A stretch of 64,000 nucleotides of DNA from Halobacteriovorax sp. HLS (GTDB lineage: Bacteria > Bdellovibrionota > Bacteriovoracia > Bacteriovoracales > Bacteriovoracaceae). Of this stretch, positions 1 to 64,000 are shown piece by piece. Within the stretch, counting starts at the first letter, position 1; the number at the start of each line of letters is the position of its first letter. The notes under the pieces were generated by a model. That model was not told where the DNA came from. It saw only the letters and a list, made by a program, of their open reading frames with translations, and did not search any database. The stretch lies in contig NZ_QOCL01000012.1 in the NCBI RefSeq assembly GCF_004006665.1, positions 62,001 to 126,000 of the forward strand, given 5' to 3'. The translations under genes and the position numbers were made by a program.

Positions 1-2
1 CA

Positions 3-1406
3 CCTTCTCGCGGTCCAAAGACTAGGCCAACTAAGAATGCTCTTAGTGCAGATGATTCTCTAATCGCTGTAACTAAAACTGAAGTAGAACAAGACTTAGG
101 CCAGCAATTTAAAGCCGAGGCCAATAAAGGCTTGTCTGACATGAAAAGTCAGGTGTCTGCTGATATCGCTAATAATACTGCGCAACTAATTGCTGTTGAA
201 ACAGAAAAATTAGAAAGTGAACATGTTGCTCCAAAAGCAATCATTGTAGAAGAGGATTCTGCTATTTCATCTCAGTTAACAAAGACTGTTATCACTCCTG
301 AAGAAAAGGCCGAGTCAAATGTTAGTAGTAAAAGAGAGAGAGTCGAGACTAATAATATTGTTGAAAGTGAAAATTTGATTAAAACAGATGAAACAGCACC
401 TAGTTTCTTTAATACTTTCACCGGTGGAAAAGATACAAGTCTAGAAAAGAGGTTTGAAAACTTAAAGTCTTCTCTTTCTTCTACTTTTGGAAAAAAGCCT
501 GACGAGAAAAAAGACGATGATAAAGAAGAAAGCAAGCAAAGAGTTGTTGATGTCAATAACCCTATAGAGAATTCATTTAAACCAGAATCAAAGGGAAGTA
601 CTTCTAGTGAAGGCTCAAGTTTAGAAATAGAGAAAATGAAATTAGAGCTTGAAAAAATGAAGCTTGAACTCGCCAAGTCTGAGCAGGAAATTGAACTTAA
701 AAAGCTTGAAGATAGTAAAGAAAAAGCGGCGCTTGCTAAGAAGGCCAATATTGAAGAATTAGTGAATAATCAGTTAAGTAAGCCTTCGACTAAGGCATCC
801 GAAGTAACTAGGGTGGCCTCAAAATCGGGAGCAACTAATAGTGCCAACGCTAAGAAGTTAGCTACTGCTTCAAGAGCATCAACTGATCTTCCCCGATCAA
901 ATGTGGCCTCTAGTAATAGCGCTCCAAGACAAGCTTCTCAGGGGCCTAGTCAGTCATCAATATCAACTAAGGCCTCTAAAATTTCGGGAGCGAGTAAGTC
1001 CTCTATTTCACAAACTTCGGCCTCAGAAGGAAGCGGTACTTTATTGACGGCCGTCAGCGCCACTAATGAGCAGATTAGCAAAGTTATAGACTCACCAGCA
1101 TCAAACTTAAAGTCAGTGAAGTCGGTGGCAGAGTTAGAGACTTATGATCAAGAAGTTTTGGCCAAGTATTATGAAAATGGAACTCAAATTGTTCTTGAGT
1201 CACAAGAGGCTAATGAAGAAGGTCTAGATACTTTAAAACTTGAAAAAGATGAGCAGACTGGGCTGATTTCTGTGGTAAAACTTGAACCGGCCAAGGTCAA
1301 AAGAGCACCTGCTTCAAAAATAGATAAACCTATTGAAAGAAAACCTAGAAAAGTGTTCTCTTATGATGAATTTAAAACAATATTAGACTCTAGTAGAGAA
1401 GAGTAG
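3..1406 (+). CDS. Acidic, Ser/Lys/Glu-rich coiled-coil protein, C-terminal part only
   Basis: The frame is open from the first bases of the window, so the true start lies upstream and the ATG at 132 is probably internal. The visible product is low-complexity and highly charged. A heptad-like stretch of repeated E-K-M-K-L-E-L units lies near residues 180-215 counted from the ATG at 132, followed by a Ser/Ala/Thr-rich disordered region. The C-terminus is basic, then acidic, and ends in SREE. I recognise no enzyme domain. The composition resembles the charged linkers of the GYF-domain protein at 2951 and the 906-residue protein at 39759, so a scaffold role is possible, but this is a guess. The stop is followed after 28 bases by a small gene on the same strand. 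Confidence 0.8.
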   Translation, partial: PSRGPKTRPTKNALSADDSLIAVTKTEVEQDLGQQFKAEANKGLSDMKSQVSADIANNTAQLIAVETEKLESEHVAPKAIIVEEDSAISSQLTKTVITPEEKAESNVSSKRERVETNNIVESENLIKTDETAPSFFNTFTGGKDTSLEKRFENLKSSLSSTFGKKPDEKKDDDKEESKQRVVDVNNPIENSFKPESKGSTSSEGSSLEIEKMKLELEKMKLELAKSEQEIELKKLEDSKEKAALAKKANIEELVNNQLSKPSTKASEVTRVASKSGATNSANAKKLATASRASTDLPRSNVASSNSAPRQASQGPSQSSISTKASKISGASKSSISQTSASEGSGTLLTAVSATNEQISKVIDSPASNLKSVKSVAELETYDQEVLAKYYENGTQIVLESQEANEEGLDTLKLEKDEQTGLISVVKLEPAKVKRAPASKIDKPIERKPRKVFSYDEFKTILDSSREE

Positions 1407-1434
1407 TACTATTCGAGAAATTTTTCGTGAATTT

Positions 1435-1701
1435 ATGTCGCGGGGTTTAATTTCTATGAATACTAGTAATGATTTTCCAAAAGACTTCTTTGTTCTAATC
1501 GAAGGTGATGAGTTTCGCGAAGGCAGAATTTCTGTAAACAAACTACATGATCAGTACATGGCCGAAATTGATATTGTCCAAAAAGACACACGTAAAATTT
1601 GGCGCCATGTTAAGAGTATATACTCTTGCGTCACTGAGCGAGACGCTTTGCAGGATGCCAGTTACTTACTTGGAAAATATCTAAGGGGTGAGTCAATTTA
1701 A
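1435..1701 (+). CDS. Small conserved-looking protein of unknown function (88 aa)
   Basis: A short soluble protein of mixed alpha/beta look, with no signal peptide or membrane segment. It lies 28 bases after the acidic coiled-coil gene and is probably cotranscribed with it. Two starts are possible. The ATG at 1435 has no ribosome binding site. The ATG at 1456 (81 aa) has GGGG ten bases upstream, and its product begins MNTSNDFPKD. I cannot decide between them. The Trp/Arg-rich centre (IWRHVKSIY) and regular polar pattern make it more likely a real protein than a chance frame. No function is proposed. Confidence 0.6.
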   Translation: MSRGLISMNTSNDFPKDFFVLIEGDEFREGRISVNKLHDQYMAEIDIVQKDTRKIWRHVKSIYSCVTERDALQDASYLLGKYLRGESI

Positions 1702-1800
1702 TGACTGCAATTCTAGTGTGTTGTCATCTTTTTGGCTGACACGCTGTTTAAATAATCTTGTGAAATCAGATAGTTATAATGTGGGGCCAGATTTAAAAAG

Positions 1801-1817
1801 TTGGCACGTGACTTGCT
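1801..1817 (+). promoter_or_regulatory. Sigma-54 (RpoN) -24/-12 promoter
   Basis: The sequence reads TTGGCACG, four bases, TTGCT, which fits the sigma-54 consensus (YTGGCACG-N4-TTGCW) at every defined position, with the GG and GC doublets correctly spaced. Transcription should begin about 12 bases past the -12 element, near 1828. No plausible gene follows on this strand before the terminator at 1885-1920. No enhancer (activator) site was identified upstream. Confidence 0.8.
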
Positions 1818-1827
1818 ATATATTAAG

Positions 1828-1920
1828 TGTGTGTGTGTAGGAGCTACGAAGAAAGGATTTTTTCTAACTCCAAAAATGTCTCTCAAAAAAAGCCCATGAT
1901 TCTATCATGGGTTTTTTTTT
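1828..1920 (+). ncRNA. Putative sigma-54-driven small RNA, about 90 nt
   Basis: Inferred from a sigma-54 promoter at 1801-1817 and a strong intrinsic terminator ending near 1920, with nothing convincing to translate between them. The 5' end is a GT dinucleotide run. A possible hairpin pairs GGAG (1840-1843) with CTCC (1868-1871), enclosing AGAAA (1850-1854) paired with TTTCT (1861-1865), so AGGA-like bases lie in the loop. An A-rich linker and the terminator hairpin follow, the usual shape of a trans-acting sRNA. A GTG-started frame through this region runs into the opposite-strand gene and looks spurious. Expression is not shown. Confidence 0.55.
1885..1920. terminator. Bidirectional intrinsic terminator
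   Basis: The perfect 8-bp stem CCCATGAT / ATCATGGG (1893-1900 and 1904-1911) has a 3-base loop, a run of A before it and nine T after it. It can end plus-strand transcripts and, through the A run, the minus-strand ureohydrolase transcript that stops at 1930. Confidence 0.85.
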
Positions 1921-1929
1921 GTCAAAAAT

Positions 1930-2844
1930 CTAAAAGTAATTTTCCATTAGTGACGAGACTGCTCTTGCTCCTTTTGAGGAGAGATTGTCAAAAAGAGGAT
2001 TGTATTCATAGATTCCAACATAATTCCTCTCTTGGGCCAATGAAAAATACCACGAGAAAATAGATCTAATAGTATTTAGCGACAGTCCGTCGTGATTGAC
2101 AGCGCTGACGGCTTCCATAGAGGAAGAGTCTATAGCATCACAGTCAAGACTTAGGATTACAGTAAATCCGTCTGGAATCACAATCTCTTTATCAAGAAAA
2201 CTATTCATATTAGTGAAGTTCGAACTTTCTTTTTGAATTTGTAAGGGAGTGTAGACTTTCATACTACCCCTTTTAAGAGGCTCATAGTTTTGTTGAACAT
2301 TGGCGAATTTGTGAATTCCAAGTTGATAGAGAATAACTTCGCAATTAGTCTCGTTACTAAATTGTCTAAAAGGAGTTCCAGAGTGATAGAGCTCATCAAT
2401 TCTTGTATCTAAATGTGCATCAATATTAATGATACATATTTTATCATTGTCCTTTTCTATCGATTTAAGAAGAGGGTAGATATGATCATGACCTCCTCCA
2501 AGATGCCAAATATTTTTAGAGCTAAATGATTGCAAGGCCTGAGATATTTTCTGAGTATCTTCTAGTTGCTGTGCGTTAAAGTTCTCTTCACAAGTTTTAC
2601 TTCTGATACTTTCAACTGAAATTGTATTTACTTTGTGAGCACACATTTTTCTTAGGTTCGCAAGAATCGACTTAGGGCCATAGTTTGATCCTCTTCTTCC
2701 TCCATTTCTAATTACGCCGTAGTCACACTCACTCAAAAGGATCAAATTCTTATTACATTGATCATTTTTTACATGAATTCTATCGGCCGATCTAGAGGCA
2801 AGTTGCGATTCAATTTTTGTAAAGATGTCTTTTTCATTTTTCAT
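1930..2844 (-). CDS. Ureohydrolase (arginase/agmatinase/formimidoylglutamase family)
   Basis: A metal-dependent hydrolase that would cleave a guanidino or formimino group from an arginine-, agmatine- or formiminoglutamate-like substrate in the cytoplasm. The di-manganese ligand motifs are all visible: GGGHDH (His119), DAHLD (Asp142, His144, Asp146) and SLDCDAID (Asp234, Asp236). The GGGHD form is closer to formimidoylglutamase (HutG) than to arginase, but no hut genes are near, so I do not assign a substrate. The length (304 aa) is normal. No ribosome binding site precedes the ATG. A promoter (TTGCCA, 17 bases, TAGTAT) ends seven bases before the start, suggesting a leaderless mRNA. Confidence 0.85.
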   Translation of the reverse strand: MKNEKDIFTKIESQLASRSADRIHVKNDQCNKNLILLSECDYGVIRNGGRRGSNYGPKSILANLRKMCAHKVNTISVESIRSKTCEENFNAQQLEDTQKISQALQSFSSKNIWHLGGGHDHIYPLLKSIEKDNDKICIINIDAHLDTRIDELYHSGTPFRQFSNETNCEVILYQLGIHKFANVQQNYEPLKRGSMKVYTPLQIQKESSNFTNMNSFLDKEIVIPDGFTVILSLDCDAIDSSSMEAVSAVNHDGLSLNTIRSIFSWYFSLAQERNYVGIYEYNPLFDNLSSKGARAVSSLMENYF

Positions 2845-2851
2845 GGGGCCA

Positions 2852-2880
2852 ATACTAGATGAAGTAAAGTTTTATGGCAA
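2852..2880 (-). promoter_or_regulatory. Sigma-70-type promoter of the ureohydrolase, likely leaderless
   Basis: On the minus strand TTGCCA (2880-2875) is followed after 17 bases by TAGTAT (2857-2852). The expected start of transcription is about seven bases on, at or next to the A of the ATG at 2844. The five-of-six -35 match and exact spacing are the support. Confidence 0.5.
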
Positions 2881-2950
2881 AGCTAGTTATGAAAAATAAT
2901 TAAATCAATTGCTTGAGCAAATCGTTGCACGAGGCTAACATATATAAGAT

Positions 2951-4663
2951 ATGGAAAAAACATGGTTTATATTCCAAGAAGATCATCATCTTGGCCCATT
3001 TTCTACTTCTGAAATTCGAGATATGCTTGAACAAAGGAAAATTAGTCCTCACGCTCCACTTTGGCGTGAAGGTATTGATGACTGGTATCCTCTTGAGCAT
3101 TATAGCGAGTTCTCTATAGAAGAAGAGGAAATTGTTTCAGAAGATCTTGAATTGCCTGAGCTTCCTGAACTCCCGCCATTGCCAATTAGTGAGGACTTAG
3201 AGCAAGAAGTTAGTAATATCCCTGTGCCAGTTCCTGAAGAAAATGATGACATTATCGAAGAGCTAGTAAGCGAAGTTGATAAGGCCGAATCAATTGACTT
3301 AATCGACCTTCCTGATTTACCGGAATTACCAGAAATTCCTGAAGTTGATGAAATTCCTGAAGTTGGGTACGAAGAGCACGTTGAAGATAGTGAGAAACTT
3401 GAAGAGCTTATTTCTGCAGAAGAGTCTGTTAAAGAAGTTATTGAAGATAAAAGCTTAACACCTGTAGAAGAGGTTTCTACTATTGAGGTAGAGCAGGAAG
3501 TTCTAGAAAAACCAGTTGTAAGCTCAAGTGAAGCTGCTAATGAAGTCAATATCGTTGATGAAGATGAGTCGCGGGAAGATATTGATCAGGGCCCTGAAGG
3601 AATCGATTGGGAAGATCTTAAGAGTTCTAAAAAAGCTCTTCTTAATAATAAGATTAAGACTTGGGCCGCAGCCATAGTTTGCTTCGTCGTTTTAAGCTCT
3701 AGCTTCCTTTACTTAAGAAGTACGTTTGATGCTAAAATAGACTTTGAAGGTCTACTGCCGTCGCAGGTCGAAAAAGTATATGATATTCGCAAACAGGACT
3801 TTTCTGAAAACTTTCAAGCTAAGATTTTTGTCTCTAAAGATAATAAGAAGTTATTTCTTGCCACCAATCTTCCTCATGAAGCTAAAGTTTATCTGACTCT
3901 AAGTTCTGTAGAGAAGAAAGTGATTGGTAACGGAGAGGTTGTTGTTACTGCTAACTCTGTGGTCAAAGGTGGAGTGGCAACTTTTTCTAAGCTAAGCCTT
4001 ATTAAGGGAGAAAAGTTTCTACCTGGAGAGTATTATATAAAATTAAATACTATCCCAGTAGGTATCTCTCAGAGATTGAGTAAGTTTCTTCATCATAAAC
4101 TAAAGCTATCTTTTATTGATGTTAGCAAAACATATAAGTATCGTGGTAAGGATTTTATTTTCGAAGGAACTCGTGAAGAGTTTGACTATAGACTTAAAAC
4201 TTACTTTGCTAAAGAACTTGAGAATAAGAAAATTCCATACAAAGACCAATTAGAAAAATATAGAACTTTTTCTCAAATGAGTTTAAGAATTTATAAGATC
4301 TATGAAGAGGTATTAACGGCCATTCGTCGAGGAAAAGATATTGAATCTTTCGAGCTTCTCTATGCTAAAGAAGCGGGGCCAATTTTACAAAGTGTTATTT
4401 TAGATACTCATAGCTTGTTTAAGGAGTACGAATTTAAAAATGCAAGTATCTCTTCGAGTTATGAAGAAGTTCTAGAGCATGGAAAAAAGATCGGTGAGAT
4501 GGCCAGTGATATGGTTACTATGACTCGAAAGCTTAAGAGGCTTAGGAGAAAAAATAGAGAAAGGCTTCTAAAGTTATTCAAAAAAAGGTCTAAGTACTTA
4601 TCTGAAGAAGCTGCAACTAAGGCGAAAGAAACTAATAAGCTTATTCACTCTTTAAAACTCTAA
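2951..4663 (+). CDS. GYF_2-domain protein with acidic Pro/Glu linker and one membrane segment
   Basis: Residues 3-52 look like a GYF_2 domain (usually a Pro-rich peptide or protein-interaction module): W5, the GPFS turn at 15-18, an L-rich helix, then PLWREG and DW. Residues 55-220 are very acidic with repeated ELPELPxLP-type units. One hydrophobic segment (about 237-256) follows, then an extracytoplasmic half of about 310 residues. The last 60 residues are strongly basic and probably helical. The topology suggests a cytoplasmic peptide-binding head, an acidic spacer and an external domain, so a signalling or scaffold role is likely but unproven. The start has no ribosome binding site; TTGAGC, 17 bases, TAACAT ends nine bases before the ATG. 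Confidence 0.75.
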   Translation: MEKTWFIFQEDHHLGPFSTSEIRDMLEQRKISPHAPLWREGIDDWYPLEHYSEFSIEEEEIVSEDLELPELPELPPLPISEDLEQEVSNIPVPVPEENDDIIEELVSEVDKAESIDLIDLPDLPELPEIPEVDEIPEVGYEEHVEDSEKLEELISAEESVKEVIEDKSLTPVEEVSTIEVEQEVLEKPVVSSSEAANEVNIVDEDESREDIDQGPEGIDWEDLKSSKKALLNNKIKTWAAAIVCFVVLSSSFLYLRSTFDAKIDFEGLLPSQVEKVYDIRKQDFSENFQAKIFVSKDNKKLFLATNLPHEAKVYLTLSSVEKKVIGNGEVVVTANSVVKGGVATFSKLSLIKGEKFLPGEYYIKLNTIPVGISQRLSKFLHHKLKLSFIDVSKTYKYRGKDFIFEGTREEFDYRLKTYFAKELENKKIPYKDQLEKYRTFSQMSLRIYKIYEEVLTAIRRGKDIESFELLYAKEAGPILQSVILDTHSLFKEYEFKNASISSSYEEVLEHGKKIGEMASDMVTMTRKLKRLRRKNRERLLKLFKKRSKYLSEEAATKAKETNKLIHSLKL

Positions 4664-5533
4664 TTTATAAGCAAGTTCTTTTGGAGCTTTACTTAAGTCT
4701 TTGACCTCGATTCCTTTTGTTCCCTTTAAGGTTTTGCTTCCCCAATAGATAGGATCGTGCTCATAAATAATTGTGAGATTATTTTCTTCAATAAATTCTA
4801 AAAAAGTCACTTTATCTGTTGTAGTTACACCCGGGTTGATATCGTAACCCATTACCCATGGAATATGAATATGATTTGAAGTAGGGATTAAGTCCGCTAG
4901 GTAGATAAAGTTATCGTCATAAGGATGCATTAAGAATGGAGTATGTCCATGAGAGCATTTAAAAGAGAGCTTATTTCCATCATTGAAGATAGTACCTTCT
5001 TCTCCTGTGTGCCAAACCATTTTTCCTTGTTCTACATACCAATCTAAAATAGGGCCGAAGTTATGGGTATGAAATGATCCCGCATCTCTAAGGCTAGGGG
5101 ACAGAGCATAATCGTAGTGTTGTTTATGAATGTGACAACGGGCGTTTTTAAAAATTGGAACCAGTTTACTATCTTCCATTTGAGCTATACCACCAATATG
5201 ATCGAAATGTAGATGGCTAAGAATCAAGTCGGTAATATCGTCTGTCGTTAAATTAATTTTTGCTAAAGATTTTTCGAGAGGAGAGTTCTCTGTTCTTACA
5301 TCAAAGCGTGAATTGAATTTATCTCCGTTGTAATCACCAATTCCAGTATCAATCAGAATTACTCGATCCTGGTCTTTAATGACAAGTAATCTAAGAGCAA
5401 GATCGATTCTATTGAGTTCATCGCTTGGATGAACCTTGTTCCACAATGGCTTTGGAATGATTCCATACATGGCTCCTCCATCCAGACGAAAATAGGCGGG
5501 TTCTAAACAGAAATACTCTCTATTGCTTTGCAT
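4652..5533 (-). CDS. Metallo-beta-lactamase-fold hydrolase
   Basis: A zinc-dependent hydrolase, probably cytoplasmic because no signal peptide is present. The family signature SHLHFDH gives His107, His109, Asp111 and His112. Further ligands are His197 in HGHT, Asp214 in YLADL and His259 near the C-terminus. VILIDTG at 58-64 is the usual strand before the metal site. The length (293 aa) and the late LADLIP segment recall lactonase-like MBL proteins, but the substrate cannot be read from sequence. The ATG has AAGG seven bases upstream. It converges with the GYF-domain gene and the two overlap by 12 bases at their ends. Confidence 0.82.
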   Translation of the reverse strand: MQSNREYFCLEPAYFRLDGGAMYGIIPKPLWNKVHPSDELNRIDLALRLLVIKDQDRVILIDTGIGDYNGDKFNSRFDVRTENSPLEKSLAKINLTTDDITDLILSHLHFDHIGGIAQMEDSKLVPIFKNARCHIHKQHYDYALSPSLRDAGSFHTHNFGPILDWYVEQGKMVWHTGEEGTIFNDGNKLSFKCSHGHTPFLMHPYDDNFIYLADLIPTSNHIHIPWVMGYDINPGVTTTDKVTFLEFIEENNLTIIYEHDPIYWGSKTLKGTKGIEVKDLSKAPKELAYKLEF

Positions 5534-5685
5534 AATTCAACCTTTTTTATGTAATCTATCGCTTAAACAATGATTTTGACCCTAATAACCTAAAAAATCA
5601 ATCTGTTATGAAGCGTTGCTCCTAGTATGATGCGACCATCGCCTTTATTATGGGTACAATTTTAAAACAAACTCAGGAGAGATTC

Positions 5686-6858
5686 ATGAACGTACATGAG
5701 TACCAGGCCAAAGAGCTGATGAAGAAATTTGGAATAAAAGTTCTCGGTGGTCAGGTTGCTAAGTCTGTAGATGAAGCGGTTGCAGGTGCAGAGAAACTTG
5801 GTGGAAATGTTTGGGTAGTAAAGGCTCAAATTCACGCCGGTGGTAGAGGAAAAGCTGGAGGCGTTAAGCTTGCCAAGAATATGGATGAAGTTAAGGCCCA
5901 TGCCGACGACATTCTAGGTAAGACGCTAGTTACACACCAAACAGGACCAGAAGGTAAGAAAGTTCTTACGCTTTTAGTTGAAGAAGGTTGTGAAATAGAG
6001 CATGAGTACTATGCAGGTATTGTTCTTGATAGAGCGACTGGAAAAGTAACTTTTATGGCATCTAGTGAAGGTGGTGTAGAAATTGAAAAAGTTGCAGAAG
6101 AAACTCCTGAAAAAATAATCAAAGTTGCTGTTGATCCAGCTGCTGGTTTTACTCCTTTTATCGGAAGAAAGCTTGCTTACGGAATCGGTATTAAAGATAA
6201 AGACCTTGTTAAAGAAGCTACAAAATTCTTTAAAGGTCTTTATGAGTTATATATCGCTACTGATTGTACTATAGCCGAAATTAACCCAATGGTTAAAACT
6301 AAGGCCGGTGAGATTATCGCTTTAGATGCAAAGTTAAACTTTGACGATAATGCTCTTTTTAGACATCCAGAAATTGAAGCAATGAGAGATCCTACAGAAG
6401 AATCTGTTGAAGAACTTGATGCTGCTAAATACGGACTTTCTTATATTTCTCTAGATGGAAATATTGGTTGTCTAGTAAACGGTGCTGGTCTTGCGATGGG
6501 TACAATGGATATTATTAAGCTTCATGGTGGAGAGCCAGCGAACTTCCTTGATGTAGGTGGTGGAGCAACTAAAGAAACTGTTGAAAAAGCATTTTCAATT
6601 ATCCTTTCAGATAAGAACGTTAAAGCTATTCTTGTAAATATCTTTGGTGGGATTATGAAGTGTGACATTATTGCTGAAGGTGTTTGTGCCGCAGCTAAGT
6701 CACTTGGTGTTTCAGTTCCTCTAGTTGTAAGACTTGAAGGTACAAACGTAGCACTTGGAAAGAAAATTCTTAATGAATCTGATTTAACTATTATTGCCGC
6801 TGACGATCTTGCAGATGCTGCGAAGAAAGTTGTTGAAGCAACTAAAGGGGATGCGTAA
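5686..6858 (+). CDS. sucC: Succinyl-CoA ligase [ADP/GDP-forming], beta subunit
   Basis: The beta subunit of the TCA-cycle enzyme that converts succinyl-CoA to succinate with formation of ATP or GTP. The product starts [12 protein letters not shown], the classic SucC N-terminus, and is 390 aa against 388 in E. coli. An ATP-grasp region ([10 protein letters not shown]) and the late [11 protein letters not shown] and GGGA segments of the CoA-ligase domain are present. An upstream in-frame ATG at 5650 would add 12 residues, but the ATG at 5686 has CAGGAGA five bases before it and matches the family, so I prefer it. A -10-like TATGAT lies at 5626-5631. The stop overlaps the sucD start by one base. 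Confidence 0.97.
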
Positions 6859-7733
6859 TGGCCATTCTAATTAATAGAGATACAAAACTAATCACTGTTG
6901 GTTTTACAGGTAAGCAAGGAACTTTTCACTCTCTTCAATCTAGAGATTATGGTACTAACTTTGTTGGTGGTGTAACTCCAGGTAAGGGTGGGACGGTTCA
7001 CGAAGGTTTCCCTGTATTTAATACAGTTAAAGAAGCTGTTGATAAGACTGAAGCCAATGCTGCAATGATTATGGTTCCACCTCCATTTGCTGCGGATTCA
7101 ATTCTAGAATGTATCGATGCTGGAATGCCCCTTGTAATTGCGATTACAGAAGGTATTCCAATTATTGATATGGTAAAAGTTAAAGCGGCACTTAAAGAGT
7201 CGAATACAAGATTAATTGGTCCTAACTGTCCAGGTCTTATTACTCCAGGTGAGTGTAAGATTGGAATTATGCCAGGACATATTCATATGCCTGGAAAAGT
7301 TGGTGTAGTTTCTAGATCAGGGACGTTGACTTATGAAGCTGTTTTCCAATTAACTCAAAGAGATATTGGTCAATCAACTTGTGTAGGTATTGGTGGAGAT
7401 CCTGTTAATGGAACTGACTTTATCGACGTTTTAAAATTATTTGAAAAAGATGCAGATACTGAAGCAGTAATTATGATCGGCGAGATCGGTGGTAGTGCAG
7501 AGACTGATGCAGCTAGATGGATTCAAAAAAATATGACAAAACCTGTTGTGAGCTTTATCGCTGGTGCTTCTGCTCCTGCTGGTAAGAGAATGGGACACGC
7601 TGGTGCAATTATCTCTGGTGGAGATGACACTGCAGAAGCGAAGTTCAGAATTCTTGAGGAATGTGGTGTGACTATTGCTAGATCACCTGCTGAACTTGGG
7701 CACAAAATGGAAGAAGTTTTAGGTAAGAAATAA
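6858..7733 (+). CDS. sucD: Succinyl-CoA ligase, alpha subunit
   Basis: The alpha subunit, which binds CoA and carries the phosphohistidine. The N-terminal Rossmann motif [12 protein letters not shown], the GPNCPG motif (121-126) and the active-site RMGHAGAI with His247 are all present. The length is 291 aa against 289 in E. coli. The ATG shares its A with the sucC stop (TAATG), so the two are translationally coupled, as expected for a 1:1 complex. ndk follows after 23 bases with its own AAGGAG site and is probably in the same operon. Confidence 0.97.
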
Positions 7734-7756
7734 TTTGTTTTTAAGGAGACATAAAA

Positions 7757-8179
7757 ATGGAAAGAACACTAAGTATTGTTAAGCCAAATGCTGTTTTAGA
7801 TAACAACATCGGTAATATTATTAATAAATTCGAAAGAGAAGGGCTAAGAATTGCTGCTGCAAAATTAGTTCACCTTTCAAAAGAAAAAGCGGAAGGTTTC
7901 TATATCGAGCACAAAGATAGACCATTCTTTGGTGAGCTTGTTTCTTTCATGACTTCAGCGCCTGTTATGATTATGGCACTTGAAGGTGAAGGTGCAGTTG
8001 ATAAGAATAGAGAAATCATGGGTGCAACAAACCCAGCTGAAGCAGCAGAAGGAACTCTTAGAAAGCTATATGCTAAGTCTATTGGTGAAAATGCTGTTCA
8101 CGGTTCAGATTCTCAAGCTTCTGCTGACAGAGAAATTAATTACTTCTTTGACAAGAACGAAGTTTTAACTAGATTCTAG
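7757..8179 (+). CDS. ndk: Nucleoside diphosphate kinase
   Basis: Transfers the gamma phosphate between nucleoside triphosphates and diphosphates through a phosphohistidine. It begins [12 protein letters not shown] (typical RTxxxxKPD/N start) and contains the active-site NAVHGSDS with His115. Length is 140 aa (143 in E. coli). AAGGAGA lies eight bases before the ATG. It follows sucCD and is closed by an intrinsic terminator. The grouping makes sense if GDP/ADP made or used by succinyl-CoA ligase is balanced by Ndk. Confidence 0.97.
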
Positions 8180-8203
8180 TCTCAAGATTTATATAGTTAT
8201 ATA

Positions 8204-8231
8204 AAAGGTGCTATTTATAGCACCTTTTTTT
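8204..8231 (+). terminator. Intrinsic terminator of sucC-sucD-ndk
   Basis: Stem AAAGGTGCTA / TAGCACCTTT with a 4-base loop (8204-8213, 8218-8227), followed by a T-rich tract. It lies 25 bases after the ndk stop. Confidence 0.9.
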
Positions 8232-8329
8232 ATTTCACCACGTAAAAAACTCAAGTTTCAACCTCAAGAAAAACATATTTTAATCGCTTCGCCTCTCTAA
8301 TTTTATTTAAGATTCCGAATATATAAGTA

Positions 8330-9262
8330 ATGATTACTATATTCTTAATACTTCTTATAGGACACGCCATAGGCGATAACTCTTTTACTGTAAAAGAGGA
8401 AGTGGCCTTTATTCCGGCCACAGAGTACTTATTAGGAAAGAAAATCTTTGAAGACCGATCTTTGTCGAGTGATAAGTCTATTTCATGTAATAGTTGTCAC
8501 GATTTATCTAATTATGGTGTTGATGGAAAGAGGTTTTCCAAAGGTCCAAACTCGAGTGAGAATTATATCAATACTCCTTCGATATACCATTTATCACAAA
8601 CTAATTATTTCTTTACCGATGGTCGTGAAACAACTTTATCAGGGGCGATTTCATCTGAGATAGAAAACTATCAGCGAATGAATTCAACTTGGGAAGAATT
8701 TCTAGATAAAATGAAAAGTAATCAGTCTTACGAAGAATCTTTTAGAAATATCTACGGACAGAAAATTACAAAAGAGTTAGTTTTGCACGTGTTAGAAGGA
8801 TTTCTTATGTCTCTAGATCTGGGGAGGTCTAAGTTTGATGAGCACCTAATTGATAAGGTTAAGCTAAGTAAAGAAGAGCTCAATGGACTAAGTAGATTTA
8901 AAGAGTTGGGATGTATCCACTGTCACAATGGAGTTAATCTTGGTGCGAATAATTTTTCTTCGAGAGGTGTATTTATGGAATATCTGGACTCTCGCTCTAA
9001 GGTTATAAAAAACCATGAATACGGACGTTATAATGCCACCAGAAAGGAAGAGGATAAGTACCTCTTTAAAGTTCCGTCACTACGTAATATTGAATATACA
9101 TCTCCTTATTTCTACTTTGGAAATATTGATAGTCTTTATGAAGCTATAGCCCTCAAGATAAAGGCGCATAATGGAATAGAACCATCAGACAAAGATATAA
9201 ATGCCATTATAATTTTCTTAAGAACTCTAAGTTCAAAGAAGAAGGTAGATCATGAAAAGTAA
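8330..9262 (+). CDS. Diheme cytochrome c peroxidase / MauG-family protein
   Basis: A short signal peptide (about residues 1-15) and two CxxCH heme c motifs (CNSCH 53-57 and CIHCH 195-199) place it in the periplasmic diheme peroxidase family. Other family marks are FTDGRE near 96-100 and the late FKVPSLRNIEYTSPYF block. At 310 aa it is normal to slightly short. It would reduce hydrogen peroxide with electrons from a small cytochrome, or act as a MauG-like oxidase. Its 3' end overlaps the hybrid histidine kinase by 11 bases, so the two are coupled. No ribosome binding site is seen; TATATA ends four bases before the ATG. Confidence 0.88.
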   Translation: MITIFLILLIGHAIGDNSFTVKEEVAFIPATEYLLGKKIFEDRSLSSDKSISCNSCHDLSNYGVDGKRFSKGPNSSENYINTPSIYHLSQTNYFFTDGRETTLSGAISSEIENYQRMNSTWEEFLDKMKSNQSYEESFRNIYGQKITKELVLHVLEGFLMSLDLGRSKFDEHLIDKVKLSKEELNGLSRFKELGCIHCHNGVNLGANNFSSRGVFMEYLDSRSKVIKNHEYGRYNATRKEEDKYLFKVPSLRNIEYTSPYFYFGNIDSLYEAIALKIKAHNGIEPSDKDINAIIIFLRTLSSKKKVDHEK

Positions 9263-11210
9263 ATATAAGAAAATACTATTACTTATTTCGATTTTCTTTG
9301 TCATAGGAAATATTTTCGTTTTTAGACTTAAGGCCAGTGATCATAATTCGGATCGACTTAATTTCTTAGCAAATGAGTCTCGCTTGAGTATATCTAAACT
9401 TAAGAATGAATCTTTAGCAATTATGTACTTAGAAAAAAATAACTTCGATGACATTTCAATCTTACAAAAGAAATTTGATTCTAAGATTAATGAATTGCTA
9501 AATTTAATTGCGAATGAGTCAACACATGCAGGTCTTTACGATCAAATGACTATGTTAGAGGAAAGTTTAAAAGATTTTAAAGAAGGAGTGAGCTTATTTA
9601 AAACTAATATCTCTAATATGCGAGTTAGTGAAACATACTTAACTAAAATATTGTTAAAAGACCTAGAAGTGAATTTAGAACTCGTAAGATTGATTAGAGT
9701 CGTTCTATATTCAAAAGTGGAGTCAATAACAACAATAGAAAAATTTAAAGAGCAAATTAGAATGAACGCTAAAGAACTAGACTCAGTAGAATATAAAAAG
9801 CTCTTGATTACAATTGATCATATTGACCAATATACAAAACATAGAAGAAATGTCCTATCTTCGCTTAATCAATTACTAGATACGCCTATTGAGAGCAATT
9901 TAGATGATATAGCTCTACTTTACAATAAATATGAAGTTGTTCTTGGAAAAGGTCTTACTTCAATATTGAAGATAAGCATAGCTTTGAATGCTGCTTTTTC
10001 ACTACTTATATTCTATGTACTGATGAGGCTAAAGTCAGCTCGAACTCATAATCAAATGAAATCGAGTACCTCGGCAACAAGTGTTAATGAGATGACAACT
10101 ATTTTTAGCTCCTTCAGTCATAGAGTTAAGAATCCAATGAATGGAATTTTAGGGATGATGTCATTATTAAAAGGAACAGAGCTAAGTGAAGAGCAATCTC
10201 AATATATCGATGGAATCGAATACTCATCTAACTATCTATCAAGATTGTTACACGATCTCGTAGAGTACTCAAGGTTGAAGTCAGCAGAGGCTAAAGTTAA
10301 TTTTAAAACAACTGACTTTCTTAAAAAGAGTGAACAGTTGTTAAGTCCATGGAGAATAAAGGCGTCACAGAAAGGATTAAAGTTCATCGTTAAATCTAGT
10401 TCAGATTTCCCTGAAAAAGTATTCTTAGATTACGACAAGATTAGAATGGTTTGTGAGAACCTTATTGATAACGCTATAAAGTTTACTGATCAAGGTTCCA
10501 TAAAAGTAACGATTGATTTTAATAAGATGGGTGAAGGACATGGGAAATTATCTATTATCATAAGTGATTCAGGTAAGGGATTAGATGAATATGAAGTTGA
10601 AAAACTAGTCCATAATAGTAATGTGAATAATAATAGTGAAGTAGATAACCACACAGGTTTAGGGCTAGCTATTTGTTATGAAATGATGAAACTTATGGGT
10701 GGTGATCTACTTGTCAGAAAGAGTGATCAAGGTGGAACTTGTATGCAAATAGAGTTGCAGGTTCAAATTGATAACTCTGTTTCTAAGGCAAAGTCAGCAA
10801 ATACCACTAGCGTAAATTTAGAACATTATAAAATTTTGGTTGCTGAAGACGAGAAGATTAATCAAAAGGTTATCTATGGCCTTTTGAGCAAACTAAACCA
10901 AGATGTGACTATTGTAGAAAATGGTAGAGAGCTTATTGATGAATATAAACCAAATTACTACGACTTAATCTTTGTTGATATGATGATGCCGGAAGTAGAT
11001 GGCCTAGAAGCTACTAGAGTATTAGTTGATAAGTTTGGTGAGAATCTCCCTCCAATAATTGCTCTAAGTGGTAATGAAAAGGACAAGTATTTAAATAAAT
11101 GTCTCGAAGTCGGCATGGTTGACTTCATCAGTAAACCAATTAAGAAGGCCGATTTAAAAAATATCCTGATAAAGTATTGTAAGAAGGGCAGTAGGGAAAA
11201 AGTTGCTTGA
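9252..11210 (+). CDS. Hybrid sensor histidine kinase with C-terminal receiver
   Basis: A membrane sensor kinase. A first membrane segment lies at about 7-25 and a second at about 240-258, enclosing a ~210-residue helical periplasmic sensor region with no recognised fold. The HisKA H-box SHRVKNPMNGI has the phospho-acceptor His290. The ATPase boxes are DNAIKFT (407-413), DSGKGLD and TGLGLAI (about 468-474). A receiver follows (about 526-645) with Asp576 in VDMMMPEVDG and a SKPI lysine. It overlaps the diheme peroxidase gene, suggesting that the sensor reads redox or peroxide state, which is inference. A type I secretion locus begins 55 bases downstream. Confidence 0.9.
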   Translation: MKSKYKKILLLISIFFVIGNIFVFRLKASDHNSDRLNFLANESRLSISKLKNESLAIMYLEKNNFDDISILQKKFDSKINELLNLIANESTHAGLYDQMTMLEESLKDFKEGVSLFKTNISNMRVSETYLTKILLKDLEVNLELVRLIRVVLYSKVESITTIEKFKEQIRMNAKELDSVEYKKLLITIDHIDQYTKHRRNVLSSLNQLLDTPIESNLDDIALLYNKYEVVLGKGLTSILKISIALNAAFSLLIFYVLMRLKSARTHNQMKSSTSATSVNEMTTIFSSFSHRVKNPMNGILGMMSLLKGTELSEEQSQYIDGIEYSSNYLSRLLHDLVEYSRLKSAEAKVNFKTTDFLKKSEQLLSPWRIKASQKGLKFIVKSSSDFPEKVFLDYDKIRMVCENLIDNAIKFTDQGSIKVTIDFNKMGEGHGKLSIIISDSGKGLDEYEVEKLVHNSNVNNNSEVDNHTGLGLAICYEMMKLMGGDLLVRKSDQGGTCMQIELQVQIDNSVSKAKSANTTSVNLEHYKILVAEDEKINQKVIYGLLSKLNQDVTIVENGRELIDEYKPNYYDLIFVDMMMPEVDGLEATRVLVDKFGENLPPIIALSGNEKDKYLNKCLEVGMVDFISKPIKKADLKNILIKYCKKGSREKVA

Positions 11211-11253
11211 ATTTGTTAAGCTAATCTTGAAGTGAGTTTTATTAGGCGTTCTT

Positions 11254-11259
11254 TATAAT
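11254..11259 (+). promoter_or_regulatory. Perfect -10 box six bases before an ATG (leaderless start)
   Basis: TATAAT sits six bases before the ATG at 11266, so transcription would start at about the A of the start codon. No good -35 hexamer is visible at 16-18 bases, and no ribosome binding site precedes the ATG. Confidence 0.4.
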
Positions 11260-11265
11260 TGATTT

Positions 11266-13014
11266 ATGTTAATAAAAGTAAAGAAAGTCTATAAAAAATT
11301 TTTAAAAGAAGTTCATGAAGTTTATAGAACTCTTAGAAAGTCACAGAAAAGCCTGACTCCATTATGGTTGTCTTCAATGGCCATAAACTTTTCCGCACTA
11401 GCATTACCTCTTACAATGCTACAGGCCTATGATCGAATCCTACCGTATCATGGAGTAGGTACCTTACAATCATTAACCTTATTAATGGTCCTAATACTAT
11501 GTTTAGAGTTCTTTTTAAAATACCTGCGATCGTACCTGACAGCTTGGGGAGGTAGTGTTTTTGAGCATAACTCAACTGTAGACTCTATGAATAAAATAAT
11601 TCACTGCGACCTTGAAGAGTTTGAATCTTACGGTAGTAAAGAAATTCAAAATAAGTTTAATGAAATATCTAAGCTAAGAACATTTTTTAGCGGACAAGCT
11701 TTGACTACAATTGTTGATTTTCCATTTATCTTTGTATTTTTGTTTGTTATTTATCTTATTGGTGAGTCCCTTGTTATAATTCCAATTTTCTTTTTTCTAT
11801 TAATTACTTATCTTGCTATTTTGATGGGAAAGAAAATTCGTATAGAGATGAAGGAAAAGTCGATAAGAGAGACAAAGATATTTAAGAATATCCTTGAGTC
11901 CTTTGACACAATCGAAGCAATTAAATGTAGTGGCCTAGAGAGTGAATTTAAAAAGAAGCATGAGTACCTTTTAGTTGATAATTTAAGCTCTAGCTATCAG
12001 GCACTCTTTTTCAATGGTCTTGCCTTCAATTTTGGTTTTGTCTTTAGTCAATTAATGACTATGGGAGTCTTAGGATTTGGTGCCTATAAAATTATCCATG
12101 GAGAATTAGGTGTCGGTGGTCTTGCAGCTTGTACAATACTTTCTGGAAGAATTATGCAACCAGTTCAAAAAATACTAGGTCTGTGGACTAGATTCCAAGG
12201 GTTAAATGTATCTTTTAAAAACTTAAAAGATATAAATAACTTGAGAACAGTTAAGCGAAAAAGATATGAGAATATTCCTATTCTGGGAAATGTGGAATTT
12301 AAAAATGTAGATCTCGAGTTCAATGATAGGCCATTGTTGAAGAATTTTAGTAGTTTTTTCGATGTTGGAGATATTGTTTACTTTAAGTGTTCTAATAATA
12401 TAACTTCTTCACGAATTTGTGATGTTTTACTGGGAATTAGTGAAGTTGACTCAGGCGAAGTACTAATTGACCAAACTAATCCATATAATGTAGAAAATGC
12501 TTTTCACAAAGAGCATATCTCATATTTGTCTGCAAATAATTCATTGTTTAAGGGATCAATCCTTGAAAATGTTTCTGCCTTTGGGTCAATTAGTAAAGAC
12601 CTTGCATTGGATAGTTGTACTCAGTTAGGATTAGACGATTTAATCTCTACATTGCCAATGGGATATGCAACCAAGCTTGAGAGCCTGGGATGTGATCCCA
12701 TTAGTCCTGGGATAAAGCAGAAAGTCATGCTTTCAAGGGCCCTTGCTTCTCACGCAAAAATTCTAGTTTTTGATAATGCCGATATCGGTCTAGATCGTAC
12801 AGGTTACAATAAGTTGTTTTCAATACTTGGTAAGAAAAGTACAGACAACTGTATTTTTATATTTAGTGATGATCATAACTTCACTTTCTTATCAAATATC
12901 ACTGTGAATATTCTTGATGATGGCAAGTGGGAGATTGTTAAGACTAAACGCAAATTTGTACCTATTAACAAATTTCCTTCTAAGATAACGGATTATTATG
13001 AGCACATTATTTAA
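11266..13014 (+). CDS. Type I secretion ABC half-transporter with degenerate ATPase
   Basis: A 582-residue export ABC protein: a six-segment membrane domain (about 35-300), then a nucleotide-binding domain from about 345. The ATP site is badly degenerate. The Walker A position (about 374-382) reads CSNNITSSR, with no Gly-rich loop and no Lys. The signature is SPGIKQK instead of LSGGQ. Walker B ends VFDNAD, with Asn where the catalytic Glu should be. A His survives near the H-loop (SDDHN). It probably cannot hydrolyse ATP alone and pairs with the next gene product, whose start overlaps by 17 bases. Role: inner-membrane part of the exporter for the repeat protein at 17554. Confidence 0.85.
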   Translation: MLIKVKKVYKKFLKEVHEVYRTLRKSQKSLTPLWLSSMAINFSALALPLTMLQAYDRILPYHGVGTLQSLTLLMVLILCLEFFLKYLRSYLTAWGGSVFEHNSTVDSMNKIIHCDLEEFESYGSKEIQNKFNEISKLRTFFSGQALTTIVDFPFIFVFLFVIYLIGESLVIIPIFFFLLITYLAILMGKKIRIEMKEKSIRETKIFKNILESFDTIEAIKCSGLESEFKKKHEYLLVDNLSSSYQALFFNGLAFNFGFVFSQLMTMGVLGFGAYKIIHGELGVGGLAACTILSGRIMQPVQKILGLWTRFQGLNVSFKNLKDINNLRTVKRKRYENIPILGNVEFKNVDLEFNDRPLLKNFSSFFDVGDIVYFKCSNNITSSRICDVLLGISEVDSGEVLIDQTNPYNVENAFHKEHISYLSANNSLFKGSILENVSAFGSISKDLALDSCTQLGLDDLISTLPMGYATKLESLGCDPISPGIKQKVMLSRALASHAKILVFDNADIGLDRTGYNKLFSILGKKSTDNCIFIFSDDHNFTFLSNITVNILDDGKWEIVKTKRKFVPINKFPSKITDYYEHII

Positions 13015-15184
13015 TTATTTCCGTTACGGGAGTGACTTTTTCAGTTTTCTTGGTGTTGATGACGAGGAAGTTGTTTGTAGTAGTTATTCTAATTGTATTA
13101 GTCCTTTACTCTTCTATTTAGGTTGGAGAGGTGACAAACGATTGTTAATCGATTTATTACCTCGTGAGCATCAAAATCTTAGTGATGTTCAGATTATAAA
13201 TTTATTCTTTGATTTAGGATATAGTGTCTCTGAGTTTGAAGTAGATCTTTTCTATTTTGAAGGAAAGCAAGTTCCAGCATTGTTTATTCCTCATGATGAT
13301 GAGAATCGTCCTCTTGTTATTATAGAAAAAAGGAAAGACAAGTGGAAGGTTTTTGATAGTAAAATTCAAGACATTATCGATTTACCAGCTAGTCGTAATA
13401 CTTATGGAAGAATATTGCTATTCAGTGAAGATAAAGATAGTGAACAAGCTAGTGCTGACTCTTTGACTAACGAAAAATTCTTTCCTCGATGGATGAATCA
13501 TATAATATTTCGACATGAGTATAAATGGTACTTAGTTATACTCTATACTTTCTTTATAAATTTATCGACGATAACAACTCCAATTTTTGTTATGGTTATC
13601 TATGACAAGGTTGTTGGGTCTAAAGATCTCTTGACCTTGAAAGGAATTATTCTAGGATTATTTCTATCTGTAGTATTTGAGGCTATTTTTAGATATTTAA
13701 GATTGAAGGTTCTGTGTTGGATTGCTGTTCGTATGGATTTTCAAATTTCGAAGGCCTTATATTCGAAACTTATCCATTTTCCCTATTTACATTTAGAAGG
13801 TTCTAAAACTTCTACTCACGTTAATAGAACAAATCTATTTGAATCTATAAAAGAATTTATAGTTTCTCCTCCAGGTCAAATGTTGTTAGATATACCTGCA
13901 ATTATATTGTACTTATTAGTGATTTGGATTCTTGCAGGTCGATTAGTCTTAGTGCCTATAGGACTTATATTTATTTATACGATACTTATTTTCTTTGTAA
14001 GAGAGAAACAAGTATTTATCAACGAGCAAGGTGGAAATTTTAATAGCAAGAGAACTGATATAATTGAGGAGATTATTTATCAAGTAAAGAACCTAAGAAA
14101 GTCTGGCCTAAGTGATATTTGGTCATTGAGGTTAGAGAATATTTCTGGAAATTCCTCTTTTTATAAATTCAAAACTTCGTTATTTGTATCTAATATCGAA
14201 AATATTTGTTATTTCCTCTCAATGCTTGCTGGACTAGTTACTCTTGTCCTTGGAGTTACACTCGTATGGGAAGAGGTTCTCACTATTGGAGGGCTAATAG
14301 GTACAATGATGCTTATTTGGCGAGTGATCTCTCCTTTACAATCCTTTGCCACAACATCAGGTCGCTTTTTTGAAATGAATAATACGATGAAACGAATTCA
14401 TAAGATACTGACTTATGAAACTGAATCTGATCCTACCATGGTTCAAATTGCACATACTCCTAATGACGGATCTATAAGTTTTAAAAATGTTGGTCTTAAA
14501 TTTCAAGGTAGTAAAGATTCAATTCTTAGTGGTTTTACTATGGAGGTGAAATCTGGTGACTTTGTCACGCTAAGTGGTGCCAGTGGCAGTGGAAAGACAT
14601 CTGTCTTAAAACTTATCAATTCCGTCTATATTGCTCAGATGGGGAGCATTTCGATTGGTGGTATTAATCAAAAGCAAATGAATGAAGTTTTACTACGAAG
14701 ATCTATTGGTTATATAGGGGAAGAGTATAAAATATTTGAAGGTACATTAAGAGAAAATCTCAAGGTTATTAATCCTAGTGCCACTGATAAAGACATTATT
14801 CAATGCTTGGTTGAATCTGGAGCTTGGAAGAATATCTCTAAGTTTGATAAGGGGCTTGATTTTCAACTTTCTGCAAATGACTCATCCTTACCAATGTCGC
14901 TCAAGTACCAAATTTGTTTAGCTAGAGAGTTACTAAAAAAATCTAAGATTATTCTATTAGACCAACTTGATAACTCTTTATTTTCGTCAGATTGTATTGA
15001 TGATCTTACTCGTATTATTGATAAGAATAGAGGGAAAGTGACGATTGTTCTTGTTACTAATAGAAATGATTTAATTAGTAAGTCAGATATGTTCATAGCC
15101 TTGCTAGGTGCAGGCCAAGCGGTAGCAGGTCCACCAAAAGATCTTATAAAGGCATTAAAGAAAAATGGGATAAGTCTAATATGA
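12998..15184 (+). CDS. Type I secretion ABC transporter with C39-like N-terminal domain
   Basis: A 728-residue protein in three parts. Residues 1-150 resemble the C39-like domain of HlyB-type exporters; a Cys is kept (SNC, residue 33), but no catalytic His is seen before the late VFD, so it is probably a substrate-docking rather than a processing domain. Membrane segments occupy about 175-460. The ATPase domain has an intact Walker A (SGASGSGKTS, about 525-534). Walker B reads LLDQLD (Gln for the catalytic Glu), the H-loop reads TNRND (no His), and the signature is LPMSLKYQ. It overlaps its neighbours by 17 and 4 bases, so the two ABC proteins and the adaptor form one translational unit. Confidence 0.87.
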   Translation: MSTLFNYFRYGSDFFSFLGVDDEEVVCSSYSNCISPLLFYLGWRGDKRLLIDLLPREHQNLSDVQIINLFFDLGYSVSEFEVDLFYFEGKQVPALFIPHDDENRPLVIIEKRKDKWKVFDSKIQDIIDLPASRNTYGRILLFSEDKDSEQASADSLTNEKFFPRWMNHIIFRHEYKWYLVILYTFFINLSTITTPIFVMVIYDKVVGSKDLLTLKGIILGLFLSVVFEAIFRYLRLKVLCWIAVRMDFQISKALYSKLIHFPYLHLEGSKTSTHVNRTNLFESIKEFIVSPPGQMLLDIPAIILYLLVIWILAGRLVLVPIGLIFIYTILIFFVREKQVFINEQGGNFNSKRTDIIEEIIYQVKNLRKSGLSDIWSLRLENISGNSSFYKFKTSLFVSNIENICYFLSMLAGLVTLVLGVTLVWEEVLTIGGLIGTMMLIWRVISPLQSFATTSGRFFEMNNTMKRIHKILTYETESDPTMVQIAHTPNDGSISFKNVGLKFQGSKDSILSGFTMEVKSGDFVTLSGASGSGKTSVLKLINSVYIAQMGSISIGGINQKQMNEVLLRRSIGYIGEEYKIFEGTLRENLKVINPSATDKDIIQCLVESGAWKNISKFDKGLDFQLSANDSSLPMSLKYQICLARELLKKSKIILLDQLDNSLFSSDCIDDLTRIIDKNRGKVTIVLVTNRNDLISKSDMFIALLGAGQAVAGPPKDLIKALKKNGISLI

Positions 15185-16551
15185 AGAAGAAAGTTATTAA
15201 ATACTTTGAGTCTATATTTTTTGAGTTCTTTACAAAAAGTAGTCGAGACGAGCAACTCAAGTCTCTTTCAAAGTCTAATCTACTCAAAGAAAGCTCTCCA
15301 CCATTTATTATTAGCTTTTCGATTTACATAATTTGCCTTGGCTTCTTTATTCTTTTGATGTGGGCAGGACTCACTGATGTTAAGGAGGTCGTTAGGGCAG
15401 AGGGACGAGTTGTTCCAGTTGGTGAGATTAAGAAAGTCCAACATCTTGAAGGTGGAATAATTAAAGAAATTCTTGTTCGTGATGGAGATAGGGTTAAAGA
15501 AGGTCAAGTTTTAATCGTATTGATGAATAACTCAGCTTATGCTGATCTTGATAGGTTCAACCATAATGCAGCATCTATATCTATGGATATTGAACGAATT
15601 AGTTCTTTTCTTGGGAATAGAGAGCCTAATTTTAGAAAACTTTCATCCTTTGATGAAGAAAAGATCAAAGAACAAGAGAGCTTATTCAGTGCTATGAGAA
15701 AGAGCTATCTTGACGAAGTAAATGTACTAAGAAAGCAGCTTGAGCAAAAGAACGACTTTATTAATGTTTTAAGAAATAAGCAGGAAAATACTTTAAAGTC
15801 CTATAGAGTCTCTAAAGAATATTATCTTCATCTGGAAAGCCTTTATAAAAAGAGACTTGTTTCTAAATCAGATTATTTATCTGCCAAAAAGGAAAAGTTA
15901 AATCATTGGGGAAGATACTCTGATCTAAAAACTGAACTTGTACAGGCCGAGAACTCTGCTGAAGAATTTCGCTCTAGACTTTCGTCCTTAGAGTTATCTA
16001 CTAGGGAAGAGATGCTACAAAAGTTAGATCAACTAAGACGTGATGAAAGTGAAAATAGTAAGAATATCAGTAAACTCAGTGCTCTTATTGAAAGACTGTA
16101 TATCAGAAGTCCCGTGTCTGGACATGTAAAAGGAAGTCAGGCCAGTACTTTAGGTTCTGTTGTTGTTCCTGGCCGTACTATTTTAGAGATTGTCCCAAGT
16201 AATACACCACTAGAAGTGCAGTTGAAGGTTTCTCCAAAAGATATTGGCCATGTTAGTGTTGGTTCGAAAGGACTAGTTAAAATATCTGCTTTCGATTTTT
16301 CTCGCTTTGGATCTGTTGATACTCTTGTAAGTTCTGTATCTGCATCTTCTTTCGATGATGATAAATTTGGAATTCATTATCAGGTAAAGATGAAATTGTT
16401 GAAAAAGTATGTCGGAACAAACCCTCATGTAAATATCGTTCAACCCGGAATGACTGTCGAGGGATCAATCTTCGTAGGGGAGAAGACAATTCTGCAATAT
16501 TTATTGAAACCAATACATAACTCTTTAGCGACTGCATTTACGGAGAAGTGA
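15181..16551 (+). CDS. HlyD-family membrane fusion protein of a type I secretion system
   Basis: The periplasmic adaptor linking the ABC transporter to the outer-membrane channel. A short cytoplasmic N-terminus and one membrane segment (about 42-62) precede the classic motif AEGRVVPVGEIKKVQHLEGG (73-92). A long coiled-coil hairpin covers about 120-300, and the beta-barrel return (RSPVSGHVKG) and C-terminal strands follow. Length 456 aa is usual. The start ATGA overlaps the preceding stop by four bases, and the stop overlaps the next start by one base. Confidence 0.93.
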   Translation: MKKKVIKYFESIFFEFFTKSSRDEQLKSLSKSNLLKESSPPFIISFSIYIICLGFFILLMWAGLTDVKEVVRAEGRVVPVGEIKKVQHLEGGIIKEILVRDGDRVKEGQVLIVLMNNSAYADLDRFNHNAASISMDIERISSFLGNREPNFRKLSSFDEEKIKEQESLFSAMRKSYLDEVNVLRKQLEQKNDFINVLRNKQENTLKSYRVSKEYYLHLESLYKKRLVSKSDYLSAKKEKLNHWGRYSDLKTELVQAENSAEEFRSRLSSLELSTREEMLQKLDQLRRDESENSKNISKLSALIERLYIRSPVSGHVKGSQASTLGSVVVPGRTILEIVPSNTPLEVQLKVSPKDIGHVSVGSKGLVKISAFDFSRFGSVDTLVSSVSASSFDDDKFGIHYQVKMKLLKKYVGTNPHVNIVQPGMTVEGSIFVGEKTILQYLLKPIHNSLATAFTEK

Positions 16552-17438
16552 TGAGAAAGATTTTATTAATTGAAGATGATGACGAAATTGTTGAGCTAAT
16601 TAGAAGTATTTTAAAAAATGAACTCGTAGAAATTATTCATGTCAATGATGGAAGTGAGGGACTTGAAACAATTTTAGAACAGCACGATAATTTAGACCTT
16701 GTCATTGTCGATCGTGTTCTTCCTGGTCTCGATGGTATTGAGCTATTGAAGAAAGTTAGACTTAGTAATAAAAATATACAAACGCCTATTGTTATGTCTA
16801 CTTCCTCTGCTAAAGATGATCAGGTCTCCCAAGGAATTCAAGCAGGCGCTTTTTATTATTTAATAAAGCCTTTACGTAAGAAAAGTTTCTTAACGGTCGT
16901 AAATAGAGCATTTAATCACATCGACAATATTAGGAGTGGACATAAGTATTACTCATCATTTAGAAGTGGTTTATCGTATTTTACAAATGCACAAGCGAAG
17001 ATAAAGTCTCATCGTAATGTTTTAGATTTATCCTTTTCACTTTCTTTTTTATTTGATGATGCTCCTAGCGCATTTCGTGGAATTTATGAGTTACTACTTA
17101 ACTCTGTGGAGCATGGTTTATATAAGCTTGGTAGTGGTAAAAGTAAACTCGTAGATCAAAATAAGTATAACGACTTTCTTGAACAGTCAGAAAATTCAAC
17201 CCCCTTAGAAGTTAATGTGTCTGTCTCAAGAGAAGGGGATACAACAAAAATTACAATTGATGATCCTGGGGAGGGTTTTGCTTGGGAGAATTACTTAACA
17301 TTAGATCCTGCAAGTTCGAACTCTTCTAGTGGGCGAGGAATTGCTTATGCTACCCAAGTCTGTTTTGATGAAATTACTTTTAATAAGAAAGGAAATCAGG
17401 TCACTGCAGTAATGAGAAACTCAGGTACTAAAATATGA
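16551..17438 (+). CDS. Receiver domain fused to an RsbW-like HATPase domain
   Basis: Residues 1-120 form a response-regulator receiver (acidic pocket EDDDE, phospho-acceptor Asp54 in VDRVLPG, Lys106 in LIKPL). Residues 150-295 look like a GHKL ATPase of the anti-sigma/serine kinase type, with an N-box ELLLNSVEHG, a G1-like DDPGEGF and a GRGIAYA G2 box. No H-box or DNA-binding domain is seen, so the output may be protein kinase or partner-switching activity. I start at the ATG at 16551, with GGAG five bases before it; the GTG at 16548 is less likely. It is embedded in the type I secretion operon and may control secretion or expression of the substrate that follows. The hybrid kinase at 9252 is a possible partner. 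Confidence 0.82.
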   Translation: MRKILLIEDDDEIVELIRSILKNELVEIIHVNDGSEGLETILEQHDNLDLVIVDRVLPGLDGIELLKKVRLSNKNIQTPIVMSTSSAKDDQVSQGIQAGAFYYLIKPLRKKSFLTVVNRAFNHIDNIRSGHKYYSSFRSGLSYFTNAQAKIKSHRNVLDLSFSLSFLFDDAPSAFRGIYELLLNSVEHGLYKLGSGKSKLVDQNKYNDFLEQSENSTPLEVNVSVSREGDTTKITIDDPGEGFAWENYLTLDPASSNSSSGRGIAYATQVCFDEITFNKKGNQVTAVMRNSGTKI

Positions 17439-17462
17439 AATTGTTAATATATTTTAACAATT
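17439..17462. repeat. Perfect inverted repeat directly after a stop codon
   Basis: AATTGTTAA / TTAACAATT (17439-17447 and 17454-17462) with a 6-base loop, starting at the base after the stop of the receiver-HATPase gene. There is no T tract, so a normal terminator is unlikely. It could be an mRNA end, a processing site separating machinery from substrate mRNA, or an operator for the next gene. Confidence 0.5.
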
Positions 17463-17553
17463 GAACGAGAATTTAGGTGTTTATATATCTCTAGATTCAT
17501 ACTTCATAACAACTTACTTGATATTATTAAAAAAACTTAATTAGGTGATATAT

Positions 17554-20500
17554 ATGGCAAAAGATGAGGAACTACTTAAAACAAAAGAGCTGACTCTTGA
17601 TGAACTTGAGTTTAATTCTTCTGATACTTCAATATCACCATTAGATAATAGTGCTCCATCTAATATTTTTGGAAAAAGCTCCGGTGTTATTGATGATGTT
17701 GGAGGAATATCAAATTTTAATGTTGGTTCTGATATTGCAAAAAAACAGAGTGGTTTTACTTCGCAGGATTCGGCCATTCAAAATTCAATTAGTTCTAACG
17801 AAATAGAGTCTGAGCTTGAAAGTTATATTTTTAACGAAATCGCTGGCCTTGATAATGCTCCTTTGACTGATCAACAAAGAAGTTTTCTTTTGAGTTTAAA
17901 TCAAGATCAACGTGAACTTCTTATAAATCAAGTATATGAAAATAATTCAGACATAGAAAATTTACTTCCAAGGGAAGAGTTGAGTCTTTTTGATGAGTTT
18001 TCATCTGCTGATGATAATATAGGCCTTAGGCAAAAGGCAGCTCCAGATCAACGGCAAAGTACTAGTACTAATTTAGATAATACAGCGGATTCGATATCAA
18101 CTGGTGGCAATGCTCCTAATGGCCCAGTTGATGATCAATTAGCAGAAAAAGTTATAGTTGATGATATAGACTTATCACTTTTAGAAGATGGAAGTGTAAG
18201 ATTAAATTTTAATATTAATATTATTGATAATGATGGTTCTGAAGTTCAGACATATATAATCAAGGATATCCCTCAAGGATCTACATTTAATGTAGGGACT
18301 AAGTTAGATTCTGGTAGCTGGTCTTTTTCTGCTGAGGAAATTAATTCATTAGTTTTTACACCTGCGCAGAACTTCTCAGGAAATATAGATTTAACTTTAC
18401 AAACAATTAATACGGAATTGTCTTCTGGGGATACTTCAGTTACTTATTCTTCAATACACTTTGATGTTGTTGCTGTTGCTGATTCCCCAACAGTGAATGT
18501 ACGAAATATTACTGGTGATGAAGATGGATGGATAAATTTAGACTTGTCTGCTTCTTTAAATGATAATGATGGTTCTGAGTCTCTAACGTTACTTTTGGAA
18601 AATGTTCCAAATGGAAGTATTCTAACTAAAGGAGTTTATCTAGGGGATGGCTCTTGGGAGATTGCTAGTTCTGATTTAGATAGTATCATGCTCTTACCTC
18701 CTGAGAACTATAGTGGACAAACAGAGCTAAATCTCGTTGCAATTTCAACGGAAAGTTCTAACGGTGATTCCTCTAAAGTTATTAAGAGCTTTGCTCTTGA
18801 TGTAAATAGTGTCGTTGATGGTGCCAACCTCTTCGTTGAAAATGCTTCAGGACTTGAAGATACGGCCATTGCTTTAAATATTGATGCAGTTGCTATTGAT
18901 CAAGATGGCAGTGAGACATTGGAAGTTATCATCAGTGGTGTTCCAAGTGAAGCGACTCTTTCAAATGGTTCACGAAACGATGATGGAACTTGGACTTTAA
19001 CTGGTGATGAACTAGATGGATTAACAATCACACCTGCACCAAATGATAGCACTGATATTCAGCTTCAGGTGAGTGCTACAACAACTGAGCTTGATTCGGG
19101 AGATTCAAAAACGACCACTGTTGATTTAGATATTGATATTACAGGTGTGGCCGATGCTCCAGTTGTAAGAGTTGAAAACGCTGCAGGTAATGAAGATACT
19201 TGGATTCAACTAGATATTAAAGGTGATTTAGTTGATACTGATGGCAGTGAAACACTTTCATTTACCATTACAAATGTTCCAGATGGGGCGCAATTTTCAC
19301 CTGCTGGTATTCGTAATGATGATGGAAGCTGGACTTTTACCGAAGCACAGGCCGAAGTTCTTTGTATTAAAGGGCCAGCAAATAGTAGTGATGATTTTAC
19401 CCTTAAAATTAGTGCAGTCGTTACAGAAAATGATGGAGACCAATATGTCTCAGAAAATTATGATCTAAATGTTGATTTACATGGTGTCTCTGATGGTGCC
19501 AACCTCTCTGTTGAAAATGCTTCAGGACTTGAAGATACTGCAATTGCTTTAAATATTGAAGCATCCCTGATTGATTTAGATGGTAGTGAGTCTCTATCTA
19601 TTATTATCGAAAATGTTCCAGAAGGTGCATTCTTAAATAATGGGACTCGAAATGAGAATGGACAATGGGTTTTAAGTGCAGATGATCTTAATGGACTTAC
19701 AATTACACCAAATGCAAATGATGATTCAGATTTTACTCTCAATATCTCTGCTGTTGCTGAAGATGGTCTTTCATCTGATACAAATCTCAAGTCCATTGAT
19801 GTCATAGTTGATCCTGTTGCTGATACTCCAATTTTAATAGTGGATGATGCCCAGGGAAAGGCCACAGAAAGTATCGATATCGATATTATGGCAAGTCTGA
19901 CAGATCTCGATGGCAGTGAGAATCTAACCGTTACTATTTCAGGAGTACCTCAAGGTCATATTTTCAATAATGGAATAAATAATAATGATGGTACATGGTC
20001 TTTTCAAGAGGGGGAGCTTGACAACCTTAGCGTTCAGTCATCTGAAGAATCATTTGGTGATTTCACATATACAGTTACTGCCACAGCAACAGATGGGGAT
20101 GATCAAGTATCTATAACAGATTCACTAAATATAACAATTGATAAACCTATAGAAAATGAAGGTGCTGAAATAAGTGCCACTGATGTCTCTGGAGTTGAAG
20201 ATCGGTGGATGAAGTTAAAGTTTGACTTGGATGTTTTAGATACAGATGGAAATGAGAGTACGACACTCTACTTAGAAGGTGTTCCTGAAGGCTCTAGGAT
20301 GAAAGGTGCTAGAGATTTGGGTGATGGCGTATGGGAAGTGACTACCAATAATTTAAAGTCATTAAAATTGAAAGCACCTGCTAATGATAACTCAGACTTT
20401 GAACTTGATCTTGTCGCAAGAACAACAAATTCTGAGACCAACGAAGTTACTGAAGTCAGAGAAAGCTTTAATGTCGATGTTGAAGGTAGAGTAGATAATG

Positions 20501-21837
20501 TAAGACTGCAAAGTAATAGGTTCTCTGGCAGTGAGGATACTGCTATTGATCTAGACTTTGACTTCAATTTTAAGGATTCTGATGGCTCAGAAAGTATAGA
20601 TAGTATTGTATTTTCCAAAGTTCCAGATGGTGCGACTTTCTCAAGTGGCCAATCAATTGGCAAAGGAAAGTGGATTGTTAATTCAGATGAACTTGATGGA
20701 CTTTCAATAACACCTGCTGAAAATAGTTCGAAAAACTTCAATATGAAAATGGTTTATACTGTGTCGGAAAACGATGGTGCAACTAGAAATTTTACTAGGT
20801 CAGTATCAATAAATGTGGATGGAGTTTCTGATAATGTGTCCATATCTAATGAAGAAGTTTTTGGCCTAGAAGGAGAGGCCGTTAAGTTAGAACTTGATTT
20901 TGTTATGAATGATAATGATGGCTCAGAGTCAATTCGCTCCGTTATTTTTGATGATCTACCTGATGGAAGCTATTTGAGTAGTGGAACCTTAAACGATGAT
21001 GGAAGTTGGACTGTGCCAGTCAATAAACTTAATGACCTTAAAATGATTAATGATGAAGACCTTTCTGGTGACTTTGATTTAAGTCTATCTATTGTTTCCG
21101 GTGAAAAAAATGGTGGAGCTGATCTTACGATTAGTGAAGTCCCATTATCTGTTCATATTGAGGGAGTTGCTGATGCCCCTTATCTGGAAGCAACAGATAT
21201 AACTGTGGAAGGAACAGGGGAGGTTAGTTTAGATATAAGCTCAAGTCTTTCAGATTTAGACGGCAGTGAATCACTCAGCATTATTATCAGTGGGGTTCCT
21301 GAAACGAGTACATTGAATAAGGGAACACTTCTAGAGGATGGTAATTGGCAACTAAATGAGTCTGAACTTGAAGGATTATCTCTAAATCTTAATGGTGAAA
21401 ATGAAGAAGACTTTAGTCTTAATGTTGAGGCAATTGCAACAGAGAGTAATGGAGATATGGCAAGTACTTCTGTAGAGATAGAAGTCACTGTTGATCAATC
21501 TGAGCTTGAACAGTTTTGCGTGGCCGGTAATGGGCGTTTTTCAAATATGTTTAAGGGAATGAAAGACTTTCAAAATACAGATGATAGCTTTGATAACTTC
21601 TTACAGAACTTTGATCATGATAATGCAAACCATGGAAATGTATTTGACCATAATAACAATTCTGATAATGGTAACCATCATGGTTTTGATAACGGTCATG
21701 CTCATGGACATGATAAAGATGATCACGACAATAATGGAAAGGGGCATGGCAAGGGCCATGATAAGCACGAAGATCAAAGCTGTGATGATCAGCATAACGA
21801 TTATAACGATAGTGACGGAAGCAACAACGTCGCGTAG
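17554..21837 (+). CDS. Giant repeat protein, probable type I secretion substrate
   Basis: A 1427-residue acidic protein with no signal peptide. Residues 1-200 are polar and disordered-looking. About 200-1313 hold ten tandem cadherin/Ig-like repeats of about 110 residues, each with an ED..I start, D-x-DGSE, VP-x-G, DG-x-W, an EL..L step and a closing VAD-P-type strand. The tail (about 1340-1427) is rich in His, Asp, Asn and Gly, with 13 His in about 70 residues. Asp-rich repeats fit calcium binding in the repeat-adhesin families. Its position between the HlyD/ABC genes and a TolC-like gene makes it the likely exported cargo. ATG 17554 has AGGTG six bases upstream; the GTG at 17545 is the alternative. 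Confidence 0.88.
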   Translation: MAKDEELLKTKELTLDELEFNSSDTSISPLDNSAPSNIFGKSSGVIDDVGGISNFNVGSDIAKKQSGFTSQDSAIQNSISSNEIESELESYIFNEIAGLDNAPLTDQQRSFLLSLNQDQRELLINQVYENNSDIENLLPREELSLFDEFSSADDNIGLRQKAAPDQRQSTSTNLDNTADSISTGGNAPNGPVDDQLAEKVIVDDIDLSLLEDGSVRLNFNINIIDNDGSEVQTYIIKDIPQGSTFNVGTKLDSGSWSFSAEEINSLVFTPAQNFSGNIDLTLQTINTELSSGDTSVTYSSIHFDVVAVADSPTVNVRNITGDEDGWINLDLSASLNDNDGSESLTLLLENVPNGSILTKGVYLGDGSWEIASSDLDSIMLLPPENYSGQTELNLVAISTESSNGDSSKVIKSFALDVNSVVDGANLFVENASGLEDTAIALNIDAVAIDQDGSETLEVIISGVPSEATLSNGSRNDDGTWTLTGDELDGLTITPAPNDSTDIQLQVSATTTELDSGDSKTTTVDLDIDITGVADAPVVRVENAAGNEDTWIQLDIKGDLVDTDGSETLSFTITNVPDGAQFSPAGIRNDDGSWTFTEAQAEVLCIKGPANSSDDFTLKISAVVTENDGDQYVSENYDLNVDLHGVSDGANLSVENASGLEDTAIALNIEASLIDLDGSESLSIIIENVPEGAFLNNGTRNENGQWVLSADDLNGLTITPNANDDSDFTLNISAVAEDGLSSDTNLKSIDVIVDPVADTPILIVDDAQGKATESIDIDIMASLTDLDGSENLTVTISGVPQGHIFNNGINNNDGTWSFQEGELDNLSVQSSEESFGDFTYTVTATATDGDDQVSITDSLNITIDKPIENEGAEISATDVSGVEDRWMKLKFDLDVLDTDGNESTTLYLEGVPEGSRMKGARDLGDGVWEVTTNNLKSLKLKAPANDNSDFELDLVARTTNSETNEVTEVRESFNVDVEGRVDNVRLQSNRFSGSEDTAIDLDFDFNFKDSDGSESIDSIVFSKVPDGATFSSGQSIGKGKWIVNSDELDGLSITPAENSSKNFNMKMVYTVSENDGATRNFTRSVSINVDGVSDNVSISNEEVFGLEGEAVKLELDFVMNDNDGSESIRSVIFDDLPDGSYLSSGTLNDDGSWTVPVNKLNDLKMINDEDLSGDFDLSLSIVSGEKNGGADLTISEVPLSVHIEGVADAPYLEATDITVEGTGEVSLDISSSLSDLDGSESLSIIISGVPETSTLNKGTLLEDGNWQLNESELEGLSLNLNGENEEDFSLNVEAIATESNGDMASTSVEIEVTVDQSELEQFCVAGNGRFSNMFKGMKDFQNTDDSFDNFLQNFDHDNANHGNVFDHNNNSDNGNHHGFDNGHAHGHDKDDHDNNGKGHGKGHDKHEDQSCDDQHNDYNDSDGSNNVA
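18151..21490 (+). repeat. Ten tandem ~330-base repeats encoding ~110-residue domains
   Basis: Repeat starts are recognisable by the encoded E-D/E-x-x-I box and the DGSE box roughly every 330 bases. Copies three and five are the most alike: stretches near 18825-18890 and 19490-19555 are almost identical at DNA level, whereas most copies share only motif positions. This suggests a recent duplication or gene-conversion event inside an older array. Confidence 0.8.
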
Positions 21838-21861
21838 TAATTTTTTAGTCAAGGATGACTT

Positions 21862-23169
21862 ATGTATTATGGATTGGTTTTATTAACCTTCTTTATTTCT
21901 CTAAATATTTATAGCGCTCAGAATATATCTGATATTGTAAAAGGTCAGTATCAATTGTCCTCTTCCGAATTTTTAAATTCAAAGTTAGAAGTTCAGAGAA
22001 CTAAAACCAATTTATATTCTTCAATTGCTTCACATCTGCCAGAATTGTCGTTTACGTTAGGGCAGAAGCGCTTGAATGAACAAACAGGTGTACCACCTTC
22101 TAATTATTTAAACTCTAATAGAAGAACAGAACGCTCATGGGAGCTTGATTTAGTCTTTCCTCTATTTGATCGCACTAAGTATCTATCTATTCAAAAAGGT
22201 TTATTAGAAAAGAAGTCTGCTTCTAGCTCTCATGGATATCTCGAAGATCAAATTGATTGGAAAGTTAAAAGTTCATTAGGGAATATTTACATTCAGCAAT
22301 ATAAAATTTTAAATTTAGTGAAGTCAATTACTCACTTTAAAGAGATTTTAAATAGTCAGCAGGAGGGTTTTAGATTAAAAGCTAAAAGAGTCATAGATGT
22401 TGAAGAAGCTCGTTCAAATTTACTCCTTTTAAAGGCGAGAAAGACTATTGAAGAAAATCTTCTTGTTATTAGTAAAGAACAACTTGCTGTTCTCTTATCG
22501 AAAAGCTCTAGCTATGTTGAAGAACTTCTAAAAGATCTTCCTATGAATAAAGATAAGCTTCTCGATACTATTCAAGGTCATTATGAACTAGATAAAATTT
22601 TAACTAAAAAGATTAATAAGAAATTGCGCTGGGAAGTAATTGAAGAAACTTCCAACTCATATAAGTTAGAGGAGATTAACTCTAAATATACTCAGAGCGT
22701 GCACTGGCCGAAGTTGCAAATAATTGGGTCTTATTCAAAAGAGGGAGCAAGTTGGAGGGATATCAAAGATTTTGATAATTCAAATAGAACTTTGGGGATT
22801 TATCTCAAGATCCCATTCTTTCAATCTGGAAAATCCTTTTCAGATAATAAGTCAGTCAATTTATTAATTGAGCAATCATTAAATAAGAGAAAGTATGGAA
22901 CAAGACAGATAATTGAGCGTTCTAAGAATATTAAACTTCAATTTGAAAAAGAGAAGCTGAGACTTAAGATTCTGAAGGATCACCTAAAAAGTAGAGAAAG
23001 GTTGCTTGCCGCCTATCGTGAGGCCTTTAAATTAGGGCGTGAGACACTGAGTGAGCTTATTAAACAAGAGAATATCTTTATAGAGTCTCAATTCTCACTA
23101 GTCGATTCTATGAATAACTTAGGCTCTCTTTACTATCAATGCGAATATCTATATGGTGTAACTATTTGA
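21862..23169 (+). CDS. TolC-type outer-membrane efflux/secretion channel
   Basis: A 435-residue exported protein with a signal peptide (about 1-19, ending IYSA). Long amphipathic helices with few prolines and two similar halves fit the outer-membrane-factor family. A C-terminal stretch near 375-420 (REAFKLGRETLSELI) has the TolC-family pattern of F/Y-x-x-G-x-x-x-L-x-x-L. It lies 24 bases after the repeat protein and has AAGGA before the ATG. It completes the type I secretion set of this locus and should form the outer-membrane duct for the repeat protein. Confidence 0.87.
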   Translation: MYYGLVLLTFFISLNIYSAQNISDIVKGQYQLSSSEFLNSKLEVQRTKTNLYSSIASHLPELSFTLGQKRLNEQTGVPPSNYLNSNRRTERSWELDLVFPLFDRTKYLSIQKGLLEKKSASSSHGYLEDQIDWKVKSSLGNIYIQQYKILNLVKSITHFKEILNSQQEGFRLKAKRVIDVEEARSNLLLLKARKTIEENLLVISKEQLAVLLSKSSSYVEELLKDLPMNKDKLLDTIQGHYELDKILTKKINKKLRWEVIEETSNSYKLEEINSKYTQSVHWPKLQIIGSYSKEGASWRDIKDFDNSNRTLGIYLKIPFFQSGKSFSDNKSVNLLIEQSLNKRKYGTRQIIERSKNIKLQFEKEKLRLKILKDHLKSRERLLAAYREAFKLGRETLSELIKQENIFIESQFSLVDSMNNLGSLYYQCEYLYGVTI

Positions 23170-23213
23170 AATTATTTGGATATTTGTTCATTATCCTTAA
23201 ATTGTATTAAAGT

Positions 23214-23233
23214 CTACAAAGCCTGTAGTTTTT
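23214..23233 (+). terminator. Weak intrinsic terminator after the secretion locus
   Basis: CTACA, 5-base loop, TGTAG, then five T (23214-23233). The 5-bp stem is short, so efficiency is doubtful. Confidence 0.35.
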
Positions 23234-23243
23234 ACAAACTCAA

Positions 23244-23272
23244 TTGTAAGGCGCTATGCGTTGAGCTAGAAT
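23244..23272 (+). promoter_or_regulatory. Sigma-70-type promoter before carD
   Basis: TTGTAA (23244-23249), 17 bases, TAGAAT (23267-23272). The start of transcription would be near 23280, about 20 bases before the carD ATG and its GGAGG. Confidence 0.45.
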
Positions 23273-23299
23273 GAATATGACTACATTTTGGAGGTTATT

Positions 23300-23773
23300 A
23301 TGTTTAAAATAGGCGATTACGCAGTTTGCCCTGGTCATGGAGTAGGTCAAATTTGTGATATCGAGGAAAGAGAAATTGGCGGTGAAAAGCAATTTTTCTA
23401 CATTATTAAGGTTATTGCTAATGGCATGACGGTAATGGTTCCTACTGATTCAGAAAATGGTATTAGAGTTCTTGTTGATAATGAGGAGATTAATAGCGTT
23501 TATGAGTTGCTACAAGATCATAATATCGAAATTGATAACTCGACTTGGAATAGAAGATATAGAGAATATATGCTTAAAATTAAAACAGGCTCTCTTGTGG
23601 AGATTGCAGAAGTTTTAAGAGCGCTTTTCTTACTTAAGGGAAAGAAGAATTTAAGTTTTGGTGAAAAGAAAATGTTAGAGCAGTGTAGAGATTTACTTGC
23701 ACAAGAAATATCTATTTCTAATGGGACCGAAACAGTTGAAATTAAATCAACAATTAATAATTACTTTGCTTAG
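23300..23773 (+). CDS. CarD/CdnL-type RNA polymerase-binding transcription factor
   Basis: The N-terminus (MFKIGDYAVCPGHGVGQICDIE) is the CarD/TRCF RNA-polymerase interaction domain, with its typical 'VYPxHGVGxI' start in a Cys variant. A helical C-terminal half (about 75-150) fits the domain that stabilises the open promoter complex. 157 aa is normal for CdnL-like factors. The start is ATG 23300, with GGAGG five bases before it; an in-frame TTG further up would swallow the ribosome binding site. It acts globally on rRNA and housekeeping promoters. Single gene, convergent with lysA. Confidence 0.9.
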   Translation: MFKIGDYAVCPGHGVGQICDIEEREIGGEKQFFYIIKVIANGMTVMVPTDSENGIRVLVDNEEINSVYELLQDHNIEIDNSTWNRRYREYMLKIKTGSLVEIAEVLRALFLLKGKKNLSFGEKKMLEQCRDLLAQEISISNGTETVEIKSTINNYFA

Positions 23774-23790
23774 GTCAATAAACTATTGGC

Positions 23791-25038
23791 CTAGAGTATT
23801 TCTCCATTCGTTCCGAGAACATACTCTTTAATCTTTTCTCGCATATTGTAAACGGAACTCATACTATACCCATAGGCGCCAACATCTGCTACACATAGTA
23901 GATCTTGTGCTTTTACTCTTTGTAGAGCTCTATTTTTAGCAAAACTATCAGCTGTTTCACATATTGGTCCTACTATATTTACATACTCATTCTTTGTGCG
24001 ATTCTTTTTTAATGGTAGCACATGATGGTAGGCATCGTAGAGTGAAGAGCGTACGAAATCGTTCATTCCTGCATCAATTATAATAAATTTATTTGGTCCG
24101 GAAGTCTTGGTTCTGATGACTTCGGTTATAAGTACTCCAGTATTGGCAACAATATATCTACCTGGTTCAAAAACAGTTGCTGGTATAACGGCTCCTGCTG
24201 GTCTTTTTTGATTATAATGTTTATCAATAGTAGAGGATATTCTCTTCATATATTCATTAATAGGAGAGACCCCTTGCTCTGGATGATACGGAACACCTAA
24301 TCCGCCTCCAACGTCTAGAAACTCTAGTTCATTTACAAGAAGGGCCGTCTCACAGAGCTCTTTTAAGGCCTTTTGAGTGGCCTTTAAGCAGGTTAACTGT
24401 GAGCCGATATGCATTGATAGCCCAACCAGTTTTACGTGCTTAAATAAGCTTTTTCTTTTTAAACATTTCTCGATATCTTGGCGTAGTATTCCAAACTTGT
24501 GCCCAAGGCCCCCAGTTGATATATGCTTATGTGTTTTAGCGTTAACCTCAGGGTTTAACCTTAAGGCCACGCGGGCCTTTTTACCCAATGATTTTGCAAT
24601 TTCTCCTACTGTGACTAATTCTTCAATACTTTCGATATTAAAGGAATATATACCTTCTTGATGGCAATCCAGCGCTAGTCTTATTTCATCTCGAGTCTTT
24701 CCGACCCCTGAAAAGACTATTTTTGTAGGGCAGATGCCAGCTTTTAATGCCTGCTTTAGCTCTCCTCCTGAGACTATATCTGCGCCACAACCCAGTTTTT
24801 TTAATTTCTTTAAAAGCTTTAAGTTTGAATTTGCTTTTAATGCATAACATATGATGGGTTTTGAAATATTATTTTCTTTGGCAGAGTTTAGAAAATTGTT
24901 GAAGTTATTTTCTAAGGCCTTGACACTGTAAAGATAGAATGGCGTTTTCATTTGTTTAGATATAGAATTTAAACAATGCTGATCTAAGAGAAGTTGACTT
25001 TTTTTGTAGCTAAGTGATTGATGATTAAATTTTTCCAT
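23791..25038 (-). CDS. lysA: Diaminopimelate decarboxylase
   Basis: A PLP enzyme of fold type III converting meso-diaminopimelate to lysine. The PLP lysine is Lys68 in YALKAN. HIGSQL (about 200), the GGG glycine loop, FEPGRYIV, and the active-site GPICETAD (about 355) are present, with the late VGAYGYSMSS. Length 415 aa is normal. It is divergent from uvrB with only 27 bases between. The ATG has no ribosome binding site, and a TAAAAT -10-like box ends five bases upstream, suggesting a leaderless start. Confidence 0.93.
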   Translation of the reverse strand: MEKFNHQSLSYKKSQLLLDQHCLNSISKQMKTPFYLYSVKALENNFNNFLNSAKENNISKPIICYALKANSNLKLLKKLKKLGCGADIVSGGELKQALKAGICPTKIVFSGVGKTRDEIRLALDCHQEGIYSFNIESIEELVTVGEIAKSLGKKARVALRLNPEVNAKTHKHISTGGLGHKFGILRQDIEKCLKRKSLFKHVKLVGLSMHIGSQLTCLKATQKALKELCETALLVNELEFLDVGGGLGVPYHPEQGVSPINEYMKRISSTIDKHYNQKRPAGAVIPATVFEPGRYIVANTGVLITEVIRTKTSGPNKFIIIDAGMNDFVRSSLYDAYHHVLPLKKNRTKNEYVNIVGPICETADSFAKNRALQRVKAQDLLCVADVGAYGYSMSSVYNMREKIKEYVLGTNGEIL

Positions 25039-25065
25039 AAATTATTTTAACCGAATTTTAAATAC

Positions 25066-27075
25066 ATGAAAGATAAAAAAATAGATTTTAACCTTGTTTC
25101 TAAGTTCAACCCTTGCGGGGATCAACCGGAGGCAATTAGGGAACTAACTAAAAAGTTTCAAGCGGGACATAAAGAGCAAACACTTCTTGGAGTCACGGGA
25201 TCAGGTAAGACTTTTACAATGGCCCATCTCATTAAAAATCTCGGCAAAAAGACTCTTGTGCTAGCACATAATAAGACTTTAGCCGCTCAACTATATGCCG
25301 AGTTTAGAGAGTTTTTTCCAGATAATTGTGTTGAGTACTTTGTTTCCTATTACGACTATTATCAACCAGAAGCCTACGTTCCTGGGACTGATACTTTCAT
25401 AGAGAAGGACTCCAGCGTAAATGATGAGATCGATAAGTTGCGCCATAGTGCAACTAAGAATTTACTCGAGCGTGACGATGTTATTGTTGTTGCAAGTGTA
25501 AGTTGTATATATGGTATCGGATCTCCAGATGAGTACGAATCACAAAAGGTTAATCTCTTTGTTGGTGATGAAATTGATCGTGATGACTTTTTAAAGAAAC
25601 TTGTTTCAATTCAATATGAGCGTAACGATATTGATTTCTCTAGAGGTTGTTTTAGAGTTAGAGGTGATTTAGTTGAGATCTTTCCAGCATCAGAAGATTC
25701 GGATGTCATTCGTGTAGAGTTCTTTGACGAAGAAATTGAAAGTATCTCCATTGTAGATCCACTTCGCGGAAAAGTTCTGCAGACACTGAATAAGGTTACT
25801 GTTTATCCGAAGTCTCACTATGTTGTTAGTGAGCTTAAGCTTGAAAAAGCAATAGAGACAATCAAACTGGAGTTAAGAGAAACATTACAAAAGCTAGAAC
25901 AACAAGAAAAGCTAGTTGAAAAGCAGCGCTTAGAACAGCGAACTATGCTTGACCTCGAAATGCTTGAAGAAATGGGATTTTGCTCCGGTATTGAGAACTA
26001 TTCTAGACATCTTACAGGGTCTAATGAAGGAGATCCTCCTCCAACTTTAATAGACTTTTTTAAAAATGATTTTCTAATGATTATTGATGAATCTCATATA
26101 ACGGTATCTCAAGTCGGAGGTATGTACAGAGGAGACCGTGCTAGAAAACAGAACCTTGTAGACTTTGGTTTTAGACTTCCTTCTGCTTTAGATAATAGGC
26201 CACTCAACTTTCAAGAATTTGAACAGAAGCTAGATCAAGTGATGTATGTTTCAGCTACTCCCGGTAATTATGAATTAGAAAAAACTCATGGTGAGTATGT
26301 TGAACAAGTTATTCGTCCTACAGGGCTATTAGATCCAATCATTGAAGTTAAAGATGCAACCACTCAAGTTGATGACCTTCTAATACAAGTTAAAGAACGT
26401 ACGGCAAAAGGTGAGCGTGTTTTAGTTACTACATTAACTAAGAAGTTAGCAGAAGAGCTAACAAACTATTATCAAAGTGTAGGAATAAAAGTTCGCTACC
26501 TACATAGCGATATAGATACTCTTGAGCGTATGGAAATTATTAGAGACCTAAGACTAGGGATCTTCGATGTTTTAGTCGGAATCAATCTTCTCAGAGAAGG
26601 CTTAGATATTCCAGAGGTTTCATTAGTTGCAATTTTAGATGCAGATAAAGAAGGATTTCTACGCTCTGAAAGGTCGCTCATCCAAACAATTGGACGGGCA
26701 GCTAGAAACTCTGAGGGAAAAGCTATTCTATACGCTTATAAAGAAACTAAGAGTATGACAAAGGCCATTAGCGAAACCAAAAGAAGAAGAAAAATTCAAG
26801 AAAGTTATAATAAAGACAATGGAATTACCCCGATCACTATTAAAAAAGAGGTCTCAGGTGGCGTTATTGAGACTCTGCGCGGCTCCAAGGGGCGCAAAAC
26901 TGACGCTATGAAGGAAAAGGCGAGGATGAAAAACTTGTCTGGTGAGTCTATAGACAAGCAAATTGTCGAATTAACAAAGAAGATGAAGTTCGAATCGAAG
27001 GCATTGAATTTTGAAGAAGCGGCCAGAATTCGAGATGAAATTAAATCTTTGAAAGAGCTTCGAATTTTACTCTAA
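25066..27075 (+). CDS. uvrB: Excinuclease ABC subunit B
   Basis: The damage-verification helicase of nucleotide excision repair. Walker A GVTGSGKT (42-49), the beta-hairpin [12 protein letters not shown] (about 95-106), the DESH box, helicase motif V/VI stretches ([17 protein letters not shown]) and the C-terminal UVR domain (about 630-666) that binds UvrC are all present. 669 aa against 673 in E. coli. No ribosome binding site is obvious before the ATG. The start is set by the family N-terminus, which aligns from [11 protein letters not shown]. Confidence 0.97.
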
Positions 27076-27111
27076 GCGACGAAACTTAATTTATTGTAGC
27101 GTCTTTCCGAG

Positions 27112-27129
27112 TGGTTACATAAGTAACCA
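27112..27129. repeat. Perfect inverted repeat 36 bases after uvrB
   Basis: TGGTTAC, ATAA, GTAACCA. No T tract follows, so it is either a factor-assisted 3' end of uvrB or an operator in the 223-base gap before the exported Cys-rich gene. Confidence 0.4.
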
Positions 27130-27191
27130 TAATATAAGATTTCTTAACTAAATTATTAGTGATTCTTTTTTTCATGCACCCTGAAATTTCG

Positions 27192-27220
27192 TTGACTATG
27201 TTTCAGATTCAAACTATTTA
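27192..27220 (+). promoter_or_regulatory. Possible sigma-70 promoter of the exported Cys-rich cluster
   Basis: TTGACT (27192-27197), 17 bases, TATTTA (27215-27220). The leader of about 70 bases ends in AAGGAG before the ATG at 27299. The -35 is good and the -10 is mediocre. The rest of the 27076-27298 gap is AT-rich and shows no gene. Confidence 0.35.
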
Positions 27221-27298
27221 CTGCCAACAATTAAATTAATAACCAGATTTTAAATTTTATTTTTAATCTTTAACCGCTTTTTTTATAAGGAGTACTTA

Positions 27299-28228
27299 AT
27301 GAATGTATTTAAAAAAGCTCTTGTTGCAATCGCTTTATTAGCTGCAACATTTTCTGCGCAAGCAATCGAAGTAAGCTTTGATTTCACTGTTTTCTCTTCA
27401 GGGTCATCAATCTATCCATGTAATGCTGGTATTAAGCATGCTAACCCAAGACAAGAAGTTTGTTACGAAAGAACTAATCCAAACAACTCTTGTAACCCAA
27501 ATGCTTGTGAAGATGGTGAGAGCTGTGACTGTGTATGTGCAGGAACAAACGGTGGACAGTACAACGTTGACTTCTTAAAAGCGAGCTATGCTAACTGGAC
27601 AGATCATAATGAAACAATTGGATCTTCTACAGCAGCAACTGTAAAAGCTTCTACAAGTAACAACTACATCTTTTCTAACGACTCTGATGCAAATGGTTCA
27701 GTAACAAATGCTAACTACTTTGATAAGCAATTAACTGCTCTTACTTTCAACCTTGGTACAGAGACTTTTGGTGCAGAGTACGTTCTTGACGTATGTTTCA
27801 GAGGACCACAAATTGATTACGCTTCTTCTGACATCAGATCTAACTGGACTGCAAAAGCTCAAGCAACTATCCAAGATATGCTTGGTTACGAAAGCTATGC
27901 TTCTGTTGCTGGTTTAAAAGTTGATTCTGAAGTTGTTTGTGAGCACCAAGTTGCTGGTAACCCACTTCCACTTAACACTGTTCCAAATGCACTTACTTTT
28001 GGAGACAATGGAATTTATGATGACCTAATTCTTAATGCTGACCTTGGTCTTTCTGATGTTGCAAAAGGTTCTGCTTCTGTAACTGGTCCAAGAGGAACTA
28101 CTCCAACTTTCTGTAGAGTAAGATACACATTCTCTGAAGGTAATGGTCTTTCTGGTAGAGAACTATTCAGACCATGGAAAAAGCAAGCTGCGAAAGTTTG
28201 TACTAAAACAAGTATCGAAGAACCGTAG
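27299..28228 (+). CDS. Exported Cys-rich protein, likely abundant; founder of a secreted cluster
   Basis: A 309-residue protein with a Sec signal peptide (cleavage near ...SAQA, residue 22). Residues 41-80 hold seven Cys with spacing C-x13-C-x9-C-x4-C-x5-C-x-C-x-C (Cys41, 55, 65, 70, 76, 78, 80). The same block, plus the FNLGTE..G.EY segment and the FCRVR..F..E...FRPW segment, recur in the gene at 29863, so the two are paralogues. Asn and Tyr codons favour AAC and TAC, unlike most neighbours, suggesting high expression. AAGGAG precedes the ATG, and a terminator-like hairpin separates it from the next gene. I recognise no family. A secreted or surface structural protein is the best guess. Confidence 0.8.
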   Translation: MNVFKKALVAIALLAATFSAQAIEVSFDFTVFSSGSSIYPCNAGIKHANPRQEVCYERTNPNNSCNPNACEDGESCDCVCAGTNGGQYNVDFLKASYANWTDHNETIGSSTAATVKASTSNNYIFSNDSDANGSVTNANYFDKQLTALTFNLGTETFGAEYVLDVCFRGPQIDYASSDIRSNWTAKAQATIQDMLGYESYASVAGLKVDSEVVCEHQVAGNPLPLNTVPNALTFGDNGIYDDLILNADLGLSDVAKGSASVTGPRGTTPTFCRVRYTFSEGNGLSGRELFRPWKKQAAKVCTKTSIEEP

Positions 28229-28238
28229 TAAAATATAG

Positions 28239-28270
28239 ATGCTGAGAGAGAATTCTCTCAGCATTTCTTT
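28239..28270 (+). terminator. Terminator-like hairpin between first and second cluster genes
   Basis: A perfect 10-bp stem ATGCTGAGAG / CTCTCAGCAT (28239-28248, 28255-28264) with a 6-base loop, followed by TTCTTT. The next gene starts 34 bases later without a clear promoter, so partial read-through is likely. Confidence 0.7.
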
Positions 28271-28303
28271 ATAATGTATTTTTTGTTGAAAGCTGGAGTA
28301 GAA

Positions 28304-29863
28304 ATGAACAAATTAACGACGATCACAATTTTATTTTTTGGGCTAATGTTTCAAACATTCGCTTGTGATGTTATTTCTCCTAAGCAAGTAAGCCTTGCCA
28401 TTTCGACTAACGATCAAGAAGAAATACACTATAATGCACTTAAAGTTCTAAACACTGCACCATATACAACTATTAATAATTGTAAAATGACTGCTGCGAA
28501 AAGAAATTTTCTTATGCTAGCCGTTGGGATTGAAAACCTCATCTTAACAAATCAAAATAGTACGTATTCAATTGCTGATAGAGAAAGAGAGCACTCATGT
28601 CGTATTGAGAATTCTGAACTTAAGTCAAAAGTTACTTTCAAAGAAATTAACGAAGAATTAAAGCTTAAAAGAGACCTTTTAAACAGTTGTGTCGTGACAA
28701 AGGTTACAGACTTTGGGCCTAAGGGACTACAGTTTCCTGCGGATCAAACTGGTTGTAAAATTACTCGAGTTTCGGATCATTCTGCCAACTTTACAGGAAA
28801 GTATTGTTACTTTACACCAGACTTTAATAGCCACTTCTCTGTTGAACTAGAAGTCTCTTCAGAGTGTTTAACTGTTCAAGGTTTAAAAGATAAGAAAATC
28901 ACAGCAAAAGATTTTAATGCTATTTTAAACTTTTATACTTCTGATGTTTCTACAGGTCAAAATAACAATCTAGAGGCCATTGGTGGTACAGATATTAGAT
29001 TTTCTGTAAATCCTATTTCGGAAGTTGTTAAGCCGGCAGATGACTTTGGGGTTAAGAGACCTGTTTTTCCTGCAGAATATGTAATAAATGATATCCATTT
29101 AGCAAAGCCGAGTGCAAAATTTAGAGGAAGAGAGATAGAGTTAAACTTTCCATTCGTTGTCGATACAAGATGTGAAAGAAAGTGTGTTGACGGGCTTTGT
29201 TCTTCTCCGTGTGATTATGCAACACCGATTGTAGGTGAACATACTTTAGAAATTCTTGAAAATGGAAAATGGGAATATTTAACTTCTTGGTATGATGGTG
29301 CAGTTGCTCCAGGGCAGTGGCAAGGTATTTTACATGGTGTAGGAAAAGGAATCCAAAAAGGGGCTCTACCACTTAATACAAAGTATAGAGTTCGCATTGA
29401 GTTTAAAGAACCAAATATTGATTTCAAATACTTTGATGGGGATATTGATAGAAGAATCTTCCTTGTGAACAACAATATAGGCGTTATTTCAAATAGAGGA
29501 CGTATTGGGTTAATTCCACTTATTCATGAGATTGTTAATGGTCAAGAAGTCCCATTGATTCATACGATTTCTCAATTGGACTTTGATAACTCTCTTGATG
29601 GAGTTGAAAAGTCTTTAAGAACATTTCAGTCATACTTAAATAACAAGTTCTGGCCACCTCTTTATGAAAAAGTATGTAGCACTAAAGGTAAGTGTGTTGA
29701 TAATGGAAAGAAATTTCTTGAATTAACAGCGGAGTTTACTTTAAAAGCGTCTGGAAGAAAGTATGAAATGCAAGACGTAACTTTTAAAAGAAAATCAATC
29801 TTTGGCGGTAACTATTCTAAGAAAATGGAAGTTTACCCAAGCGTTGAATGTGGTAGGCAATAA
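28304..29863 (+). CDS. Exported protein of unknown function (519 aa), second gene of the cluster
   Basis: Signal peptide at residues 1-18 or so (ends QTFA, then Cys19). The lipobox is poor, so a soluble or surface protein is more likely than a lipoprotein. The mature part has scattered Cys pairs, including CERKCVDGLCSSPC near residue 290, and beta-rich segments. No catalytic motif is recognised. I use ATG 28304, with TGGAGT nine bases before it; an in-frame ATG at 28274 would put ten extra residues before a good signal peptide and has no ribosome binding site. The stop overlaps the next ATG by one base (TAATG), so the two products are probably made in fixed ratio. Confidence 0.72.
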   Translation: MNKLTTITILFFGLMFQTFACDVISPKQVSLAISTNDQEEIHYNALKVLNTAPYTTINNCKMTAAKRNFLMLAVGIENLILTNQNSTYSIADREREHSCRIENSELKSKVTFKEINEELKLKRDLLNSCVVTKVTDFGPKGLQFPADQTGCKITRVSDHSANFTGKYCYFTPDFNSHFSVELEVSSECLTVQGLKDKKITAKDFNAILNFYTSDVSTGQNNNLEAIGGTDIRFSVNPISEVVKPADDFGVKRPVFPAEYVINDIHLAKPSAKFRGREIELNFPFVVDTRCERKCVDGLCSSPCDYATPIVGEHTLEILENGKWEYLTSWYDGAVAPGQWQGILHGVGKGIQKGALPLNTKYRVRIEFKEPNIDFKYFDGDIDRRIFLVNNNIGVISNRGRIGLIPLIHEIVNGQEVPLIHTISQLDFDNSLDGVEKSLRTFQSYLNNKFWPPLYEKVCSTKGKCVDNGKKFLELTAEFTLKASGRKYEMQDVTFKRKSIFGGNYSKKMEVYPSVECGRQ

Positions 29864-31221
29864 TGTTAAGAGTATTAATCGTTCTAACATTTCTATTCTC
29901 AGCTAATACTTTCGCCGGAATCTGTAAAGATAGTGGTAAAGACTTAGGGAAGATCACAATTTGCCATGCAGGAAATGATAATAATAATCCAGGGCGTGTT
30001 AACTTCGTTAATATCTGTGTTGATTTCGCTTCTGTTCATGGTCATATAAAAAATCATGATCATGACTCAATTGGTGCATGTGGAAGTTCTGACTTAAAAG
30101 AAGGTTTGGCTTATGCTTGTAATGCGGGAATTAAACACGTCGAGCCAGCAGAGAGAACTTGTTACACGAGGTCCACTCCAAGAATATCTTGTAATCCTAA
30201 CGCTTGTGTAAGTGGTCAGTCTTGTGACTGTGTTTGTTCTGGCACTTCTGGTGGCGCTAGTAATGTTGACTTTATGACTTTTAACGGAAGATCATTCAGT
30301 GACATTGCTGAGTTAGACTTATTATCTCAAGAGAGTTTTTGGGATAGCACAAGGCAGTCAAAAACTTCTAGTCTATCAATGAACTCAGGTAGTATTGATT
30401 CTGAACAATTTGTTGTGGCAACACATAGTCCAAGAAACTACGTACTTAAAGACAAGAGCTTGTCTTTTAACTTAGGAACAGAGCTCTACGGAACTGAGTA
30501 CTTTGTCGATCTGTGCTGGCAAAATATCAATGAAGACAATAAGGGAAGTTTCGATTTGCTTCCAAGCTATGGCTATAAAAATAAAACACTTTTTGGTGAT
30601 AGCTATGTAGATTTTGCAAATATATATACTCGAACACAGGTTTATTGTACAAGTGATCAAGGCACCGAATTTATTGCTTTTGATGAAGATTATACTATGT
30701 TTCCGAGTCAAATGCAGGATCTATTTCCAAATGTTGGAAGTGTTGAAGACGTAAGTTTTTGTCGTGTTAGACATTACTTCAAAGAAGATACAAATGCCTT
30801 TAGGCCGTGGGAGCTAAATGCTGTTGAAATTAGTACTAAGTTAGAGGTTGTATTAACTGATGATCAAGAAGCTCCTGAGGATAATGGACTAATCCTATGT
30901 CACCCAATTACTTACTTAGACAATAGAGGACGTGAAGTTAGCAAGGTGTGTCAACTAGAGTTTAATAACTCGAATGAATATGAAGCCTTTGTTTTACACC
31001 ACGAAGACAATTCTGTTGGAAATGGAAATGGAAATGGAAACCAATCGAACTCATCTTATAGTGTTAACCATAATCATGACTATAGAGTGATTTCAGGATC
31101 TTGTGGGGGACAAATAGCGAGCCCACAAGTTTGTTATGAACAAATGAACTTAATAGAGGGCTATAGGCACTCAGATAATTTACAAAAAGATTTTGAATTT
31201 AAAAAAGCATTAAAATTATAG
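29863..31221 (+). CDS. Exported Cys/His-rich protein, paralogue of the first cluster gene
   Basis: 452 residues with a signal peptide (about 1-18). Residues 30-73 hold a secreted 'ICH...ICV...GH...H..D..GAC' module of a type I recall from bacterial surface proteins. Residues 83-345 match the gene at 27299: seven Cys with identical spacing (86, 100, 110, 115, 121, 123, 125), a FNLGTELYGTEY segment, and FCRVRHYFKE...FRPW. Residues 350-430 look like a second, weaker copy of the ICH module (LCHP...VCQ...LHHED) containing a GN repeat. The architecture is module, core, module, suggesting an end-cap or cross-linking version of the 27299 protein. Start overlaps the previous stop. Confidence 0.75.
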   Translation: MLRVLIVLTFLFSANTFAGICKDSGKDLGKITICHAGNDNNNPGRVNFVNICVDFASVHGHIKNHDHDSIGACGSSDLKEGLAYACNAGIKHVEPAERTCYTRSTPRISCNPNACVSGQSCDCVCSGTSGGASNVDFMTFNGRSFSDIAELDLLSQESFWDSTRQSKTSSLSMNSGSIDSEQFVVATHSPRNYVLKDKSLSFNLGTELYGTEYFVDLCWQNINEDNKGSFDLLPSYGYKNKTLFGDSYVDFANIYTRTQVYCTSDQGTEFIAFDEDYTMFPSQMQDLFPNVGSVEDVSFCRVRHYFKEDTNAFRPWELNAVEISTKLEVVLTDDQEAPEDNGLILCHPITYLDNRGREVSKVCQLEFNNSNEYEAFVLHHEDNSVGNGNGNGNQSNSSYSVNHNHDYRVISGSCGGQIASPQVCYEQMNLIEGYRHSDNLQKDFEFKKALKL

Positions 31222-31242
31222 AATATTACTGTGGAGGTAATT

Positions 31243-31767
31243 ATGAAAAAGGTATTATTAACTCTAGCGCTAGCTTGTTCTTTTACAGCTTCAGCAACAA
31301 ATGTAGATGACCTATTCGCTGGTGGAGAAAGAGAGTTTGAGTTTGAAAGATTTGCTGATGATGCGATTTTATTAGAGATCGATAGAGAAGCTGAAATGGC
31401 ATGTGAAAAAGGTGTTTGTACTCTTCACGCAGTAACTAATAACTACGGTGGATTTGAAGTTGCTTTCAACGTTGGTGAAGGTGATAACAACAATAACGGT
31501 GGTGGGACTAATATCTACACTGGTGGAGCAGGTTACAATACAAATGATAACTCTGAATACTGGGGATTCACAGTAAAATATAAAAGAGGACAATGTACTC
31601 AACGAATTAGAGTTCCAAAATCTGTTTACTATTCAATTAACAGATATATGTATGGACTAATGACTGAAGAGGGTGGAACTAGAAGAGGTTTTACTCCTGC
31701 CGACGAAGCTATGATCATGTTTTACACAACAATCATGAGTAAAGCTAACGGTTGTACAATGCAATAA
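31243..31767 (+). CDS. Small exported protein (174 aa), fourth gene of the cluster
   Basis: Signal peptide about 1-18 (TASA). The mature protein has an acidic N-terminus, Cys54 and Cys59 (CEKGVC), a Gly/Asn-rich loop near 80-102 and a helical C-terminus with a final Cys. I use ATG 31243, with GGAGG five bases upstream; the GTG at 31231 overlaps that site. The CE..xVCT pattern and the K-S-V/I-Y segment also occur in the last cluster gene (34681), so these two small proteins may be distant relatives. No family recognised. Confidence 0.72.
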   Translation: MKKVLLTLALACSFTASATNVDDLFAGGEREFEFERFADDAILLEIDREAEMACEKGVCTLHAVTNNYGGFEVAFNVGEGDNNNNGGGTNIYTGGAGYNTNDNSEYWGFTVKYKRGQCTQRIRVPKSVYYSINRYMYGLMTEEGGTRRGFTPADEAMIMFYTTIMSKANGCTMQ

Positions 31768-31790
31768 GCTTTTCTTTTTGTATATATTAA

Positions 31791-31813
31791 TTGGCCTCTA
31801 ATTTGGAGGCCAA
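31791..31813. repeat. GGCC-containing inverted repeat after the fourth cluster gene
   Basis: TTGGCCTC / GAGGCCAA (31791-31798, 31806-31813) with a 7-base loop and no T tract after it. It may be a 3' mRNA end or a regulatory site within the cluster. Confidence 0.45.
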
Positions 31814-31912
31814 CCTATTGAAAAGATAAGATAAGTAAGTTCAAGTAATAATTTCAATTTACATACTTTAGAGGCCACATTCTGATATTATGCTCAGAAT
31901 TTGGAGACATGC

Positions 31913-34681
31913 ATGAAAAATACAAGAATACTGGTCAGTTTATTGGCCCTATTTACGATACTTTCAACCTACTCATCAGAGTGGATGAGCGTTGATCAAT
32001 CAGCTACTAAGTTTGAACTCAATAATATGAGATTCTCCAATAGAGCTAGATGTGCATTAGATTCTAAAGTACCAACAGACTCGGCCTTCTTACTTGTTAC
32101 TAATGTTGATGCTGCTAAAGCAGTTTATAGACTTGCTTCATTAAGAGGTGAGGATACAAATACTGTAACTAAGTATGGTATTGAGGTATTTAGATACTCT
32201 GTTGTAAACTTGGTTAAGATGATTCATGAGAAATTAATGAATCGTGAACTACCACTTCTTACACATGATCTTAAAAGAGATGATCTTCATATTCCTGGTA
32301 ATTATAGAAACGTTATGGCCAATTGCCGTAATGACGAATATTGCTCAGGTCTAGATGATTATATCGCGAAAATCTGGAAAATTACTTCAAAGAAAGTTCC
32401 AGCTGCTAGAAAAGTAGTCGACTTCTACACTGTTGATAACTTCCATTCTCAAGATAGCTATATACTAGATAAAACTTTTGAAAAAAATAGCTTTAATAGT
32501 GAAATGAAGTGTCACTACTTAAAGAAGTTCTCTCCACTTCAGGCCCAACTATATGGGACAAAGCCTGATAAGCAGGCCCTTGAATCTATTGCTCGTGCAG
32601 CTTTAGAGTCAGAAAAATATTTAGCTGAATGTAATGATTTTGATTCACAAAAGAACTTACAAGTAGCAGCTTATCAATTAGAAATACCAAACTTAAAAGA
32701 AAAGAAGTGGGAAGATAAAGGTTTCGATTACTGGAACTCACTTAAATTATATTTCTCTTGGGCCTATAGAAATGCTCCAGAGATGCAACAACTAGCAGCG
32801 CCTTTTGCAAGCGTCTTTAAAGGCGTAGCAATTGAAGACTCTGTTTTAATAGTACCAAATGGTTGTAAGTCTATAACTGCTCCAAAGTGTGATGGAGACT
32901 TTCTTGCTCAGCAAGCGATGAGAGAGTTTGCGAAGGAAGACTTTAAAGAAACAGCTTTAAACCTTGATATAATGACATCTGTGCCGGAAGGACCACAAGA
33001 TGACTTACTTTCTGATCCATTCACTTCTGTAAATGTTGATGAGTTAGACCTTGGTGGATTTGCAAATGCTGAAGCATGGCTAGCAAACTTTAGAGAGAAC
33101 TTTGCAGGAACTAGAGCTTTGATGAAAAAGAAACTCATCAAATCTATTTCAACTTTAAATATTACGAAATCTAAAATTTCTCCAAATAAACTAGCGGATC
33201 TTTTAGAAGAAAGATTCTCTGTACTTTTAAATTCTCAAACAGTGAATGCTCAGTATAATGAGCTAAAGAATGATCTCTACTACCTTTGTGCTGAATTCAA
33301 TTTTGCTGATCATGATGAGTTTAGTTTCTTAAAAGGAAAGCTTGAAATACTAAAAGAGACAACTCTTGTTGATGGACTTGTTTCTGATATCTCTCAGGAG
33401 AAAACAAAAGCACTTTATGATTACTACACTGTTATCGCAGATAAAGTTATCAGTGGATGTTATGAGTTAAATCAGAAGAATATTTGGAATGATTCTTTTA
33501 CTCTAGATAAGACAGGTTTTTCTCCATGGTATGTTCAAAAGGTTTACGAGAACAAATTTAAGTCAAGTTATGACCAAAAGAATGTTGAATTCTTAAAAAC
33601 TAATAAGCCTTTACTTGCTTGGAAAAAGTACAACGATACATTTGATTATGAAGATGTTATTTGTGCTAATGCAAGTGATTGTTCAAGAAAGATTTTGAAG
33701 TCTGTAATTGATCTATATTCTGTTGCTCAATACGCTTCAACTTTCTGGAACCTAGAGCAAGAAATTAAAACTCCGGCCTTATTTAATCCTTACGCCGAAA
33801 GAACAGCTTGTAAGGTTTATGATCCATGGTTTAAAACAAAGTCAGTCTTATTTAATTTATTCACAGATATGTCCCAAGCTGCTCTTTCAGTTGCAACTCC
33901 TGGTGTAATCTACGGTAGACTAGACCTTAAGCCGGGAACTGTAACTTCTTTCAACCAAATGGTAACTGATGGAAGAATTTCATATGACACTAGATACGAC
34001 CGTTCTCGTATAACAACTTCTCTAGTGGCAGATTTTGGTCCACTACTTGGTGTTCCGTGTATGATTTCGGTTACAGGATCACCTGATAACCCTTATGATC
34101 AATATCGTTTTGCTGGTGTAAGTGTTGGAGCTTGTAACTCTGTTGACGATAATAATTTAAATGTTAGAACTGCATCAGATTATGATGATAATGCAAGAAA
34201 TGTTCATTCGGAGTGTATCAGTTGTCAGCTTAACTTTGAAAGTGTTGTTAGCTCTTTAACTAATCTATCTGCTGAAGTAGGACCAACATTCTTCTTATTT
34301 AGAGCAGTATTTAGACTTTATAAAGGTCTAAAAGATCCACATAATATACCTAGAAGCTGGGAAACTAATCCAAATTATGTATCTGAGACATATAGAAGAT
34401 TTAATGGTTCTATTCCTAAGAGTTGCGTAAGATCACTGAGAAAAGGAAAGAGATGTTTAGCGAATTCTTGTGAGTCTGAAGTTGCTGAAAAAGTAACTGA
34501 TGCACTACGTGGAAACATACAGTCTATTGATGCTCCAAGATCAGGAACTGCAAAAATAAAACTATCTTCTTGTTCGCAAGAAATTAAAGTTACTGTTAAT
34601 AGAGATCAGAATGGGCTTGGTTGTAGAGTAGGACGTGTTAGTGCTCCTAGCTCTTGTAAGTCTATTGAGAAGGAAAGATAA
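31913..34681 (+). CDS. Large exported protein of unknown function (922 aa)
   Basis: Signal peptide about 1-22. The mature protein is mostly helical and contains many Cys spread along it (for example CRNDEYC near 135, CISCQ near 763, CVRSLRKGKRCLANSCE near 835-850). Near the C-terminus it turns basic and beta-rich. No catalytic motif, repeat or membrane segment is evident. I use ATG 31913, with GGAGA five bases before it; the TTG at 31901 overlaps that site. It ends in TAATG shared with the next gene. Its place at the end of five same-strand exported proteins suggests a shared process such as assembly or anchoring, but this is inference only. Confidence 0.72.
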   Translation: MKNTRILVSLLALFTILSTYSSEWMSVDQSATKFELNNMRFSNRARCALDSKVPTDSAFLLVTNVDAAKAVYRLASLRGEDTNTVTKYGIEVFRYSVVNLVKMIHEKLMNRELPLLTHDLKRDDLHIPGNYRNVMANCRNDEYCSGLDDYIAKIWKITSKKVPAARKVVDFYTVDNFHSQDSYILDKTFEKNSFNSEMKCHYLKKFSPLQAQLYGTKPDKQALESIARAALESEKYLAECNDFDSQKNLQVAAYQLEIPNLKEKKWEDKGFDYWNSLKLYFSWAYRNAPEMQQLAAPFASVFKGVAIEDSVLIVPNGCKSITAPKCDGDFLAQQAMREFAKEDFKETALNLDIMTSVPEGPQDDLLSDPFTSVNVDELDLGGFANAEAWLANFRENFAGTRALMKKKLIKSISTLNITKSKISPNKLADLLEERFSVLLNSQTVNAQYNELKNDLYYLCAEFNFADHDEFSFLKGKLEILKETTLVDGLVSDISQEKTKALYDYYTVIADKVISGCYELNQKNIWNDSFTLDKTGFSPWYVQKVYENKFKSSYDQKNVEFLKTNKPLLAWKKYNDTFDYEDVICANASDCSRKILKSVIDLYSVAQYASTFWNLEQEIKTPALFNPYAERTACKVYDPWFKTKSVLFNLFTDMSQAALSVATPGVIYGRLDLKPGTVTSFNQMVTDGRISYDTRYDRSRITTSLVADFGPLLGVPCMISVTGSPDNPYDQYRFAGVSVGACNSVDDNNLNVRTASDYDDNARNVHSECISCQLNFESVVSSLTNLSAEVGPTFFLFRAVFRLYKGLKDPHNIPRSWETNPNYVSETYRRFNGSIPKSCVRSLRKGKRCLANSCESEVAEKVTDALRGNIQSIDAPRSGTAKIKLSSCSQEIKVTVNRDQNGLGCRVGRVSAPSSCKSIEKER

Positions 34682-35235
34682 TGAAAAAACTAATTATTGT
34701 TATAGCTCTAACACTCGTCTCACAACTAGCTTTTGGTTACACTGTTGAATCAAGCTGGAATGATAGTTATCAAAAAGAGTTAAGCTTCTACTGTGTTGAA
34801 GGTGATAACCTTTGCCAAGACCTGTGTGAAAATAACTCAGTTTGTACTATTAGAGAAGAGACTTGTCATAACTGTATTGGAACTTCAATCTCTATAACTT
34901 ATATTTTCAACTATATGGGAAAGGCCTATACTAATACTGAAGTAGAAAAGAATGAGTATGATGTTCTCTCAACACTACAAAGTGGAAATTTTGTAACTTT
35001 CTCTTCAAAAAGTATCTATAACCACGTTGATAGATTCAACTCAAGCGCTCTAAAAAGGAACTTTAGAAGCCTTTGTAGTGATGGAACGAGATACCCAATA
35101 GTTCTTTTTAATAAGAATACTAGAAATCAAAGAGTAGGAGATGTTCAATTTGTCTTCTGTGATAATGGTGTTTTTGAGATGAGCTTCGGAGCTGATGTTA
35201 TAACAAACTTCGAGTCTGCTAACTCTCTGTTCTAA
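34681..35235 (+). CDS. Small exported Cys-rich protein (184 aa), last gene of the cluster
   Basis: Signal peptide about 1-19. Six Cys lie within residues 38-65 (38, 45, 49, 55, 62, 65), and two more lie in the C-terminal half. The ATG overlaps the previous stop by one base, so it is translationally coupled to the 922-residue protein, perhaps as a partner. It shares a short Cys pattern with the small protein at 31243. Its end overlaps the convergent peptidase gene by 17 bases. Function unknown. Confidence 0.72.
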   Translation: MKKLIIVIALTLVSQLAFGYTVESSWNDSYQKELSFYCVEGDNLCQDLCENNSVCTIREETCHNCIGTSISITYIFNYMGKAYTNTEVEKNEYDVLSTLQSGNFVTFSSKSIYNHVDRFNSSALKRNFRSLCSDGTRYPIVLFNKNTRNQRVGDVQFVFCDNGVFEMSFGADVITNFESANSLF

Positions 35236-35716
35236 TTACTTTCTCTAAGGCCTGCACTCTTTTTTGAATCTGTAGGCCTTGCGATTGATCTTTTAAAAAT
35301 AAAAGTAAATATCTTCCAAGTCCTATCTCGTGAGCGAATAGGTCTGCTTCAATTTGAGCAATGTGATTACTTGTTCTTCTTTGATGATGGGCCAGAACTA
35401 GGTGACCAATTTCATGTGCAAGAATTGCTATACCTTGAATTCTCTTTGGACCTTTTAAAAGTGATACTAGCTCGGGATATACTAGCACGAACTTTTCTCC
35501 TGAATCTATTGCACTTGCGTACGAGCCCTTAATATTCAAAAAGAAAATAGTATTAAAAACTTCTAACGCCTTTTGTGATTGGGATATATACGCTTCAAGG
35601 ATCCTAAATGACTCTCTAAGCTCTGGACTTGAAAATATCCATTCATGTTCAGCTCTATTTCGAAAGGAGATTTTTTCACTTTTAAATGTTTTGGCAATTT
35701 TTCGCACAAGATTCAT
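35219..35716 (-). CDS. Small M48-like zinc metallopeptidase
   Basis: 165 residues, no signal peptide. The zinc-binding helix AHEIGHLVLAHH (HEIGH at 101-105) is followed by EADLFAHEIG (Glu123), the third-ligand helix of gluzincin peptidases of the M48/Ste24 type. It lacks the membrane segments of HtpX and the signal of BepA, so a compact cytoplasmic or unconventional protein is indicated. It is convergent with the Cys-rich cluster and may be unrelated to it. Confidence 0.75.
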   Translation of the reverse strand: MNLVRKIAKTFKSEKISFRNRAEHEWIFSSPELRESFRILEAYISQSQKALEVFNTIFFLNIKGSYASAIDSGEKFVLVYPELVSLLKGPKRIQGIAILAHEIGHLVLAHHQRRTSNHIAQIEADLFAHEIGLGRYLLLFLKDQSQGLQIQKRVQALEKVIRTES

Positions 35717-35816
35717 GCTTTCTTATCGGAAGAGCTCAAAAAGTGATTAAAATGGTTCAAAAGTAAGGAAAAATCTTCCGTTCCAAATAATTTCAATAAC
35801 TTGATACACTATATAT

Positions 35817-36176
35817 ATGAATTACCTTGTTGTTGCTGTATTATTATTCTCTACTTCAATCTTAGCTTTAGAAAGATCAGATGCTTTTATTGTCAGGGCG
35901 TATAATGACAAGTTTAAAGTTCTATCTCCTTCAAAGAAAACATCTAAGGTTAGTGTTATTGTAGAAAATAAAACTCTAGTTAAGTTAATAGGGGAGATCG
36001 TTGATGGAAATGGTCGTGTACTCTCTATGGTAACGATCAAGCCTGGAAAGTATAAGAGCTTAGAGTTGGATTTTTCGAAAAATTCCTTATACTATTTTGT
36101 ACCACTATCTCCATCATTTCAAAAAGTTATATTAGACTTTGGTAAAGAGGCCTATGAGATTCCTTCAAAAAAATAA
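35817..36176 (+). CDS. Small exported beta-rich protein (119 aa)
   Basis: Signal peptide about 1-17 (STSILA). The mature part is beta-rich with an Ig-like look and no Cys. There is no ribosome binding site; TA-repeats form -10-like boxes directly before the ATG. The 3' end overlaps the metallophosphoesterase gene by 23 bases in another frame, so the two are probably cotranscribed. Function unknown. Confidence 0.6.
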   Translation: MNYLVVAVLLFSTSILALERSDAFIVRAYNDKFKVLSPSKKTSKVSVIVENKTLVKLIGEIVDGNGRVLSMVTIKPGKYKSLELDFSKNSLYYFVPLSPSFQKVILDFGKEAYEIPSKK

Positions 36177-37287
36177 AACGACCAAAACGATATTAGTTAT
36201 ATCTGATATACACCTCGGTGCTGGTGTTCTAGTAGATGGGAAAAGAAATTACTTAGAGGACTTTCATTTCGATAAAGAATTGGTTGATTTTTTAGATTAC
36301 TATTCGACAGGGGAGTATCAGCATAAAGAAGTTGAACTTATTATTAATGGTGACTTATTTGATCTCCTAGCAGTACCTTTCGTAAATTATTTTGATGATG
36401 AGTTTTGGAGTGAGGATGCTGCTTTAGCAAAGTTCGAAATGATTATCAAAGCTCATCCTGAAGTAATTGAGGCCATGGATAATTTTATTTCTCATAAGAG
36501 TAATAAGCTTGTTTATATTATTGGTAATCATGATGCCGAGTTTGTTTTCGAATCACTTAGAAAAAGGTTCTATTCTTTATTTTCTACAAAAAATGCTGAT
36601 AGAGTAAATATTGTTTTAAATAATACTGGAGAGTATATTCCAACTGAAGGTGTTGTATTAAAACACGGACATGAGTATGAGCTTGCTCATCACTTTCACC
36701 CTGAAAAATCTATTGCTCAAGATGAAGAAGGGAATAATTACTTCTTGCCTCCTTGGGGGTCTTACTATGTAACAAGAGTAATCAACAAATTTAAAGAAGA
36801 AAGAGACCATGTGAACGCTGTTCGTCCAATACGAAAGTTTCTAATTAATGGAATCATTTATGATACTTTCTTTACACTTCGTTTTATATTCGCAACGTGT
36901 TTTTACTTTATAATGGTTCGTTCAATTTACCTATTCAAACAAGAACAGAGTTTGAAGAAGATGTTAAAGCACTGTGCACATGAGTTAGAGTTATTTAAAG
37001 ATTATGAAACCTTAACTATGGACTTTTTCAAAGAAAGACCCGAGGTTCAGTGTTTAATTGTTGGCCATACTCACGATCCGAGTTTTCGTCCTTTCTCTGA
37101 TGGTAGAGTTTTTATTAACACGGGAACTTGGACAAGAATGTATAACTTAGACTTTGGAAAGAATGGATTTCGTGAGCAACTCTCTTTTGCTCAGATTGAT
37201 GTTCTTGATAAAGAAAAGAATATCTACGATATCAACTTGAATAATTGGAAAGGGAGATCGAATCTCCCTTTTGAAGAATTTTCTTAA
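36154..37287 (+). CDS. Calcineurin-like metallophosphoesterase with membrane segment
   Basis: All dimetal motifs are visible: SDIHLG (Asp18, His20), NGDLFD, GNHD, a GH at the GHEYELAHHF stretch and the final GHTHD. The family hydrolyses phosphomonoesters or diesters. LpxH-like (UDP-diacylglucosamine) enzymes and large uncharacterised branches share this plan. A hydrophobic stretch near 227-260 (TFFTLRFIFATCFYFIMV) is unusual inside such a domain and suggests membrane association. I use ATG 36154 with AGAGG just upstream; the TTG at 36139 lies in the middle of the previous gene. Length 377 aa. Confidence 0.82.
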   Translation: MRFLQKNKTTKTILVISDIHLGAGVLVDGKRNYLEDFHFDKELVDFLDYYSTGEYQHKEVELIINGDLFDLLAVPFVNYFDDEFWSEDAALAKFEMIIKAHPEVIEAMDNFISHKSNKLVYIIGNHDAEFVFESLRKRFYSLFSTKNADRVNIVLNNTGEYIPTEGVVLKHGHEYELAHHFHPEKSIAQDEEGNNYFLPPWGSYYVTRVINKFKEERDHVNAVRPIRKFLINGIIYDTFFTLRFIFATCFYFIMVRSIYLFKQEQSLKKMLKHCAHELELFKDYETLTMDFFKERPEVQCLIVGHTHDPSFRPFSDGRVFINTGTWTRMYNLDFGKNGFREQLSFAQIDVLDKEKNIYDINLNNWKGRSNLPFEEFS

Positions 37288-37793
37288 TCTGCTTCTGAAT
37301 AGCAGATTTCTATAAACATTTCTCCATGTGCCGACTTTATCGGAATTAGGATCACTGTTGTCCCGTTAGGGTACTTTATATTATGGCCGCTACCTTCGAT
37401 CATTGATGGAATCGCCATATTTGATGTGTATCCCATTCCCCCTAAGTCACGCTTAGCATTTCCCATAATCATATTACAGATCTCTCCACCGACATCTGAA
37501 ATCTCTTCATTAAACTCAGTGAAAGTGTCCATTAGCATAGCACTTGCAACTTTAAAATAAGTTTCGTACGGCCAAGAGATAACAAGCATGGCCTTGTAAG
37601 GCTTAGAGACATCACCCTTAGTCATTTCCCCACTAAGTCCTAGAACAGCAGAGACATCACCTTTGGAAACATTGTCTTTTTTTATTGTTGGTTTTTGAGG
37701 ATCTAACTTTGTAAATACCATCGTCTCAAAAACATTCTTCGCAGCTTCAATAAAGGGCTTTGAAAACTCTATAAAATTATTTTCTTTACTCAT
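37284..37793 (-). CDS. cheX: CheX-like chemotaxis phosphatase
   Basis: 169 residues. The CheC/CheX/FliY phosphatase motif is seen as EICNMIMGNAK (Glu104, Asn107, Gly111, Lys114). The alternating strands and final VILIPIKSAHGEMFIEICY strand pair fit CheX. It would dephosphorylate CheY-P. It is the last gene of a five-gene minus-strand operon that includes a CheY (38320), with 11 bases to its upstream neighbour. It is slightly longer than usual owing to an N-terminal helix. Confidence 0.82.
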   Translation of the reverse strand: MSKENNFIEFSKPFIEAAKNVFETMVFTKLDPQKPTIKKDNVSKGDVSAVLGLSGEMTKGDVSKPYKAMLVISWPYETYFKVASAMLMDTFTEFNEEISDVGGEICNMIMGNAKRDLGGMGYTSNMAIPSMIEGSGHNIKYPNGTTVILIPIKSAHGEMFIEICYSEAD

Positions 37794-37804
37794 TTTTTCT
37801 CCGA

Positions 37805-38308
37805 TTATAGCCCTAGGCTAGACATGAGATCATCTATTGAATTTTGCGACATATTTCCCTCTGGGTCTGCTGCGCAGGATGCTCTTTCGATGTCATTAAA
37901 TTTATCTTTTAACCAATTTAATCTGGTTACAAATGCTTTTGAGCTGACTTGTTTAATCGCAGAATCATTTCCATTCTTAATATGATCAATCATCTTTTTT
38001 AACAGTTCAAGCGCATCAAACATAATTGCTGCAACAACCTCAAGTAGAGCTTTGTCATCAGTTTGACTTGATTTGTATCCGATAACTTTTCCAAGCTCAC
38101 AAAATGTTGCAATATCATCAGCACCAATTGTCTTAGCCGAACCCATAACTCTATCAATTATCTGTCCAAATTCTTCTAACTTTGAAACATCACTTGGATT
38201 ATCTTCAAAGTCTTCAAGAATCTCTTCAAGCTGGTTGAAGAGCTCTGTTGATTCATCACAAAATTCTATAACAACTTCCTTCATTGAAGGGTCATTTAGT
38301 AAGCTCAT
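37805..38308 (-). CDS. Hpt-like protein lacking the phospho-histidine
   Basis: 167 residues. The N-terminus (FCDESTELFNQLEEILEDFEDNP) and helix layout match histidine phosphotransfer domains. At the place of the HxxKGSA motif it reads DRVMGSA (Asp52 where His belongs, Met55 for Lys). Phosphotransfer through His is therefore impossible, so it may act as a docking or inhibitory partner for the CheY or CheX made by the adjacent genes. A C-terminal tail (about 140-167) carries a DDLMSSLGL end resembling short docking peptides. Gaps to both neighbours are 11 bases. Confidence 0.72.
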   Translation of the reverse strand: MSLLNDPSMKEVVIEFCDESTELFNQLEEILEDFEDNPSDVSKLEEFGQIIDRVMGSAKTIGADDIATFCELGKVIGYKSSQTDDKALLEVVAAIMFDALELLKKMIDHIKNGNDSAIKQVSSKAFVTRLNWLKDKFNDIERASCAADPEGNMSQNSIDDLMSSLGL

Positions 38309-38319
38309 AAGAAGTTTTC

Positions 38320-38715
38320 CTAATTAAATATTTTCTCAATCTTATCTTTGAGAACTGCAGCAGAAAAGGGCTTCACAATAAAGTTACTCACTCCGGCCTT
38401 TACTGCGATAACAACATTTCCTTGTTCAGCTTCAGCAGTAATCATTAGAAAAGGAAGTTTTTTTAATTCTTCCGTATCACGAACATGCTTAAGAAGATCA
38501 AGACCACTCATCTGTGGCATGTTCCAATCTGAAACTATGAACTCGTAAGGAGCATCTGTCCCAAGAGCGTCTTGAATCATTGGCCATGCTGTCGCACCAT
38601 CATCAGCTTCTGAAATATTTGTAAACCCAATTTGAGTTAACATGTTTTTAATAATTTTTCTCATCGTTGCCATGTCATCAATAACAAGAATTTTCATGTT
38701 GGCCTTAATACCCAT
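38320..38715 (-). CDS. cheY: CheY-type single-domain response regulator
   Basis: 131 residues, a bare receiver. Acidic pair IDD (13-14), phospho-acceptor Asp63 in SDWNMP, TAEAE with the switch Thr, and FIVKPF lysine. The NMP...A..KAG pattern is that of motor-binding CheY. GGAGA lies five bases before the ATG. It is encoded between a degenerate HD-GYP protein and an Hpt-like protein, with a CheX phosphatase at the operon end. Confidence 0.93.
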   Translation of the reverse strand: MGIKANMKILVIDDMATMRKIIKNMLTQIGFTNISEADDGATAWPMIQDALGTDAPYEFIVSDWNMPQMSGLDLLKHVRDTEELKKLPFLMITAEAEQGNVVIAVKAGVSNFIVKPFSAAVLKDKIEKIFN

Positions 38716-38724
38716 TTCTATCTC

Positions 38725-39759
38725 CTAAGCAGCATCATCTACTGTATCTGTACTTAATAAATTAATTAAACTTTCATATATTTTATCGCCAAACTCGAAC
38801 TCAAGTCCAGGTGTAAAAGATTTGTTCTTCAAGTTTCTTATAACTGTAATCATATCAGTTTTTGTTCCAGTTACGTAGCCAAAAGTGTACTCAAATATAT
38901 GAGTAACTGCACCAAGTATTAAAGAGAGTTGATCAATATGTTCACCTTTTTTAAACATCGGATATCCTGAGCCATCATCTCTTTCATGATGTTGAAAGAT
39001 TATATCCATACATCTTTGGCTTAAATCAACACCGGACTTTTTTAATAAGTGATGAGATAGGCTAGGGTGCTTTCTATATTGTTTTTTCTCACTTTCGCTA
39101 AACTCTAAGTGTGGAGTATGCGTAAGCTTGGTATCTAGTTGCGTGTGCCCTAAGTGGCAAAAGAATGCAGCACAAATTATATCAGATAAGGCCTCTTCGT
39201 CTTTCATATCGCAATTCTTTGCCATATAATATGATATTGCTACAATTCTGTTAATAAAGTTATCCTCATTTAAAAGTTTTTCACTCAAATAACTAGCGAG
39301 GCTAACAGTATGTGATTTTCTTACACTGAAAGTCATCGTTTCATTCTTAACTCTTGTAATCAGTTCTAGAAAGTTATCTTCTGCAAGTGAAGATCTTAAG
39401 TCTTCCTTTAATTTAACTTCACCTTTAGTGGCATTTTCCATTTCTAGATTTGCCATATTGAGATCACGTGACTTTTCAAGTTCATGTGTTTCAATATTTA
39501 GTGAAGGAATATCTTGTTCTTCTAGTTCACTACTTGTCAAAAACGTTTTCTTTTGTTTCATATCGACAGCTAGCTCGCCACCTTTATTTAAAATAAACTC
39601 AAGAAAATCACTCTTATCTTTTGTAAGGGGACTATTGGCAAAAAGAAATGGAGTGTAGCTACCATTAGACGGATTGTAGACAAATAAGTGATATGGAAAA
39701 ATCTTAACGTCTTTAAGCATGTCTTTTTCTATATGAAATAATTCTTCTGGTATCTTCAT
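38725..39759 (-). CDS. HD-GYP-like protein with altered metal site
   Basis: 344 residues. About 130-320 is an HD-GYP-type domain with HP.LSHHLLKK (231-240), FQHHERDDGSGYP (255-267) and a C-terminal helix set. Two positions normally involved in metal binding are changed: the HD pair reads HL (202-203, CHLGHTQL instead of LHDIGK) and the late AD..DA reads VTHIFE. Cyclic-di-GMP hydrolysis is therefore doubtful; a binding or adaptor role is more likely. The N-terminal 120 residues are variable. Its start overlaps the stop of the 906-residue protein by one base. Confidence 0.8.
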   Translation of the reverse strand: MKIPEELFHIEKDMLKDVKIFPYHLFVYNPSNGSYTPFLFANSPLTKDKSDFLEFILNKGGELAVDMKQKKTFLTSSELEEQDIPSLNIETHELEKSRDLNMANLEMENATKGEVKLKEDLRSSLAEDNFLELITRVKNETMTFSVRKSHTVSLASYLSEKLLNEDNFINRIVAISYYMAKNCDMKDEEALSDIICAAFFCHLGHTQLDTKLTHTPHLEFSESEKKQYRKHPSLSHHLLKKSGVDLSQRCMDIIFQHHERDDGSGYPMFKKGEHIDQLSLILGAVTHIFEYTFGYVTGTKTDMITVIRNLKNKSFTPGLEFEFGDKIYESLINLLSTDTVDDAA

Positions 39760-42479
39760 TATGCCGCCTTCTTTTTAAACAATCTACCAAAGAAGCCTTT
39801 AATCTTTCCAACTGCACCAACTTCTTTCGCTTTGCTGGAATAAGAGCCTTCATTACCTGCTTCGTGAAATCTATTGAGAAAGAAACCACGTTGAGTCTCT
39901 AAGTAGACTTCTAATGTCTTTTGCATGTCTTCTTGGAATCCATTCTTAAACCATGAAATAGCAAAACCCATACAGCTTGCTCCTTCAAAGTATGGATAAA
40001 TAAAATAAATCTCTTTGGCCTGGAAAGTTAAATCACTCCAAGTAGGGACAAGTGTTTGTGTCCAGTTTTGAAATTCTTTACTCTCGAGCTCACTCCACTG
40101 CTTAGATACATCTTCTATTTGCGTAGGTGGGAGAAGATCGATTGAGTTGGACTCAAGTAAGAATTTACCTTTGCTCTTATCAAATATATATAATGAGTTA
40201 TGACCGTTAAACTTCTTAATAACTTGGTTATTTATAAGATTGAATATATCTTCAGGTTTCACTTTCTTGTCGTAGTACATACTTAGTACATTGACAGCGA
40301 CTTCTAAACCAACTGAATTCGGCTCAAATATTGGTCTAACTTTATTCTTTTCTTGAGAGTCTTCTCCTTCAAATTCACCTTCTTCAGAATTTTCATCATC
40401 ACGATAGTAGGTAGGGGTCTTTTTGCCATCGGCCTTAGCTCCTCCATAATACTTAGGACCTGTTCTCTTATTAACATTTCCTTCTCGATCAATTGTTATA
40501 CCACCAAATTCTTCATGTAGTTTGCTATAGTCAATCGTCTGCTCTCCAAGATCTTTCTTTTGTGCAAAAGAGATTTCAGATTCATTTCTTTTCTTATTTT
40601 CTTCTTCGTTTTCTTCACGCTTATTCTTATCGAAGTCCCAGTCATCGTCTACGTGGGATACACTTTTCTTATTACTATAGTGTCCTTGAATCTTATCAGT
40701 CTTACTCTTGGCAGACATGGCCTTCTTTTCTTCTTCAAGTTGTAATTCTTTTTGTGATTTCTTTCTACCGAATTCACCACCTTCAAGGTCTTCTTTATCA
40801 AAGTTCTTTTTGTCTTTTTCTAGGTCTAGCGCCTTTTCTTTCTTTCTTCTTTCTCGTTCGTCATCATCTTCATAGTCTTCGTCTTCTTCATCTGAGTTCT
40901 TTTTCCCTTCTTGATCAAGATTTAGCTTATTTGATGCATGACCTTTAGAGGCACCATCTTCGTCATCTTCTATGTAGCCCTCTCTATCTCGGGCTTCTTT
41001 TTCTAGGTCTAATTTTGCCTTATTCAAATAGTCTTTATCTTGACCTTCCTCGTCCCCATCTTCTTGTTCGCTTTCGCTATCATTACTGTCTGTATCTAAG
41101 TTTAACTCATTTTCAAGATTTAAATCTTTGTTCTCATCTTCGTCTTCTTGTTCAACTTCTTCCTTTTTGATTGCACCTCTATAGAAACCATCAATCTCAT
41201 CGGCCTTATTCTTATCTCGTGCATCTTTATTTTCTTCGTCTTCTAATTCTTCTTTCTTTGTTTTATCGTTTGGAGTGAAATCACTCTCTTCAACGTCTAA
41301 CTTTACATCTTTACTGCCGTCGTCGTAGTCTTCTTCTTCAGCTTCTTGAGTAGCACTTTTTTCTTCTTCAGCTGTAAGTTCTAGTTTAGATTTTTTCTTT
41401 TTATCTGAGTCAAAATCCTCTTCAAAAGAATCTTTTTGATAATCTTCTTTTTCTTTTTCAAGTAAGAGCTTTGAGGAATTACTGTGCTCTTCATCTTCAT
41501 CTTCATCTTCTTCTTGTTTCGAAACCTTTCCTTTATAGTAGGCGCTTTGTTTCATTTCATCCATAAGACGTTCTTGTCGCATTTCTTCTTCAAGAAATTC
41601 TTCTTCTTTTCTTTGTTTTGCGAAAGGGTCTTCAGCTTCTTCTGTCTCGAAGTCTACTTTGTCGTTATTTTGAGCGTAAATATCCTCAGCGTCTTCAAGG
41701 ACATTGTCTTTTTTCTTTTTTTTCTCTTCCTCTTCTTCTATCTCTTCTTCGCGTTTTTTTGTTGAACCTCTATAAAAGCCATCAATTTCATCAGCAGCAT
41801 TTTTTTTCTTCTTACCGCCTTCTTCTTCATCTTCTTCTAATTCTTCTTTCGATTTTAGCTTCCCGCCCCAGTGTGTACCAATATCTTCTTCTTTATAGTT
41901 GCTTTTCTTCTTTTCTCTTTCAATCTCTTCGACTTCGAATGATTTCTTTTTCTTTTTTTGAAGATAGCTAAATCCGTCTTCTTCCTCATCATCGTTAGAT
42001 TCTTTTTTAAGCTTTGAAGAGTTCATTTCTTTTGACTCATCATTATTTGAATCAAGAGACTTCACACCATCTTCTTCATCGTCTTCTTCTCCATCAACGA
42101 CAATAGACTTAAGTTGTAACTTTACTTTATATAGTAGTGTTTTAGGAGCAACAGGCTCTTCAATAAATTCAGTCAATCCAATCTTAGAGAACTTATCGAG
42201 AGTTTTTCTTGGAATTTTTTTCTGATTAAGTAGTAGTACTTTTGAATTAAGTTTAGCATTGACTTTACGAAGCTGTTTAAGGGCCATAGCACATTTCTTC
42301 GGATTCCCGTATATAGTAAGGGACTGTCCAATAGTTGGAACTAACTGAGCGACTTCTGTCAGTTGATCAACTTCGTAAATTTCAATTTTCTCATCTTCGG
42401 CAATTTCAGCAATTGACTCTTTTAGCTTAGTCATCGTTTCTGAAAGAGGGTAGACGAAAATTAATGGCTTTGAACTCAT
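39759..42479 (-). CDS. Pseudo-receiver protein with long acidic repeat linker
   Basis: 906 residues. Residues 1-122 fold-match a receiver without a phospho-Asp (strands IFVYPLSE, LTIYGNP, KVLLLNQ, TEFIEEPV). About 125-730 is a very charged, disordered linker rich in Glu, Lys and Asp. It holds two kinds of short repeat: DEIDGFYRG-type (also DKIQGHYSN, AYYKGK, KYYGGA) and KLxLExE-type (eight or so copies). Residues about 765-890 form a folded C-terminal domain of GAF-like appearance with Trp-rich motifs. First gene of the chemotaxis-like operon, divergent from flagellin. The likely role is a scaffold that gathers the downstream CheY/CheX group. Confidence 0.75.
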   Translation of the reverse strand: MSSKPLIFVYPLSETMTKLKESIAEIAEDEKIEIYEVDQLTEVAQLVPTIGQSLTIYGNPKKCAMALKQLRKVNAKLNSKVLLLNQKKIPRKTLDKFSKIGLTEFIEEPVAPKTLLYKVKLQLKSIVVDGEEDDEEDGVKSLDSNNDESKEMNSSKLKKESNDDEEEDGFSYLQKKKKKSFEVEEIEREKKKSNYKEEDIGTHWGGKLKSKEELEEDEEEGGKKKKNAADEIDGFYRGSTKKREEEIEEEEEKKKKKDNVLEDAEDIYAQNNDKVDFETEEAEDPFAKQRKEEEFLEEEMRQERLMDEMKQSAYYKGKVSKQEEDEDEDEEHSNSSKLLLEKEKEDYQKDSFEEDFDSDKKKKSKLELTAEEEKSATQEAEEEDYDDGSKDVKLDVEESDFTPNDKTKKEELEDEENKDARDKNKADEIDGFYRGAIKKEEVEQEDEDENKDLNLENELNLDTDSNDSESEQEDGDEEGQDKDYLNKAKLDLEKEARDREGYIEDDEDGASKGHASNKLNLDQEGKKNSDEEDEDYEDDDERERRKKEKALDLEKDKKNFDKEDLEGGEFGRKKSQKELQLEEEKKAMSAKSKTDKIQGHYSNKKSVSHVDDDWDFDKNKREENEEENKKRNESEISFAQKKDLGEQTIDYSKLHEEFGGITIDREGNVNKRTGPKYYGGAKADGKKTPTYYRDDENSEEGEFEGEDSQEKNKVRPIFEPNSVGLEVAVNVLSMYYDKKVKPEDIFNLINNQVIKKFNGHNSLYIFDKSKGKFLLESNSIDLLPPTQIEDVSKQWSELESKEFQNWTQTLVPTWSDLTFQAKEIYFIYPYFEGASCMGFAISWFKNGFQEDMQKTLEVYLETQRGFFLNRFHEAGNEGSYSSKAKEVGAVGKIKGFFGRLFKKKAA

Positions 42480-42658
42480 GCCTTAATTATCGTCTACTTA
42501 GAGTAGAAATTTAGCTTTTCCGTCTTTATATAGTGAAAAAAAAACTTAATTGTTGAGTAAAATAGTTTTTTAATGTTCTAAAAAAAAGAAAAATAATTTT
42601 AACTTTTTACTTAAGTAATTCTTATGAGCTCCGAAATAGGTATTGAAACAAGGGTCAT

Positions 42659-42687
42659 TTGACAGTTTCAAACATTAACACAATCAT
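42659..42687 (+). promoter_or_regulatory. Possible flagellin promoter
   Basis: A perfect TTGACA (42659-42664), 17 bases, AATCAT (42682-42687). The leader would be about 65 bases, with a small hairpin GACTT / AAGTC and GGAGG before the ATG. I see no good sigma-28 or sigma-54 site. The rest of the 280-base gap (42480-42759) is AT-rich and has no gene. Confidence 0.4.
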
Positions 42688-42759
42688 AGCAGTATGCTTA
42701 TTGGTCCTCAAGGTTAGAGATCAAGACTTAAGAAAAGTCGTTACTACACGGAGGCAACC

Positions 42760-43593
42760 ATGGGTTTGCGTATTGCGACTAACACAACTTCTCTAGCGGC
42801 TCAAAGAACTTTAGGCGCTAACAACACAGAACAAGCTAACACTTTAAACAAGCTATCTTCAGGAACAAGAATTACTCGTTCTGCAGATGACGCTGCTGGT
42901 TTAGCGATTTCAGAAAAATTAAGAGCACAGATCAGATCAACTAATCAGGCAGAAAGAAATGCTAATGATGGTGTATCAATGATTCAAACTGCAGAAGGTG
43001 GTTTATCAGAAATTGGTAATATCCTAGTTAGAATGAGAGAGCTATCAGTTCAATCAGCTTCTGATACTGTAGGTGATACTGAGAGAAAGTTTACTGATCT
43101 TGAATATCAAAACTTGAAGCAAGAAATTGAAAGAATTTCTCAAGTTACTGAGTTCAACGGTAAGAAACTTCTTAACGGTGCTGGTGAAAAGTATGATTTC
43201 CAAATCGGTATTAATAACGATGAATTCCAAGATAGAATTTCATTTGATACACAATTATTAAACTCTTCAGTATCTAACCTTGCGGTTGATTCTCTAAGTG
43301 TAACTTCTAAAGAAGATGCGCAAGTAGGGCTAGAGTCACTTGATAATGCTATTCAAATGGTATCTGGACAAAGAGCAGAGCTAGGTGCGAAGCAGAATAG
43401 ATTAACTTCAACTGTTAACAACCTACAGATTACTTCTGAGAACTTAAGTTCTGCAAACTCTCGAATTAGAGACACTGACTTTGCTGCTGAAACAGCTAAG
43501 AATACTAAGCTTAATATTCTTACAAATGCTGGTACTTCAGTACTTGCTCAGTCTAACTCTCAAGGTCAAGCAGCACTAAAGCTAATTGGTTAA
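42760..43593 (+). CDS. fliC: Flagellin
   Basis: The structural subunit of the flagellar filament. Canonical N-terminal D0/D1 (LRIATNTTSLAAQRTLG...LSSGTRITRSADDAAGLAIS) and C-terminal D1/D0 (SSANSRIRDTDFAAETA...ILTNAGTSVLAQSN) are joined by a very short centre, so the variable D2/D3 domains are absent (277 aa). It ends in LIG. Strong GGAGG precedes the ATG, and a GC-rich hairpin follows. No other flagellar gene is in the window. The minus-strand chemotaxis-like operon starts back-to-back with it, which fits a joint motility role. Confidence 0.96.
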   Translation: MGLRIATNTTSLAAQRTLGANNTEQANTLNKLSSGTRITRSADDAAGLAISEKLRAQIRSTNQAERNANDGVSMIQTAEGGLSEIGNILVRMRELSVQSASDTVGDTERKFTDLEYQNLKQEIERISQVTEFNGKKLLNGAGEKYDFQIGINNDEFQDRISFDTQLLNSSVSNLAVDSLSVTSKEDAQVGLESLDNAIQMVSGQRAELGAKQNRLTSTVNNLQITSENLSSANSRIRDTDFAAETAKNTKLNILTNAGTSVLAQSNSQGQAALKLIG

Positions 43594-43619
43594 TTTTAGA
43601 CAATTATTATTTAATGAAG

Positions 43620-43646
43620 GGCCTCGCAATTGCGGGGCCTCTTTAT
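43620..43646 (+). terminator. Intrinsic terminator of the flagellin gene
   Basis: GGCCTCGC / GCGGGGCC (43620-43627, 43632-43639) with an AATT loop, followed by TCTTTATT. The stem is strong and the T tract moderate. Confidence 0.75.
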
Positions 43647-43699
43647 TGATTACAGCCGTTTATCCCACCTAGTTGAAGACAGACTAAATATATTTTTGA

Positions 43700-43728
43700 T
43701 AGACTTACCAACGCTTGAAATGTATATT
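43700..43728 (+). promoter_or_regulatory. Promoter ending eight bases before a histidine kinase ATG
   Basis: TAGACT (43700-43705), 17 bases, TATATT (43723-43728). The start of transcription would be about 43735, leaving at most two or three leader bases before the ATG at 43737. No ribosome binding site is seen. Confidence 0.45.
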
Positions 43729-43736
43729 CCACTTAG

Positions 43737-45203
43737 ATGAATATGAGTAAAGTAACCCAAATTAAGAGATTCGTTTCCCTTAGAAAAAAGCTGATGGTTG
43801 CTATTCTTTTTGCATCTTCTTTAATCACTTCTGTGACTACTGCATTTCACTATTATTTAGAATATAAAGAAGATATTAATTATCTTAATAAGTCTCTCGA
43901 TCAAATAGGGGCTTCTAATTCATCCTCCTTATCCAGATCTCTTTGGAATCTAGATGATTTACAGATTCAGGTACAAATAGATTCAATTTTAAAGATTCGA
44001 GATATTATAGCTGTTAGTATTTACGATGATGAAGGAAAGATTTTTTATCGTAATGAAAAAGAAGAATTTTCTCACATTGATAAATTTTCATCTAGTTATA
44101 AATTATTTCTTGATCAAAAAGCTGACGGTCTTCCAATTGGTCGTCTTGAAGTTTGGGCCACTGAGGACCACATTAAAGAGAACCTTATTTCAAGCTTAAT
44201 TGTTTTCTTTTTATCACAGTTTATTAAGACATTATTGGTTAGTTTTACAATGCTCTTCTTGTTTAGAATATTGGTAACTAAACACTTAGACCGAATTGTT
44301 GGCTTTCTTAAAACAGTAGATCTTAATTCACTTGATATTGACCGACTAAAGTTTGAGCGCTCTCACAAAACTGCTGATGAGCTTGACTATGTAAATGACT
44401 CGATAAATCTTATGCTTAAAAAAGTTGAAAAGGCCAATCTTGAGACGAATGATAAGCTTAGAAGGCAGGAAAAAGAACTGCAGATGCAAAAGGCCGCTTC
44501 TATAAACTCTGCACGACTTGCTAGTCTCGGTGAGATGGCCGCTAATATTGCTCATGAAATTAATAATCCACTTACTATTCTTGCGTTTAGTGGAAAGAAA
44601 ATTAAGAATCTCTCTGAGGCAAATACCATAGACAAAGATAGGTTAATTCACTTTTCTAATATGATCAATAAGACTATTGATAGAATGTGTAAGACAATTG
44701 ACTCTCTAAAGAGGTTGTCACGAGATGCTGAACATGATGAATATGACTATGTAAATGTTTACGATATGGTCGAGAGGGTTCTTGATTTATGTAAGATTTC
44801 ACTTCATCAAAAAGGCGTTAAAATCAGTACAGACTTCAATGGATTGCCTGAAGACTTTAATATTCATTGTAAAGAAGTTCAGGTCACACAAGTTATAGTT
44901 AATCTGATAAATAACTCTGTCGATGCAGTGAAGGGAATTACAGATAACCCTTGGATTAAAATTGATGTAAATGTTAATGTAGACTTTGTTATCTTTTCTG
45001 TTATTGATTGTGGAAGTGGAATTCCTTATGAAATTCAATCTAAAATATTTGAACCATTCTTTACAACTAAAGATATAGGTGAGGGAACTGGGCTAGGTTT
45101 AAGTATCTCTGCTAAATCTGCTCAGGAACATAAAGGTAATTTGTGGATTGATAACACAATGAAAAACACAACGATAAGACTTGAATTGCCTCTAAAATCT
45201 TAG
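43737..45203 (+). CDS. Membrane sensor histidine kinase
   Basis: 488 residues. Membrane segments at about 20-38 and 150-180 enclose a ~110-residue periplasmic sensor domain of PAS/Cache-like size. A HAMP-like linker and coiled coil (about 185-255) lead to the HisKA box ANIAHEINNPL (His273), then NNSVDAV, DCGSGIP and GTGLGLSI ATPase boxes. No receiver is attached, and no response regulator is adjacent, so it is an orphan in this window. Its end overlaps the convergent DUF523 gene by four bases. Confidence 0.9.
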   Translation: MNMSKVTQIKRFVSLRKKLMVAILFASSLITSVTTAFHYYLEYKEDINYLNKSLDQIGASNSSSLSRSLWNLDDLQIQVQIDSILKIRDIIAVSIYDDEGKIFYRNEKEEFSHIDKFSSSYKLFLDQKADGLPIGRLEVWATEDHIKENLISSLIVFFLSQFIKTLLVSFTMLFLFRILVTKHLDRIVGFLKTVDLNSLDIDRLKFERSHKTADELDYVNDSINLMLKKVEKANLETNDKLRRQEKELQMQKAASINSARLASLGEMAANIAHEINNPLTILAFSGKKIKNLSEANTIDKDRLIHFSNMINKTIDRMCKTIDSLKRLSRDAEHDEYDYVNVYDMVERVLDLCKISLHQKGVKISTDFNGLPEDFNIHCKEVQVTQVIVNLINNSVDAVKGITDNPWIKIDVNVNVDFVIFSVIDCGSGIPYEIQSKIFEPFFTTKDIGEGTGLGLSISAKSAQEHKGNLWIDNTMKNTTIRLELPLKS

Positions 45204-45616
45204 TCTCTACTTTCTACTTTGATACCAAGCTTTATTAATAATTTAGTGAAAACCCCATCTCCCTTTTTTAGCTTTCCAGTATAGCTTCCGTCATAAATTT
45301 CACCATAACCACACATAGGGGATTTGCTCTTTAGTATTGCTTTCGATGCTCCTGTCATATTGACCATTTTTAAGGCCTCCAAGGCCCCATTCTCATACTT
45401 TTCAGTAACATCAGTACCAGTTGCTGTTATGACCCTATTTTGCTGTATTTCAGCAGGCTCTCGTGGCGTGGAAAGGCCCCCAAGCTGCTCAGGACAAACT
45501 GGAATAGCAATACCGTCTTTTACAAGCTTGACGATATCTTCTTTTTCTTTGCTAGCACAGTCATAGCGGCAATTTAAACCAGCTAAGCAGGCACTTACAA
45601 TGATTTTTTCAGACAT
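45200..45616 (-). CDS. DUF523 family protein
   Basis: 138 residues, starting MSEKIIVSACLAGLNCRYD, the hallmark N-terminus of DUF523, with conserved CPE...G and SPMCGYG motifs rich in Cys. Function in this family is not established. An in-frame ATG at 45658 would add 14 residues, but those bases form the terminator of the upstream gene, and ATG 45616 has AAGGAAA just before it, so I use the shorter form. Confidence 0.88.
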   Translation of the reverse strand: MSEKIIVSACLAGLNCRYDCASKEKEDIVKLVKDGIAIPVCPEQLGGLSTPREPAEIQQNRVITATGTDVTEKYENGALEALKMVNMTGASKAILKSKSPMCGYGEIYDGSYTGKLKKGDGVFTKLLIKLGIKVESRD

Positions 45617-45629
45617 ATCTTTCCTTATC

Positions 45630-45655
45630 AAAAAAAAAGGACCCCTAAGGATCCT
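45630..45655 (-). terminator. Intrinsic terminator of the minus-strand lipoprotein gene
   Basis: On the minus strand AGGATCC, TTAG, GGGTCCT, then eight T (stem 45655-45649 with 45644-45638, one G-U pair). It sits between the lipoprotein stop at 45674 and the DUF523 start. Confidence 0.85.
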
Positions 45656-45673
45656 CATCTTACTTTATTTTAT

Positions 45674-46585
45674 TTATTTAAAATATTCAATGGCCCATGG
45701 AACTTCTAGTCTTTTGATAACTTCATTATCGTAACTTGCTTTCTTTGCAAAGGAAGCTATTCCTCTAGATTTTTCTTTTTGGTACTTCTTAAAAGATTTC
45801 TCGATGGCCATATTTGAGAAGAGTGTTGTCTTATATAATATCTGCATACCTTCTTTATTTGGGCCAAGCTTTTTCTTCGTTTTGATATAGGTAATTAGGT
45901 TCTCGTAAGTATAGTAATTTGCACTTGAACCTGTGTCACATAGCTCACGTATTTCACTACTTGTTTTCTTTACATGAATATTAATTGCTTCTTGAATGCT
46001 TGCTAATACTTCCTGTGAGCTTTTCTTGCTATTTCTTAGAATATCAATAACTCTAGGTTGAGTAGAAGTGCTAGACATCGGTAAAAAGAATTCAGGAAAA
46101 TTGGCAACTTTCGAGTCATCTTCTAAAAGTGAAAGATCAGGAAATGGAACTTTGTAACTAACTTTTGTGACATCCATAGAGTTAGCGTCTTTATAGTTTA
46201 GGTAGCTTGTGTGAAAATTTGGGCAGTGATTAATTGCCTGAGCTGAGTCCGAAGTTGAGTACTTTGAAAACTCTTGGTATTGAGACAATAGAGTAAGAAA
46301 GTAAAGTCTCTTGTTATTATATTGGTTTAATCCTTCGTCTTTTTGGCTTGCTCTCGTTGAAACTGATGCAGGCCCTCTTTTATGATGGCGATCAAACTTA
46401 TAATCGCCAACATTTATATTAGGAACTTGATTACCGTTTTGATTTCTTGATTGATAGCGATTAATCTTTTCGTCAATAGACTCCGGTCGTCTATAGCTAT
46501 AGCCTGATGAACAAGCTGTTATACAACTTAGAGTGGTTGCTACACTTATTACTGAAATGGAAAATTTCTTATCTATTTTCAACAT
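45674..46585 (-). CDS. Lipoprotein of unknown function (303 aa)
   Basis: A lipoprotein signal with lipobox ITAC (Cys25), followed by a Ser/Tyr/Arg-rich linker (about 26-90) and a helical body. Ser at +2 suggests the outer membrane. No domain recognised. I use ATG 46585, with AAGGAG eight bases before it; the GTG at 46594 abuts that site and is unlikely. It lies 116 bases downstream of the subtilisin-like protease gene, with an inverted repeat in the gap, and ends at a strong terminator. Confidence 0.78.
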   Translation of the reverse strand: MLKIDKKFSISVISVATTLSCITACSSGYSYRRPESIDEKINRYQSRNQNGNQVPNINVGDYKFDRHHKRGPASVSTRASQKDEGLNQYNNKRLYFLTLLSQYQEFSKYSTSDSAQAINHCPNFHTSYLNYKDANSMDVTKVSYKVPFPDLSLLEDDSKVANFPEFFLPMSSTSTQPRVIDILRNSKKSSQEVLASIQEAINIHVKKTSSEIRELCDTGSSANYYTYENLITYIKTKKKLGPNKEGMQILYKTTLFSNMAIEKSFKKYQKEKSRGIASFAKKASYDNEVIKRLEVPWAIEYFK

Positions 46586-46665
46586 GGAACTCACTCCTTC
46601 AATTAGATATTCCTATTTATCCTATCGGTAATAGTGGAGTGAATTTTAGATAATCATTTCTAAAG

Positions 46666-46697
46666 ATAGAGTAAAGAAGAATTTTCCATTACTCTAT
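46666..46697. repeat. Perfect inverted repeat just after the protease stop
   Basis: ATAGAGTAA / TTACTCTAT (46666-46674, 46689-46697) with a 14-base loop, four bases past the minus-strand stop at 46702. No T tract follows on the minus strand. Confidence 0.45.
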
Positions 46698-46701
46698 AAT
46701 C

Positions 46702-48069
46702 TCAATTGCTTGGAAGGTCGATAAATAAAGCTTCTTCGTAGCTTTGAACCTCTTTGTCTAGAGGAATTGAAGGCCATTTTCTTATTGCTTTGTTGATTGA
46801 ATTAGTCAGACTATGTCTTTTCATATTTCGAATAGTGTCAAAGACTCTCTCTGGGTAGATAACTCCAGAAGAGCGGCTTTTATCTTTCAAATCTTCTCTT
46901 TTGTCGACTGTCTCAAGAAGTATTCTTCTTAACTGAGTAGGTCCTAAGGAAACCTTTAATTTTTGTGCCAGGCTAAAAGCGATGAGTGAAATATTTGTTA
47001 CAAAAGGGGCCGCTTGAGAAGTTCCATTAATCTTTAAATACTCTTGATAAGGAACGGCACTAGAGATAGCTACTCCAGGAGCAAAGAGGTCTACTGAGTT
47101 TTTCCCATAATTTGAAAAATACGCCATTGTATTTCTTTTGTAAGAAGCGCCAACAGATATTGAGTTACTTGCATTTGCCCCACTTGGGAAGTGAAGGTAT
47201 TCATCAGTATTGAGCTTCTTATTTCCTGCAGAAAATATAAATAGGTTATTTGGATATTTATGAAAAAGTTTTTTTGCAGAAGCATTAAGTTTCGACATGA
47301 AAAGCCTAGCTTCTTTAGTTGCTTCTTCTTTTTTCATTTCTTTTTTAAATTGTTCTTTATAAACATTTGCAATCATCTCTGTTGCACCAGAAAAACTTTG
47401 TCCAAATGAACCATTATAGACAATAACTTTCTTGTGAGCATAGTCTACCGCTAAGCTTAGCTTATTTATTTGCCAAGAATGGTACTTTTGCCAATATTTT
47501 TTTATATGTAATTTCTTTTTGGATAAGCTGTTGGTTTGAATAGGTGAAAAATCCGGAGACTTCGCGACACCCTTTACGGCCTTTCCTAAGTAAACAACTG
47601 GTAGGACTTTAATGTCACTGGCACGTAACTCCTTTGGAAGGTAGTGAGTGTTTATCGCTATCGCACCAACGTGTGTTCCATGAATCCATGAAGTGAGCTC
47701 TTTTCTTCTTTTCTTAAGATCTTGATCTTTTAATAGTAAAGAATAGGTCTTGGACTCTTCATCAGTTATTGTTCCTAAAGACTTCTTTGCCTTTAGTTCA
47801 TAGTATAGCTTTATATCATCAGAGATTTCTAAATCTCTTTTGAAGTCAAAAACCTCATTATTCATATCAATGAAGTTCCATCCTCGAATGTCATCAATAT
47901 ATCCATTTCTATCATCATCACTATTATTTTCTCTTTCTGAAAAATTAATGCTTACGCGAGATTGGAGGTCGCGGTGAGAGTAGTCGATTCCATTATCTAA
48001 AATGGCCGCGCTCAGAGCAAAACAGTTAGAACTCAAGAGAATTAAAAAGGATATGATCGAATTTTTCAT
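46702..48069 (-). CDS. Exported subtilisin-like (S8) serine protease without propeptide
   Basis: 455 residues. Signal peptide about 1-18 (SSNCFA). The catalytic triad motifs are DNGIDYSH (Asp25), HGTHVG (His130) and GTSQAAP (Ser351), with the oxyanion region near NGSFG and AGN. Asp25 lies only a few residues after the signal, leaving no room for the usual I9 propeptide. The Asp-His distance (about 105 residues) contains a charged insertion of about 60 residues compared with subtilisin. I use ATG 48069, where the signal begins; the ATG at 48096 would add nine residues before it. Likely a periplasmic or secreted protease, which in a predator could degrade prey protein (inference). Confidence 0.85.
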   Translation of the reverse strand: MKNSIISFLILLSSNCFALSAAILDNGIDYSHRDLQSRVSINFSERENNSDDDRNGYIDDIRGWNFIDMNNEVFDFKRDLEISDDIKLYYELKAKKSLGTITDEESKTYSLLLKDQDLKKRRKELTSWIHGTHVGAIAINTHYLPKELRASDIKVLPVVYLGKAVKGVAKSPDFSPIQTNSLSKKKLHIKKYWQKYHSWQINKLSLAVDYAHKKVIVYNGSFGQSFSGATEMIANVYKEQFKKEMKKEEATKEARLFMSKLNASAKKLFHKYPNNLFIFSAGNKKLNTDEYLHFPSGANASNSISVGASYKRNTMAYFSNYGKNSVDLFAPGVAISSAVPYQEYLKINGTSQAAPFVTNISLIAFSLAQKLKVSLGPTQLRRILLETVDKREDLKDKSRSSGVIYPERVFDTIRNMKRHSLTNSINKAIRKWPSIPLDKEVQSYEEALFIDLPSN

Positions 48070-48131
48070 TATCGCAATATGGCCTTTATTACACATTAAG
48101 TCATTTTGCGAAACGTTAAGTGATTGATAGT

Positions 48132-49115
48132 TTATATATTCAAGTCGTTAAGAGTACAAACGACTGGATAGTGATCAGATGGAAGTTGATAGCGCTCATA
48201 TATTGAGGTTGGCCTAGGAAGAGGAGCGCCGTAGTCGTTCTTGTAATTATAAATTCCGCTTTCTTTGGGCCTAACTTTATGATGAAGGGATTTAGGTAAG
48301 AATATATAGTCTAATTGTAATGACAGGTCTTTACCGGATTTTTCAAAAATATGAATACTTACTCTATTTTCTTGAGGTTCATTGATAATTTCTAGAGTAT
48401 CTAAAAGATCATCCTGTTCATAAATCTTCTTAAACTCTACATCATGATTATTTAGAGAGGCATTGCCGTTAAAATCGCCCAGAAGAATAATTGGTACTTC
48501 TCCATTATATCTCTTGTTTAAAATATTATAGGTTGAGACTAAATGTTCAAGCTCCGCTTTTCGTCTGAGTTTTCCACCAAAATCAATTCCTTCTTTATCA
48601 AGGTGACTCTTTAGGTGAACCCCTAAGAGAATTAGAGAAGGTACCTCACTGTCATTTGAATAAAGCCTTAGTTCAGCTATATCTCTAGATGGATAGTGAG
48701 AATTATATAAGGGAGGAAGTTGTTGACTAATGAGATGCTGATTTTCTTTTTCTTCATGAGGGTAGAGAAAGCCTAGCTCGCGGTTTTTGTGAGTATAATG
48801 TCTGCACTCAACTGGAAGGTCTTTTTTTATCAAGTAGGCGAGCTCGATGCCTCTATCTGAATTGCCTGGAATTAAAGAGTAATGATATTTATCTTCAAGA
48901 TGTTTATCCACAAAGTTCTTTAGCGAGTCAATGCCACCAACTTCACATAGGAAAATGATTTCCGCGTTAATATCTAGTATAGCTTCGGCAACTTTTTTAA
49001 CTTTCTCACTCGATTTTTCATACTTATATAACTTGTAACATTCCTGGTTCGAGTAAGGCGGAATAAAAAGGTTTTCAACATTATAGGAACAGATTGAAAA
49101 TTTTGAATATTTCAA
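48132..49115 (-). CDS. Endonuclease/exonuclease/phosphatase-fold protein
   Basis: 327 residues. The fold's motifs are seen in order: CSYNVENLF near 9-17, FLCEVGG (catalytic Glu), GVHLKSHLDKE, LLGDFNGNAS and the final PSDHYPVV. The GDFN and SDH motifs belong to DNase I-like hydrolases. There is no signal peptide, and the start overlaps the upstream exported-protein gene by four bases, so the two are coupled. The substrate (nucleic acid or phosphoester) cannot be decided. Confidence 0.83.
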   Translation of the reverse strand: MKYSKFSICSYNVENLFIPPYSNQECYKLYKYEKSSEKVKKVAEAILDINAEIIFLCEVGGIDSLKNFVDKHLEDKYHYSLIPGNSDRGIELAYLIKKDLPVECRHYTHKNRELGFLYPHEEKENQHLISQQLPPLYNSHYPSRDIAELRLYSNDSEVPSLILLGVHLKSHLDKEGIDFGGKLRRKAELEHLVSTYNILNKRYNGEVPIILLGDFNGNASLNNHDVEFKKIYEQDDLLDTLEIINEPQENRVSIHIFEKSGKDLSLQLDYIFLPKSLHHKVRPKESGIYNYKNDYGAPLPRPTSIYERYQLPSDHYPVVCTLNDLNI

Positions 49116-49837
49116 TTACAACTCCATCCAAGGGCCATTACTTGATACGAGTTAGTCGAGATATTCCAAATTTGTTTGCAGAAGTGACCAAGGTAGAGAT
49201 TAGGTGGATTAAAGCTTGCTGCGAAAGCTTCATCAAGCTCCTTAGGGCACGTAACTTCTCCAGGAAGTTTGGTAGGAGTGGGTGTTTTGATAATATTCAG
49301 CTTACCTGATCTTTTAATCTCTAGTGTATAATAAAGTCCTTCATTTTCTTGAATATAGAAAACAGAGTCTTTACTCAGTAAAACAGGTGCGTCACTCCTC
49401 AGTAGAGGGACACTAACAATTCTACCTTTTCCTTCTAAGATTAGTCCTTTAGGCACGATCACTTCTTCGGTTTTATTTAGTAAATCAGAGAAGTCTTTGG
49501 CGAAGGTATCGACGTAGGTAATCCTGGGTTTTTCTTCGTGATTGTGATTCTTACAAGAAGAGTCCCATATGATATAGCTAGAGTTTGCTTCGGCCTTATT
49601 TAGTCCCCATATTGAAACTGGAGCACCAAAGCTTGATGCAAAACTCTGTAATTTTCTTAATTTATTCTTCTGTGTGCTCTTGGCTATCTCAACCCATTGT
49701 TGATGAATAAGGCCCATCTTCTTTGAACATTTAGAGTTCTCGGGACAGCCAAGATTTTCGTGGATCGCCATATGAGGAAGGAATTCCTTTTCAGCGTATA
49801 TGTTGAGTATGAATAGAAAGCAGATAATAAATTTCAT
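49112..49837 (-). CDS. Exported protein of unknown function (241 aa)
   Basis: Signal peptide about 1-15 (ILNIYA). The mature protein has Cys pairs (CPENSKC and later Cys) and a Trp-rich middle, and ends GWSCN. No family recognised. Its end overlaps the start of the endonuclease/phosphatase-fold gene by four bases, so a shared process such as handling of external nucleic acid is possible but unsupported. Confidence 0.68.
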   Translation of the reverse strand: MKFIICFLFILNIYAEKEFLPHMAIHENLGCPENSKCSKKMGLIHQQWVEIAKSTQKNKLRKLQSFASSFGAPVSIWGLNKAEANSSYIIWDSSCKNHNHEEKPRITYVDTFAKDFSDLLNKTEEVIVPKGLILEGKGRIVSVPLLRSDAPVLLSKDSVFYIQENEGLYYTLEIKRSGKLNIIKTPTPTKLPGEVTCPKELDEAFAASFNPPNLYLGHFCKQIWNISTNSYQVMALGWSCN

Positions 49838-49895
49838 TATCTAAAATTTTATCTATTATAAAGGGGAGAGTCTATCAAAAAAAACAATAGTTTAA

Positions 49896-52800
49896 CTAAT
49901 CGCAGTAAACGTGATTATTCCATCTATACCCATCTAAGAATCTAACAAAGCCAGTATCGTTAGCATCGTCATAATCCTGATTAGAGTCAACGATAGACCA
50001 CATTTTACTATCTTCTAGATCACCATTTTGGAAATAGTTTCCAGTATTTGGCTCCGCGTAGAAGTAACCAAAAGCAGCTCCACCTCTAACTGCACCAGAT
50101 TCACAATAAGCCGCTCCTAGCGCCTTAACTTTTCCAACAGCTGAGTTGTTCATCTTTATTTCACCAGTCTCAGGAACGAAGTCAGTTTCTAATAAACCAC
50201 CACCTGGTTGATCATCTCCCATACCATCTCCAGATACATACTTATTAAAGTAAACATGTAGGTCTGTACCTCTTGGAAGTTTACAAGTCCTCTTGGCGTC
50301 TGGATTACCATTTGATGAGTCTGGATCCGGAGCATAACCTGAACAGCAAAGTCCAGCATCTTCCGTTTCTTGACCAAGATTTAAGCAACACATAAACTCT
50401 GAATCAGACCAAATTCTCGAACGGGCAATCCCATCAGCGTGAGTAACTCTCGTATTTTGTGTTCCAGTATATTCTCCACCATCTAGAGCTGCCGTTGGAC
50501 CATTTTCGTAGATATTATCATATCCTTTTCCAGAGTTTGTAGGGTAGTCAAACCATTTAGCATCACTTGCTACCTGAGCAGCTGTAGTAACACCTTCATA
50601 GACTCCTGGGATCGTTTCATTTCTGTCATTATTACAATAGATCGGTTCAAAGTAGATTTGAGGAATTCCAAGAAGCTCAAGTTTTGCGAGCTTCTTAAGA
50701 TAGAATAAGTCATTACCTGGTTCAGTAGCAAGTCCTTGACTCTGTCTTTGAAAATCAATTTCAATACCACCGTAAGTAAAATCATCTGTCTTATCTAGAG
50801 GAGTCGCTAGCCCTGGGTCATTTGTTGCAGCTTCTTCAGTAGAAGAAACTTTTAAAATGATTTTTCCATCTCTAAGTTCAAGACACCAGGTATCTTCTAC
50901 TGGCCAATTTGGAAAAGATGCACCAGCGCTACAAGCAAGGTTTGTTGCAGCTGTAATACCAAAACCTGCTGTTTCATGAGGTACTGCTCCTCTATATGTT
51001 TCTCCACCGTCAGTAATTTTAATGACTCTGATCGCTTTAAGTCCAACGCTTGTAATCACTCCCGCTGTATCTTGAGCAGAGATATAAGATGGAAGAATCA
51101 TAGAGATAAACTCCTGATCAAAATTTGGTGACGCCATATAGTTGAAAGGACCAGTTGAGGCAAATGAACTCGCTTTTTGAAATGGAGTAGGTACAAATGG
51201 TTTATTTACACTCAAAGTATTAACCTGTAGTAAAGTTCCCGAAGTAGGGTCTTCGTCCGGTAGCGTGGAAAGAGTTAGTAAACCAGTTGCCTCGTTAGTA
51301 GGTGCTTCAATTTCAAATCCAGTAGATTTAATAATTGCATTTTGAATACAACCATTATTATCAGCAGGAGCTGCACAAAGCCTAGAGTACTCACTGTAGT
51401 AAGTACCACTTTCTAAATTTAACTCAGCTTCTGGGTCAGTTATAAATGGTAACTTAGACTTAGTGTTAAGGCAGGCAAAGTCTGTTGGATTTAAGCTTAA
51501 TCTATTTTTTTGTGTCCAATCATTTGTACCATCGGCAAACTTTCTAACCCATCCTCTTCCGCAACAGGTTCTTTGGGCAGTCTCATTCATTGTAGTCCAT
51601 TGAAATCTTGAGTTTGGTGTGGTTGCATTGTATCCAACCTGTCTCTCGAGAACCTTTGGAGTGTTATAAGACTGCGAAAGTGTACTAACAGGTATAAAAC
51701 TTGAGCCGAAGTTCTCATGGTTTACGACTGAATATCTAGAGTATCTTCCATCTGTTGAAGGAGTAATTCCTGTATCAAATGGATTTGCATTTAGATTAGG
51801 GGAGCCAGATATGCTTGGACTAACAATTGTACTAGTAGTTTGAGTGAACATTGTTAAAGTTTTTCCAGTCTCTCTACAGCATCTATTTTGAGACATATCG
51901 TAACTATCAAAACTGTCACTTGTAAAAGATGGCTTAGGTTGTCCCTGTCCGCATACAAGATATTCTTGCCAATACTTATGCTCTGCCTCTGTTCCTCCAA
52001 AATATGACTGATCATAGAATAGGGCCATTTGAGCATGTAGCTTGTTTGGACCACAGTCTAGATCTGTCTGACAGTAAGATCCAGCTTTTCTAAGGCAAGC
52101 ATCTTTAGCAATTTTTGGTTGAAGTAGGTCTGCTAGAACTGCTACTGGGTCTGATTCAATTTCAAAGAAAACAGACTTCTCTGTACCACCAATATCTGAT
52201 ATAGCAGCTCCTCCACACATATTTTGGATTCGTGTTTGTTGAGTTGAAGGATTTTCAACGATATTTCCATAAGTATCGAATACAGGACAGGCGCGAGTTC
52301 TACTGCCATAGTCAGTATCTGAGCTATCGCAAGATGAAATTTGATTAATATAATCAGCTCTTCCATTAGTGTCTTTAGCTGTTTGCATATCGGTTTGAAG
52401 GACTTGGCTAATATCTTTACCAGGCTTACAAAGTCCTAGTGAATTAACATCTAGTCCTGCATAAAGGGCAGCGTTATTTTTAATTTGATCTATAATTGTA
52501 GATTGTGGAGCCTGTGAATCATCAACAGAAGTCGTTCCGTCTGTATTCACCTTCAAGGTCGACTCTAGAGATCTCGCTTCAGATCCAGCGAGATAGTCCT
52601 TCGGTCTTCCTAAAACATCAGCTTCTTGACCATAGAGAATATTTGATATCTGGCTAGGGGTACGTACAATCTCAGAGTTAAACTCGTCTTCTTGTAGTTG
52701 AGCACAGTAGAAGTTTGGTGCACATTGAAAGAGCTTTTGTTGTTGAGTAGAGGTTATTGAACTTGGATTTGTTGAGCAAAGAGAACCAATCCCTCTGTAG

Positions 52801-55046
52801 ACACATCTATTCTTCGTAGTTGATGCTCTTGCTCCAGTGATGATCTCAGAAAAGTTTAGAGATTCTTTTTCTTCATTAACTTTTTCATTTGCATTAATGT
52901 CATGAACTGGCCACTTTGATTTGTGTTGAGAAATATCTGCACACCTATATTCCCATCCAAGTTTTTGAATACAATCTGAATCAACTGAACACAGATGGTT
53001 TTCTTGACAAGAGCCACCTTGATTTTGTCTAGAGTCTGTAATTGCTAGGGAAGGGTCATAGTCGTAGTCTGCTGCTGTTCCTCCACCTTGGTCAGTAACA
53101 ACATTTACGAGTAAGTCTGTTTTATCTGCGAGGTCAGCAAATGGAGCATTTATAGCGAGGTATAACTTTTCGGAAGTAGAAGTAATCCTTCTTCCCTTGC
53201 CAATCGCAAACCAATTAACGCCATTGAATGAACCAATGAGTGCTCCTTGATTAAATCCAAACCAATCTCTTTGATATCCGTTTATATATAGTGCGGCCTG
53301 AGTTTGTAATCTGTTCTGTCTTTGGGCCTGTAGGTTAGCACCTTTCATATGAGTTAGAGGAATCATTGTCGGAGGTAACCAGCAAGCTCTTCCAAAAATA
53401 GTATCTTCATAGTTTCCATTAGTAAGGTTATTACCATAGGTATCTCTAGAAGTAGTGTAGCCTGAACTTTGAAGACCAGTTCCATTGTAAGAGCTTGGTC
53501 TTGATTTAAATGTCGTAAACCAAGCATCGTCTGCACATTGAGGGCAAGGTGTGTAGTAACCTGTATTAACGGTTATGACATAGGTTTGATCGAAATCAAC
53601 TTTAAGCATCTTTGCTGGAGCGGCCGTCGAAAGATTTAGATTTACTGAACCTAATACAGCATTCATACTAAACTGAGTCTTTGCTGGATCGGCCTTACTT
53701 ACTACATCTGTATAACTAAAAACTTGTCCTTCTTGTAATGTCGACTTGTCTTTAATATCTGCGACATCATCCCAGAGAACACCATTTGTGTCATAGAATC
53801 TGTGAGGGATTGATCTCACTGAAACTGGAGTGTTCAAGTACTGAGTAGGTGCCGGTGATGAAGGTGGTTGTGGTATATCACAAACTATTTCTTTAATATT
53901 ATCAAATTCATCTAAGATAGGTTTTAATCCATAGTCAGGACATTTTATCAATCGATCATCTCCTACGGCATCACACCCACATTTATCCCAAACATCATCT
54001 CTGATAATTTCGTACGCAGCTGTATCAAATGTTGCTTCACAGGCACTGTAGTCAGGCGTTTCAAGCTTTACACCCTCAAGACAATTATATTGCTTTAACA
54101 GAGCTTGGAATCTCTCATCTGCTCCCACTGCAGGATCATCAGGAGTGGTGATTGGAGGAGTAGGTCTAACAATATTTGGGCAAACAAAGTATAAGTCTGG
54201 CCACTTTAAAAAGTTTAGTGGGTCATTAGCAATTTCAGCTTGCGACTGGATATACTCAGCACTTGATTGATTAACATTTGGTTTTGTTGCTGCATCTTTA
54301 ACGCATTGACCATTCAGACAACAGTCGAACCCCTTTGCATTACACTCTGTATTTGAACAAGTTCCAACAGGGTCTGTTGCAAGATTAGCGGGGTTGATTG
54401 CTAAATTAAGTCCTTTAGTTAGTGAAGTCGTACTATCAACAATAGTGCTATCTGAAATAGAACCAAGTTCTAACTTATATAGAGCGATATTTGTTGATGT
54501 GAATGTATTGTAACAATTAGTACATAAATCACTAGGTGAGTAGGCCGGATTTACTACTGTTGGATCTTCATTTCCAGCAGAAGTATAGAGCTTAACTGAG
54601 CCTGAACATTGTGAAGAGTTAATGGAGTTTTCTATAAAATCAACTCTTAGTAATCTTTCTTTAGTGTTGGTTGAGAAATTAGTTATAGAGATAGGAACAG
54701 CTCTAACTTTTAGCATATTCTTTGTAGTACCGACATTATAAGAAAATGCCATACAGTATTGATTATTATAATTACTATTTTGATCAAGGTAGTCGTGAAT
54801 AGAGCTACCTCTAACATAGGCAACAGTTTGAATATCTTGATTAATGGTTACAATTCCTTCAATCTTTTGACCATTGAAGTACCAGTATAATTCAGTAGTA
54901 TCAGTTGGAGCTGACGTTTCCGCACCCGAACTTGCAGAAGCAGAATTCGATGATCTTCTCTTAGTGCTAGTTCCTTGTTCAACACAAGAAAAAAGTGTTA
55001 CTGAAAAAATCAAAATGAATATTTTTAAAAATCCGTTTTTAAGCAT
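49896..55046 (-). CDS. Giant Cys-rich lipoprotein (1716 aa)
   Basis: A lipoprotein signal (FSVTLFSC, Cys21) is followed by a Ser/Thr-rich linker (about 22-50) and a very long exported body. It contains about a dozen Cys clusters, including several CC pairs (FDCCLNGQC, NRCCRE, RTCCGRG, FMCCLN, GLCCSG), so it should be heavily disulfide-bonded in the periplasm or on the surface. Ends in HVYCD. No known domain is recognised. I use ATG 55046 with AGGAGA 11 bases before it; the GTG at 55070 precedes that site. The 725-residue exported protein lies upstream on the same strand, about 256 bases away with a hairpin between them. Confidence 0.8.
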   Translation of the reverse strand: MLKNGFLKIFILIFSVTLFSCVEQGTSTKRRSSNSASASSGAETSAPTDTTELYWYFNGQKIEGIVTINQDIQTVAYVRGSSIHDYLDQNSNYNNQYCMAFSYNVGTTKNMLKVRAVPISITNFSTNTKERLLRVDFIENSINSSQCSGSVKLYTSAGNEDPTVVNPAYSPSDLCTNCYNTFTSTNIALYKLELGSISDSTIVDSTTSLTKGLNLAINPANLATDPVGTCSNTECNAKGFDCCLNGQCVKDAATKPNVNQSSAEYIQSQAEIANDPLNFLKWPDLYFVCPNIVRPTPPITTPDDPAVGADERFQALLKQYNCLEGVKLETPDYSACEATFDTAAYEIIRDDVWDKCGCDAVGDDRLIKCPDYGLKPILDEFDNIKEIVCDIPQPPSSPAPTQYLNTPVSVRSIPHRFYDTNGVLWDDVADIKDKSTLQEGQVFSYTDVVSKADPAKTQFSMNAVLGSVNLNLSTAAPAKMLKVDFDQTYVITVNTGYYTPCPQCADDAWFTTFKSRPSSYNGTGLQSSGYTTSRDTYGNNLTNGNYEDTIFGRACWLPPTMIPLTHMKGANLQAQRQNRLQTQAALYINGYQRDWFGFNQGALIGSFNGVNWFAIGKGRRITSTSEKLYLAINAPFADLADKTDLLVNVVTDQGGGTAADYDYDPSLAITDSRQNQGGSCQENHLCSVDSDCIQKLGWEYRCADISQHKSKWPVHDINANEKVNEEKESLNFSEIITGARASTTKNRCVYRGIGSLCSTNPSSITSTQQQKLFQCAPNFYCAQLQEDEFNSEIVRTPSQISNILYGQEADVLGRPKDYLAGSEARSLESTLKVNTDGTTSVDDSQAPQSTIIDQIKNNAALYAGLDVNSLGLCKPGKDISQVLQTDMQTAKDTNGRADYINQISSCDSSDTDYGSRTRACPVFDTYGNIVENPSTQQTRIQNMCGGAAISDIGGTEKSVFFEIESDPVAVLADLLQPKIAKDACLRKAGSYCQTDLDCGPNKLHAQMALFYDQSYFGGTEAEHKYWQEYLVCGQGQPKPSFTSDSFDSYDMSQNRCCRETGKTLTMFTQTTSTIVSPSISGSPNLNANPFDTGITPSTDGRYSRYSVVNHENFGSSFIPVSTLSQSYNTPKVLERQVGYNATTPNSRFQWTTMNETAQRTCCGRGWVRKFADGTNDWTQKNRLSLNPTDFACLNTKSKLPFITDPEAELNLESGTYYSEYSRLCAAPADNNGCIQNAIIKSTGFEIEAPTNEATGLLTLSTLPDEDPTSGTLLQVNTLSVNKPFVPTPFQKASSFASTGPFNYMASPNFDQEFISMILPSYISAQDTAGVITSVGLKAIRVIKITDGGETYRGAVPHETAGFGITAATNLACSAGASFPNWPVEDTWCLELRDGKIILKVSSTEEAATNDPGLATPLDKTDDFTYGGIEIDFQRQSQGLATEPGNDLFYLKKLAKLELLGIPQIYFEPIYCNNDRNETIPGVYEGVTTAAQVASDAKWFDYPTNSGKGYDNIYENGPTAALDGGEYTGTQNTRVTHADGIARSRIWSDSEFMCCLNLGQETEDAGLCCSGYAPDPDSSNGNPDAKRTCKLPRGTDLHVYFNKYVSGDGMGDDQPGGGLLETDFVPETGEIKMNNSAVGKVKALGAAYCESGAVRGGAAFGYFYAEPNTGNYFQNGDLEDSKMWSIVDSNQDYDDANDTGFVRFLDGYRWNNHVYCD

Positions 55047-55253
55047 TTTATTAGTATTCTCCTGATTCACTAATCGGGTATTTAGAAGTGATTCATAAAT
55101 TTTGACCTCAGAAATATTGAGGCGGAAAAATAATCTTCTCTATCTATTTTAAGGTGAAACCATTGTGTTTTAGTCAAATAATAGCAGGATTATAGTAGGT
55201 CCCTAATTGGTTGATACTAAAAGGTTTTTGAGTAGTATTTGGTGACAGAGAAA

Positions 55254-55300
55254 ATTGACTAAATTTGGCGCCTAAAAAAACGCCAACTTTCTTAGTCAAT
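55254..55300 (-). terminator. Two-part inverted repeat after the 725-residue protein gene
   Basis: Outer arms ATTGACTAA / TTAGTCAAT (55254-55262, 55292-55300) enclose inner arms TTGGCG / CGCCAA (55265-55270, 55281-55286). On the minus strand only four T follow, so it is a terminator candidate, not a certain one. The rest of 55047-55302 has no gene. Confidence 0.5.
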
Positions 55301-55302
55301 TA

Positions 55303-57480
55303 TTAGAAGCCGTAGTAGCTAGGAGCTCCATAGTAGGTAGGGTAGCCATTGACTCCGTAGCCTGAAAAGTATGAGTTAGAAAACATATATTCAGGGTTAT
55401 TGAGAAAATACATTTGATTCTTCTTATAAATGGCCATATCAGTAGAGTACGGGAGAGTATTCTTAAACTGCATATTTCCTAGTAGTAATGGTAGTCCATT
55501 TGTAAGGGCCGACTTTCCAGCAGATGAACCTATCATTGAAGCAACCGAACGCTTTTCTTTTCTGTCCATTTGTCCCGTTGCTCGATTATATTTAAAACTA
55601 TATTCCTTGTGGGCCTTTACTTGTGCAGGTGTAGGCTTGGAGTCGATGATGCTTTGTAAGTCTCTGCGAGCTTCTGAGCAAATTGAGCTGAACTCAGTAT
55701 TTTTTGCACCCTTTTGAGATTTATTTGTTTGAGCTTCGGCCTTCGTCGCCAGATCATTCTTTGTCTTTATAGCATTACAAGTTGAAACAATTGGAGTTAG
55801 AAAGTCTTGTGCTTTTGTTTCTCCTTGCATCTTCCAATCTAGAGTTTCCATATTAGTTAAAAAACTCTCGTTTCCTACAGTGAGTTTTATTAATGAGTTC
55901 GTTGTACCATTACAGCTACTAAAGTGAGCTGAATTTTCTGCTTCCTTGTTACATTCCTTGTTCGCCATGAATACTGAGTATTTGAGAAGATTATCGAATT
56001 TTTGAAATTCTTCATTTTTCTTTAGAGCATCAATTAGTCTATCACTTTCTTTGATTGTTTTATCTAGCTCTGCAATCATGCTCTCATTGTTAGAGAAAGA
56101 TTCACTGTTGAGACAATTCCATAGCTTTTCTTTATTCTCTTCAGAATCTAGATTCTGATAGGTTTTTATATTTTGAAAGCCTGCCTCTGTACATACTTGA
56201 TTTAGGGTATCGTTTAGGGAAGACTTCCCATTGTTTGGAAGTAGATTTAATTTCTCTAAAGCAACTTTAGCATTGCTGTCTAATTTAAATTTCTTTGCAA
56301 AGAAATCTTTTGATGCTTCTTTAAGATCATTCATTGCGGCCTGAGCAACACTCTTGTTAGAAATAGAGTCTTTATGAGAGATGATATCCGATAGAAAGCT
56401 TGTCATTGTTGCATCTGAATTCTCGCAAGCACCAAAGTCTTTTCCGATAAAATTCATCTTCGCATAGCAATCTTTCACGTCTTGATACTTCTTATTCATC
56501 TTTTCATATTCGTCGTTAGAGAAGCCGAGTTCTTTAGGATCAGTTACTTGAGCTTCCTTCGCTTTTGGATTCTTAAATAAAGAACCAAATGAAGCAGCAC
56601 TTGTACTATCGATGTGGCCGTCTTTATTGATGAGCGTGTCACCTTTAAATATTTTTAACTTCTTAATCGCATGAGTAAGGTCCATGCTTTCATTTTGAAT
56701 ATCATCTAGGTCAATTTCGTCTAAAATTGTTTCGGCCTTGATTTTCTTTAGCTCTTCCATTGCTCTAAAGTTCTTAGAATCTTCAGAGTCAGCATCGGCA
56801 ACTATAACTCTTGCGGCATTGAAGAAATTATTTGTTACTCTCTCAATAAACTCTTGTCCAGATACATATAGAGGGGAGAATTCTGATTCATTTGATTGAA
56901 AAACTGAGCACGCTTTTTTAGTTTGCTCATTTTCTTCTAGCTTTCCTTTCTGTGCAAACTCTTTACACTTATTTGAAATAAGTTTGTATGTATTCTTTTC
57001 TTTATTAGATAAAAAAGCAACTTGCTTGCCTCCGAATGACTCTTTAAAGAAGAGACTATTTGAATCAAGAAGTAAGTTTAGGCTTCCTGTAACTGAAGCT
57101 AATATTTGATTAGAGATAACCTGTTTTTGAACAGCAGCATAATTATCTTTTAATGATTGGCTGTTTTTGAAAAATGATTCTTTATGAAGAGGATTAAGTC
57201 TAGCATTAAACTTATCTCTGTCGCTTTTCAACTTATTTAGTGTTTCGTAAATAGCTTTCTTGGCCAAGGCCTTTTGCTTTTTTGTTTCAAGATCTTTTAA
57301 AGATAAATTCTTTCCTGCAACTTTATACTCATCTTCAAAAATATTCTTTTGAAGATTCTTCGTTGCCTCAGTCGCAGCTGCACATTTTCTTACAGAAGGG
57401 TTGATATACTCTGCATTAACCACCGAACTTAACAGTATGGCCTGGCATGTAAGAATTTTTAGTCTTGTCATTTTTTTCAT
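55303..57480 (-). CDS. Exported, mostly helical protein with Tyr/Gly-rich C-terminus (725 aa)
   Basis: Signal peptide about 1-23 (SSVVNA). The mature part is Lys/Glu/Asn-rich and helical with no membrane segment. Cys are few and spaced. The last 60 residues switch to a Tyr/Gly/Pro-rich tail (NPEYMF...GYGVNGYPTYYGAPSYYGF). Such tails occur in surface or matrix proteins, but no family is recognised. AGAGG lies eight bases before the ATG. It is upstream of the giant Cys-rich lipoprotein on the same strand, so both may work on the cell envelope. Confidence 0.74.
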   Translation of the reverse strand: MKKMTRLKILTCQAILLSSVVNAEYINPSVRKCAAATEATKNLQKNIFEDEYKVAGKNLSLKDLETKKQKALAKKAIYETLNKLKSDRDKFNARLNPLHKESFFKNSQSLKDNYAAVQKQVISNQILASVTGSLNLLLDSNSLFFKESFGGKQVAFLSNKEKNTYKLISNKCKEFAQKGKLEENEQTKKACSVFQSNESEFSPLYVSGQEFIERVTNNFFNAARVIVADADSEDSKNFRAMEELKKIKAETILDEIDLDDIQNESMDLTHAIKKLKIFKGDTLINKDGHIDSTSAASFGSLFKNPKAKEAQVTDPKELGFSNDEYEKMNKKYQDVKDCYAKMNFIGKDFGACENSDATMTSFLSDIISHKDSISNKSVAQAAMNDLKEASKDFFAKKFKLDSNAKVALEKLNLLPNNGKSSLNDTLNQVCTEAGFQNIKTYQNLDSEENKEKLWNCLNSESFSNNESMIAELDKTIKESDRLIDALKKNEEFQKFDNLLKYSVFMANKECNKEAENSAHFSSCNGTTNSLIKLTVGNESFLTNMETLDWKMQGETKAQDFLTPIVSTCNAIKTKNDLATKAEAQTNKSQKGAKNTEFSSICSEARRDLQSIIDSKPTPAQVKAHKEYSFKYNRATGQMDRKEKRSVASMIGSSAGKSALTNGLPLLLGNMQFKNTLPYSTDMAIYKKNQMYFLNNPEYMFSNSYFSGYGVNGYPTYYGAPSYYGF

Positions 57481-57642
57481 TAAATTAACCTCTAGAGGTA
57501 TAATAACCTAATGAACGTGTCGGATATAAAAGGTATTTACTTTAGATACATTTTTAGAGCTAGGTGATGAATTAACAGTATCTTATGGACTTCACGGATG
57601 TTTTTATAGTGCCAACTAAGTGTGACACTTTTTAAATTTTAT

Positions 57643-58734
57643 TTAACCATGACCAGAAGTCATGAATGCTTCGTCCTCATTAATTTTCTTATTGGCAGAA
57701 CTTAGAGAGAGGAAATAGTCTTCAGTTATCTTCATTGTGTCTTCGAGTTCAGGACATTTAAAAATCGTATTTCTAAATTGACCAGCATTACTAAGTCCAG
57801 CTGCAAACCAGATAATATGCTTTCTCATCATTATAAGGATTGTTCTTTCTCTGTCGGTATACATTTTATTGTACTCAAATAATCTTCTTGTAATTTCCCA
57901 ATAATCACTAGGTGTGAATGAAATTTTATCGTCGTCTTCTTTATAACTTTCTAAGAAGATAAAAGGATCTCTTAGAGGGCCACGTGCGAGCATAAAAGCA
58001 TCACAGTTAGAGTTAGACATCCTCTTTTTAACAATTGAAGCTGAATGAAGATCACCATTACCAATAATAGGTAGAGGGCTCTCTTTTGCAACCTGCTCTA
58101 GAAGTTCCCAGTTTGCACGTCCCTTATATTGCTGTGTTCTTGTTCTGCCATGAATAGCGACAAACTCTACACCTTCTTCCTTAGCAATATGAATAACTTC
58201 TTTGCAGTTAATTTGATCGTCGTCCCATCCAGTTCTAATTTTAATGGTTAAAGGAATGTCGATTGCATCTTTGATAGTTTTAAAGAAGTGCCCTAGTTTA
58301 GAAGTGTCCTTTAATAATGCAGAACCACTTCCTTTGGTAACTACTTTTCTGACAGGGCAACCCATATTGATATCTATAAACTTTGGTCTACTCTCTAGGG
58401 CAACCTTCGCTGCGAGTGCCATACTTTCCGCACTTTCCCCAAAGAGCTGTATTCCTATATTCTTTTCATCTGGATGAATGGAGAGCATTCTCAATGTTTT
58501 TTCATTTCCATAGTTAATGCCGTGGCACGAGATAAGCTCACTAACAGTCCCTCCACACCCAAGCTCTTCCATTAGAAGTCTAAAAGGAAAAGCGCAAATA
58601 TTTGACATAGGTGCTAATAGCAGTGGGGAAGCGAATGACACGCTGCCTAGGTTTATCTCAGTTCTTCTTTTACTAAGAAAATCTATTTTTCCCTGCAAAT
58701 CTTTAGAAAATGGTGTAACTTGTTTAATCTCCAT
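57643..58734 (-). CDS. dusB: tRNA-dihydrouridine synthase B
   Basis: Reduces specific uridines in the tRNA D-loop with FMN and NADPH. LLAPMSNICAFPFR (FMN site), the catalytic Cys126 in DINMGCPVRKV, GSGSALL, KIRTGWDD, AIHGRTRTQ and GNGDLHS/ARGPLRDPF are the Dus family signatures. 363 aa is close to the usual length, with about 30 extra residues at the N-terminus. The ATG has no ribosome binding site. It is divergent from the HAD phosphatase gene. Confidence 0.93.
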   Translation of the reverse strand: MEIKQVTPFSKDLQGKIDFLSKRRTEINLGSVSFASPLLLAPMSNICAFPFRLLMEELGCGGTVSELISCHGINYGNEKTLRMLSIHPDEKNIGIQLFGESAESMALAAKVALESRPKFIDINMGCPVRKVVTKGSGSALLKDTSKLGHFFKTIKDAIDIPLTIKIRTGWDDDQINCKEVIHIAKEEGVEFVAIHGRTRTQQYKGRANWELLEQVAKESPLPIIGNGDLHSASIVKKRMSNSNCDAFMLARGPLRDPFIFLESYKEDDDKISFTPSDYWEITRRLFEYNKMYTDRERTILIMMRKHIIWFAAGLSNAGQFRNTIFKCPELEDTMKITEDYFLSLSSANKKINEDEAFMTSGHG

Positions 58735-58787
58735 AGCGGATATGTAACAGATAATGACGCAAACGAAAAGATATGCGGGGAATTTTT

Positions 58788-59453
58788 ATGTCATCAACTG
58801 AGAAATTTACAGGCCACATAGTTTTTGATTGTGATGGGACACTTATCTCAAGTATGGAAGGTATTTTTAAGGGAATTCAGCTATTTATGACTGATCACCT
58901 TCAAAGAGAAGTGAGCAGAGAAGAGGTCGTGGCAAATTATCATGCGGATATGCGTGTATTTGCAGATAATTTTGGGATGAAATTTGATTCCCAGGATCAG
59001 GCCAACGCTGTCTTAAATAAGTTTATTACCTTCTTAAACAGACCTGAGTATAAATACGATCTCTTTAATGGTGTGAAAGAGCTTATTTTAAAATTGAGTG
59101 AACTAGGGTATAGATTATACGTCTGGACAGGTAGAGATCGTGCTAGCACACTGAGAATTCTTAAAGAATTAGATGTTGCAAAGTACTTCTTTGATTTTAG
59201 ATGTATGGATGACACGATTCCAAAGCCGCATCCAATGGGTCTTGAACAACTCGTTGGAGAGTATGATCGCTCAAAAATTATTATGATTGGTGATAGTGTT
59301 ACTGATATCCAGGGCGCCAAAAAGTTTGGTTGTCGCTCGATTGGGGCACTATGGTGCACATACTCTTACGAAGATGACTTAAAAGAAATGGAAGCGGACT
59401 TCTTAGTCAGAAGCCCATTAGATTGTTTAGAAATAATAGAGAAAAATATATAA
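58788..59453 (+). CDS. HAD-superfamily hydrolase (phosphoglycolate phosphatase-like)
   Basis: 221 residues. HAD motif I FDCDGTL (Asp nucleophile), motif II WTGRD region (about 115-120), motif III Lys near PKPHP, and motif IV GDSVTDIQGAK. The alpha-helical cap between motifs I and II marks subfamily IA, like Gph or PpaX. I use ATG 58788, with GGGG seven bases before it; the ATG at 58773 has no site. ffh starts 14 bases after its stop and is probably cotranscribed. Confidence 0.88.
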   Translation: MSSTEKFTGHIVFDCDGTLISSMEGIFKGIQLFMTDHLQREVSREEVVANYHADMRVFADNFGMKFDSQDQANAVLNKFITFLNRPEYKYDLFNGVKELILKLSELGYRLYVWTGRDRASTLRILKELDVAKYFFDFRCMDDTIPKPHPMGLEQLVGEYDRSKIIMIGDSVTDIQGAKKFGCRSIGALWCTYSYEDDLKEMEADFLVRSPLDCLEIIEKNI

Positions 59454-59466
59454 TTAGAGGAAAGGC

Positions 59467-60900
59467 ATGTTTGATAATTTAAGTGAGAAGTTTGCAGACG
59501 CTTTTAAAAACCTTCAAGGTAAGGGAAAGATTACAGAGAGCAATATCGAAGATGCTCTTAAACAAGTAAGAACGGCACTATTAGAAGCCGATGTTAACTT
59601 TAAAGTTGTTAAGCAATTTATTAATGCTGTTAAAGAAAAATCTCTCGGTGAGAAAGTTATCTCAGGCGTTGATCCTCAAGAACAATTTATCAAAATTGTA
59701 AATGATGAACTCGCTCTTATTATGGGAACGGCCAACGAAGAAGTTAATCTGGAAAGAGAGGGTGTTGTACCAATTCTTGTTGTCGGTTTAAACGGTCAAG
59801 GTAAGACAACTTTTTCAGGAAAGCTTTCACTTCACTTAACCAAGAAAAAAAATAAGAAAGTTCTTCTAGTTCCTGCTGATACATTTAGACCAGCAGCAAA
59901 GGATCAATTGATTACTCTTGCTAAGAGCATGGAGATGGATTGGTTTGATTCAGATCTTTCTGTGCATCCTAAAGAAATTGCTGCAAAGGCAATGAGCTTT
60001 GCAAAAGAAAATAATTATGACGTAGTTATTATTGATACGGCAGGGCGACTGCATGTTGATGATGAGCTTATGGGACAAATTAAAGAAGTTAGAGAGTCCC
60101 TAAATGGTTTAGATCCTGAAGTTCTAATGGTTGCAGATGCGATGACTGGTCAAGAGGCAGTTAACGTTGCAAAAGTTTTCCATGAGGCAGTAAATCTTAC
60201 TGGTGTTGTTCTTTCTAAGATGGATTCAGATGCTAGAGGTGGTGCCGCACTATCAATTAGACATGTAACAGGTGTTCCAATTAAATATATTTCTACAGGT
60301 GAGAAAATGAAAGACCTTGAGCTCTTTCATCCAGATCGTCTTGCAGGAAGAATTTTAGACATGGGAGACGTTGTCTCACTAGTAGAAAAAGCAGAAGAGG
60401 CCATTGACCAAAAAGAAGCAGAAAATATGATGAAGAACCTTGAAAAGGGTAAATTCACTGTTGATGACTTCATGAAACAAATGGATATGATTAAGAATTT
60501 AGGTTCAATGAGTTCGATCTTAAAAATGATTCCTGGAATGGGTGGTATGCTAAGACAAGTTGGAGACCTTTCCCCAGCAGAAGATGAAATGAAGCGCATG
60601 CGAGTTATTATTAACTCAATGACTAAGAAAGAAAGACAAGATTATAAGTTAATTAAAGAGTCTAGAATAAAGAGAATTGCAGGAGGTTCTGGAACAACAG
60701 AATCTCAAGTTAAAGACTTCATTGCTAAGTTTCGTCAAATGGAAAAAATGATGGGCGGAATGATGCAGATGATGAAAGGTGGGATGCCTGGAATGCCAGG
60801 TGGAATGCCTGGAGGTATGCCGGGAATGCCTGGATTACCTGGAACCAAACAAAAGAAACCTCGCAAGAAAGGTGGAAAGTGGGGTGGAGGATTCTTTTAG
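59467..60900 (+). CDS. ffh: Signal recognition particle protein Ffh
   Basis: The GTPase that delivers nascent membrane proteins to the translocon. N-domain (1-90), G-domain with P-loop GLNGQGKTT (107-115), DTAGRLH (about 194-200), TGVVLSKMDSDARGG, and the M-domain with Met-rich helices. The C-terminus has repeated GMPG units and a basic KKPRKKGG end; 477 aa against 453 in E. coli, the difference being this tail. GAGGAAAG precedes the ATG. It is followed by a 12-bp inverted repeat (one mismatch) and then the Fic-domain lipoprotein. Confidence 0.97.
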   Translation: MFDNLSEKFADAFKNLQGKGKITESNIEDALKQVRTALLEADVNFKVVKQFINAVKEKSLGEKVISGVDPQEQFIKIVNDELALIMGTANEEVNLEREGVVPILVVGLNGQGKTTFSGKLSLHLTKKKNKKVLLVPADTFRPAAKDQLITLAKSMEMDWFDSDLSVHPKEIAAKAMSFAKENNYDVVIIDTAGRLHVDDELMGQIKEVRESLNGLDPEVLMVADAMTGQEAVNVAKVFHEAVNLTGVVLSKMDSDARGGAALSIRHVTGVPIKYISTGEKMKDLELFHPDRLAGRILDMGDVVSLVEKAEEAIDQKEAENMMKNLEKGKFTVDDFMKQMDMIKNLGSMSSILKMIPGMGGMLRQVGDLSPAEDEMKRMRVIINSMTKKERQDYKLIKESRIKRIAGGSGTTESQVKDFIAKFRQMEKMMGGMMQMMKGGMPGMPGGMPGGMPGMPGLPGTKQKKPRKKGGKWGGGFF

Positions 60901-60929
60901 AACTCCTCCATCAGGAAGTTGGCCTTGCT

Positions 60930-60964
60930 AAGTATTGAGTATTATTAATTCTTACTCATTACTT
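60930..60964. repeat. Near-perfect inverted repeat after ffh
   Basis: AAGTATTGAGTA / TACTCATTACTT (60930-60941, 60953-60964), one mismatch in 12, 11-base loop. There is no T tract. It may end ffh transcripts or regulate the lipoprotein gene that starts at 60998. Confidence 0.45.
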
Positions 60965-60981
60965 AAGTATCTTCATCAAGT

Positions 60982-61010
60982 AACCGAGTAGCATAGTATG
61001 AAACTCGGTT
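60982..61010 (+). promoter_or_regulatory. Inverted repeat with the start codon in its loop
   Basis: AACCGAGT (60982-60989) and ACTCGGTT (61003-61010) are a perfect 8-bp inverted repeat. The 13-base loop contains the ATG (60998-61000) of the Fic/ART-like lipoprotein, and no ribosome binding site precedes it. As RNA, the hairpin could control initiation; as DNA, it could be an operator. Confidence 0.55.
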
Positions 61011-63139
61011 TTATCCTTATATTTACATTAGCTCTACTTAGTTCGTGTTCGACGAATAACTATAGATCAGCTGCGACTAGAGCGCCCTCGGCAATAGAGT
61101 CGTTTAGTTGTAGAGATATCATTTCGCATTTTACTAGAGCAGGCCATAGCTTCTCTGCTTCTAGAAAAGTTTTCACTAAGAAAGTTGAAAAGAAGTTTTC
61201 TAAATCGAAGGCAAAACAAATAGATAATAATCTTAATGCATTATTATTTATAGATTATACTCACTCTTTTGATGTTCTTGAACAGCTGTATAAGCAAGAA
61301 AGAACGTTAGATAGTGTAAATATTTTCGACATTTATAATTCTGATAGAGCAAGACCTTTTCAGAATTTCATAAAAACTAGTGACTATCTTCAAAGGTATA
61401 GGCCAGATTTCAGTGTTGATTCTCTAAAGAAAGTTCACAAGAAAATGATGGATGGAAATGTTGATGGAATTGATTCTAATGATCTTGGCGTAATAAGAAA
61501 TCAAGTTATTATTGGAAATGTTCCTAAAAGCGAACCTATTTCAAAAGAAGCATTTCAAGTACTAACTGATAATCCATATATCTCAACAAATTGGCTTAAA
61601 AAGACGCAAGGTGGGTACTATGGTGAAATTGGATATCCAAATCCTATGGATTTCACAGATGAAGTTGCCTCAAAGATTAAGAGAATTGATAGAGAACTCC
61701 TTAGGGAGCTCAATGAATACCGTGACTATGAGACAGGGGATTTAGAAGAGCTAACAAGTAGAATGGTTAATGCCTTAACCGAAGACTTGATGGACTGGTT
61801 TGTAAAAAAGCGAGATCAGATTGGCCCTGTAACGACTAAGTCAAAATTAGAGCGTTATGCTCGACTGGTGGCAAGCTTTCAAAGAGATTTAATTTCGATT
61901 CATCCATTTGTGGATGGGAACGGAAGAAGTGTAAGGCAATTTGCTCTGTATTATCCATTTTGGCTTGAAGGTCTTCCTCCTCCAAGATTAACTGACCCAG
62001 ATGCTGATTTATATACTCCACTTGCCAAGTGGGGAGATCAAATCCTAGAAGGAATGGAAAATTCCATGAAGTTATATGAGTCTCTGTCTAAGAGACTAGA
62101 TCTAGACTTACCGCTAGAGACAACTCCAGAGCTATTTGTTCCAAATATTCCTAATAAGATCTCAATCCATAAGAGAATTTTAAAACCTAGAAAACTGATA
62201 AAAGATTATAAAATGGAAGAGGTTCGTCCATCTCAATTTAGTGAATATATTTTTGAAAGATTACAAGATGAAGATATTTACAATGAATACCTAAATTCTC
62301 CTTATGTGCTTCTAAAGAAACTAACTGATGAATTTGAAAAATTCTATCAAACTAGTCGACTGGATTATTTACATCCAAAATTTGGAGAAGAAAAACTACA
62401 ACTAGGGTTAGTTACACCAGACTTTGCTCACATGTTTGGAAATAAAAGCTACAAGAGCATAGAGAAGTGGAAATATAAAATGAATCGTTGGTATGATGAT
62501 TCAATCTTATGGAGAGGACTTTCGTCACAGGATACAGCGACCAGTGAAAAAGAGATTCTCTCAATGTTTACAGACATAAATGATCACTTTGTTTCAAATG
62601 GAAATATTGGAAGAAGTGGAAATAAGATAGAACTAGCAAAGAAAGAATTTGAAAAATATAATGAAGATGTAGTTAGTGGAGGACTTGTTCAAATGGCCAA
62701 AGACCATAGTGAGTCAGGACCACTTTATGGTGAAAGTTACGGTTACTCCACATCAAGAAAGAGAAGTGTAGGAAAGGCCTTTGCCATGGGGGCCATGGTT
62801 ATTGCCGAATATGGGGATCATCAAAACTATCAACACTTATTAAAATCTAGAGTGCTTGTTGGTATGAAGAAAAGTATTAAAGATGTAGATCTCGCTCGTC
62901 TAAAGCAAATGAGACCTGAGTTCTCCTATATCTATCCACGACAAAGAGAGGTTATGGGAGTTGGAGCGACTGATCCAGATGCTGTTATGGTTATTCAAAC
63001 TATCGATGAAGCAGGTGAAGTCATCTTAAGTTATGTAAGAAATGCAAAAAAGCCAAATGAAATACTAGTATTTGATCAAGAAGTTAACGAGATCTCAAGT
63101 ATTGGAAAACGTCCAATTAGAAGGATACAGCTTGATTAA
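60998..63139 (+). CDS. Lipoprotein with Fic motif and ADP-ribosyltransferase-like C-terminus
   Basis: 713 residues. Lipobox LSSC (Cys17) with Ser at +2 suggests the outer membrane. A Fic core is seen: LGVIRNQVIIG near 163-173 (the usual R...V.IG flap strand) and HPFVDGNGRSVR (302-313), the complete catalytic motif, with His302. No S/TxxxEG inhibitory motif was found. The C-terminal part (about 495-680) resembles R-S-E ADP-ribosyltransferases: WRGLSS (Arg506), GYSTSRKR (STS 584-586) and RQREVMGVG (Glu651, with Gln649 where the first Glu often lies). If both are active, one protein could transfer AMP (or another nucleotide) and ADP-ribose, possibly onto prey or envelope targets. The Fic motif is clear; the ART call is inference. 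Confidence 0.78.
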   Translation: MKLGFILIFTLALLSSCSTNNYRSAATRAPSAIESFSCRDIISHFTRAGHSFSASRKVFTKKVEKKFSKSKAKQIDNNLNALLFIDYTHSFDVLEQLYKQERTLDSVNIFDIYNSDRARPFQNFIKTSDYLQRYRPDFSVDSLKKVHKKMMDGNVDGIDSNDLGVIRNQVIIGNVPKSEPISKEAFQVLTDNPYISTNWLKKTQGGYYGEIGYPNPMDFTDEVASKIKRIDRELLRELNEYRDYETGDLEELTSRMVNALTEDLMDWFVKKRDQIGPVTTKSKLERYARLVASFQRDLISIHPFVDGNGRSVRQFALYYPFWLEGLPPPRLTDPDADLYTPLAKWGDQILEGMENSMKLYESLSKRLDLDLPLETTPELFVPNIPNKISIHKRILKPRKLIKDYKMEEVRPSQFSEYIFERLQDEDIYNEYLNSPYVLLKKLTDEFEKFYQTSRLDYLHPKFGEEKLQLGLVTPDFAHMFGNKSYKSIEKWKYKMNRWYDDSILWRGLSSQDTATSEKEILSMFTDINDHFVSNGNIGRSGNKIELAKKEFEKYNEDVVSGGLVQMAKDHSESGPLYGESYGYSTSRKRSVGKAFAMGAMVIAEYGDHQNYQHLLKSRVLVGMKKSIKDVDLARLKQMRPEFSYIYPRQREVMGVGATDPDAVMVIQTIDEAGEVILSYVRNAKKPNEILVFDQEVNEISSIGKRPIRRIQLD

Positions 63140-63569
63140 AAAATGTATTTTCCTTTTCTTTTTTACCAGTATAGTGCATGCAAAATTCTCTGCTAGTGTT
63201 TATGAAATACCATGTGAAAAAATTGTACTAGAGGTTAGCTCATGTGAAGCCTATACTTTTAATAATGGACTTTCTAACGATTCTTATTTGAACTTTGAAG
63301 GGGCAGTTCTTGATGCACGAATAATTTCTCGCGAAGCTAGCAAGTGTCATGATTCGCAGAAAATGGATTTGTCGAAATATAAAGAACTCAAACTTTTACC
63401 AAAGAAGTTTGTGAATAATTACAGCTGTAGCGAAGAGAAAAGAAGAATCACAACTTATAGAAAGAATTATTTCTGTGATACTCCAGGAGCGAAGACAATA
63501 AAAGCTTGTTTTATAAGTTCGATATCAAGAAAGAAGTCGTTTCAATTTTTAGAATACTATCAGGATTAG
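63132..63569 (+). CDS. Small exported Cys-containing protein (145 aa), TTG start
   Basis: The signal peptide (MIKKCIFLFFFTSIVHA, 17 residues) begins at TTG 63132, which has AAGGA six bases upstream and overlaps the lipoprotein stop by eight bases. The in-frame ATG at 63072 would start inside the previous gene and bury the signal. The mature part has about seven Cys. No family recognised. Translational coupling to the Fic/ART-like lipoprotein suggests a partner, perhaps an inhibitor or immunity-type protein, but this is only a guess from position. Confidence 0.7.
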   Translation: MIKKCIFLFFFTSIVHAKFSASVYEIPCEKIVLEVSSCEAYTFNNGLSNDSYLNFEGAVLDARIISREASKCHDSQKMDLSKYKELKLLPKKFVNNYSCSEEKRRITTYRKNYFCDTPGAKTIKACFISSISRKKSFQFLEYYQD

Positions 63570-64000
63570 GAGTCGAGTGCAGTGATGAGGGCCTTTAGAG
63601 GGTTTTTGAAATTGCCCTTATTATAATTTTGCTTAAGGAACTCTAGGTAACTCTTACCATCTTTTTCATAATCATTAAAAATCATGAAATGACTTAGTCT
63701 TAAAGCAAGTATGAAGATGCAGCTAAGTGGGGAGATTTGTGATGACTTTAATCCTTTTGGGAAACCGCTTCCATCAGGTTTTTCATGGTGTTCAATTATT
63801 ATCTTGCTAACATCAGGAGAGATAAAACTCATCTCATTAATAAGCTTGGCGGATTCAAAGACATGTTCATCTATTTTAGACTTTTCTTTATGATCTAGGT
63901 CTTCATAAGAAATATCCTTATCAACAATCATAGATAACTTGTCTTCTCCTAAACTCAAATCATGTATTAAGGCCGCATATGTGATTTTTTCTAATTGCTG
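63566..64000 (-). CDS. HD-GYP domain protein, C-terminal part (cut by window end)
   Basis: The frame stays open to the last base of the window and includes AALIHDLSLG, the HD pair, so the gene starts outside. HHEKPDGSGFPKG is the GYP-type motif (GFP here). This matches c-di-GMP phosphodiesterases and keeps the His-Asp pair that the HD-GYP-like protein at 38725 has lost. The C-terminal helices are short. It is convergent with the small exported gene and overlaps it by four bases. Confidence 0.85.
   Translation of the reverse strand, partial: QQLEKITYAALIHDLSLGEDKLSMIVDKDISYEDLDHKEKSKIDEHVFESAKLINEMSFISPDVSKIIIEHHEKPDGSGFPKGLKSSQISPLSCIFILALRLSHFMIFNDYEKDGKSYLEFLKQNYNKGNFKNPLKALITALDS

Follow-up and report, generated by a model that had tools for sequence, protein, structure and literature searches.

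What might be accomplished by a row of genes whose inferred products are exported, rich in cysteine and free of any recognised domain? The question is raised by six genes in a 64,000-nucleotide stretch of DNA (the window) from Halobacteriovorax sp. HLS, a Halobacteriovorax-type marine predator with a 3.84-Mb genome. The genes, here called A to F, have uvrB on one side and a convergent gene for an M48-type peptidase on the other. As a first-pass annotation of the window had it, they are consecutive open reading frames on the same strand, each encoding an exported protein:

27299–28228, + strand: gene A, 309-residue exported protein, predicted β-sandwich, 11 cysteines, the probable abundant subunit
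28237–28266, + strand: terminator-like stem-loop of 13 pairs between A and B, its structure kept in most Bacteriovoracaceae loci studied
28274–29863, + strand: gene B, exported protein of about 519 residues, 14 cysteines, likely start ATG at 28304
29863–31221, + strand: gene C (A'), 452-residue paralogue of A, 18 cysteines, flanking CH...HGH/CH...NHDH modules, accessory
31231–31767, + strand: gene D, exported protein of about 174 residues, 4 invariant cysteines beyond the signal peptide, probable ATG start at 31243
31901–34681, + strand: gene E, exported and mostly helical protein of about 922 residues, many invariant cysteines, the signature gene, likely start ATG at 31913
34681–35235, + strand: gene F, 184-residue exported protein, 8 cysteines, its start overlapping the stop of E

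The likely true starts of B, D and E were chosen from relatives and ribosome-binding sites. Three starts had been described as overlapping the preceding stop or following it closely; there are two such overlaps, at 29863 (C) and 34681 (F), and C and D are separated by a gap of 9 bp.

Several other genes lie nearby. Upstream of the cluster (window 17545–21837) is a gene for a 1430-residue protein that is likely to be located at the surface and whose domains include bacterial cadherin-like and Ig-like ones. On the other side lie gene G (window 35817–36176), encoding a small exported protein of 119 residues with no recognised domain, and a gene for a calcineurin-like phosphoesterase (window 36139–37287), the two being conserved together in nine loci of the family. 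Bdellovibrio relatives (L050 and L062) have a phosphoesterase homologue with 29% identity (702472–703611 in genome G190, apparently that of B. bacteriovorus HD100) in the vicinity of the cluster, beside genes of the Bd0739/dgcB region.

All six window proteins have a Sec-type hydrophobic N-terminus, as do, by a simple hydrophobicity test rather than SignalP, 94 of 102 A-type relatives and 60 of 62, 60 of 61, 61 of 64 and 61 of 63 relatives of B, D, E and F, respectively. The window proteins have no transmembrane segment or convincing lipobox; in 11 of 61 relatives, E has helices that come close to the hydrophobicity of a membrane span. A seven-cysteine core that had been noticed in two members is indeed present, with the spacing 14, 10, 5, 6, 2, 2, in A (from residue 41) and in C (from residue 86). 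C, which is paralogous to A (40% identical over 180 residues), bears, again as first described, further modules of the ICHAG...HGHIKNHDHDSIGAC type on either side of the core. The number of cysteines after the signal peptide is even in 57 of 62 relatives of B, 59 of 61 of D, 58 of 64 of E and 62 of 63 of F, counts that are taken over relatives and so are not independent. Invariant cysteines number 17 in E (53 sequences) and 4 in D. Because the counts are even in the relatives of B, D, E and F and because the genes stay together across families (see below), the cluster is not a product of chance. The even counts together with the many invariant cysteines point to proteins that live disulphide-bonded outside the cytoplasm.

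The annotation had seen no known catalytic domain, and none of A to F reached the curated thresholds of Pfam and NCBIfam, whether for the window proteins or for members of their families. Nor did PHROGs or PADLOC give a hit of convincing E-value; the domain searches with window proteins and family members returned sub-threshold noise such as Mucin, Crisp and DA_N, and profile searches against PDB sequences returned antibody chains and other noise and no match for the cluster proteins. Signal peptides apart, A, B, D, E and F were mutually unrelated in profile–profile comparison. E was absent from plasmids and from the viral contigs searched, and a scan of genome contigs with A had as its sole match a contig of the same group. 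The literature searched held no description of the cluster and no expression, proteomic or mutant data for its genes, although the HD100 tags were estimated from gene order, so that a search by tag could miss data. What appears to be new are these families and the combination of genes; their function is one that we infer.

Are the six genes a unit? Searches with iterative profiles at 64 E loci placed A near E in 63, B in 61, D in 61 and F in 63. In whole-genome searches of the Bdellovibrionota, E was present in 75 of 369 genomes and B in 74, with both in 72 (Fisher p = 3e-70, relatedness ignored). Members scattered without synteny, the outcome that had been named as a refutation, were looked for and proved not to be the case: in almost all genomes with E, that gene has A, B, D and F as neighbours. 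The order of the genes has nevertheless changed, being A-B-(C)-D-E-F in the Bacteriovoracaceae and D-E-F-A-B-A' in the Bdellovibrionaceae, with A-B inverted relative to D-E-F in several other lineages. That linkage was kept through this rearrangement argues for a functional bond. C, meanwhile, is missing, displaced or inverted in many genomes; the six genes of the annotation contract to a core of five with C as an accessory. The comparisons show the five core families A, B, D, E and F to constitute a co-inherited, linked module of predicted exported, disulphide-type proteins. In the Halobacteriovorax species G002 an A-type gene also stands alone (L053:13300–14187), accompanied by none of B, D, E or F.

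The module is patchily distributed. E is present in 17 of 24 genomes of the genus Bdellovibrio, absent from the other 7, and missing from most of genus g14, and the system is therefore accessory rather than essential for predation. We considered the module as a general marker of predators and dropped the idea, given the 7 of 24 Bdellovibrio-genus genomes without E. Two diverged copies of the cluster are present in G190 and in four other Bdellovibrio-genus genomes, the two E copies of G190 being 47% identical to each other. Near one of the G190 copies a GGDEF open reading frame (at 705077) fits dgcB (Bd0742); Bd0739 is close to dgcB (PMC11025332), which matches the surroundings of that copy. 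Directly upstream of the second G190 copy is a gene for a 1051-residue collagen-repeat protein (L095:12299–15454; G190 2843298–2846453).

Beside the cluster in 23 loci (for example, L094:3537–4733, which is G190 708536–709732) is a gene for an exported protein of about 398 residues with an invariant DCAD, a conserved GH, weak similarity to DUF4846 and, by eye, a papain- or NlpC-like pattern. We rejected this family as a core part, as it is multi-copy and broader than the cluster: it occurs in 162 of 369 genomes of the phylum, and its copies in the window's genome (C1:352938 and C3:434767) are unlinked to the cluster.

The genes of the cluster do not evolve alike. Within the window's genus, D (about 80% identity) and E (about 75%) are nearly as conserved as uvrB (81%–84%), whereas A, B and C (53%–68%) and F (58%–69%) evolve faster. 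An extreme case is G002, in which A, B and C are only 31%–33%, 26%–28% and 28%–30% identical, respectively, to those of its own genus, compared with 76%–82% for D, 71%–75% for E and 60%–69% for F. A, B and C have been replaced in G002 at an unchanged chromosomal site, with D, E and F staying in place. Indeed, the five species of the window's genus form one clade in the tree of E (support 100), whereas the tree of B joins G002 to G019, a member of another genus, and rejects monophyly of the window's genus (lnL difference 96, p-AU 1.6e-112; the case was picked after the low identity had been seen, so that the p-value is not blind, although the effect is a large one). L097 in Bdellovibrio is a second, weaker case, whose B is 33% identical to that of L094 while D is 93% identical (p-AU 0.046). 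Judged from these alignments and trees, D-E-F is shown to be a conserved, constant part, while the faster-diverging A, B and C can give way together to distant alleles. Exposed parts under changing selection would be expected to behave in this way, A-B-C being exchanged while D-E-F stays fixed, and A, B and C may be such parts.

The first gene is further set apart by the hairpin that directly follows it, in which the stem is succeeded by a T-rich tail. A stem was found in the A–B gap of 19 of 23 Bacteriovoracaceae loci, compared with 7 of 44 control gaps (p = 1e-7), and a T-run followed the stem in 15 of the 23 and in 4 of the 44. The sequences of the stems differ between loci while the pairing persists, including in the replaced cassette of G002. 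Outside the Bacteriovoracaceae, where A is often in mid-operon, the hairpin is not conserved (6 of 25); the Bdellovibrionaceae usually have A in fourth place, without a conserved stem. Partial termination is the natural reading of a conserved hairpin 3' of A, and it suggests that A is made in excess, as major subunits of fimbriae are; that A is the major subunit of the earlier proposal gains support in this way. Hairpins are also found 3' of D in some relatives, at a frequency not significantly above that of controls, and the D–E gap of the window contains an inverted repeat, TTGGCCTC...GAGGCCAA, at 31790–31814. We recognised no shared promoter motif ahead of A or E, and promoter-like sites were no commoner than in shuffled sequences.

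The predicted structure of A is a β-sandwich (pLDDT 80.6, pTM 0.80), and its best structural matches are common sandwiches. Among them is the TasA fibre (8aur; Z 5.6 over 142 residues), which does not stand above unrelated β-sandwiches, and several middling matches are carbohydrate-binding domains. Adjoining the signal-peptide cut is a conserved amphipathic strand motif, xFxFxVxSSGxxIYxCNAG, which is possibly an assembly strand. E was modelled confidently by AlphaFold (pLDDT 86.6, pTM 0.85) as a helical body, a β-meander (residues 670–777) with a helix on either side, and a small C-terminal domain. Full-length E matched nothing significantly in PDB or viral structures (Foldseek and VIA, the latter reaching at most Z 4.3), which does not prove a new fold, as E is long and was compared at full length. 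Its weak Foldseek matches, none of them significant and with E-values of about 1, included START, Bet v1-like, Ups1, SPLUNC1 and TraT.

How would such proteins leave the cell? We found no chaperone, usher, sortase, outer-membrane channel, anchor or polymerisation signal in the cluster, and the genome of the window and G190 had no match to the usher family PF00577. Each of the five genomes examined had a type II secretion pseudopilin, however. Type II secretion takes proteins that are already folded and disulphide-bonded. Because the cluster is without an outer-membrane channel of its own and the genomes carry the type II pseudopilin, a general exit route of this kind may be used.

We propose, with a probability of roughly 0.55, that the cluster encodes one disulphide-stabilised extracytoplasmic assembly, most likely located on or released from the cell surface. 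A, in large excess, would make up most of the structure; B and C, the latter being the paralogue of A, would be rarer, exposed parts that meet a variable partner (the surface of prey, a phage or the environment); D-E-F would form a periplasmic or outer-membrane base; and folded subunits would exit through general machinery, for example that of type II secretion. The annotation had envisaged a dedicated extracellular or surface assembly (a fibre, coat or adhesin). Linkage and co-occurrence bear out the multi-protein exported assembly, but its nature as a fibre, coat or adhesin and its extracellular site are not borne out, as channel, chaperone, usher and sortase are missing from the cluster and the TasA match is middling. 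A bolder version, which we regard as rather unlikely, is an undescribed extracellular filament or coat of the Bdellovibrionota in which disulphide-locked β-sandwiches of A would polymerise, perhaps by donating their conserved N-terminal strand, on a base of D, E and F that is unrelated to any known system, and in which swappable B and C would set the target of adhesion or the binding of phage.

The best-surviving alternative, although a somewhat unlikely one, is that the proteins form a periplasmic or outer-membrane complex of the envelope that is not exposed at the surface and handles, for example, lipids or glycans, with E as its core and the C-terminal β-meander of E, framed by hydrophobic helices, holding a ligand. 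The lack of a secretion channel, the high conservation of E and D, the helix-grip and lipid-transfer folds (and TraT) among the weak matches of E, and the carbohydrate-binding domains among those of A all fit such a complex. However, the fold matches of E lie at E-values of about 1 and VIA gave nothing above Z 4.3, and a buried complex leaves unexplained both the replacement of A-B-C alleles and the hairpin after A.

Distinctly unlikely, in our estimation, is a multi-subunit complex of secreted effectors delivered to prey during attack. The cluster does occur in known predators, including the genus of H. marinus SJ (PMC5760749) and Bdellovibrio, with two copies in G190, one of them near genes of the dgcB/Bd0739 region (PMC11025332, PMC6561027), and 23 loci are adjoined by the 398-residue exported family with its invariant DC and H residues. 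But that family is multi-copy and unlinked in the window's genome, the six genes are without a catalytic domain, and E is absent from 7 of 24 Bdellovibrio-genus genomes and most of genus g14. Finally, that the genes are unrelated and merely adjacent has the absence of recognised domains as its sole point in favour and is very improbable in the face of co-occurrence and synteny across the families of the phylum, in which order changed and linkage stayed.

If the cluster is a true surface assembly, as we favour, it would be a new multi-component structure of the envelope, one exposed part of which can be exchanged, and it would bear on the range of prey and on resistance to phage. Two copies are carried by the apparent HD100, a model predator, even though the families are unnamed in the libraries searched. 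The split between constant and variable genes and the hairpin after A assign concrete, testable roles to proteins that are without domains.

Does the cluster resemble any system already known? No Pfam family of the F-type conjugation proteins TraN, TraU or TraH appeared at E ≤ 1 among 24 E homologues, and E had no plasmid match. As to anti-phage defence, none of the six proteins matched a PADLOC defence model. Type IV pili and type II pseudopili are built from subunits with a class III signal peptide and a hydrophobic N-terminal helix that is retained, whereas the N-termini of A to F are of the usual Sec type, with AxA-like sites, and leave no transmembrane helix in place; the cluster contains no dedicated pilus or type II ATPase or secretin, and none of A to F has a pilin or fimbrial domain recognised by Pfam at the curated cut-off. 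The mosaic adhesive trimer fibres of Bdellovibrio and the MIDAS adhesin Bd0875 are likewise exported envelope proteins of the same predators, and one G190 copy of the cluster lies beside the collagen-repeat protein, but A to F have no recognised MIDAS/VWA or trimeric-fibre domain and belong to a linked multi-gene module rather than being single genes. A may resemble the donor-strand fibres of the TasA/camelysin type in its predicted β-sandwich and in the amphipathic strand after the signal peptide; it differs in being rich in cysteine and without a sequence match, its Z of 5.6 is within the range of common arrangements, and no partners of the SipW/TapA type were recognised for the cluster.

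Fimbrial operons combine an abundant β-sandwich subunit whose gene is followed by a hairpin, variable partner subunits and constant assembly genes. The cluster differs from chaperone–usher fimbriae in having no chaperone inside it and no PF00577 usher in the genome of the window or in G190. It is nevertheless like chaperone–usher and alternate chaperone–usher fimbriae in its putatively abundant β-sandwich subunit and hairpin, its variable partners and its constant genes, and by analogy it may be a polymorphic adhesin- or fimbria-like accessory device, outside the essential machine of predation.
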